Source of the DNA: Spirochaetota bacterium
GTDB lineage: Bacteria > Spirochaetota > Spirochaetia > Treponematales > UBA12059
Direction of reading: 5' to 3'
Length of the DNA stretch: 33,927 nt
NCBI GenBank assembly: GCA_018816345.1
Contig: JAHIWG010000007.1
Span: 1-33,927 of the forward strand
Under the pieces are notes generated by a model. That model saw nothing but the letters and a program-made list of their open reading frames with translations. It searched no databases and was not told the DNA's origin. Shown here piece by piece: positions 1-33,927 of the stretch. Positions within the stretch are counted from its first letter, which is position 1, and every line of letters starts with the position of its first letter. Made by a program: the position numbers and the translations under genes.

Positions 1-1
1 C

Positions 2-3000
2 AAGGACGACGATTCCGGGGAGACCCTGACGATAGGCGCGGACACCGTCGTGGTCAACCGCGACGCCAACCTGCTGTCGGCCCGCGGCGACGTCGTCTTC
101 GAGAGGAAGAAGGCCGACGGCTCGGACTTCTTCCTGGGAGAGGCGCTCGAGCTCGACATGGACGACTGGAGCGGCGTCTTCCTGGACGGCGAGAGCAAGC
201 GCGGCTCGGGCGCGTCGGCCGACGACGCCCTGTTCTTCCGCGCCGACGATATCCTGAAGCGCGGGACCGACGTCCTGGTGTTCAAGGACGGCGTGGTCAG
301 CTCCTGCGAGGGCGAGCAACCTCATTACTCCATCCGCGCCTCGAAGATATGGATACTGGGCGGCAACGAATGGGCCATGAGCGACGCGACGCTGTCGGTC
401 GGCGAGATTCCGGTCCTGTACCTGCCGTTCTTCTACTACCCGGGCGAGGAGATAGTGTTCAATCCGGTGTTCGGGTACGACGAGCGCTTCGGGCGCTACG
501 TGCAGACGACTACCTATCTCCTGGGCGAGAAAGAGCCTAAGGAGCAGGAGATAAGCCTCCTAAAGATAGCCGAGGGCTCCAAGGGCTACCAGCGGAAGGT
601 AGAAGGCGTGTTCCTCCGTACGACGCGCGAGCCTAGGAAGGAAAAGACGGCCGATTTCCTCAAGGTCATCGTCGACCTGTACTCGACGATCGGGGGATTC
701 GCGGCCGCCCAGGCCAAGGTCGCTACCCTGGGACCCTTCTCGTCGATCGCGGGCTTCGCCGGGCTGGGCGTGACGCGGTCGGCCTTCAAGCTGACGGACG
801 GCACCTATACTCCCTACGCCGCGGCCGGCGACTACGCGAGCGTATGGAACCCGGTCGACTTCTTCGGCACGGAGTTGCCGTTCCGCTTCGGCTTGGACCT
901 GTCGACGTCGCTCGGTATAGGCCCGCTCAAGATAAGCGTCTCGGCGCCGTTCTATAGCGATAGCTACTTCAACCGCGACTTCAAGGACAGGAGCGAGAAC
1001 ATGAACTGGCTCCAGTTCCTCGACCAGGAGACCGATACGACGGCGATATCCAAGCTGTCGTCGTTCACCGATACGCTCGGGCTCTCCGTCAGCGTACCCT
1101 CCGCGTCCCTTCCCCCGTGGCTCTCGGGCGTCTCCCTGAGCAAGCTGTCGTCGTCGCTCGCCTGGTCGAGCGTGCTCAAGGCTGCGCCTTCCGACGCGAC
1201 GCAGAAGGCCCTGTTCGACGTCGACCCGACGCGGGAATTCTTCGTGCCGTACGAGTGGACCGTCATGGACGCGGCCGCGAGCCTCTCGGGTACGCTGTTC
1301 AAGTACCCGGTCGCGGCGAGGGCAAAGGCCGCGGCCGCCTCGTCGGGCGCCCCGGAACCCGCGGCGGCCGAGCCTTCCGCGGCGAATCCTTCCGCGGCGG
1401 AGCCCGCGGACGCGCTCCTGGCGGAACCGGCGGCGCCGCCTCGCGCGCCTGACGCCCTGCAGGCGGCGAAGCTCGAGCTCCCCGCCCTCGAGCCGCCGTG
1501 GAGCCCCGCCGAGAAGCCCTCCGCCGCGGCGGGCGACCCTGTGCCCGGCTTCGCGGCCCCGCCGCTCGCGGCCCCCGAGACTGTCGCCGAGCGCGAGCCG
1601 TTATCGGCGTCGCTGGCGTGGACGTACGCCCCTAGCTTCTCCTGGAAGCGTCGATTGCTCAGTTCCGCGTGGAAGGAACCGGCGGATATCGATTGGTCGG
1701 CGCTGTACGAGGCCAGGAGCGTGCGCAACGCCGGCGCACTGAGCCTATCCGGCTCGTTGTACGGCGGATTGCTCGGCCTCTCGGCCTCCCTCTCGGCCTC
1801 CGCGCAATACCAGGATAGGCCCGTCGTCTCCGGCGACCCCGCGTACGCGAGCGCCTCGCTCCTCGCCACCTGGGCCAAGCAGGACGCGGAGTACCGCAAC
1901 GACAAGGTAACCGGTACGCTCAAGCTTACGAGCTCTCCGTTCCAGGATTACTGGCTCTGGTCGCCTACGAGCCTTAGCTATTCGCTCGCCTCCAAGCTAT
2001 ACGAGTACGCCTTCGACTCGATGGACGCGGCTTCCCCGGCCGACCTGACCAAGGCGACCTATAGGACGACGTACGCGGATTGGACCGACGAGACCGTTAC
2101 CGCGCACGCCCTGTCCCTGGACGTCGGCCTCAAGCCGTGGGGGCAGGCCCAGACGCTCACCTTCGCCGCCGACCTTCCCCCGCTCCTCGAGAAGTATACG
2201 GGGAAGCTCAGCCTCAAGGCGCCCTGGGCGTCGCTGCTCGTAGGGGCCTCGTACTCCGTGCCGAGGAAGGACGCCGACTTCGCATGGACGCCGCTCAACG
2301 CCTCGCTGTCGCTCGGCGCCTTGCCCTGGCCCACGCTCACGACGTCGCTCATCTGGGACATCGAGTCCAACGCCCTTACCTCCCTATCCTCCGCCCTGGC
2401 CTGGCGCGGCCTCTCCGCCTCCCTCAGCGCTAAGGAGGCCGTCGCGTATCGCCTGGAGAGCGGTACCGGATGGGTATCGACGGGAGATCCGGCGTTCATG
2501 GCGAGCGCCTTCGCCTTCTCGTTCAAGGATAGCTGGAAGCCGCCCGCCGCGTGGCGCAATAGGATATCCTGGACGGTAGACGTTAACGCCGCCGCTCAGC
2601 AGAGCTTCCTCAGGTTCACCGACTCGTCCCTCGATTTCGCGCTGGGGCTGACGTTCAAGGTGCATGAGTTCCTGGATATCACGCTGGCCTCGACGTCGAG
2701 GAACTCGTCGCTGTGGCGCTACTACCCGGGCCTCCTCGATATTCCGGACGAGTACGATTTTCCCGCTCGAAACCCGCTCGCGGACCTTCTGGATTCCTTT
2801 AATTTCTTCGACGGCACTAACGAGGCCAGGGAACGATCGCTGTTCAAGCTGAAGGCGATATCCATCACGGCTACGCATTACCTCCACGATTGGGACCTCG
2901 CGATGACGTTCTCCGCGAGCCCCGTGTATAACGAGACTACGGTAGGGTATGAGTTCAAGACCAACTTCTCCATAAAGCTCTCGTGGCGGTCGGTATCGCA

Positions 3001-3049
3001 GATAAAGGCGTCGTATAAGCGCGAGGGCGACACCGTAACCTGGAATTGA
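2..3049 (+). CDS. lptD: LptD/OstA-like outer-membrane assembly protein, 5'-truncated by the window edge
   Basis: The reading frame is open to the first base of the window, so the true start and signal peptide lie outside; about 1015 residues are visible. The first ~45 visible residues resemble an OstA/LptA repeat (IGADTVVVNRD, GDVVFER). Next comes an LptD-type segment at about nt 300-530, with YSIRASKIW, then GEIPVLYLPFFYYPG and NPVFGYDERFGRYVQTTTYL. The remainder is rich in alternating hydrophobic/aromatic strands, as in a large beta-barrel. In other bacteria LptD inserts lipopolysaccharide into the outer membrane; many treponemes lack LPS, so the substrate here is uncertain. An Ala/Pro-rich low-complexity stretch (about nt 1321-1610) interrupts the barrel region. 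The stop codon lies inside the first unit of a tandem repeat. The family assignment is fairly secure; the exact function is inferred. Confidence 0.8.
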   Translation, partial: KDDDSGETLTIGADTVVVNRDANLLSARGDVVFERKKADGSDFFLGEALELDMDDWSGVFLDGESKRGSGASADDALFFRADDILKRGTDVLVFKDGVVSSCEGEQPHYSIRASKIWILGGNEWAMSDATLSVGEIPVLYLPFFYYPGEEIVFNPVFGYDERFGRYVQTTTYLLGEKEPKEQEISLLKIAEGSKGYQRKVEGVFLRTTREPRKEKTADFLKVIVDLYSTIGGFAAAQAKVATLGPFSSIAGFAGLGVTRSAFKLTDGTYTPYAAAGDYASVWNPVDFFGTELPFRFGLDLSTSLGIGPLKISVSAPFYSDSYFNRDFKDRSENMNWLQFLDQETDTTAISKLSSFTDTLGLSVSVPSASLPPWLSGVSLSKLSSSLAWSSVLKAAPSDATQKALFDVDPTREFFVPYEWTVMDAAASLSGTLFKYPVAARAKAAAASSGAPEPAAAEPSAANPSAAEPADALLAEPAAPPRAPDALQAAKLELPALEPPWSPAEKPSAAAGDPVPGFAAPPLAAPETVAEREPLSASLAWTYAPSFSWKRRLLSSAWKEPADIDWSALYEARSVRNAGALSLSGSLYGGLLGLSASLSASAQYQDRPVVSGDPAYASASLLATWAKQDAEYRNDKVTGTLKLTSSPFQDYWLWSPTSLSYSLASKLYEYAFDSMDAASPADLTKATYRTTYADWTDETVTAHALSLDVGLKPWGQAQTLTFAADLPPLLEKYTGKLSLKAPWASLLVGASYSVPRKDADFAWTPLNASLSLGALPWPTLTTSLIWDIESNALTSLSSALAWRGLSASLSAKEAVAYRLESGTGWVSTGDPAFMASAFAFSFKDSWKPPAAWRNRISWTVDVNAAAQQSFLRFTDSSLDFALGLTFKVHEFLDITLASTSRNSSLWRYYPGLLDIPDEYDFPARNPLADLLDSFNFFDGTNEARERSLFKLKAISITATHYLHDWDLAMTFSASPVYNETTVGYEFKTNFSIKLSWRSVSQIKASYKREGDTVTWN

Positions 3050-3194
3050 GCCGGCCCGCGGCGTTCCCGAGCCGACCCGCGGCGTTCCCGAGCCGACCCG
3101 CGGCGTTCCCGAGCCGACCCGCGGCGTTCCCGAGCCGGCCCGCGGCGTTCCCGAGCCGACCCGCGGCGTTCTCGAGCCGACCCGCGGCGTTCCT
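3048..3194. repeat. Seven-unit 21-bp tandem repeat at the lptD 3' end
   Basis: Seven consecutive 21-bp units begin at 3048, 3069, 3090, 3111, 3132, 3153 and 3174. The consensus is GAGCCGACCCGCGGCGTTCC plus C. Units 1 and 5 carry GGCC instead of GACC, unit 6 ends TTCTC, and unit 7 runs out as TTCCTT. Each unit holds the palindrome CCGCGG. The first unit overlaps the TGA of the upstream gene (3047-3049). The period is a multiple of three, and the frame beyond the TGA stays open through the whole array. There are no spacers, so it is a minisatellite, not a CRISPR. Confidence 0.95.
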
Positions 3195-3216
3195 TGCTTT
3201 TTTTCCGCGGCAAGGA
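3191..3216 (+). promoter_or_regulatory. Possible SD-sequestering hairpin before phoH
   Basis: TCCTTGC (3191-3197) is perfectly complementary to GCAAGGA (3210-3216), with a 12-nt loop containing seven Ts and CCGCG. The right arm contains the AAGGA that is the likely ribosome-binding site for the GTG at 3231. If formed, the hairpin would mask that site. The left arm is the degenerate end of the last tandem-repeat unit. The regulatory role is inferred. Confidence 0.35.
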
Positions 3217-3230
3217 TAGGATAATGCCAC

Positions 3231-4217
3231 GTGACCCCGACGGAAGCTGTAGGCATCGCCCTGGACGATACGAGGCTCTTAGCCGACGTCTGCGGCGTCA
3301 ACGATTATAATCTCCATGTGCTCGAGCGCCTCCTCGGCGTCCCCGTATTCGTCCGCGGCAACGAGATACTCCTGGAGTCGCCCGATTCCCGCCTCCGGCG
3401 CCTGTTCTCCTCGTTGATAGGACAGTTGCTCGACGCGATAGGGGAGGGTATGCCGGCCTCGCCGGATCTCATCACCGCCATCTACGCCAGCCTTACGCCC
3501 GAGGGCTCCGGGCCCGTACCCGGGGCCGCGCGCTCCTGCGCCGACCTATTCAAGGAATCCGCTATCCAGGTGCCGGGGGCCTTTTCCAAGGTATACCCGA
3601 GGACGGCGAACCAGGCTTTATTCCTCAGGGGGCTGGCGACGCACGATATCAGCGTCGCCGTCGGGCCCGCGGGCACGGGCAAGACCTACCTATCGGTCGC
3701 CTGGGCGCTCCGCGAGGTCCTGTCCAAGTCGAGGCGCAGGCTCGTCCTGACTCGTCCCGTCGTCGAGGCCGGGGAGAGCCTCGGGTTCCTCCCCGGCGAC
3801 CTAGGCCAGAAGATAAGCCCGTACCTCCGTCCGCTATACGACGCCATGGAGGCCCTCGTGCCGTACGACGTCGTCCGGAGGCTCGAGGAGAACCATACTA
3901 TAGAGATAGCGCCGCTGGCCTATATGCGCGGCCGGAGCCTTAATAACTGCGTGGTAATCCTCGACGAGGCCCAGAATACGACTAAGGAACAGATGAAGAT
4001 GTTCCTCACGCGCATAGGGGAGGGCTCGGCCGCCGTCATTACCGGGGACGTGACGCAGATCGACCTCCCCAGGAAGTCGGAATCGGGACTCGTCCACGCC
4101 TTGTCGGTGCTATCGGGCATCGACGAGATATTCGTGAGCAGGATGGACGGACGCGACGTGGTCCGTAATCCTCTCGTCAGGAAGATAATAGACGCCTATG
4201 AGTCAGAAATCAGATAG
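3231..4217 (+). CDS. phoH: PhoH-family ATPase (PhoL/YbeZ type)
   Basis: This 328-residue protein has the length and layout of bacterial PhoH-like ATPases. After an N-terminal ~125 residues comes a P-loop, GPAGTGKT (145-152), and a Walker B, VVILDEAQN (241-249). The family signatures RPVVEAGESLGFLPGD and TGDVTQIDLP are also present. The family is linked to RNA metabolism and ribosome maturation and is usually encoded beside ybeY, as here (two genes downstream). I chose the GTG at 3231 because the SD-like AAGGATAGGA (3212-3221) precedes it; the ATG at 3224 is in another frame and soon closes. Its last 20 nt overlap the next gene (4198-4217), suggesting translational coupling. Confidence 0.93.
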   Translation: MTPTEAVGIALDDTRLLADVCGVNDYNLHVLERLLGVPVFVRGNEILLESPDSRLRRLFSSLIGQLLDAIGEGMPASPDLITAIYASLTPEGSGPVPGAARSCADLFKESAIQVPGAFSKVYPRTANQALFLRGLATHDISVAVGPAGTGKTYLSVAWALREVLSKSRRRLVLTRPVVEAGESLGFLPGDLGQKISPYLRPLYDAMEALVPYDVVRRLEENHTIEIAPLAYMRGRSLNNCVVILDEAQNTTKEQMKMFLTRIGEGSAAVITGDVTQIDLPRKSESGLVHALSVLSGIDEIFVSRMDGRDVVRNPLVRKIIDAYESEIR

Positions 4218-6417
4218 CGATAATCCTTTCGCCCTCCTCCTCGCGAGGCTCCGCGACCGCGCACTGTTCCGGGATCCGGAGCGGGTCCGGCGGTACGGCG
4301 CCGTGGCCGCGGCCGCCTTCGCGTGCCTCGCCTCGTTCGTGGGGTTCGGAGCCGTATCCGGCAGCGTGGGCCGGGGCGGGTTCGAGGTCGGCAAGGTGGC
4401 GGACAGGGATATCGTCGCCGAGGACGACGTGGTCTACGTCGACGCGAAGGTGACGAAGATCAGGACGGACGCTGAGCTCAGGCTCGTGCCCGCGGTGTTC
4501 TCCATAGACGACGCCGTCACCAAGACGGCCCTGTCGTCCCTCCTCGCGTTCAAGAAGGGCTTCATCGACCTCGTCTCCGAGGCGGGCGGCAAGGAAGGGC
4601 TGGCGCTCAAGGCCCGCGGCCGGTTCCCGTACCTAGGCGCCTCCGATCTCCCGGAGCGCCTAGCCGACTATCCGGCGCCGGCTAACGCCTTGGAGCAGGG
4701 CCGGATCGTGCTCGAGGCGCTCATGAAGCGCGGGGTCTTCGCCATACCCGACGCCGGGCTCGAGCGCTACAATCCCGAGAGCCTGGAGCTCCGCCGCTGG
4801 ACGGACGGCCCCCTGGTATACGAGCAGGTACCCATCGAGAAGGCCGCCACGATACGGCGCGCGAGGGCGGCGTCCCTCGAGATAGCCAGGTCGCTGAAGC
4901 TATCGGCCACGATGGCGGCCCTGGCCGCGGATATCTCCGTGGTCTTCGCGAGGGAGAACGCGTTCTTCGACGAGGAGCAGAGCCTGAGGCGCCTGGACGC
5001 CGCCAAGGCGAGAGTCGAGCCCGTGATGCGCAAGATATCCAAGGGCGACAAGGTGATACGGCAAGGCTTCATCGTCACGACGGAGGACATGGATCGCCTC
5101 GCCGCCCTGCGCGGCTCCGAAACCCAGCTCGACCCGCTCGTCGTAGTCGCCGGGATACTCCTCTTGGCCCTGTTCGGCTTCGGGGCGGTCGCCGTGCTGG
5201 GGCCCGTGAATACGGGCGTGAGACTGGACGGGGCGCGCTACTGGTTCGCGCTCGCTGTGGCCGTGGGCTATTTCGTCGCGGCGAGCGCCATGGATGCCTT
5301 CCTCCCGGCCTCGCTCGACTACCAGTTCGAGGCCTTCCTGCCTACGGCGCTCGCGGCCATGCTGGTCGCCATACTCGTAGGCGAGCGGTTCGCCATACTC
5401 TACGTCGTCATGCTCGCCTCGAGCCTCGTGCTCGTGACCGGCTTCGACGCGTTCGTGCCGGCCCAGGCGATCCTTTCCGGGCTCGCCGGCATCATCCTGG
5501 TCAGGCGGGCCGAGAGGCGCATCGACCTCGTCAGGGCCGGCGGCCAGCTGGCCCTCGTCCGCTTCGCCTGCGGCTTCGCCCTCGCGGCCCTGTCCGGCCG
5601 CGGCCTGGCGGGCGCCCTCGGGACGGGATTCTGGTCGTCTATTAACGGCTTCCTCTGCGGCGTCCTGGCCCTGTCGTTCCTGCCGGTGCTAGAGCACGCG
5701 CTCAACGCGCCTACGGTCTTCAGGCTCCAGGAGCTGTCGGACCTGAACGCCCCGGCGCTCAAGCGCCTCTTGTCGGTGGCCCCGGGCACCTATAGCCATT
5801 CGGTGACCGTCGCCCACCTCGCCGAGTCGGCCTGCCGCGAGATAGGCGCGGACGCCCTGCTCGCGAGGGTCGGCGCCTACTACCACGATATCGGCAAGAT
5901 CGAGAAGCCCGAGTACTTCATCGAGAACCAGTCCGGCTACAACAAGCACGACGACATCAATCCCCGGCTCTCGGCCACGGTGCTCCGCGGGCACGTTAAA
6001 TTCGGGCTCGAGCGCGCCGAGGCCCTGAGGCTCCCCGATTCCGTCAAGGCCATCATCGCGGAGCACCACGGCACGTCGCTCATCAGCTACTTCTTCGCTC
6101 AGGCCCAGAAAGAGGCCGTCGATACGAATTCCGAGGAGTACCGCTATCCGGGGCCCCTGCCCGCCTCCAAGGAGGCCGCCGTGGTCATGCTCGCCGATTG
6201 CGTGGAGGCCGCGTCCAGGACCCTGAAGCGGCCGACCCTGGGGAAGCTCGAGCAGTTCGTCAAGGAGCTCGTCATGGAGCGCTACGAGAACGGGCAGCTC
6301 GTAAAGTCCGCCCTGACCTTCAACGACCTGGAGCTCATCAAGAACTCGTTCGTGCGGGTGCTCTCGGGCCATTTCCACTCGCGGATCGAGTATCCCAAGT
6401 CCAAGGAGCAGGCGTGA
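4198..6417 (+). CDS. pgpH: 7TM-HD domain protein, PgpH-type c-di-AMP phosphodiesterase
   Basis: The protein has 739 residues. A single membrane segment near 34-56 is followed by an extracytoplasmic 7TMR-HDED-type region (about 57-310), several membrane helices (about 312-500) and a cytoplasmic HD domain. The HD domain shows H534, the HDIG core at 563-566, H599, HH at 623-624 and a late D667, in the order expected for metal binding. Characterised members (Listeria PgpH) hydrolyse cyclic di-AMP at the membrane; that activity is inferred here from family. The ATG at 4198 lies inside the end of phoH, and the stop overlaps the ybeY GTG (GTGA at 6414-6417), so the protein belongs to the same operon. 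Location next to phoH and ybeY is common for this family. Confidence 0.88.
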   Translation: MSQKSDSDNPFALLLARLRDRALFRDPERVRRYGAVAAAAFACLASFVGFGAVSGSVGRGGFEVGKVADRDIVAEDDVVYVDAKVTKIRTDAELRLVPAVFSIDDAVTKTALSSLLAFKKGFIDLVSEAGGKEGLALKARGRFPYLGASDLPERLADYPAPANALEQGRIVLEALMKRGVFAIPDAGLERYNPESLELRRWTDGPLVYEQVPIEKAATIRRARAASLEIARSLKLSATMAALAADISVVFARENAFFDEEQSLRRLDAAKARVEPVMRKISKGDKVIRQGFIVTTEDMDRLAALRGSETQLDPLVVVAGILLLALFGFGAVAVLGPVNTGVRLDGARYWFALAVAVGYFVAASAMDAFLPASLDYQFEAFLPTALAAMLVAILVGERFAILYVVMLASSLVLVTGFDAFVPAQAILSGLAGIILVRRAERRIDLVRAGGQLALVRFACGFALAALSGRGLAGALGTGFWSSINGFLCGVLALSFLPVLEHALNAPTVFRLQELSDLNAPALKRLLSVAPGTYSHSVTVAHLAESACREIGADALLARVGAYYHDIGKIEKPEYFIENQSGYNKHDDINPRLSATVLRGHVKFGLERAEALRLPDSVKAIIAEHHGTSLISYFFAQAQKEAVDTNSEEYRYPGPLPASKEAAVVMLADCVEAASRTLKRPTLGKLEQFVKELVMERYENGQLVKSALTFNDLELIKNSFVRVLSGHFHSRIEYPKSKEQA

Positions 6418-6866
6418 ACGCCGTAGCCGTCGATTTTCGCGATATGCCCGAGCCCGGGTGGCTCGGAAGGGCCGAGTCCTTCGCCGTCAAGGCCATGGAC
6501 GCCGCGGGCGCCGATTCCTGGGACCTGTCCATCCTGCTCTGCGGCGAGGATTTCATGGCGGGACTCAACGCCGAGTACCGAGGCAAGGACGGCCCGACCG
6601 ACGTCCTCTCGTTCGGCCTCGGTGAGTGGGTCGACGGCGAAAACGGCCGTCGCAATATCGCCGGAGACGTGGTAATATGTCCCGCCGTCCTCGAGCGCAA
6701 CGCCGCCGAGTTCGGCGTGAGCGCGGACGAGGAGCTTAGGCGGCTCATTATCCACGGTATCCTGCACCTGTCCGGCATGGATCACGCTACGAACGACCCG
6801 GCCGAGCCTATGCTCGCTCGCCAGGAGGACCTGCTTTCTGCGTTATCGGAGGAAACGATATTTTGA
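6414..6866 (+). CDS. ybeY: YbeY, rRNA maturation metallo-endoribonuclease
   Basis: The 150-residue protein matches the usual YbeY length. It carries the zinc-binding signature HGILHLSGMDH, with H114, H118 and H124 as ligands. Upstream are the family motifs LNAEYRGKDGPTDVLSF and GDVVICP. YbeY acts in 16S rRNA 3'-end processing and 70S quality control. The frame is open well upstream, but the GTG at 6414 is preferred: AAGGAG (6402-6407) precedes it, it overlaps the pgpH stop by 4 nt, and it gives the normal family length. The stop overlaps the TTG start of the corC-like gene (TTGA, 6863-6866). Confidence 0.94.
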   Translation: MNAVAVDFRDMPEPGWLGRAESFAVKAMDAAGADSWDLSILLCGEDFMAGLNAEYRGKDGPTDVLSFGLGEWVDGENGRRNIAGDVVICPAVLERNAAEFGVSADEELRRLIIHGILHLSGMDHATNDPAEPMLARQEDLLSALSEETIF

Positions 6867-7660
6867 AGAAGAGCGGCTTGATCGAAAAAATACGGAGGGC
6901 CATGCGCGCTCGGAGCGCCCGGCCGGAGGAAGACGCCGACGAGGTGAGCACCGAGCGGCGCGAGATGATACGCGGCATCCAGGAACTATCCGAGACGACC
7001 GTCAAGGAGGTCATGGTCCCGCGCATCGATACCGTCTTCCTGCCCCTGGACGCGCCCCGGGACGAGCTCCTGGAGACGGTGACGACCTGCGGCCACTCCA
7101 GGATACCGGTGTACCGCGAGACTATCGACGACGTCGCCGGCGTCCTGTACGTCAAGGACCTCCTCCTGGCCATCGTCAAGGGTAGCGAGGTCGACCTCGC
7201 CTCGATGATACGCAAGCCGTTCTTCGTGCCTGAGTCTAAGCGGATAGACTCGCTCCTCCGGGAATTCAAGCGCCGCCACGTGCACATAGCCATCGCCATA
7301 GACGAGTACGGCGGGGTCTCGGGCATCGTCTGCATGGAAGACATCATCGAGGAGATCGTCGGCGACATCCAGGACGAATTCGATAACGAGCGAGAGGATA
7401 TCGTCGCGATAGGGGACTCGGCGTGGCTGTGCGACGCCAGGGTCAACCTCGAGGACCTGAACGACGAGACCGGCCTCGGCCTGCCCGTGGAGGGCTTCGA
7501 CACCCTCGGGGGCTTCGTGTTCGACCTGTTCGGCAAGATCCCGGCCAGGTACGAGAAGGTAGTCTGGCGCTCGTTCGATTTCGTCATCCAGGAGATGGAC
7601 GGCCACCGCATCGGCGCCGTGAAGATCCTCAAGCGGCCGGAGGCTCCCGAAGAGTCGTGA
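6863..7660 (+). CDS. corC: CorC/HlyC-like CBS-pair protein
   Basis: The 265-residue protein has two tandem CBS domains. The first contains VKEVMVPRIDTVFLPL and the second contains HIAIAIDEYGGVSGIVCMED. A C-terminal transporter-associated (CorC_HlyC) domain with LPVEGFDTLGGFVFDLFG follows. There is no DUF21 membrane domain, so it is the short soluble CorC type. Such proteins are linked to Mg/Co efflux and are nearly always found next to ybeY; the actual role is unsettled. Translation starts at TTG 6863, supported by GGAGGAAA (6848-6855) and by the 4-nt overlap with ybeY. By my hand count its isoleucine codons are 16 ATC, 8 ATA and no ATT. Confidence 0.9.
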   Translation: MKKSGLIEKIRRAMRARSARPEEDADEVSTERREMIRGIQELSETTVKEVMVPRIDTVFLPLDAPRDELLETVTTCGHSRIPVYRETIDDVAGVLYVKDLLLAIVKGSEVDLASMIRKPFFVPESKRIDSLLREFKRRHVHIAIAIDEYGGVSGIVCMEDIIEEIVGDIQDEFDNEREDIVAIGDSAWLCDARVNLEDLNDETGLGLPVEGFDTLGGFVFDLFGKIPARYEKVVWRSFDFVIQEMDGHRIGAVKILKRPEAPEES

Positions 7661-9708
7661 CGAGGGAAGCGGCCTCGCGGAGCGCCGTCGCCGCCGTCGC
7701 GTTGGCCCTGGCGGCCCTCGCCGCGCCGCTCGCGGCCCAGCCGGCCAAGGGCGCCGACGCGAAGGCCCTCTACGATTCGGGCCTGTCGCTCCTCGCCTCG
7801 GGCGAGACGTACAGGGCCGTCGACGCCTTCACGGAGGCCCTCGCCGTCAACCCGGCGTACGCCGACGCGTGGGCCGCCCTGGCTCGCTGCCAGTACGACC
7901 TGGGCGAGTACGAGCGGGCCGTCGCCTTCGTCAAGGAGTCGTATAGGACCGGGCCCCGCTCCCCGTCGCTCGTCACGCTCGAGGGCTTCGCCCTCGTCGG
8001 GCTGGGGCGGCTGGAGGCAGCCAGGGCCGCGTTCGACGAAGCGCTGGCGCGCCTGCCCAACGATAGGGACGCCCGATTCGGGCTGGCCCTGCTGGACCTC
8101 CGGACGGGCAAGCCGCGCGACGCGAAGGCGCGTCTCTCGGCGTCGCTCAAGTCGGCGCCGCGCGACCCGCGCGCCCTATTGTCCCTGGCGCTCATATCAA
8201 AGGCGGAGGGCCGCGTCGGCGAGACCGCCGCCTACCTCGCCGAGGCGCTCAAGTGGACCTCGGGAGACGCAGACGCCTGCTACGCGGCCGCCGCCCTATT
8301 CGCCGAGCAAGGCGACGCCGTAGAGGCGGCCAGGCTCGCCGGGGCCGCCGTCGAGGCGAGGCCCTCGCACGCCGGAGCCAGGGGCCTGCTCGCCTCGCTC
8401 TACTACGAGAGCGGGGCCCTGGACGAGGCTCGCTCGGTGCTCGACGGCTCCCTGCGCTACGATAGGTCCGACCCTCAGGCCTGGTTCCTCTTAGGCCTCG
8501 TCGAGGCTCAGGCCGGCCGGCGCGCCGAGGCCGAGTACGCGCTCTCGGCGCTCGCGGCCCTGCGGCCAGACGACGAGCTGGCGCGCATCGCCCTCGAGAA
8601 CCTCGTCATGGACGCGACGGGCTTCGAGGATCCGTCGCGCGCGGGCTTAGCCGCGTGGCGCTTCGCCCGCGCCGCCGATTTCGAGCGCCGGCTCCTCTAC
8701 GGCAAGGCGATCGCCGAGTATAGGCGCGGCCTCTCCGTCGATCCCTACGCCAACCAGGGCCGCAGGCGCTACGCGGAGCTCCTGCGCGGCTCCAAGCTGC
8801 CCGCCTCGTACCTCTCGGAGCTGCGCTTCCTCTCGGAGCTAGGCAAGGCCGACCGCGCGCTCTCCGACGCCATAGAGATATACGACAGCCTCCTCGAGGG
8901 CTCGGTCGCCCGAGACTGGAAGGCCGGCGGCGGCGCCCCTCCCTCGAGGCCGTACCGCGTAGCCGTGTTCTCCGTCGGGCCGGGCGGCACTCCGTACCAC
9001 GCGGGTAGCGACATGGTCATAGCCCGGTACCTCAGAGACGCCCTGGCCTTCGAGCCGGGGTTTTCGCCGGAGCGCTCGGCGCCCCGCGTGCCCGGCTTCT
9101 CCGATGCCTTCAGGCTGGCCAGGGAATCGGGCGCGGACTACTTCGTCCTCGTGGGAGTCGCGGAGACGGAACGCGACGTCATCGTCTCGGCGGAGCTCCG
9201 GGCCGCCAGGACGGGCGCCCTCGCGGCGCGCATCGAGGCGCCCCGTTCCGGAAACGACCGCGTCGCGCTGGCGGTAGCCAGGATAGTAGGCGGGATACGC
9301 GAGAACCTGGAGCCCCGGGGCACGTTGCTCGAGCGCAAGGGCAACCTGGCCTTGGTGGACCTCGGACGAGTCGACGGAGTATCCGAGGGCGACGCCTTCC
9401 TCGTGGTCAGGGCCGGGGCCGTCAGCGTGAGGCCGGACGGCTCCGGGCTCGCCTGGAACGACGCGGACGTCGTGGCCCGCATCGTCGCGAAGCGGCTCGA
9501 CGACGAGCTCTTCGAGGGTTCCCTGGAACGCGTCGGGTTCTTCGATAGGGTGAATCCCCGCGACGTCGTAGTGCGGGAGCCGCCGAAACCGGAGCCGCCT
9601 CCCCCCGGGGACAAGCCGGCCGCGAAGCCCGCCGCCGCTCAGCCTCAGCCAGAGGTACCCACGTACGTCTGGAGCGCCCTCTTCGAGAGGGTCAGGAGCT
9701 TGTACTAG
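7657..9708 (+). CDS. Exported TPR-repeat protein
   Basis: From the GTG at 7657 the protein is 683 residues. The start overlaps the corC stop (GTGA). The N-terminus is a typical signal peptide: a short basic region, then an Ala/Leu-rich core ending AAPLAAQ near residue 28. Residues about 35-390 are TPR-like helical pairs (AVDAFTEALAVNPAYADAW and related units). Residues about 433-560 (VAVFSVG, SGADYFVLVGVAE) recall the alpha/beta domain of CsgG/FlgO/TolB-N proteins, a tentative comparison. A Pro/Ala-rich stretch lies near the C-terminus. The frame is open further upstream, but that start would run antiparallel to nothing useful and skip the signal peptide. A periplasmic scaffold or envelope role is plausible; no specific function is known to me. 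Confidence 0.8.
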   Translation: MTREAASRSAVAAVALALAALAAPLAAQPAKGADAKALYDSGLSLLASGETYRAVDAFTEALAVNPAYADAWAALARCQYDLGEYERAVAFVKESYRTGPRSPSLVTLEGFALVGLGRLEAARAAFDEALARLPNDRDARFGLALLDLRTGKPRDAKARLSASLKSAPRDPRALLSLALISKAEGRVGETAAYLAEALKWTSGDADACYAAAALFAEQGDAVEAARLAGAAVEARPSHAGARGLLASLYYESGALDEARSVLDGSLRYDRSDPQAWFLLGLVEAQAGRRAEAEYALSALAALRPDDELARIALENLVMDATGFEDPSRAGLAAWRFARAADFERRLLYGKAIAEYRRGLSVDPYANQGRRRYAELLRGSKLPASYLSELRFLSELGKADRALSDAIEIYDSLLEGSVARDWKAGGGAPPSRPYRVAVFSVGPGGTPYHAGSDMVIARYLRDALAFEPGFSPERSAPRVPGFSDAFRLARESGADYFVLVGVAETERDVIVSAELRAARTGALAARIEAPRSGNDRVALAVARIVGGIRENLEPRGTLLERKGNLALVDLGRVDGVSEGDAFLVVRAGAVSVRPDGSGLAWNDADVVARIVAKRLDDELFEGSLERVGFFDRVNPRDVVVREPPKPEPPPPGDKPAAKPAAAQPQPEVPTYVWSALFERVRSLY

Positions 9709-9713
9709 TGAGG

Positions 9714-9743
9714 AACCCGGACATCCGTCCGGGTTTTCTTTTT
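9714..9743 (+). terminator. Rho-independent terminator of the phoH operon
   Basis: A perfect 9-bp stem pairs AACCCGGAC (9714-9722) with GTCCGGGTT (9727-9735) around the loop ATCC. It is followed directly by a T-rich tail (TTCTTTTTAT). It begins 5 nt after the stop codon of the TPR gene. Confidence 0.93.
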
Positions 9744-9811
9744 ATCTGTCATCTAGTTTACACAAAACGTTTCAATAAACAAAATGAAGCATTCAATTAT
9801 CAAAAAATGGC

Positions 9812-9840
9812 TTGCACAGCTTCGTTACAATGTGTACAAT
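9812..9840 (+). promoter_or_regulatory. Sigma-70-type promoter of gdhA
   Basis: TTGCAC (9812-9817), a 17-nt spacer and TACAAT (9835-9840) form a good promoter, in an AT-rich island (about 9735-9842) that contrasts with the GC-rich coding DNA. The start site would be near 9847. A 6-bp hairpin (ACGGGC-TCG-GCCCGT, 9850-9864) would then sit at the 5' end of the mRNA. Confidence 0.75.
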
Positions 9841-9904
9841 ATCAGTCGGACGGGCTCGGCCCGTACCGAGTTCGCGTCTGTCTAGCTCTACAGAAGGAGG
9901 GCAT

Positions 9905-11251
9905 ATGAACGCTTATATCCGCGAGGTCCTCGATGGCCTCAAGGCCCGTGCTCCGTGGGAGTCCGAGTTCCTGCAGGCCGCCGAGGAAGTCCTCGAGTCG
10001 ATAGCCCCGCTTATCGAGAAGGACCCCAAGTACAAGGCCCAGCGCATACTCGAGCGCATCGTCGAGCCCGAGCGCACCATCATGTTCAGGGTGCCCTGGA
10101 TGAACGACAAGGGCGAGTACATCGTTAACCGCGGCTATCGCGTTCAGTTCAACAGCGCCATCGGCCCGTATAAGGGAGGCATCCGCTTCCATCCGAAGGT
10201 GACGCTCTCCACCCTCAAGTTCCTAGGATTCGAGCAGACGTTCAAGAACAGCCTGACCGGCCTCCCGATGGGCGGCGGCAAGGGCGGCGCCGACTTCGAT
10301 CCCAACGGAAAGAGCGACAACGAGATCATGCGCTTCTGCCAGAGCTTCATGAACGAGCTGTTCCGCCACATAGGCCCCGACACCGACGTTCCCGCCGGGG
10401 ATATCGGCGTGGGCGGGCGCGAGGTCGGCTACATGTTCGGCCAGTACAAGCGCCTGCGCGACGAGTTCACCGGCGTCCTTACCGGCAAGGGCCTGTCCTT
10501 CGGCGGCTCGCTGATCCGCCCCGAGGCGACCGGCTTCGGAGCCATATACTTCACCGAGGAGATGTTCAAGCTCAAGGGCGAGACCCTCGCGGGCAAGACG
10601 ATCTCCGTCTCCGGCTTCGGCAACGTCGCCTGGGGAGCCTGCATCAAGGCCAGCCAGCTGGGGGCCAAGGTCGTCACCGTCTCCGGGCCCGACGGCTACG
10701 TCTACGATCCCGACGGCATCAACACCCCCGAGAAGCACAAGTACCTCGAGGAGATGCTCGTCATAGACCGTAACCGCGTCGAGACCTACGTCAAGAAGTT
10801 CCCGAACGCCAAGTTCTTCGCGGGCAAGCGACCCTGGGAGCAGAAGGTCGACATAGCGATGCCCTGCGCCATCCAGAACGAGCTGTCCGGCGAAGACGCC
10901 CAGGCCCTCGTGAAGAACGGCGTGCAGGCCGTCGTCGAGGTCTCCAACATGGGCTGTACGCCCGAGGCCTGGAAGCTCTTCATCGAGAAGAAGATCCCGT
11001 TCGCCCCGGGCAAGGCCGCCAACGCCGGCGGCGTCGCCACCTCCGGCATCGAGATGAGCCAGAACTCCATGCGCCTCGCGTGGACCGCGGAGGAAGTAGA
11101 CAAGCGCCTCCACGACATCATGATCTACATCCACCAGAACTGCATCGACACCGCCAAGGCCTTCGGGGCCGAGGGCAACTACGTGGTCGGCGGCAACATA
11201 GCCGGCTTCAAGAAGGTCGCCGACGCTATGATCGCCCAGGGCCTGGTATAA
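9905..11251 (+). CDS. gdhA: Glutamate dehydrogenase, hexameric family
   Basis: The 448-residue protein has the normal length for bacterial hexameric glutamate dehydrogenases. It shows PMGGGKGGADF with the catalytic-type lysine K126, GPDTDVPAGDIGVGGRE in the active site, and a Rossmann segment SVSGFGNVAWGA. The reaction is 2-oxoglutarate + NH4+ + NAD(P)H to glutamate. The SGPDGYVYDPDGI after the Rossmann strand resembles, from memory, the NAD-dependent Clostridium symbiosum enzyme, so cofactor choice is open. The ATG at 9905 is set by a strong SD, AAGGAGGG (9894-9901); longer in-frame starts overlap the promoter. It is monocistronic, with its own promoter and terminator. Confidence 0.96.
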   Translation: MNAYIREVLDGLKARAPWESEFLQAAEEVLESIAPLIEKDPKYKAQRILERIVEPERTIMFRVPWMNDKGEYIVNRGYRVQFNSAIGPYKGGIRFHPKVTLSTLKFLGFEQTFKNSLTGLPMGGGKGGADFDPNGKSDNEIMRFCQSFMNELFRHIGPDTDVPAGDIGVGGREVGYMFGQYKRLRDEFTGVLTGKGLSFGGSLIRPEATGFGAIYFTEEMFKLKGETLAGKTISVSGFGNVAWGACIKASQLGAKVVTVSGPDGYVYDPDGINTPEKHKYLEEMLVIDRNRVETYVKKFPNAKFFAGKRPWEQKVDIAMPCAIQNELSGEDAQALVKNGVQAVVEVSNMGCTPEAWKLFIEKKIPFAPGKAANAGGVATSGIEMSQNSMRLAWTAEEVDKRLHDIMIYIHQNCIDTAKAFGAEGNYVVGGNIAGFKKVADAMIAQGLV

Positions 11252-11312
11252 GCCTCGCGGGCGCGCGCGAGGATTCCGCGCGCCCCTATGGTTCGCTCTA
11301 AAAAAGGGGGAA

Positions 11313-11351
11313 CGGCCCGCTCGAGCCATAGGCTCGGGCGGGCCGCTTTTT
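11313..11351 (+). terminator. Rho-independent terminator of gdhA
   Basis: A 15-bp stem (CGGCCCGCTCGAGCC at 11313-11327 with GGCTCGGGCGGGCCG at 11331-11345, one G-T pair) closes an ATA loop. It is followed by C and TTTTT (11347-11351). A run of six As upstream (11300-11305) means some termination could also act on the convergent gntR transcript. Confidence 0.92.
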
Positions 11352-11393
11352 ATGGCTCGCCAAAGGGGCGGAGGCTATCCGTCCCTCGGGCCG

Positions 11394-12128
11394 TCAAGGC
11401 GCTAGGATCTCCAGGCCGGCTCGGTTCGCGGCGTTGATCAGGTGCGTCCGAGTCGCCTGCCGCGCGCCCGGCCCGTCTCGCGCCAATATCGCCTCGCTGA
11501 TGCTCCCGTGCTCTGCCAGCACGAGGGCGGCGCGGGCCGGATCCACCATCGTGCTAAGCCTTAATTCCTTGGCGAGCGCCCCGAGCCTCCCGTGCAGGAA
11601 GTCAAGGAACTCTACGAGGAACGGGTTCTTGCTCGCCCTGGCGATCGCGTCGTTGAACCTCATATGCGCCTCGTCTCCGGGTTCCTCGGCTCTTACGGCC
11701 TCCGCCATCTCGTCGTAATATCGCCGAATGTTCCCGCCACCCTCGTCGTCCAGCCGCTTGGCGGCCAAGGCCGCCGCCTCGGACTCGAGGATTGCCCGCA
11801 TTTCATAGAGAGAGTTGAGCTCCGACCTGGACATGGAGTCGGTGACGTCCGAGAGCCTGAACGCCTCGCGGTTTCCGGGCTTCATTATTACGATGCCGCG
11901 GCCTTGCCGGGAGTCGATTATCCCGTCGTGCTTCAGGCTCGCCAGGGCTTCCCTGAGTACGGTACGGCTCAATCCGTACCGGGCCGCTAGCTCCGTCTCG
12001 GGCGGGAGGCGATCCCCGGGCTTGTACTCGCCAGACCTGATATCCGCGACGATCAACCTCGATACCTGCTTCGATAGTTGCTCGCTCTTCATGACTGTGC
12101 GCCGCACTCCGTCGTACGTTTTCTTCAT
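11394..12128 (-). CDS. FadR/GntR-family transcriptional regulator with FCD domain
   Basis: The 244-residue protein has an N-terminal winged helix (about 14-80) with the GntR signature RLPPETELAARYGLSRTVLR and wing DSRQGRGIVI. A helical FCD ligand domain (about 100-238) follows. Metal-binding FCD proteins usually carry D-x3-H in the helix ending FH; here the same place reads HMRFN, so two ligands are changed, although later histidines (LAEHGS, RTHLINAAN) remain. I chose ATG 12128 because AAAGGG lies about 10 nt upstream; in-frame codons further upstream overlap the promoter. It is divergent from the M29-like/TTT operon and likely controls it and itself through the inverted repeat at 12221-12247, with the transported substrate or a metabolite as effector (inference). 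Confidence 0.88.
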   Translation of the reverse strand: MKKTYDGVRRTVMKSEQLSKQVSRLIVADIRSGEYKPGDRLPPETELAARYGLSRTVLREALASLKHDGIIDSRQGRGIVIMKPGNREAFRLSDVTDSMSRSELNSLYEMRAILESEAAALAAKRLDDEGGGNIRRYYDEMAEAVRAEEPGDEAHMRFNDAIARASKNPFLVEFLDFLHGRLGALAKELRLSTMVDPARAALVLAEHGSISEAILARDGPGARQATRTHLINAANRAGLEILAP

Positions 12129-12214
12129 CCTCGAATCCCTTTCGGCCCAAAACGCGCTGACGCCGTAGTTTGGCATATTCTCGAGGCTGATGCAAAGGGA
12201 TAAACAAGAAAATC

Positions 12215-12243
12215 TTGACATTGTAGTATAATCATACAATACT
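12215..12243 (+). promoter_or_regulatory. Promoter of the M29-like/TTT operon
   Basis: A consensus -35 TTGACA (12215-12220) is followed after 17 nt by AATACT (12238-12243, 4/6 match to the consensus). The operator-like inverted repeat fills the spacer and the -10. On the other strand TTGTAG (12242-12247), a 16-nt spacer and TACAAT (12220-12225) could be the gntR promoter, so the two promoters would overlap face to face. Confidence 0.6.
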
Positions 12244-12247
12244 ACAA
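12221..12247. promoter_or_regulatory. Operator-like inverted repeat, probable GntR site
   Basis: TTGTAGTAT (12221-12229) and ATACTACAA (12239-12247) are perfect 9-bp inverted arms around a 9-nt spacer. A nested GTAT/ATAC pair (12226-12229, 12234-12237) also exists. The TTGTA...TACAA style fits FadR-type operators. Its position over both divergent promoters suggests repression by the adjacent regulator. Confidence 0.65.
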
Positions 12248-12296
12248 AAAATAGTAAACCCTAATACATCCTGTGATTACCTGGGAGGAAGAAATC

Positions 12297-13271
12297 GTGC
12301 GAACTGTGGACGCTTTGATGTTCAAGGGAGCGAGGACGATTCTCGACGTATGCGTCTCCGTGAAACGGGGCGAGAGCGTTTGTATCGTCACCGATCATGC
12401 GAAGGAACCCATCGCCCGCGTTCTCGAGGCGGCGGCTATAGAGCGGGGCGCCGAGACCGTGGTGCTCGTGATGGAACCGAGGGAGAGGGCCGGGCAGGAA
12501 CCTCCGGACGCGATCGCGGCGGCCATGAAGGCGGCCGACATAGTGCTGCTGCCAGTGAGCCGCTCGATCACTCATACGTACGCGGTAAAGGAAGCCGCGG
12601 CGGCCGGCGCCCGCCTCCTCGTGATGACCGACTTCGGCGAGGAGACGCTAGTCCGTGGCGGCATCGAGGCCGATTTCCAGGAGTCGAGGCCGGTATGCAA
12701 GCGCGTCGCGAGCATCCTCGCGGAGGGACGCTCGCTCAGGATCACCTCTCCCGGAGGCACCGATCTTAGCGTCGATATAACGGGCCGCCGGGGCAACGCC
12801 CTGTATTGCATCGTCGAGCCCGGCGAGTTCTCGACGGTCCCGACCATCGAGGCCAATGTCTCGCCGGTGGAAGGCTCCGCGAAAGGCCGTATCGTCGCCG
12901 ACGCGAGCGTCCCATACCTCGGCATAGGGCTCTTGGATGAGCCCATCATAGCGGACGTCGAGGCGGGCCTCATCACGTCCATCCGAGGCGGGAGGCAGGC
13001 TAAGGTCTTGCTAGACGACCTCGAAGGCCACGGCGACCCCGCTAGCTTCAACGTCGCCGAGGTAGGAGTCGGCCTCAACCCTAAATGCCGCATGATCGGC
13101 ATCATGCTCGAGGACGAGGGCGTATTAGGCTCGGCGCATATCGGCATCGGCACGAGCATCACGCTGGGAGGCTCGGTAAAGGCGCCCTGCCATTACGACC
13201 TCCTTATGTGGAACCCGCGGATCGAGGTAGACGGAGTACTGGTCTTCGATAGGGATAAAGTCGTCCTGTAA
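12297..13271 (+). CDS. M29-aminopeptidase/NicX-like metalloenzyme
   Basis: The 324-residue protein resembles the family that includes leucyl aminopeptidase T (M29) and the iron-dependent 2,5-dihydroxypyridine 5,6-dioxygenase NicX. The C-terminal third shows VGLNPKCRMIG, LEDEGVLGSAHIGIG and CHYDLLMWNP. H281, H299 and D301 form a His...His-x-Asp set like that of NicX, as I recall that family. It is shorter than true M29 peptidases (about 400). The reaction is unknown: peptidase, amidohydrolase or ring-cleaving dioxygenase are all possible. The GTG at 12297 is chosen because GGGAGGAA (12283-12290) precedes it; an in-frame GTG at 12273 has no SD. It is first in an operon with tctCBA, pointing to metabolism of the imported substrate. 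Confidence 0.7.
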   Translation: MRTVDALMFKGARTILDVCVSVKRGESVCIVTDHAKEPIARVLEAAAIERGAETVVLVMEPRERAGQEPPDAIAAAMKAADIVLLPVSRSITHTYAVKEAAAAGARLLVMTDFGEETLVRGGIEADFQESRPVCKRVASILAEGRSLRITSPGGTDLSVDITGRRGNALYCIVEPGEFSTVPTIEANVSPVEGSAKGRIVADASVPYLGIGLLDEPIIADVEAGLITSIRGGRQAKVLLDDLEGHGDPASFNVAEVGVGLNPKCRMIGIMLEDEGVLGSAHIGIGTSITLGGSVKAPCHYDLLMWNPRIEVDGVLVFDRDKVVL

Positions 13272-13308
13272 GGGCGAATAATCGACTCGTGCGCTAGGAG
13301 GCTATATC

Positions 13309-14283
13309 ATGGTCCGAAAAGGCAGTCTGTCCGCTTCGCTTATGGTAATGTCTATGTTACTTCTTTGTTCCATGCCGACGGGAGCGGCGCCGGCCTATCC
13401 CGCCAAACCGGTGATCTCGATCGTTCCGTTCTCTGCGGGGGGCGGAAACGATATACTCCTCAGGCTGATCTCGAAGTACGCCAATAAATACCTCGGGCAG
13501 AGTCTCATCGTCGAGAACAAGCCCGGCGCGAGCGGTCAGATAGGCTGGACCGCCCTCTCGAAGGCCAGGCCCGACGGGTATACGATAGGCGCGACGAGCT
13601 TCCCCTCGATGCTGCTCATCAAGGCTCTCCGACCCGAGACGGCCTTCGGGCACGACGACTTCAGGTATATCTGCAACATCCAGATAGATCCTATCGTCTG
13701 GGTAGTCCGGGCCGACGGCGAGCTCAAGACGGCCAAGGATATAGCGGAATTCGCCAAGGCTAATCCCGCTAGGCTCAACGTAGCGGGCGACGGCCCTCAG
13801 AGCAACGTGCAGCTCCAGCACTTGCTCGCGGCGAAGACGCTCGGTTTCTCTACTAATTTCGTGCCGTACAGCGGATCCGGCCCCGCCCTGACGGCGCTGC
13901 TCGGCGGCCACGTAGACATCGCGGTAAGCACCGTCAGCGCGTCGATGCCCCATATCGAGAGCGGCAAGCTACGCGCGGTCGCTCTCTTCCATGAGCAGCG
14001 GCTCGACGCGCTCCGCGATACTCCTACCGCCGGAGAGGTGTTCGGCGTCGATATCCCAGGCGTCGGCACGGCGATACGCGGGCTCGCCGCGCCGAAAGGG
14101 CTCGACTCCGCTAAGGTCGCGATCCTCGAGGAGGCGATAGGGAAGATTTGCCGATCCCCCGAATTCATCGCGGAGGCGTCGTCGCTGGGCATCATCGTGC
14201 GGTTCATGGGGGCCGCGGAGACCGAGGACCTCGTGAGGAAGAACTATCTGCTCGTCGAGGAATACAAGTCGCTACTTAAGTAG
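13309..14283 (+). CDS. tctC: TctC-family periplasmic substrate-binding protein (TTT system)
   Basis: The 324-residue protein begins with a signal peptide (basic MVRKGS, hydrophobic core, cleavage near residue 26-28). The Bug/TctC signatures follow: YPAKPVISIVPFSAGGGND near the mature N-terminus, VENKPGASG, and ARPDGYTIG. TctC proteins bind di- and tricarboxylates or aromatic acids in the periplasm and deliver them to TctAB. AGGAGG (13296-13301) lies 7 nt before the ATG. The gene follows the NicX-like gene by 37 nt. Ligand specificity cannot be read from the sequence. Confidence 0.93.
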   Translation: MVRKGSLSASLMVMSMLLLCSMPTGAAPAYPAKPVISIVPFSAGGGNDILLRLISKYANKYLGQSLIVENKPGASGQIGWTALSKARPDGYTIGATSFPSMLLIKALRPETAFGHDDFRYICNIQIDPIVWVVRADGELKTAKDIAEFAKANPARLNVAGDGPQSNVQLQHLLAAKTLGFSTNFVPYSGSGPALTALLGGHVDIAVSTVSASMPHIESGKLRAVALFHEQRLDALRDTPTAGEVFGVDIPGVGTAIRGLAAPKGLDSAKVAILEEAIGKICRSPEFIAEASSLGIIVRFMGAAETEDLVRKNYLLVEEYKSLLK

Positions 14284-14321
14284 GCGCCTATCGCAGGCTT
14301 CGGACGGCGTCGGCTGCTCGA

Positions 14322-14335
14322 GCGCGCCGGCGCGC
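14322..14335. other. GC palindrome between tctC and tctB
   Basis: GCGCGCCGGCGCGC is a perfect 14-bp palindrome in the 75-nt gap. As RNA it could form a 5-bp stem with a CCGG loop. Hairpins after binding-protein genes often stabilise that part of the mRNA; such a role here is speculative. Confidence 0.3.
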
Positions 14336-14358
14336 CGTTCGATAAACGGAGAACAACG

Positions 14359-14808
14359 ATGACGAATACCTCCATACGCAGGGAATTGGCTTTTTCCGGC
14401 TCGATGCTCGCGCTTTCGATCGCATTGTCGATAAAGGCCTTTACGTATCCCGCCGAGTCGGCGCAATTCCCCCGGTTCCTCACTGTCCTGCAGGTTCTAT
14501 TCTCGGCGGGCCTCCTCGTCAGGAGCATCGTCGGGCGAAGGGGCGAGCCGCCTCGCGACGAGCCCGGGCGGCGTCCCTCGCTCATAGCGCCCCTGGCGGT
14601 CTTCTCGTCCCTCGGCCTCTATATAGTCTGCATACAGTACCTCGGCTACTTCGTGAGCACCGCGCTTTTCCTTGCTATAAGCATGATCTATCTCGGCCGT
14701 CATAGGCCCCTCGTCGTATTCGGCGCTACCGCGGCCTTCATCCTGGTCGTGTATTCGCTTTTCGTGCTGTTCATCGGCGTACGGCTTCCCAGAGGGATGC
14801 TCTTTTAG
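14359..14808 (+). CDS. tctB: TctB-family small membrane subunit (TTT system)
   Basis: The 149-residue hydrophobic protein has four likely membrane helices: about 11-29, 35-52, 76-96 and 105-145, the last stretch long enough to be split. Size and position between tctC and tctA match TctB, the small, poorly conserved subunit of the tripartite tricarboxylate transporter. GGAG (14348-14351) lies 7 nt before the ATG. Assignment relies partly on context because the family has few fixed residues. Confidence 0.85.
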   Translation: MTNTSIRRELAFSGSMLALSIALSIKAFTYPAESAQFPRFLTVLQVLFSAGLLVRSIVGRRGEPPRDEPGRRPSLIAPLAVFSSLGLYIVCIQYLGYFVSTALFLAISMIYLGRHRPLVVFGATAAFILVVYSLFVLFIGVRLPRGMLF

Positions 14809-14839
14809 CTAATGCCCGAACGGGAGAAGGTAAAGCATT

Positions 14840-16336
14840 ATGGAATCCATCATACTAGGAATCGTCCAGGGCTCGGCGACGCTCCTCGATCCGGCGATCC
14901 TGGCTCTTATTATCGGAGGGACTATATTCGGGATACTGATAGGCGCGCTGCCGGGCTTGACGAGCACTATGGGCGTCGCCCTCCTCGTGCCCGTGACGTT
15001 CGCCATGTCAGCGACCCAGGGCCTGGCCCTGCTCGGGGCGATCTATTGCTCCTCGACGTACGCGGGCGCGATCAGCGCGATCCTGATAAACATTCCCGGA
15101 ACCCCGGCTAACTGCTGCACTATACTCGACGGCTATCCGATGACCAAGAACGGCGAGGCCTCCAGGGCGATAGCCCTCGCGACGGTGGCCTCGGCGATAG
15201 GAGGCATGGCGAGCACGGTCGCGCTCCTGTTCCTGGCGCCGCCCCTGGCGGAGCTCGCGCTTCGCTTCGGCTCTCAGGAGTATTTCCTCCTGGCGCTGTT
15301 CGGCGTAAGCGTTATCGCGTCGCTATCGAACGGCAATATGCTCAAGGGCTTCATAGCGGGTATCCTCGGCCTCTTCCTCTCCTCTATCGGCATGCATCCA
15401 ATAACGGGCGATCTGCGCTTCACTATGGGAATCCCCGAGCTGTATAACGGGCTCCCCCTCGTCGTCGCCCTGATCGGCCTCTACTCGGTGCCAGAGGTGA
15501 TCGCGACGCTCCGGGATCCTGGAGCCTGCGCCGTCGGCGGCGTAGCCGAGGTGCGGGGCGTATTCGGGCAGATGCTAGAGGTATTCAAGTACAAGGTCGT
15601 TATGCTCCGGGCCTCCGTCATCGGGACGGTCGTCGGAATCGTTCCCGGGGCCGGCAGCTCGATAGCGAGCTTCATCGCGTACGACGACGCGAAGAAGAAC
15701 TCGAAGCGGCCCGGCGACTTTGGGCTCGGTAGCGCGGAAGGGCTAATCGCCTCCGAGACGGCGAACAACGCCGTAGTCGGCGGCTCGCTCGTACCGACGC
15801 TGACCCTCGGGATACCGGGCAATTCCGTCTCGGCCGTGCTCCTGGGCGGGTTGCTCGTGCACGGCCTGAAACCGGGCCCGGCGCTTTTCGCCGATGACTC
15901 CGGTACCGTCTACGGCTTCATTATGAGCCTGTTCGTGGCGAACCTCGTGTTCGTGCCGGTAGGGCTCCTGGTCGCGCGCTTCGGCGTGAAGTTCATAAAG
16001 ATGCCCGCCACGATACTAGGGCCCCTCGTGCTCGGGCTCGCGGTCATAGGCTCGTACGCCATCAACGCCTCCCTCGCGGAGGTCTGGATCATGGTGGCCA
16101 TTGGCTTCCTCGGATTCCTCTTGAAGGAATTCGGCATGCCTCGGGAACCGCTCGTCCTGGGCCTGGTGCTAGGCTCGATGGCCGAGGGGGAGTTGTCCCG
16201 CTCCTTGGCCCTCGTCAGGAACGGCGTCCCGGAACTGCTCGCGAGCTTCGTATCCAGGCCGCTCTCGCTGGTCATACTAGCCTTGACGCTCCTCTCGGTA
16301 TTCAAGGGCGCGCTGTCGCAGAGGAAGCGGAAGTAG
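14840..16336 (+). CDS. tctA: TctA-family large permease subunit (TTT system)
   Basis: The 498-residue, strongly hydrophobic protein has the TctA signatures: GALPGLTSTMGVALLVPVTF near the N-terminus and the related GIVPGAGSSIASFIAYDDAK in the second half, as expected from its internal duplication. SETANNAVVGGSLVPTLTLG, a third conserved block, is also present. It forms the membrane channel for substrates handed over by TctC, driven by an ion gradient. GGGAGAAGG (14822-14830) is the SD. It ends the operon; the convergent lysC begins 42 nt further on. Confidence 0.95.
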   Translation: MESIILGIVQGSATLLDPAILALIIGGTIFGILIGALPGLTSTMGVALLVPVTFAMSATQGLALLGAIYCSSTYAGAISAILINIPGTPANCCTILDGYPMTKNGEASRAIALATVASAIGGMASTVALLFLAPPLAELALRFGSQEYFLLALFGVSVIASLSNGNMLKGFIAGILGLFLSSIGMHPITGDLRFTMGIPELYNGLPLVVALIGLYSVPEVIATLRDPGACAVGGVAEVRGVFGQMLEVFKYKVVMLRASVIGTVVGIVPGAGSSIASFIAYDDAKKNSKRPGDFGLGSAEGLIASETANNAVVGGSLVPTLTLGIPGNSVSAVLLGGLLVHGLKPGPALFADDSGTVYGFIMSLFVANLVFVPVGLLVARFGVKFIKMPATILGPLVLGLAVIGSYAINASLAEVWIMVAIGFLGFLLKEFGMPREPLVLGLVLGSMAEGELSRSLALVRNGVPELLASFVSRPLSLVILALTLLSVFKGALSQRKRK

Positions 16337-16342
16337 GCCGAC

Positions 16343-16365
16343 CGCCGCGACGATGGCGCGCGGCG
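16343..16365. terminator. Weak inverted repeat between convergent tctA and lysC
   Basis: CGCCGCG (16343-16349) pairs with CGCGGCG (16359-16365) around a 9-nt loop in the 42-nt gap between the two stop codons. There is no T tract on either side, so intrinsic termination is doubtful. I see no other terminator for either gene. Confidence 0.3.
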
Positions 16366-16378
16366 ATCCAGGCGATGC

Positions 16379-17392
16379 CTAGAGGCTCCCTACCGCGCCG
16401 AAAAGAGCCCGCACGAGGGCGTGCGCGTCGTCGGCGCGGCACGCGAAGGATACGGCGTCGGGATCAGGGGGCGAGCGCCGGCGGGAAGCGACGGCCGCGC
16501 CGCGGGCTTCCGCGGCCTCTCCGGCCCGCCTGAGGACCTCAGCCGCGCGGCCTGGCCTGCAGATGACCGACACGACGGCCTCGCCGCCGTCCTTGACCGA
16601 CGCTATGCCGAGCAAGGCTGGCGCGTCCGCGGGCAGGGGCTCGGCGCTGACGAGGGTGCCTAAGCCCTCGTCGAACGTCGAGCGCACGCGTATCCTGACG
16701 CCGAAGCGCTCGCCTAGCACGGCCGACCGGTCGTGGAGCACGCGCGCCCCGTTGGAGGCGAGGCGGTACATGGACCCGTAGTCGAGCCGTTCGAGGAACG
16801 GCGCCTCCGGGACAATCCTGGGGTCGGCAGTCGCGACGCCCGGCACGTCGGTGTAGATGTCGACGAAATCGGCCTTGGCGTAGGCGCCGACGGCGACGGC
16901 GCTGGTGTCCGAGCCTCCGCGGCCTATGGTCACGATGCCCCCGTTGGGGCTGACCGCTTGGAACCCCGTCACGACGGGCACGGCGCCGGAGTCGAGCACC
17001 GCCATGACGCGGTCGACGTCCACGTCGCTGACCTCGGCGTCGCCGTAGGGGCCCGAGGCGCGGATGCCGGCGGAGTAGGCGGTGAGCGGGACGGCCTTCG
17101 TGCCCCTCGCCGATAGGAGCGAGGCGACGAGGCAGGCGGAGATAGTCTCGCCGCAGGAGGCCATCAGGTCGCGCACGAGGCCGTCGGACTGGCCCGAGCC
17201 GACGGGGGCCGGCTCGAGGAGGCCGAGCAGGGTATCGGTCGCGTACGGAGCGCCCTTCCGGCCCATGGCGGATACGACGACGACGATCCTATCGCCCGCG
17301 GCCCTCGCGGCCTCCACCTTACGAAGCATGCGCTCACGGGCGTCAGGGTCGGCGACCGACGTCCCTCCGAATTTCTGTACGATGAAGGCCAC
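16379..17392 (-). CDS. lysC: Aspartate kinase, short form
   Basis: Aspartokinase makes aspartyl-4-phosphate, the first step to lysine, diaminopimelate, threonine and methionine. The 337-residue protein opens with VQKFGGTSV (5-13). The kinase core ends with GRGGSDTSAVAVGAYAKAD and YTDVPGVATADPR (about 157-192). After the kinase domain only some 85 residues remain, with one ACT-like unit (PALLGIASVKDGGEAVVSVI); typical enzymes have about 400 residues and two ACT units. Feedback control may therefore be altered. The GTG at 17392 has AGGGAG upstream. It lies 10 nt behind asd in the same operon. Confidence 0.9.
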   Translation of the reverse strand: MAFIVQKFGGTSVADPDARERMLRKVEAARAAGDRIVVVVSAMGRKGAPYATDTLLGLLEPAPVGSGQSDGLVRDLMASCGETISACLVASLLSARGTKAVPLTAYSAGIRASGPYGDAEVSDVDVDRVMAVLDSGAVPVVTGFQAVSPNGGIVTIGRGGSDTSAVAVGAYAKADFVDIYTDVPGVATADPRIVPEAPFLERLDYGSMYRLASNGARVLHDRSAVLGERFGVRIRVRSTFDEGLGTLVSAEPLPADAPALLGIASVKDGGEAVVSVICRPGRAAEVLRRAGEAAEARGAAVASRRRSPPDPDAVSFACRADDAHALVRALFGAVGSL

Positions 17393-17402
17393 AAGGTTCT
17401 CC

Positions 17403-18416
17403 CTAGCGCAGTAGTTTACGGGCGATGAGCGTCTCGGCTATCTGGACGGCGTTGAGCGCGGCGCCCTTGCGAAGGTTATCCGATACTACCCATAGATTCA
17501 ATCCGTTGGGCACGGTCGGATCGGCGCGGAGCCGGCCCACGAACGTCTCGTCCCTGCCGTCGGCGTCGAGCGCCGTCGGGTAGACGAGCTTGGACGGATC
17601 GTCCATCACCTTGATCCCGGGCGAGCGCTCCAGGAGCTCCCTGACGGCCGCCACGGTGAAGGGCTTCTCGGTCTGCACGTTGATCGATTCGGAGTGGCCT
17701 CGGTATACGGCCACCCGGACGGCCGTCGGGCTGACCTCGATGGCCGGATCGAGTATCTTCTTGGTCTCGTTGACCATCTTCATCTCTTCCTTGGTATAGC
17801 CGTTATCCAGGAACACGTCGATATGGGGCAGGGCGTTGAAGAGTATCTGCCTCGGGTAGACCTTGGCCTCTACGGGATTACCGGCGACGAAGGCCTTGGC
17901 CTGGTTGGTGAGCTCCGCGATCGCCTTGCCCCCGGTTCCAGAGACGGCCTGGTAGGTCGAGACTACGACCCGCTGTACCTTGTAGGCGTCGTGGATCGGC
18001 TTGAGCGCCACGAGCATCTGGATAGTGGAGCAGTTCGGGTTGGCGATTATGCCCTTGTGGGCGTCCAGGGCCTCGGGGTTGACTTCGGGCACGACCAGGG
18101 GCACGCCGGGATCCATGCGCCACGCGGACGAGTTGTCCACGACGATTGCTCCCTCCGCGACGGCGATAGGGGCCAGGACGAGACTCGCGTCCCCGCCCGC
18201 GGAGAATATGGCGACGTCGACTCCGGTGAACGCGCCTTCCTTTGCTTCCGCGACAGCGACGTCAGCGCCCTTGAAGCGGACCGACTTGCCGACGTTGGCC
18301 GCCACGTCGAGCGGCACGAGCCTCGAGACGGGGAAGCCGCGCTGCTCCAGCGTCTTTATCATCTCGTGCCCGACCGCGCCCATCGCCCCGACTACCGCTA
18401 CAGTATATTCCTTCAT
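17403..18416 (-). CDS. asd: Aspartate-semialdehyde dehydrogenase
   Basis: The 337-residue enzyme reduces aspartyl-phosphate to aspartate semialdehyde with NADPH. It shows the nucleotide-binding GAMGAVG (10-16), DNSSAWRMD, and ANPNCSTIQM with the catalytic cysteine C129. The later VAVYRGHSESI contains the conserved active-site histidine region. Length is standard. The ATG at 18416 has GGAGG 6 nt upstream. It is the first gene of an asd-lysC operon whose two enzymes catalyse consecutive steps, with the promoter at 18464-18492. Confidence 0.96.
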   Translation of the reverse strand: MKEYTVAVVGAMGAVGHEMIKTLEQRGFPVSRLVPLDVAANVGKSVRFKGADVAVAEAKEGAFTGVDVAIFSAGGDASLVLAPIAVAEGAIVVDNSSAWRMDPGVPLVVPEVNPEALDAHKGIIANPNCSTIQMLVALKPIHDAYKVQRVVVSTYQAVSGTGGKAIAELTNQAKAFVAGNPVEAKVYPRQILFNALPHIDVFLDNGYTKEEMKMVNETKKILDPAIEVSPTAVRVAVYRGHSESINVQTEKPFTVAAVRELLERSPGIKVMDDPSKLVYPTALDADGRDETFVGRLRADPTVPNGLNLWVVSDNLRKGAALNAVQIAETLIARKLLR

Positions 18417-18442
18417 CGAATCCTCCGTCTTGAATTTAGTGG

Positions 18443-18458
18443 CTCATCAAGTGATGAG
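18443..18458. promoter_or_regulatory. Perfect inverted repeat at the asd transcription start
   Basis: CTCATCA (18443-18449) and TGATGAG (18452-18458) are perfect arms around AG. The predicted start of asd transcription falls at about 18457, so the palindrome lies at +1 to +15. This is a good position for a repressor operator, or for a small hairpin at the 5' end of the mRNA. The binding protein is unknown. Confidence 0.45.
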
Positions 18459-18463
18459 TAGCA

Positions 18464-18492
18464 ACTATACTACGCATTCGCCGATACGACAA
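18464..18492 (-). promoter_or_regulatory. Promoter of asd-lysC
   Basis: Read on the minus strand, TTGTCG (18487-18492), a 17-nt spacer and TATAGT (18464-18469) form a sigma-70-type promoter. It is 48 nt upstream of the asd start codon. Confidence 0.65.
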
Positions 18493-18538
18493 GCACGGAT
18501 CGCGCGGCGGCTCGGGGAAGGCGGCCGTCCCGGGGCGC

Positions 18539-18567
18539 TTGTGAACGGCTCGACGCTGCGCTAGGAT
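18539..18567 (+). promoter_or_regulatory. Promoter of the receiver/ATP-grasp gene, probably leaderless
   Basis: TTGTGA (18539-18544), a 17-nt spacer and TAGGAT (18562-18567) form a promoter-like pair. Only 7 nt separate the -10 from the ATG at 18575, so transcription would begin at about the start codon. No separate SD is present. Confidence 0.5.
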
Positions 18568-18574
18568 TGCATGC

Positions 18575-21541
18575 ATGTACTTCAACGAACTGGTCGCCTC
18601 GTACGATAGGGAGCGCCACGAGCGCGATATCTTCCACGACCTCATGCGGAACCGGGTGCGCGAGATTCTCCTCGTCGCCAGCCTCTACGACTCGTTCGTG
18701 CTCGAGAGCGACGGCGCCCTGTCCGAGCAGATATACGGGGAATTCTTCAAGCTGAACCTGACGACCGCCCCCCGCGTCACCTGCGCGTACACGCCCGAGG
18801 CGGCCATAGAGATGTTCGGGGCCGGCGGCTTCGATATGGTCATCCTGATGGCCGGCCTGGACTTCGACGTCCCTCTCGCCCTGGCCAAGCGCATGAAGTC
18901 GGTCTGGCCCAACGTCCCCGTCCTCCTACTGGCGATGAACAACTCGAGCCTCGCCGGCCTCGGCTCGGGTCGCCTGAGCTGCGACGACGTCATAGACAGG
19001 GTCTTCGTCTGGAACGGCTACTCCAAGCTGTTCGTCGGCATGATCAAGTACGTCGAGGACCGGTGGAACGTCGATAACGATACCCGCGTAGGCATGGTGC
19101 GCGTCGTGCTCCTAATCGAGGACTCCGTCCGCTACTACTCGCGCTACCTCCCTCTCCTGTACTCGGTCGTGATGAAGCAGACCCAGCAGCTAGTCGAGGA
19201 GGAGAAGTCGGTCGAGACGTATAAGATCCTCAGGATGAGGGGACGTCCAAAGGTGCTCCTGGCCACGAGCTACGAGGAGGCGATGTCCCTCTACGAGCGC
19301 TACGAGCCGTACCTGCTCACGGTGATCTCCGACGTGCGCTTCGGGAATGAGGGGGTCGAGGACCCGGAGGCGGGCTTCCGCTTCCTCGCCATGACCAAGC
19401 AGCGCAAGCCCGACCTGCCCGTGATGATTCAGTCGAGCGAGCCGGACAACCGCGAGAAGGCGTACGCGCTCGGCGCCTCGTTTGCCGATAAGAATTCCAA
19501 CACCCTGGCCCGCGAGCTCGGTAAATTCTTCCAGTCTCAGCTTGGATTCGGCCCCTTCGTGTTCCGTAACCCAGAGGGAGAGGAGATATCGAGGGCGAGG
19601 AACATGGACGAATTCGGCGAGCAGATGCGCGCCGTGCCCGCGGAGAGCCTCCTCTATCACGCCGACCGCAACCATTTCTCGGCCTGGCTTATGGCCAGGG
19701 GCGAGGTCCGCTTCGCCAGGATAATACGCAACTACCTCCCCGAGGACTTCTCCGGGCCCGCGGAGCTCCGCGACTTCATATGCCGCGCCCTGGACGATCT
19801 CCAGCGGGGCAAGGCCCGCGGGGTTATACCGGCGGTAGGCGCCTCCACGGCGGACAGGGGCCTCTCCCGGCTAGGCGGGGGCTCCGTCGGGGGCAAGGGC
19901 AGGGGGCTGGCCTTCATCAAGAGCCTGATCGATAACCTCGCCTTCCCCAAGGCCCAGAACGGCATGGAGATACGCCTTCCGTATACCGCGTTCATAGGCA
20001 TAGACGAATTCGAGCGCTTCATGGACCAGCACGGCCTATGGGGCTTCTCGTGGTACGCGGCGCCCGAGTCCGAGGTCAGGAAGGCCTTCCTCGCCAGGCC
20101 CCTCGACCCCGAGCTCGTCTCGAGGCTGCGCGCCTTCCTTTCGACGACCGACAAGCCCTTGGCGGTCCGTTCCTCCGGCCTCTTCGAGGACATGCTGATG
20201 GTGCCGTTCTCCGGCGTGTACGATACCTTCCTAATACCCAACGCCGATCCCGATCCCGAGCGCAGGCTGGGACAGCTATGCGACGCCATCAAGCTCATCT
20301 ACGCAAGCCTCTATTCCGAGTCCGCCCGCGCCTATTTCGACGTCGCCTCGTACAAGATCGAGGAGGAGCGCATGGCCGTCGTAGTGCAGGAGCTCGTAGG
20401 GAGGCGGAAGGGTCGATGGTACTATCCGCTCGTCGCGGGCACCGCGCAGTCGTACAACTACTATCCGGTGTCGTACCTGAAACCCGACGACGGCCTGTGC
20501 GTCGCCGCCCTCGGGCTGGGGCCGTACGTGGTCGAGGGCGGGGAGGCGCATCGGTTCTCGCCGCGTTACCCCAAGCTGGACGTCGTGGCCCCCGGGCGCG
20601 GTACGAGCGGCACGCAGAGGTGGTTCTACGCCCTCGACATGGAACGCCTCGACTTCGACCTGTCGGCGGGCGAGGAGGCGACGCTGTCCAGGCTCGACCT
20701 GTCCGAGGCGGAGGCCGATCCCGGCTTCGCGACGGTCGCCAGCACCTGGAGCGTGGACGACGACCGCCTCGAGCCCGGCGTGTCAGCGCGCGGGCCTAGG
20801 ATCCTCGACTTCGCCCCGGTGCTGAAGTACGACGCGTTCCCGTTCGCCGCCGTCGTCGACGCCGTCCTCGAGGTCGGGGCCAAGAGCATGGGCATCCCGG
20901 TCGAGATAGAGTACGCGATAAGCGACGACGGCCTTGGCGGCGCTCCCGTGTTCTACGTATTGCAGATCAAGCCGCTAATCCAGCACGCGGGCCGCTTGGA
21001 AGTGGATATAGACGGCGTCGATACGGCCGACTGCCTCATTGTCTCGGAGCGGAGCATGGGCAACGGCAGGGACGAAACGATCCGCGACGTCATATGGGTC
21101 GATCCCGAGCGCTTCGACCGGTCCAGGACCGAGGCCATGGCCCTCGAGATAGAGGCGATCGACCGGGAGCTCAAGGCCCTCGGCAGGCGCTACGTGCTCA
21201 TCGGCCCCGGTCGCTGGGGCACGAGGGACCGTTGGCTAGGCGTTCCCGTATCGTTCTCCCAGATATCCAGCGCCAGGGTCATAGTCGAGGCCGACCTGCC
21301 CGACTTCCGCGTCGACTCCTCGCTGGGCAGCCATTTCTTCCATAACGTCACCAGCATGAACATAGGCTACCTAACGGTACCCTGGGGGGGCGGCGCGGGC
21401 AAGGTCGATTGGGCCTGGCTCGCGGGCCTGCCCGTCGAGCGGCGTACCGAGAGCTGCGTCTGGGCTAGCCTGGCCTCGCCCCTCGACATCGTCATGGACG
21501 GGAAGCGGGGCCGCTCGATCGTGCGGAAGCCGCGATCCTAG
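18575..21541 (+). CDS. Receiver-PEP/pyruvate-binding (PPDK_N) hybrid protein
   Basis: The 988-residue protein has three parts. Residues about 29-150 look like a degenerate receiver fold. Residues about 175-320 look like an intact receiver, with ED at 182-183, D253, S287/S288 and K306. Residues about 430-805 match the ATP-binding domain of PEP synthase/PPDK: GGGSVGGKGRG (434-444), VRSSGLFED (531-539), VEIEYAI (776-782) and VLQIKPL (795-801). The remaining ~180 residues carry GPGRWGTRDRWLGVP (877-891) and GSHFFHNVTSMNIGYLTV. I find no swivelling phospho-histidine domain (no GG-x-x-SH motif) and no PEP-binding barrel, so it cannot be a complete PEP synthase. Similar proteins exist in Bacteroidetes as I recall, without known function. 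The protein could be an ATP-dependent phosphotransferase controlled by phosphorylation (inference). Confidence 0.75.
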   Translation: MYFNELVASYDRERHERDIFHDLMRNRVREILLVASLYDSFVLESDGALSEQIYGEFFKLNLTTAPRVTCAYTPEAAIEMFGAGGFDMVILMAGLDFDVPLALAKRMKSVWPNVPVLLLAMNNSSLAGLGSGRLSCDDVIDRVFVWNGYSKLFVGMIKYVEDRWNVDNDTRVGMVRVVLLIEDSVRYYSRYLPLLYSVVMKQTQQLVEEEKSVETYKILRMRGRPKVLLATSYEEAMSLYERYEPYLLTVISDVRFGNEGVEDPEAGFRFLAMTKQRKPDLPVMIQSSEPDNREKAYALGASFADKNSNTLARELGKFFQSQLGFGPFVFRNPEGEEISRARNMDEFGEQMRAVPAESLLYHADRNHFSAWLMARGEVRFARIIRNYLPEDFSGPAELRDFICRALDDLQRGKARGVIPAVGASTADRGLSRLGGGSVGGKGRGLAFIKSLIDNLAFPKAQNGMEIRLPYTAFIGIDEFERFMDQHGLWGFSWYAAPESEVRKAFLARPLDPELVSRLRAFLSTTDKPLAVRSSGLFEDMLMVPFSGVYDTFLIPNADPDPERRLGQLCDAIKLIYASLYSESARAYFDVASYKIEEERMAVVVQELVGRRKGRWYYPLVAGTAQSYNYYPVSYLKPDDGLCVAALGLGPYVVEGGEAHRFSPRYPKLDVVAPGRGTSGTQRWFYALDMERLDFDLSAGEEATLSRLDLSEAEADPGFATVASTWSVDDDRLEPGVSARGPRILDFAPVLKYDAFPFAAVVDAVLEVGAKSMGIPVEIEYAISDDGLGGAPVFYVLQIKPLIQHAGRLEVDIDGVDTADCLIVSERSMGNGRDETIRDVIWVDPERFDRSRTEAMALEIEAIDRELKALGRRYVLIGPGRWGTRDRWLGVPVSFSQISSARVIVEADLPDFRVDSSLGSHFFHNVTSMNIGYLTVPWGGGAGKVDWAWLAGLPVERRTESCVWASLASPLDIVMDGKRGRSIVRKPRS

Positions 21542-21573
21542 CCGGAGGACGCCTCGCTCCTAGCCGGACGACG
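21536..21573. repeat. 22-bp-period duplication carrying both stop codons
   Basis: TCCTAGCCGGAGGACG (21536-21551) recurs as TCCTAGCCGGACGACG (21558-21573), with 15 of 16 bases equal. The first copy holds the plus-strand stop TAG (21539-21541). The second holds the minus-strand stop of the response regulator (21560-21562). Only 18 nt separate the two convergent genes, and no terminator is visible. Confidence 0.7.
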
Positions 21574-21955
21574 ACAGCAGCCTGCGGCACTCCCGCATCA
21601 GGGCCCGCACGTTCCACGGCTTCCCGAAGAACGCGTCGAGCGTTCCCCCGGAGCGGAGCCTGTCCAGGTGCTCGGCCTCGACCTGACCCGAGACCATGAC
21701 GGTCTTGACGTCGGGATGGTCCGCCCTGACGAGCTCGATGAACTCGTCGCCCTTCATGCCCGGCATCAGCCAGTCGGAGATGACGAGGACTACCTTGACT
21801 CCCGCCGCGTCCAGTTCCTCGATCGCCTCGAGGCCCTCGGTCGCGTCCCTGGCTATCTCGTACCGGAAGGAGGGGCCGAGCTCGGTCCTGAGGTCCTGGC
21901 GTAGCGCGAGGAGTATCAGGGGCTCGTCGTCGACGAGCAGTATAGCCTTTTCCAT
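21560..21955 (-). CDS. Single-domain response regulator (CheY-like)
   Basis: The 131-residue protein is a lone receiver domain without an output domain. All key residues are present: acidic pocket DDE (9-11), phospho-acceptor D61 in VISDWLMPGMKG, S89 in VMVSGQ, and K112 in FFGKPW. It starts directly after the kinase stop (TAG then ATG, no spacer), so the two are co-translated and almost certainly form a pair. Output must go through another protein; the facing receiver/ATP-grasp protein and the nearby chemoreceptor are candidates by position only. Confidence 0.92.
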   Translation of the reverse strand: MEKAILLVDDEPLILLALRQDLRTELGPSFRYEIARDATEGLEAIEELDAAGVKVVLVISDWLMPGMKGDEFIELVRADHPDVKTVMVSGQVEAEHLDRLRSGGTLDAFFGKPWNVRALMRECRRLLSSSG

Positions 21956-23779
21956 CTATGGTTCCCCCGGGTCGGGCTCCCGGGGAGCCGACGGTACTAG
22001 TATCCTGAACTCGGTCCTCCCCGGCTCGCTATCGAATAGTATATCCCCGCCGTTCTCCCGAGCCAGCCGCCTCGCGACGCTCAACCCCAGGCCCATGCCC
22101 TCGCCGTACGCCTTCGTCGTGTAGAAGGCCTCGAAAATCCTGTGCCGCGAGCCCTCCTGGATGCCTCGGCCCGTATCGACGACGGAGACGGCTATCAACT
22201 CGCCTTCCCGTCGCGTCGCGATCGTGACCTCTCCGCCTTTCTCCTCGGACTGCACGGCCTGGACCGCGTTGCTCACTACGTTGAACAGCGTCCTCTCGAA
22301 GTCGTTCTCCCTCGTGAAGGCGACGAGCCCCGCGCCCGCCTCGACGCTGAGCGTGGCCCCGCGGCCCAGCGCGCCCTGGAAAAGCGCCAGGACGGCTCGG
22401 ACCGCGCCCGCGACGTCGACCCGCCGCGGCTCGTCCCCGGAGGAGCCTGCCCCGTAGTTCCTCAATGCGCCGACGACGCGGGCGGCCTTCTCGACGGCGT
22501 CCTCGGTTATGTACGCGGCCCTTATCGCTCCCACCGTAGCCCGGAGCACCAGCATGAAGTCGTCGGCGCCCGGCTTCTTGAGGACGGGAATAGCCGCGGC
22601 TATCGACGCCCCGAGGCCGCACTCTATGAGGTCCTCGGCCTTCATGTCCGGCTCGGCGACGCCCGCGGCGCTGAGAGCGGCCGAGGCCTTCCTCCGAGCC
22701 TCGCGCTCGCCGGGCGGATCGACGGCCGTGGCCCCGGAGCGGTCGTCGCCCAGGTTCCTCCTAGCGAGGCGCAGCAGCCCGAGTGACTCTGAATCCAGCC
22801 TGGCCGCGATGAGCCCGATCTCGTCCAGGCCCCGTTCGAGGAACGCCTTCATGGACCGGTTCGACGCGTCTATCGCGGCGAGCGGGGTATTGAGCTCATG
22901 GGCGACGCTCGCCGATATCCGCCCGAGCGTAGCGAGCTTCTCCGAGACGAGCGCCCTGTCCTGAGCCTCCTTGAGATCGCCTAGCGCGCGCTGGAGCGCC
23001 CCGTTAGCGGCCTGGAGCTCGAGGTTGGTCATGGATAGCTCTTCGGTACGCGCTGCCACCTTGTGCTCTAGCTGCGCGTTTAGCTCGGAGAGCGCCGTCT
23101 CCGCCCGCTTCCTCTTCTCTATGTCCGTAGCGGCCCTATCAAGTGCCTTGGCGGTAATGCCGTGGATGCTGAAGCCGAGTATGCCTACCAGGGATATCGC
23201 CAGAGTGTTATCCGCGAGATAATCCCAAAAATCGGCGGGCGCGAGACCCATGCCGGGAGCCTCGAGCAGCATGAATACCCATAGCGCCGCTATATTCGCG
23301 GCGGCGTATAGGAGTATCGGCCACTTCCGCGAGGAGACGGCTAGAGGAGAGATGCACAGTATGGCGATGACGAACGCGATCGAGTCGAGCCGTACTACGG
23401 CGCCCGATGCCCTGCCTAGGAACATCACGAGCCATACGCTCGCGAGCGCGGTGGAGAGGAGCAGGTGGGCGCCCGCGGCGAAGCGGCCGGAGCCAAGTAA
23501 GGCTAGGGCCGCCGCGGTCGAGAGCAGCGCGGCCAGCTCCGCGACGAGGACCGGCGGGTTCACGGAGAATCCGCCCGCCGGATCGCTACGCTGGATGATA
23601 GCGCTGTATCCCAGGACGAGTACGGTGAACGCGAGCATCGACGCCCCGAGGATCATCAGGAAGCGGGCCTTGAGCCTCGTCGCGAAATCGGCCGGGCCGA
23701 AATTCATATGCAGGCGCCAAAGCAGGCTCTTCCTGCCCGACCCCGTCGCGTTCCACCCGTCCTCGCTTGATTCGCCCAT
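21956..23779 (-). CDS. Six-TM sensor histidine kinase
   Basis: From ATG 23779 the protein is 607 residues. About six membrane helices fill residues 40-210 with only short loops. A coiled coil follows (about 215-285; ALSELNAQLEHKVAARTEEL). The H-box is ISASVAHELNTPLAAI with phospho-acceptor H294. The ATP-binding domain has an N-box NVVSNAVQA (about 500), DTGRGI and GMGLGL. Membrane-borne signals or ions are likely inputs because there is no large periplasmic domain. Start is uncertain: ATG 23779 would be leaderless given the promoter at 23786-23815, ATG 23707 removes 24 residues, and TTG 23815 lies in the promoter. None has a clear SD. The stop abuts the regulator's ATG. Confidence 0.88.
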   Translation of the reverse strand: MGESSEDGWNATGSGRKSLLWRLHMNFGPADFATRLKARFLMILGASMLAFTVLVLGYSAIIQRSDPAGGFSVNPPVLVAELAALLSTAAALALLGSGRFAAGAHLLLSTALASVWLVMFLGRASGAVVRLDSIAFVIAILCISPLAVSSRKWPILLYAAANIAALWVFMLLEAPGMGLAPADFWDYLADNTLAISLVGILGFSIHGITAKALDRAATDIEKRKRAETALSELNAQLEHKVAARTEELSMTNLELQAANGALQRALGDLKEAQDRALVSEKLATLGRISASVAHELNTPLAAIDASNRSMKAFLERGLDEIGLIAARLDSESLGLLRLARRNLGDDRSGATAVDPPGEREARRKASAALSAAGVAEPDMKAEDLIECGLGASIAAAIPVLKKPGADDFMLVLRATVGAIRAAYITEDAVEKAARVVGALRNYGAGSSGDEPRRVDVAGAVRAVLALFQGALGRGATLSVEAGAGLVAFTRENDFERTLFNVVSNAVQAVQSEEKGGEVTIATRREGELIAVSVVDTGRGIQEGSRHRIFEAFYTTKAYGEGMGLGLSVARRLARENGGDILFDSEPGRTEFRILVPSAPREPDPGEP

Positions 23780-23785
23780 ATCAGG

Positions 23786-23815
23786 AGTATCGGCCCGTCC
23801 AATGGCCCGAGTCAA
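23786..23815 (-). promoter_or_regulatory. Promoter of the kinase-regulator pair
   Basis: On the minus strand TTGACT (23810-23815), an 18-nt spacer and GATACT (23786-23791) form a good sigma-70-type site. Only six bases separate the -10 from the ATG at 23779, suggesting either a leaderless mRNA or initiation at the later ATG 23707. Confidence 0.5.
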
Positions 23816-23849
23816 ACAATTCCGCGGGCCCGGTCTATCGCGGCGCCTC

Positions 23850-25472
23850 CTACGCCTCTCCGAGCGTCCTGACCTCCGCGTCGAGGGCCGACAGGTGACG
23901 GCCGTTCTCCTCCCCGAGCGTCCTTACCGTCCTCGCCTCCGCGAGGATACGATCGAACGACGCGGAAAGCTCGGAGAGCCTGGCTCGCAGGGCCACGGTA
24001 GCGGACCTTACATCCGCGGTGCCGTCGCGGCTCTCCTCGTCGGCTCGCCGAAGCTCGCCCAGGGCCGATTCGACGCGCCCTCCGGAGAGCCCGATGCCCG
24101 CCGCCGCGTCGCGTATCTCGCGGACGCTCGTATCGAGCGTGTCGATGCGGGAGAAGAGCTCCTCGACGGATCGCAGGAACTCGCCCGTCTCCGCTCGGGT
24201 CGACGCGAATCGCTCCCTCGCCCCGGCGTTGAGCGTCGCGGCCTTCGCTATGTCGAGCGCGGCGGTCTTGAGCGCCGTCCCAATATCCTTGGCGTTCTTG
24301 TTCGCCGTCTCCGCGAGGTTCCTCACCTCGTCGGCCACCACCGCGAAGCCGGAACCGGCGGCCCCGGCGTGGGCGGCCTCGATGGCGGCGTTCATGGCGA
24401 GCAGGTTGGTCTGCGAGGCTATCTTGGCTACGGCCCCGACCTGGTCGAGTAGCCCCGAGGTCCTCGACGCTATGGCTTCGATGGCCGCGGCCGATGCTGC
24501 TATCGCCTCGTCGGCCGCGACGTACTTCGTCTCGAGCCGCTCCATCCTGCCCCTGCGGTCGCTGGAGAGCGCGGCTACGGAACCGGAAAAGGCGCCGATC
24601 TTCTCGAGCGATTCCGAGGTGCGCTCGACCTCGCCGCGCTGCTCGCCCAGGGCCACCTCGACGGCGTCGCCCTGCGCCTTTACCTTCTCCGAGGCTCGCG
24701 AAAGGTCCTCCGCCGCCTCCGCGAGCCGCTTTGACTGCGCGTCTACCTCCGCGAGGCCCCGTTGGCTGTCCTCGGCGAGCGAGATCTGGTTCGCGGCGCT
24801 CGCGCGGAGGCCTTCGCCTATTTCCAGGCCTTCCCTGGATTTTCCCAGGACGTCGGCGAGGGCCGCGGCGCGCCTCGAGTTGGCTTCCGATTCCTCCATG
24901 GCCAAGGACAGCGACTCCCCGTTAGACTTCATGGCGAGGAACGCGAGCGCCGATCCCGATATCACGCAGAGCGCCGCGATGGCGAGGTTGTCGAGCGGCG
25001 TCGTCTCGGGGGCTGATTCCAGGAACGGGCGGACTCGCAAGATGAAGTGCGCGGCCAGGGACGCCAAGGAGACGGCTCCGACGGCCAGGCATTGGTACGG
25101 GCGCTGCATCAGGAGAGCGGACTCGAAGAGCACGATAAGCAGGTACACGGCGTATTCATACGACTCGTAGGGGTCGGGCCGGGGATCCGCGTAGAGCAAC
25201 AGCGATAGCGCGATCCAGCTGAACGCGACGGTGAACATTCCCGCGGCTACCCGTCGTCCCTTGAAGAGGAGGAAGATGGATATCGCGAACGGCAAGCCGG
25301 TAGCCAGGTTGACGAGCGCCAGCGCGTCCGGCTGGGATACGACCCGTCCCGCCCCGTAAAGCAGCATGGCGCCGCTTAGGACGACGTTGATGACTAGGAG
25401 GACGCGAGCCTTGCCGGCGGCGCCGTAGCCGCTATCCTTATATAATGAATCGAGCCTGGTACCGCCAATCAT
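23850..25472 (-). CDS. Six-TM methyl-accepting chemotaxis protein
   Basis: From ATG 25472 the protein is 540 residues. Six hydrophobic helices lie at about 24-42, 51-70, 75-94, 106-122, 128-146 and 160-180, with no large periplasmic sensor. A long helical region follows, and the MCP signalling tip [20 protein letters not shown] then [16 protein letters not shown] is at 351-389. Chemoreceptors of this kind drive CheA/CheW kinase complexes to steer flagella. I chose ATG 25472 because the -10 element at 25520-25525 rules out the longer TTG start; the only SD-like sequence is GGGGG (25481-25485). It lies upstream of, and in the same direction as, the kinase with a 70-nt gap, and its membrane layout resembles that of the kinase. 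Confidence 0.9.
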
Positions 25473-25519
25473 GCTAAGAACCCCCAGGGACACTGTACCA
25501 GACGTATATTGAGTACGCA

Positions 25520-25525
25520 ATTATA
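25520..25525 (-). promoter_or_regulatory. -10 element of the chemoreceptor gene
   Basis: A consensus TATAAT reads on the minus strand, 47 nt upstream of the ATG at 25472. No convincing -35 hexamer lies at 16-18 nt; the DNA there is the GC-rich repeat region. The element may rely on an activator or on T-rich flanking sequence. Confidence 0.4.
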
Positions 25526-25547
25526 AAAATGAGCGCTCGCTCAGTAC

Positions 25548-25592
25548 CGCTCGCCGTATAGGCATCGCTCGCCGTGTAGGCATCGCTCGCCG
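25548..25592. repeat. Short 18-bp direct repeat between MCP and pheS genes
   Basis: CGCTCGCCGTATAGGCAT (25548-25565) and CGCTCGCCGTGTAGGCAT (25566-25583) differ at one base. They are followed by a partial third copy (CGCTCGCCG, 25584-25592). The array sits in the 225-nt divergent intergenic region; no function is evident. Confidence 0.85.
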
Positions 25593-25608
25593 CGGGCGCG
25601 CGGCGAGA

Positions 25609-25637
25609 TTGACGGCCTTCTTCCTTTTCGCCACAAT
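25609..25637 (+). promoter_or_regulatory. Candidate promoter of pheS
   Basis: TTGACG (25609-25614), a 17-nt spacer and CACAAT (25632-25637) are the best sigma-70-like pair upstream of pheS, giving a leader of about 55 nt. I saw no T-box, leader peptide with Phe codons or other attenuator in this leader. Confidence 0.45.
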
Positions 25638-25697
25638 GGCCGTAATTATACGCGGCGGGTCGGCAGCGCTCGATCCATCGCGCCTTCGGAGCATCAT

Positions 25698-27257
25698 ATG
25701 GATCCACGTTCTATCGTTAAAAGCCTCCACCCGCTCGAGATCAAGGTTCTCCTCCATTACGCGCCGGGGGACGGCCTCGATTCCGGCCGCTTGGCGGCCG
25801 AGCTCGGCTACCTCGAGGGGCACGCCAACCAGGCCCAGGCCTGGCTTACCGCCAAGGGCCTCGCCTCCGAGACGGGCCGGTCCTCCAAGTCGGTCTTCGA
25901 GTTGACGCCCCTCGGCAGGGCCTGGCTGGAATCGGGCACGCCCGAGGAGCGCATGGTCGCTTTCCTAGCGAAGAACGGGCCTTCCGCGATGCCGGCTATA
26001 TGCCAGGCCATAGGAATGGAGCAGAAGGACGCGGGTTCCGCGTACGGCAGGCTTTCCAAAGAGGGCGTTCTCTCCATGAGCCCCGAGAAGCTCGTTTCAA
26101 TAGCGGACGCCTCCCGCTCCAAGCGGTCCGCCGCGATGAGGGCCCTGCTCTCCAAGGCCGCGGCGGCCGATAGCGGCATCCTAGGAGAGTCCGACCTCGA
26201 CGCCTCCGAGGCCGCCCTGATGGCCGAGGTCGCCAAGAAGCGTGGCTCGGGCGATGCGGCGTTCCGCTCCGCCGAGCGCGAGACGGTTACCTGGGCCCTC
26301 GCCGGAGAGGCCGCCGAAGTGGCCGCGATCCTCCGCGAGACGGGCGTCTCCGGCGACGAGCTCGGCGCGGTGACCCAGGCGATGCTCGAGGACGGCTCCT
26401 GGAAGGGCGCGGCATTCCGCTCATACAATATTAAGAGCCGGCCGGCCCGCCTCATACCAGGACGGCGCAATCCCTACGTCCAGTTCCTCGAGAGCGTCAA
26501 GGATAAGCTCGTCTCGCTCGGCTTCGAGGAATTCGACGGCGGGCTCGTCGAGACGGAGTTCTGGAACGGCGACGCGCTGTTCATGCCCCAGTTCCACTCC
26601 GCCCGGGATATCCACGACGTCTACTACCTGGCCGAGCCTACGAAGGCCAGGTCGATCGAGGAGCCGTACCTGTCGAGGGTCGCCGCCACGCACGAGAACG
26701 GAGGCGCGACCGGTTCCCGCGGCTGGCGCTACGGCTTCGACCGCGAGTTCACCAAGCGGCTCGTGCTCCGCAGCCAGGGCACCGTGCTCTCCGCCAGGCA
26801 GCTGCCGAAGGCCTCGATACCCGGCAAGTATTTCGGCATCGCCAGGTGCTTCCGCTACGATAAGGTCGACGCGACCCACTTGTCCGACTTCTACCAGACC
26901 GAGGGAATAGTGCTCGGCGACGACGTGAGCCTTAAGACGCTCCTCGGGTTCCTCGAGATGTTCGCCGTCGAGGTCGCGGGGGCCAAGGAAGTCAAGTACG
27001 TCCCCGGATACTTCCCCTTCACCGAGCCTTCGGTCGAGGTGCACATCAAGCACCCCGTGCTCGGCTGGTTCGAGCTCGGCGGCGCCGGCATCTTCCGCCC
27101 GGAGGTCACCGAGCCCCTCGGCGTCAGCGTGCCGGTGCTCGCCTGGGGCATAGGCATAGACCGCATGGCGCTGATGGCCCTCGGCCTCAACGACCTCCGC
27201 GAGCTGTTCAGCTACGATATCGAAGACGTGCGCCTCAGGCGCGCCCTCGTGAGATAG
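25698..27257 (+). CDS. pheS: Phenylalanyl-tRNA synthetase alpha subunit, archaeal type
   Basis: The 519-residue protein is much longer than the usual bacterial PheS (about 330-350). It has the archaeal/eukaryotic layout: winged-helix-like N-terminal modules (about 1-210; LHPLEIKVLLHYA, FELTPLGRAWLESG) and a class II catalytic core. The core shows motif 2, IARCFRYDKVDATHLSDFYQ, and a motif 3 region with GIGIDRMALM. It charges tRNA-Phe together with PheT. GGAG (25688-25691) precedes the ATG by 6 nt. PheRS of spirochaetes is known to be of archaeal type through ancient transfer. pheT follows after 42 nt. Confidence 0.95.
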   Translation: MDPRSIVKSLHPLEIKVLLHYAPGDGLDSGRLAAELGYLEGHANQAQAWLTAKGLASETGRSSKSVFELTPLGRAWLESGTPEERMVAFLAKNGPSAMPAICQAIGMEQKDAGSAYGRLSKEGVLSMSPEKLVSIADASRSKRSAAMRALLSKAAAADSGILGESDLDASEAALMAEVAKKRGSGDAAFRSAERETVTWALAGEAAEVAAILRETGVSGDELGAVTQAMLEDGSWKGAAFRSYNIKSRPARLIPGRRNPYVQFLESVKDKLVSLGFEEFDGGLVETEFWNGDALFMPQFHSARDIHDVYYLAEPTKARSIEEPYLSRVAATHENGGATGSRGWRYGFDREFTKRLVLRSQGTVLSARQLPKASIPGKYFGIARCFRYDKVDATHLSDFYQTEGIVLGDDVSLKTLLGFLEMFAVEVAGAKEVKYVPGYFPFTEPSVEVHIKHPVLGWFELGGAGIFRPEVTEPLGVSVPVLAWGIGIDRMALMALGLNDLRELFSYDIEDVRLRRALVR

Positions 27258-27299
27258 GCCCCGGCGATAGCCGCAGCATAATCGATTTGGAGAACCCGA

Positions 27300-29003
27300 A
27301 TGCCTAAGATAGAAGTGAACGAGAACCTGTTCTTCGAGCTCGTCGGCCGACGCATGGAAGCGGCCGAGCTGGAGGCCGCCTTGGAGACCGCCAAGGCCGA
27401 GCTCGACGGCTGGGACGCGGACGGCCCCGCCGACGGCCGTACCATCAAGATAGAGCTGAACGACACCAATAGGCCCGACCTGTGGTCGACGGCCGGCATA
27501 GCCCGCCAGCTCCGGGTCCGCGCCGGCGGGGCCGTTCCCGAGTATCCTTTCTTTTCGCGTGAGGGCGAGGCCCGTCCCTCCGAGTACCGCGTCGTCGTGG
27601 ACGCGTCGATACGCGAGCTACGGCCCTTCATGGCCGGGTTCGTCATCTCCGGCAAGGCGATAAGCGACGCCATGCTCCGCGACGCCATCCAGACGCAGGA
27701 GAAGCTGTGCTCCAACTTCGGGCGCAAGCGGCGCTCGGTATCCATGGGCATGTACCGCATAGACCTTATCAAGTGGCCCGTCGCCTACAAGGGCGCGGAC
27801 CCCGACTCCGTCTCCTTCACGCCCCTGCAGGCCCAGGAGCGCATGACCCTCCGGCGCATCGTCGCCGAGCACCCGAAAGGCAAGGAGTACGGCCACATCA
27901 TCGCGGACTCGCCCGTGTACCCCGTCCTGATGGGCGCCGACGGCGGCGTGCTCTCGATGGCCCCGGTCATCAACTCCGCCGACATAGGCGCCGTCCAGGT
28001 AGGCGACCGAGACCTCCTCGTGGAATTCACCGGCACCGACATGGCCGCCGTCTGCCTCTCGGCCAATATAGTAGCGTGCGACTTCGCCGACGCCGGTTAC
28101 GCGATCAAGCCGCTCCGCGTCGACTACGCCTACGATACGCCGTTCGGCCGATCGGTGACCTTCCCGTACTACTTCCAGAAGCCCGCCTCCGTGGATTCCG
28201 GCCGGGTAACCAAGCTCCTCGGCGATAATATCGGCCCCGAGGCCGTCGTCGAGGCGCTCGCAAGGATGGGCGTCCGCTCCGAGGCCCACGGTCAGCACGT
28301 CCGCGCCTATCCGCCGGAGTACCGAGACGACTTCATCCACGCCGTCGATCTCGTCGAGGACGTGATGATAGGCCGGGGCATGGCCAGTTTCGCGCCGGAA
28401 CGCCCCCGCGACTTCACGATAGGGCGCCTTTCCCCCGTAGAATCGTTCACCAGGAAAGCCAAGGACGTGATGGTGGGCCTCGGCTACCAGGAGATGATCT
28501 ACAACTACCTCGGCTCGGGCAAGGACTACATCGAGCGCATGAACGTCCCCGCCGACGGCGTCATACGCATATCCAACCCCATGACCGAGAATTTCGAGTA
28601 CGTCAGGCCGTCGATACTGCCCGGGCTCATGCAGTCGGAGGCGGTATCTAGCAAGGCCCCGTATCCCCACCGCATATTCGAGGCCGGCAAGGTCGCTTTC
28701 CTCGACGAGACCCAGAATTACGGTACCTCCACGAGGCAGCGCGTCGGTTTCCTTTGCTCGCACCAGGGCGCGGATTATAACGAGCTGGCCGGGGAAGTCG
28801 CGGCCTTGCTGTATTACCTGGGCGAGGACTACGCCGTCGAGGAGTCGGACGATCCTCGGTTCCTGCCCGGCAGGCAGGCGAGGATAATGGTGCGCGGCGC
28901 CGGCGTCGGCTTCTTCGGCGAGGTCCATCCCGCGGTGCTGGAGAATTGGGGCGTGACCATGCCCTGCGTCGCTTGCGAGCTCGACCTGGAATCTCTCATA
29001 TAA
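27300..29003 (+). CDS. pheT: Phenylalanyl-tRNA synthetase beta subunit, archaeal type
   Basis: The 567-residue protein is the short archaeal-type PheT; bacterial-type subunits are near 800 residues with an N-terminal tRNA-binding-like (EMAP) and a C-terminal anticodon (FDX-ACB) domain, both absent here. It begins MPKIEVNENLFFELVGRR. It contains the B3/4-like editing region (MAGFVISGKAI, MGMYRIDLIKWPV) and ends in a class II-like fold (HPAVLENWGV). A GGAG SD (27289-27292) lies 7 nt before the ATG. It forms the heterotetramer with PheS and holds the editing site. The acyl-CoA synthetase gene follows after 15 nt. Confidence 0.95.
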   Translation: MPKIEVNENLFFELVGRRMEAAELEAALETAKAELDGWDADGPADGRTIKIELNDTNRPDLWSTAGIARQLRVRAGGAVPEYPFFSREGEARPSEYRVVVDASIRELRPFMAGFVISGKAISDAMLRDAIQTQEKLCSNFGRKRRSVSMGMYRIDLIKWPVAYKGADPDSVSFTPLQAQERMTLRRIVAEHPKGKEYGHIIADSPVYPVLMGADGGVLSMAPVINSADIGAVQVGDRDLLVEFTGTDMAAVCLSANIVACDFADAGYAIKPLRVDYAYDTPFGRSVTFPYYFQKPASVDSGRVTKLLGDNIGPEAVVEALARMGVRSEAHGQHVRAYPPEYRDDFIHAVDLVEDVMIGRGMASFAPERPRDFTIGRLSPVESFTRKAKDVMVGLGYQEMIYNYLGSGKDYIERMNVPADGVIRISNPMTENFEYVRPSILPGLMQSEAVSSKAPYPHRIFEAGKVAFLDETQNYGTSTRQRVGFLCSHQGADYNELAGEVAALLYYLGEDYAVEESDDPRFLPGRQARIMVRGAGVGFFGEVHPAVLENWGVTMPCVACELDLESLI

Positions 29004-29018
29004 CGCGCTGGAGGGTGC

Positions 29019-30824
29019 ATGGACATAGAAAAAAGGTACTCGAGGCTACCGGACCGAGACTACGCCAATTTTCGCGTCATGTTCGATGCTATCTGCGACG
29101 AGTACGAGGATCTCCCCGCCGCCCGCGCCAGGCTCGCCGACGGGGCGCCGTATACCGTCTGGACCTACGCCGACCTGAGGCGCGAGTCGTACGGAGCCGC
29201 CCGTTACCTCGCGTCTAAGGGGCTGCGGCAGGGAGACCGCGTCGCCATAGTCTCGGAGAATAGGCCCGAATGGTGCTTCGCTTACATCGCGGCCGTCGTG
29301 TCGGGCCTCGTCGTCGTCCCGATTGACTCGAGCGTCGACGCGGCCGGGCTCGCGGGGATACTATCCGCCGCCGGTTGCCGCGCGCTCTTCTACTCGACGG
29401 CCCAGGCCCAGAAGGCCCGAGAGGCCCTCGGCGACGCCGCAGGTTACGTCCTGGTCGAATTCTGCCCGCGCGCCGAGCGCGGCGACGCGGCCGCGACGTT
29501 ACCGGGCGCGGTCCCCTGGGCCGAGGCCGTCGCCCGAGGCGCCGCCCCGGGCGACGGTAGCGACGGTCTGCCTCCCGCGTCGGCCATCGACGGGGAATCG
29601 GTCGCCGTCATCATTTTCACGTCTGGCACGACGGGCATAGCCAAGGGCATCATGCTCAGCCACCGGGGCATCATCGACAACGTGAACGCCTCTATCCAGT
29701 CGCTTAACGTAGGTCCCGACGATATTTTCATAGCCGTCCTTCCGTTGCACCATACCTACGCGGCCACGTGCTCCTTCCTCGCGCCGCTGGAGGCGGGAGG
29801 GTCGTTGACCTTCGTCGAGAAGATAGTGCCGTCGGTCGTACTCCGGCACGTAAGGGAGTCCCGCGTGACGTTCATGATCGGGGTGCCGCTCCTTTTCGAT
29901 AAGATCAAGCAGGGCATCCGATCGGAGGTCGATAAACTCAAGGGCCCGGCCAGGGTCTTCGTCAAGGCGATATTCGGCCTGTCGGCCGCGCTGACGAGGA
30001 CTCTGCGGATACCCGCCGGCAGGGTCCTTCTCGGCTTCCTGCGGAAGAAAGCCGGGCTCGCCACGGTACGCCTCGGCGTAGCCGGCGGGGGGCCGCTCGC
30101 GTGGGATACGGCCGATTTCTTCGAGATCCTGGGCCTCAACCTCGTCCAGGGCTACGGCATGAGCGAGAACGGGCCGTTGATATCCGTAAACCTGCCCGAG
30201 TACAAGGACAACAGGTCCGTCGGCCTCCCTGTTAAGCGGACGCTAGCCAGGATCGCGGATCCCGGCCCCGACGGCGTGGGCGAGATCCAGGTCAAGAGCC
30301 CCTCGATCATGCTCGGCTACCTGGACGCCCCCCGCGAGAGCGCCGAGGCGCTAACCGAGGACGGCTGGCTACGTACAGGAGACCTCGGCTTTATCGACTC
30401 CAGGGGCTTCATCTTCATAACCGGCCGCTCCAAGAGCATAATCGTCAACGAGGGCGGGAAGAATATCTACCCGGAGGAGATAGAGCTGCGCTTCGAGGGC
30501 TCGACCTGGATCAAGGAGGCTCTTGTGATGGGGCGCCGCGTATCGGGCGCCAAGGCCGGCGAGCAGGTCGTCGCCCTTTGCGTCCCGGAGTGGGACCGAA
30601 TCGACGCCGAGCGTGGCGGGCGGCCCCGGGCCGAATTCGCCGCCGAGCGCGTGCGGGACGAGGTGCGGCGTATTAACAAGGGACTGCCTCCGCATATGAA
30701 AATCGTCGATTTCTCCATTCGAGACGAGGAATTCGAGAAGACGAGCACGAGGAAGATCCGCAGGTTCCTCTACTCCCGGGACGTCGAGCCCGGCCGGGGC
30801 GACGATATGGGAGAATCGCGATGA
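29019..30824 (+). CDS. AMP-forming long-chain acyl-CoA synthetase
   Basis: The 601-residue ANL-superfamily enzyme activates a carboxylic acid as acyl-AMP and passes it to CoA (or another thiol). Motifs appear in order: FTSGTTGIAKGIML (200-213, phosphate loop), GYGMSENGP (about 378-386), TGDLGFID (453-460) and, near the C-terminus, the catalytic-lysine region KTSTRKIRR, where the usual GK reads RK. Overall layout is that of FadD-like long-chain enzymes. The natural substrate cannot be told from sequence; fatty-acid activation for membrane lipid synthesis is likely in a spirochaete. GGAGGG (29010-29015) is the SD. It overlaps the next small gene by 4 nt (ATGA). Confidence 0.88.
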   Translation: MDIEKRYSRLPDRDYANFRVMFDAICDEYEDLPAARARLADGAPYTVWTYADLRRESYGAARYLASKGLRQGDRVAIVSENRPEWCFAYIAAVVSGLVVVPIDSSVDAAGLAGILSAAGCRALFYSTAQAQKAREALGDAAGYVLVEFCPRAERGDAAATLPGAVPWAEAVARGAAPGDGSDGLPPASAIDGESVAVIIFTSGTTGIAKGIMLSHRGIIDNVNASIQSLNVGPDDIFIAVLPLHHTYAATCSFLAPLEAGGSLTFVEKIVPSVVLRHVRESRVTFMIGVPLLFDKIKQGIRSEVDKLKGPARVFVKAIFGLSAALTRTLRIPAGRVLLGFLRKKAGLATVRLGVAGGGPLAWDTADFFEILGLNLVQGYGMSENGPLISVNLPEYKDNRSVGLPVKRTLARIADPGPDGVGEIQVKSPSIMLGYLDAPRESAEALTEDGWLRTGDLGFIDSRGFIFITGRSKSIIVNEGGKNIYPEEIELRFEGSTWIKEALVMGRRVSGAKAGEQVVALCVPEWDRIDAERGGRPRAEFAAERVRDEVRRINKGLPPHMKIVDFSIRDEEFEKTSTRKIRRFLYSRDVEPGRGDDMGESR

Positions 30825-31120
30825 GCGCCGGCATGGCCGCCCTAGCGCTACGGTTCATCGTCATGGCCGTAGCCACCTTCCTGTCAATAGTCGTCTGGTC
30901 GCGTTTCAGGGACGCCTCCTGGATGCTCATCGTCATCGGAATAATCGCCGGATACGGGGATATCCTCTACTCGCTCCTCGTGGAGTTCGGCTTCCTGCCG
31001 GAAATCGGACAGGGGGCTAGGGGAGCCGAGATCCTCGCCTTCGTGTTCCCGAACCTGCCGTGGCTGTTCTTCTCCGCGGCGTTCATAGCCATGCTCGCCA
31101 AGAACAGGAATAGGGGCTAG
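30821..31120 (+). CDS. Small three-helix membrane protein of unknown function
   Basis: The 99-residue protein has three hydrophobic segments: about 8-27, 34-56 and 72-93. They contain FIVMAVATFLSIVVWSRF, MLIVIGIIAGYGDILYSLL and FPNLPWLFFSAAFIAML, and the tail is basic (KNRNRG). The start overlaps the acyl-CoA synthetase stop (ATGA, 30821-30824), so it is translationally coupled to that gene. I recognise no family. A link to lipid handling or enzyme anchoring is only suggested by the coupling. Confidence 0.65.
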   Translation: MSAGMAALALRFIVMAVATFLSIVVWSRFRDASWMLIVIGIIAGYGDILYSLLVEFGFLPEIGQGARGAEILAFVFPNLPWLFFSAAFIAMLAKNRNRG

Positions 31121-31196
31121 GCCCGGGATAGCGTCCGCTGGACGAAGCTGAAAGCGGCAGTGCGCCGGCCTCGGTACTAGGATACGGAGGCCAGCC

Positions 31197-32789
31197 ATGA
31201 TCGTCTACGCATTCGAGCCGCTCGGGTTCGAGGGCGAGCTCGTAACCGTCGAGGTGGATCTCCGGCGCGGTATACCGAGCGTCGACCTCGTCGGCCTTCC
31301 GGACGGCGCCGTTAAGGAAGCCCGAGAGCGCATAAGGGCCGCCGTCCGTAATTCTGGTTTCGAGTTCCCCCTGGAACGCCTCCTCATCAGCCTCGCCCCG
31401 GCGGGCGTCCGTAAGGGCGGCGCGTCGTTCGACCTGGCGATGGCGCTCGCGGTGCTCGTCGCTTCGGGGCAGGTTCCCGATGTGGGCTCTCCCGTCCTCG
31501 CTCTCGGCGAGCTCGAGCTCTCCGGCAGGGTCAGGCCGGTTTCGGGCGTCCTCTCGGCGATAGCGGCCGGCTTGCGCGCGGGCGTCCCTAGCTTCATCGT
31601 CCCTAGGGGCAACCTGGCCGAGGCGCGCGCCTTGGCCGGGGACTCGGCCTACGCAATCGACGGCCTGTTCGATAGCGTACGACTCGCCGCGGCGCTCAGG
31701 GGGCTCGGGTCGGTCGAAGCGTTCAGGCCGCAAGCGGACCCCGATCCGCGCCTACGGCCAAGCCCTATTCACGATACGATCCGATCGGAGGCGAGCGACG
31801 AAGGAAGCCTCGACGGCGGCGCCGACATGGCCGACATCCGAGGGCAGGCCGGCTTGCGTCGCGCCATGGAGGTCGCGGCGGCGGGCGGCCATCACATGCT
31901 CCTCTTCGGCCCGCCCGGGGTAGGGAAGAGCATGGCCGCCCGGCGCCTCGCAGGCCTCTTGCCCGACCTCGACGATGACGATGCCGTCGTCGTTACGACC
32001 CTGCATTCCCTGGCCGGGACCCTGTCCGAGCGCTCCGGATTAATGCGACGGCCGCCGTTCCGTGCGCCGCACCACGGGGCCTCCGCTGAAGGCATAGTCG
32101 GCGGCGGTCGTTCCAGGAAGCCGGGCGAGATTAGCCTAGCCCACGGCGGGGTTCTCCTGCTCGACGAGGCGGCCGAGTTCAGGTCCGACGTGCTGCAATC
32201 ATTGCGCGAGCCTCTGGAGGACGGCGTCGTGAGCATCGTCAGGGCCGATCGCGTCGTAGCCTATCCTTCCCGATTCATGCTCGTCCTAGCGTGCAATCCG
32301 TGCCCGTGCGGCAATCTCGGTAGGCGCGGAGCCGTTTGCCTCTGCTCCGCGGAAGAGATACGCCGGTATTGGAAGCGCCTCGGCGGGCCTTTGCTCGATA
32401 GGATCGACTTGCGGGTTCCGGTGAAGCCGGCCGGGCCGTCGGAGCTGGCTTCAGGCCCGGGAGAGCCGAGCTCCAGCATCAAGGCCCGCGTCGAGAGGGC
32501 CAGGGCGAGGCAACTGAATCGGTACGGTAGTCTACCGTTCAGGCTTAACGCCGGAATTCCGGCGAGCGCTATAGAAACCTTCTGCGCCTTAGGCTCAGAA
32601 GCGCGCGTCTCGTTCTCGGATCAGGCGGAGTCAGCCGGTTTCTCATCCCGGGCGAGCCACTCAACGCTTCGCGTCGCGAGGACGATCGCCGATTTGGATG
32701 AGGCGTCTCGAATCGAGCTGAAGCACGTAAACGAAGCGATCCAGTTACGGCGATACGGCGACGGAGACGTATACTGGCTAATTCCATAG
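31197..32789 (+). CDS. comM: ComM/YifB-family AAA ATPase (Mg-chelatase-like)
   Basis: The 530-residue protein has an N-terminal Lon-protease-like fold (about 1-170; GLPDGAVKEARERIRAAVRN, LAPAGVRKGGASFDLAMAL). The AAA domain shows Walker A GPPGVGKS (238-245) and Walker B LLLDEA (320-325). Between these it has FRAPHHGAS, then CNPCPCGNLG and CLCS, a cysteine cluster typical of the family. The C-terminal Mg-chelatase-like domain is complete. ComM is a hexameric helicase that promotes branch migration during natural transformation in characterised bacteria. CGGAGG (31185-31190) is the SD. A 76-nt gap separates it from the previous gene. Confidence 0.95.
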   Translation: MIVYAFEPLGFEGELVTVEVDLRRGIPSVDLVGLPDGAVKEARERIRAAVRNSGFEFPLERLLISLAPAGVRKGGASFDLAMALAVLVASGQVPDVGSPVLALGELELSGRVRPVSGVLSAIAAGLRAGVPSFIVPRGNLAEARALAGDSAYAIDGLFDSVRLAAALRGLGSVEAFRPQADPDPRLRPSPIHDTIRSEASDEGSLDGGADMADIRGQAGLRRAMEVAAAGGHHMLLFGPPGVGKSMAARRLAGLLPDLDDDDAVVVTTLHSLAGTLSERSGLMRRPPFRAPHHGASAEGIVGGGRSRKPGEISLAHGGVLLLDEAAEFRSDVLQSLREPLEDGVVSIVRADRVVAYPSRFMLVLACNPCPCGNLGRRGAVCLCSAEEIRRYWKRLGGPLLDRIDLRVPVKPAGPSELASGPGEPSSSIKARVERARARQLNRYGSLPFRLNAGIPASAIETFCALGSEARVSFSDQAESAGFSSRASHSTLRVARTIADLDEASRIELKHVNEAIQLRRYGDGDVYWLIP

Positions 32790-32808
32790 GCGACCTCTCG
32801 AACTCGTA

Positions 32809-32837
32809 TTGACAAAATCTATGTCCTATATTATAAC
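32809..32837 (+). promoter_or_regulatory. rrs: Upstream rRNA promoter P1
   Basis: A consensus -35 TTGACA (32809-32814), a 17-nt spacer and TATAAC (32832-32837) lie 20 nt after the comM stop. The site is in AT-rich DNA unlike the coding sequence. A transcript from it would run about 540 nt before 16S. Confidence 0.65.
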
Positions 32838-32882
32838 CATTCCCGCAGCGGCGAATGCTTCTGTTAAATAGCTTCTTAGACC

Positions 32883-32911
32883 TTGACGAGCCTAACGGAT
32901 TGTAGGATATT
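32883..32911 (+). promoter_or_regulatory. Possible additional rRNA promoter
   Basis: TTGACG (32883-32888), 17 nt and GATATT (32906-32911) form a weaker promoter-like pair between P1 and P2. Multiple tandem promoters are common before rRNA genes, but this one may be chance in an AT-rich stretch. Confidence 0.35.
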
Positions 32912-32982
32912 TAACTTCAATCGAAAAGCTAATGTCTTTGGTTGCTTGTCCGTTCTTATTATGGCGGGCCGCTCGTCGTATG

Positions 32983-32998
32983 GCGCTTATGCGCTTTT
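32983..32998 (+). terminator. Weak hairpin with T run after comM
   Basis: GCGC (32983-32986), loop TTAT, GCGC (32991-32994) and TTTT form a very short terminator-like element. With a 4-bp stem it is marginal. It is the only terminator-like structure seen between comM and the proximal rRNA promoter. Confidence 0.25.
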
Positions 32999-33041
32999 CG
33001 AGCATGCAAAAAAAGATAGAAGCTAAGGCTTCAATGGGTGC

Positions 33042-33071
33042 TTGACAAAGAATAGCGAAAGGCGCTATAAA
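33042..33071 (+). promoter_or_regulatory. rrs: Proximal rRNA promoter P2
   Basis: Consensus TTGACA (33042-33047), an 18-nt spacer and TATAAA (33066-33071) are followed by a GC-rich discriminator (GTGCGCCGCGCC), as expected for a stringently controlled rRNA promoter. A 5-bp hairpin (GAAGC-TAAG-GCTTC, 33019-33032) lies just upstream of the -35. The start site would be about 310 nt before the mature 16S. Confidence 0.75.
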
Positions 33072-33174
33072 GTGCGCCGCGCCGAAAGGCACGATAGAGA
33101 AGCTGGCCTGGCACGCAAGTTGCATGCATGGTCGAGCGGAGTTCTTACACAGGCATAAGGGTTGGGAGAAGCAG

Positions 33175-33378
33175 GATAAGGAGATCCTTATCGGACGCGG
33201 CAACGCGAACGATGGGGGTCGGCGATACGAATGCCAAACAAGTTCGGGAAACCGCCTTCGGGCGGGAGTAGCGAACGAACCCGTAAGCCCCCTTTGAGTG
33301 GGGGTTTGCGACGCGGGATTCCGAGAGGGGTCCTGCGAGGTTCATACTCTAAATGAATCTAGCGGTCTTCGGACCGTT
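33175..33378 (+). ncRNA. Structured 16S rRNA leader: array of seven hairpins
   Basis: Seven stem-loops can be drawn. H1 33175-33192 (7 bp). H2 33196-33207 (CGCG-GCAA-CGCG, GNRA loop). H3 33242-33276 (outer GTTCG/CGAAC, inner CCGCC-TTCG-GGCGG, asymmetric purine internal loop). H4 33283-33309 (10 bp with wobbles). H5 33312-33337 (11 bp with wobbles, GAGA loop). H6 33339-33359 (7 bp). H7 33361-33378 (7 bp, TTCG loop). H4-H7 are separated by only 1-2 nt and end 7 nt before the mature 16S start. There is no protein-coding frame and no tRNA. It is probably a leader needed for rRNA folding or processing; a separate small RNA is less likely because no terminator is seen. Confidence 0.6.
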
Positions 33379-33385
33379 GGAATAT

Positions 33386-33927
<542 letters not shown>

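Follow-up and report, generated by a model that had tools for sequence, protein, structure and literature searches.

Here, we describe a sensor-bearing, PEP-synthase-like dikinase of 988 residues that is probably a previously undescribed switch for ammonia assimilation, the genes of its homologues in three bacterial phyla lying recurrently beside that for glutamate dehydrogenase (GDH). In anaerobes, including gut Bacteroidota, GDH is a main entry of ammonia into metabolism, and to our knowledge it is not understood how the enzyme is controlled after translation in these bacteria, in contrast to glutamine synthetase; no such control was found in the literature searched. The coupling described here points to a candidate regulator, to the histidine likely to form its active site and to the enzyme that it partners. 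The gene is an uninterrupted reading frame, present in one copy in its genome, within a window (the whole stretch of DNA that was analysed) of 33,927 nucleotides from a Spirochaetota bacterium, and its main features, together with the GDH gene, are as follows:

18575-21541, plus strand: the whole gene, 988 residues, with the architecture REC-REC-PPDK_N-swivel, from the open reading frame, homologues and Pfam
18650-19063, plus strand: receiver 1, degenerate (residues 26-163), from alignment with the PorX receiver (Z 11.9) and conservation
19094-19561, plus strand: receiver 2, intact (residues 174-329), from structural alignment (Z 12-13) and conserved residues
19331-19333, plus strand: codon of Asp253, the predicted phospho-acceptor of receiver 2, from conservation
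19592-19786, plus strand: DUF5752-like helical linker (residues 340-404), from a weak Pfam match
19883-20986, plus strand: PPDK_N ATP-grasp domain (residues 437-804), from Pfam (E 4.3e-29), conserved residues and structural alignment
20987-21538, plus strand: probable diverged swivelling phospho-histidine-like domain (residues 805-988), without a Pfam name, from fold prediction and structural matches
21332-21334, plus strand: codon of His920, the predicted phosphorylated histidine, in the motif S-x-G-[ST]-H-F-F, from its invariance and its place at a helix N-terminus
9905-11251, plus strand: GDH, 448 residues, NADP-type, family I, the conserved genomic partner, from a PRK09414 equivalog match over cut-off

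An earlier note had read this protein as a PEP-synthase-type ATP-grasp domain under the control of an intact receiver, with a second, degenerate receiver alongside, and this domain composition is borne out. Receiver 2 (residues ~174-329) gives Z 12-13 (up to 13.3) against solved receivers and has the acidic pair, phospho-Asp, Ser/Thr and Lys of a two-component receiver, E182, D183, D253, S287 and K306 being kept in 71-73 of the 73 full-length REC-PPDK homologues. Receiver 1 (residues ~26-163), for which the PorX receiver is the structural match, is degenerate because Met92 occupies the position where the phospho-acceptor Asp of the pattern PDLVLLD would be expected. Pfam gives a weak receiver match in the window protein (residues 217-301), the PF00072 score being under the Pfam cut-off, and PF00072 was matched in 20 of the 20 family members scanned; the DUF5752-like linker, also weak in the window protein, was matched in 16 of 20 (best E 2.1e-5). 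The ATP-grasp domain scores 102 bits against a PPDK_N cut-off of 27, and residues 416-805 of the model align structurally with RPH (5hv1, Z 26.3), PEP synthase (PEPS; 2ols, Z 26.2) and 5hv6_A (Z 23.9). Its listed residues are K441, R532, E538/D539, Q605, E777, E779, Q797 and K799, of which K441, R532, E538/D539, E779 and Q797, like His920, are unchanged in all 96 sequences from four subfamilies. At residue 799 (codon 20969-20971) a Lys takes the place of the Q-x-R-P Arg in 50 of the 54 receiver-type proteins in alignment A1, the Arg being retained in the other subfamilies. The whole-protein AlphaFold model, built on a 54-sequence alignment, has a mean pLDDT of 82.5 and a pTM of 0.67.

The remaining C-terminal block is probably a strongly diverged phospho-histidine domain. 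When residues 805-988 (184 residues) were folded alone, with 96 family sequences in the alignment, the model (pLDDT 91, pTM 0.89) took up a swivelling beta/beta/alpha fold, whose best VIA-align match is the His domain of RPH (5fbu, Z 7.1 over 112 residues at 3.4 Å); further matches are the pyruvate kinase C-terminal domain (3t05, 6.5), PPDK (5jvn, 6.4), the isolated phosphoryl carrier domain of PPDK (2fm4, 6.3) and Enzyme I (2wqd, 5.9). Phospho-His-type domains account for each of the leading 13 rows, with Z scores of 5-7.1 that lie below 8 and are each weak alone, but the assignment becomes probable because the order of domains, the order of secondary structure elements and the invariant His920 support them. 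In the whole-protein alignments the correspondence extends beyond the ATP-grasp domain, residues 416-987 of the model aligning with 9-511 of PPDK (1dik, 343 residues) and 432-987 with 4-467 of PEPS (2ols, 356 residues). His920 forms the N-terminal end of the helix that follows strand 900-906, which is the position of the catalytic His in the matched families, and the elements run beta-YVLIGP, short helix, beta-RVIVEA, loop, helix from His920, beta-GYLTV and a later MDG, matching the PPDK order KVILVR...GILTA-GGMTSH-helix-beta...DG. His920, S916, G918, R880, W881 and E905 are invariant in 96 of 96 sequences, despite only 20-40% identity between the four subfamilies over this domain.

The divergence is such that a Pfam search gave no PF00391 match in the 988-residue protein, where SxGSHFF replaces the GGxTSHAA signature of that family. 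Foldseek with the isolated domain returned no match under E 0.001, its top rows (chitinases and peroxiredoxins, TM 0.2-0.3) being rejected as chance, and profile comparison with the PPDK and Enzyme I His domains recovered just a non-significant 13-column DGxxG segment (probability 0.3%), the PPDK profile obtained from relatives being too narrow (Neff 2) for alignment of the core. The earlier statement that the protein has no swivelling histidine domain is probably wrong; a hidden phospho-histidine domain in the C-terminal ~180 residues, which the same note had itself named as telling against its reading, is apparently there in strongly diverged form. We consider it likely that this is a working phospho-His domain. 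Other remarks on this region hold: GPGRWGTRDRWLGVP is present in the C-terminal block and largely invariant, and there is no PEP/pyruvate barrel, the protein lacking a PF02896 match and stopping after the single 184-residue domain.

Full-length homologues number 54 in scans of the genome collection and of relatives, at 34-83% identity (Spirochaetota 53-83%, Riflebacteria ~46%, Bacteroidota mostly 42-47%). In one bin labelled Betaproteobacteria the copy is typically spirochaete-like (55% identity) and is accompanied by GDH, and the label is probably the result of mis-binning. The ATP-grasp/His core is constant across the family, while the N-terminal input varies between receivers, GAF-like repeats, other domains and none. 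Receiver-type proteins are of ~990 residues, with some Bacteroidales members of 1300-1560 residues bearing repeated GAF-like domains in front; core-only proteins of ~580 residues have no receivers; ~870-residue proteins join an unrelated N-terminal domain to the core; and ~1065-residue proteins have a GAF-like N-terminus, the core and a C-terminal pol-beta nucleotidyltransferase domain. ‘GAF-like’ is here a reading from sequence, with no naming Pfam or PDB match. In an hhalign comparison the N-terminal modules of the 1065-residue and long Bacteroidales types proved homologous (probability 99.6, E 1e-23), while those of the 870- and 1065-residue subfamilies gave no match to the receivers and nothing significant against PDB sequences. 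The swapping of input modules around a fixed core is typical of signalling outputs and suits a regulator.

The ~1065-residue PPDK_N proteins adjoin a second, archaeal-type GDH (L108:5143-8334, L098:2257-5478, L101:1707-4901 and L109:1808-4990), and both of those scanned with Pfam, in L108 and L098, have a C-terminal NTP_transf_2 domain; we know of no description of PPDK_N combined with NTP_transf_2. Another PEP-utilizer family, of ~880-930 residues (G000:C144:9193-9411 and relatives), recurs in this order with a weak PF00391 match (~40 bits), one member, in G029, lying 7.6 kb from a GDH.

A functional link between the dikinase and GDH is very probable. An initial survey of neighbourhoods gave a single cluster that was widespread, a 448-residue protein found at 19 loci in Spirochaetota, Bacteroidota and Riflebacteria, which is hexameric GDH; a divergent neighbour cluster, c17, was rejected as shadow ORFs. 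When 198 Bacteroidota and 198 Spirochaetota genomes were searched for both genes, GDH lay within 5 kb of 79 of 100 dikinase genes, against a chance expectation of about 0.6% per gene. The counts were 28/33 for full-length, 8/9 for core-only and 13/18 for ~1065-residue genes in Bacteroidota, and 8/10 for full-length and 22/30 for ~870-residue genes in Spirochaetota; for some homologues no GDH is within reach, in part because of contig ends. Spirochaetota genomes with the core have GDH in 37 of 37 cases, as against 121 of 198 overall (p 9e-10), and family-I GDH occurs in 26 of the 26 Bacteroidota genomes that carry the full-length form, as against 61 of 198 (p 5e-16), both values being nominal because the genomes are related by shared ancestry.

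Evidence from rearrangement and from the pairing of paralogues is independent of these p-values. GDH may precede the dikinase on the same strand (with gaps of -16 to some hundred bases), follow it, or be divergent from or convergent with it, so the link has survived rearrangement. The tree distances of the two proteins correlate at 0.68, where the maximum of 2000 shuffles was 0.19, and for the five genomes that hold two GDH-dikinase pairs the actual partners gave the best fit among 32 possible swaps. In the Bacteroidota L178, L179, L180, L181 and L182, tandem cassettes lie together in a single cluster, two dikinases having their own GDHs, and L182 has one family-I GDH flanked by two dikinases. 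Receiver and 870-residue types pair mostly with the ~450-residue NADP-type GDH, and core-only and 1065-residue types with the ~430-residue archaeal-type enzyme.

In the window, the GDH gene, a partner that the earlier note had missed, lies 7.3 kb upstream of the dikinase, separated from it by a GntR regulator, a short M29-like ORF, a TctCBA tricarboxylate transporter, aspartokinase and aspartate-semialdehyde dehydrogenase; in the relatives L005, L013, L003 and L048 the distance is about 0-1.3 kb. The aspartokinase (16379-17392, minus strand), beside asd, has 337 residues where ~405 are usual, which may mean a reduced regulatory (ACT) part at its C-terminus. On the other side, a response regulator, a histidine kinase and a chemoreceptor-like gene (21560-25520, minus strand), unseen there in relatives, sit between the dikinase and an archaeal-type PheS/PheT pair (25698-29003, plus strand; PRK04172, pheT_arch) that is conserved downstream in many Spirochaetota relatives. 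The facing kinase-regulator pair (21560-23815, minus strand) had been put forward as the partner, but the neighbourhoods of homologues show no recurrent cluster of this kind and pheS comes next in many close relatives, so it was rejected as the cognate pair.

Taken together, these features suggest a mechanism in which a histidine kinase would phosphorylate Asp253 of receiver 2, as the intact active-site residues indicate, and the phosphorylated receiver would switch the ATP-grasp domain to phosphorylate His920 of its own swivelling domain, a step to which the conserved catalytic residues, the domain order and the fold all point. The phospho-His would then be presented to an acceptor in trans, which the genomic coupling suggests is most likely GDH, altering its activity. 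That the acceptor acts in trans is suggested by the lack of both the barrel of PEPS and the rifampin site of RPH, and the external acceptor that the earlier note had offered as one option for a protein without a substrate barrel is judged probable; a further pointer to covalent control of an enzyme of ammonia assimilation is the nucleotidyltransferase domain of the 1065-residue type. Within the same scheme, a conformational change may act on GDH instead of the phosphate. We put at about even the chances that this is a sensor-gated dikinase that autophosphorylates on His920 and regulates GDH, most likely through phosphoryl transfer to that enzyme. Covalent phosphotransfer to the GDH protein itself is a tentative proposal, somewhat short of even, and a shade more tentative is the fuller version in which GDH is covalently modified by the swivelling phospho-His and two-component and GAF-like sensors thereby tune the assimilation of ammonia in Bacteroidota, Spirochaetota and Riflebacteria. 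No residue both unique to and invariant in dikinase-partnered GDHs, as a candidate acceptor would be, was found; the partial enrichments in these enzymes (E219, 96% versus 40%; M389, P41 and P64) are confounded by ancestry. Direct phosphorylation of GDH, if true, would represent a new class of protein kinase.

Since the characterised PPDK_N relatives that have a His domain (PEPS, PPDK and RPH) all phosphorylate or activate small molecules, and NCBIfam matches include the PigC and RedH ligases, the phosphate of the phospho-His might instead be passed to a GDH-linked small molecule (2-oxoglutarate, glutamate or a derivative), with GDH adjoining as its maker or user and the receivers and GAF-like domains regulating flux. 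This we think unlikely, as the swivel domain comes directly after the ATP-grasp with no substrate domain, the swapping of sensory modules fits a regulator, and among the homologue neighbourhoods no further metabolic gene was seen to recur beside the pair across phyla. Equally unlikely is an ATP or energy sensor in which the ATP-binding core serves GDH as an allosteric partner with no stable phosphotransfer: the change of Arg to Lys at 799 in receiver-type members and the departure of the His motif from the usual form would suit it, but binding alone does not need the conservation of K441, R532, E538/D539, E779, Q797 and His920 across the 96 sequences.

The separation of GDH by 3-7 kb in the window and some relatives, where the two genes do not share an operon, leaves room for shared expression only, the gene reporting nitrogen or energy status and acting on some other target. 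We regard this as less probable still, given that the link persists when gene order changes and when the cassette is duplicated, the paralogue trees then matching, and that the receiver-less and nucleotidyltransferase-bearing subfamilies move to the second GDH type.

The architecture itself has been noticed before. REC-PPDK fusions were noted as ‘Bacteroides-like’ response regulators by Galperin et al. 2018 (PMC5847659), and PPDKs are listed as effector domains of aspartate-less receivers (PMC4395418); the window protein is of the same architecture class and apparently of the same family. In the passages of these two papers that deal with it, the fusion is listed with no His domain, GDH link or function given, in keeping with the earlier note's description of a known architecture with no assigned function. 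Our literature search likewise found no function for REC-PPDK, no link to GDH and no recognition of the His domain. An older study, Baggio & Morrison 1996 (J. Bacteriol. 178:7212), refers by its title, as given in the references of PMC4539542, to trans-acting gene(s) downstream of the Bacteroides gdhA that affect GDH activity, which the dikinase linkage may explain.

Among known systems, PEP synthase and PPDK (PF01326 + PF00391 + PF02896) have the PPDK_N catalytic pattern of the dikinase and, after it, a swivelling beta/beta/alpha domain bearing a His at a helix N-terminus, of which the C-terminal block of the dikinase is probably the counterpart; they differ in having the PEP/pyruvate barrel, whereas the dikinase has a probable His domain too diverged for Pfam to recognise, a pair of receivers at its front and GDH as its genomic partner. 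RPH (5hv1/5fbu) is the best structural match of both the ATP-grasp (Z 26.3) and probable His (Z 7.1) domains, but the dikinase has no rifampin-binding domain, residue 804 running straight into the swivel-like domain, and adds a regulatory N-terminus. GlnE and GlnD are nucleotidyltransferases, with a pol-beta type domain, that modify GS and PII. As dedicated covalent regulators of an ammonia-assimilation enzyme they offer a parallel, and the ~1065-residue paralogue of the dikinase carries a pol-beta nucleotidyltransferase domain of its own, although the chemistry and core fold of the dikinase differ and its target would be GDH. What emerges is a candidate for a dikinase core of the PEPS/RPH type turned regulator, in which the REC-PPDK fusion was already known and the GDH link and the probable His domain are the new parts.
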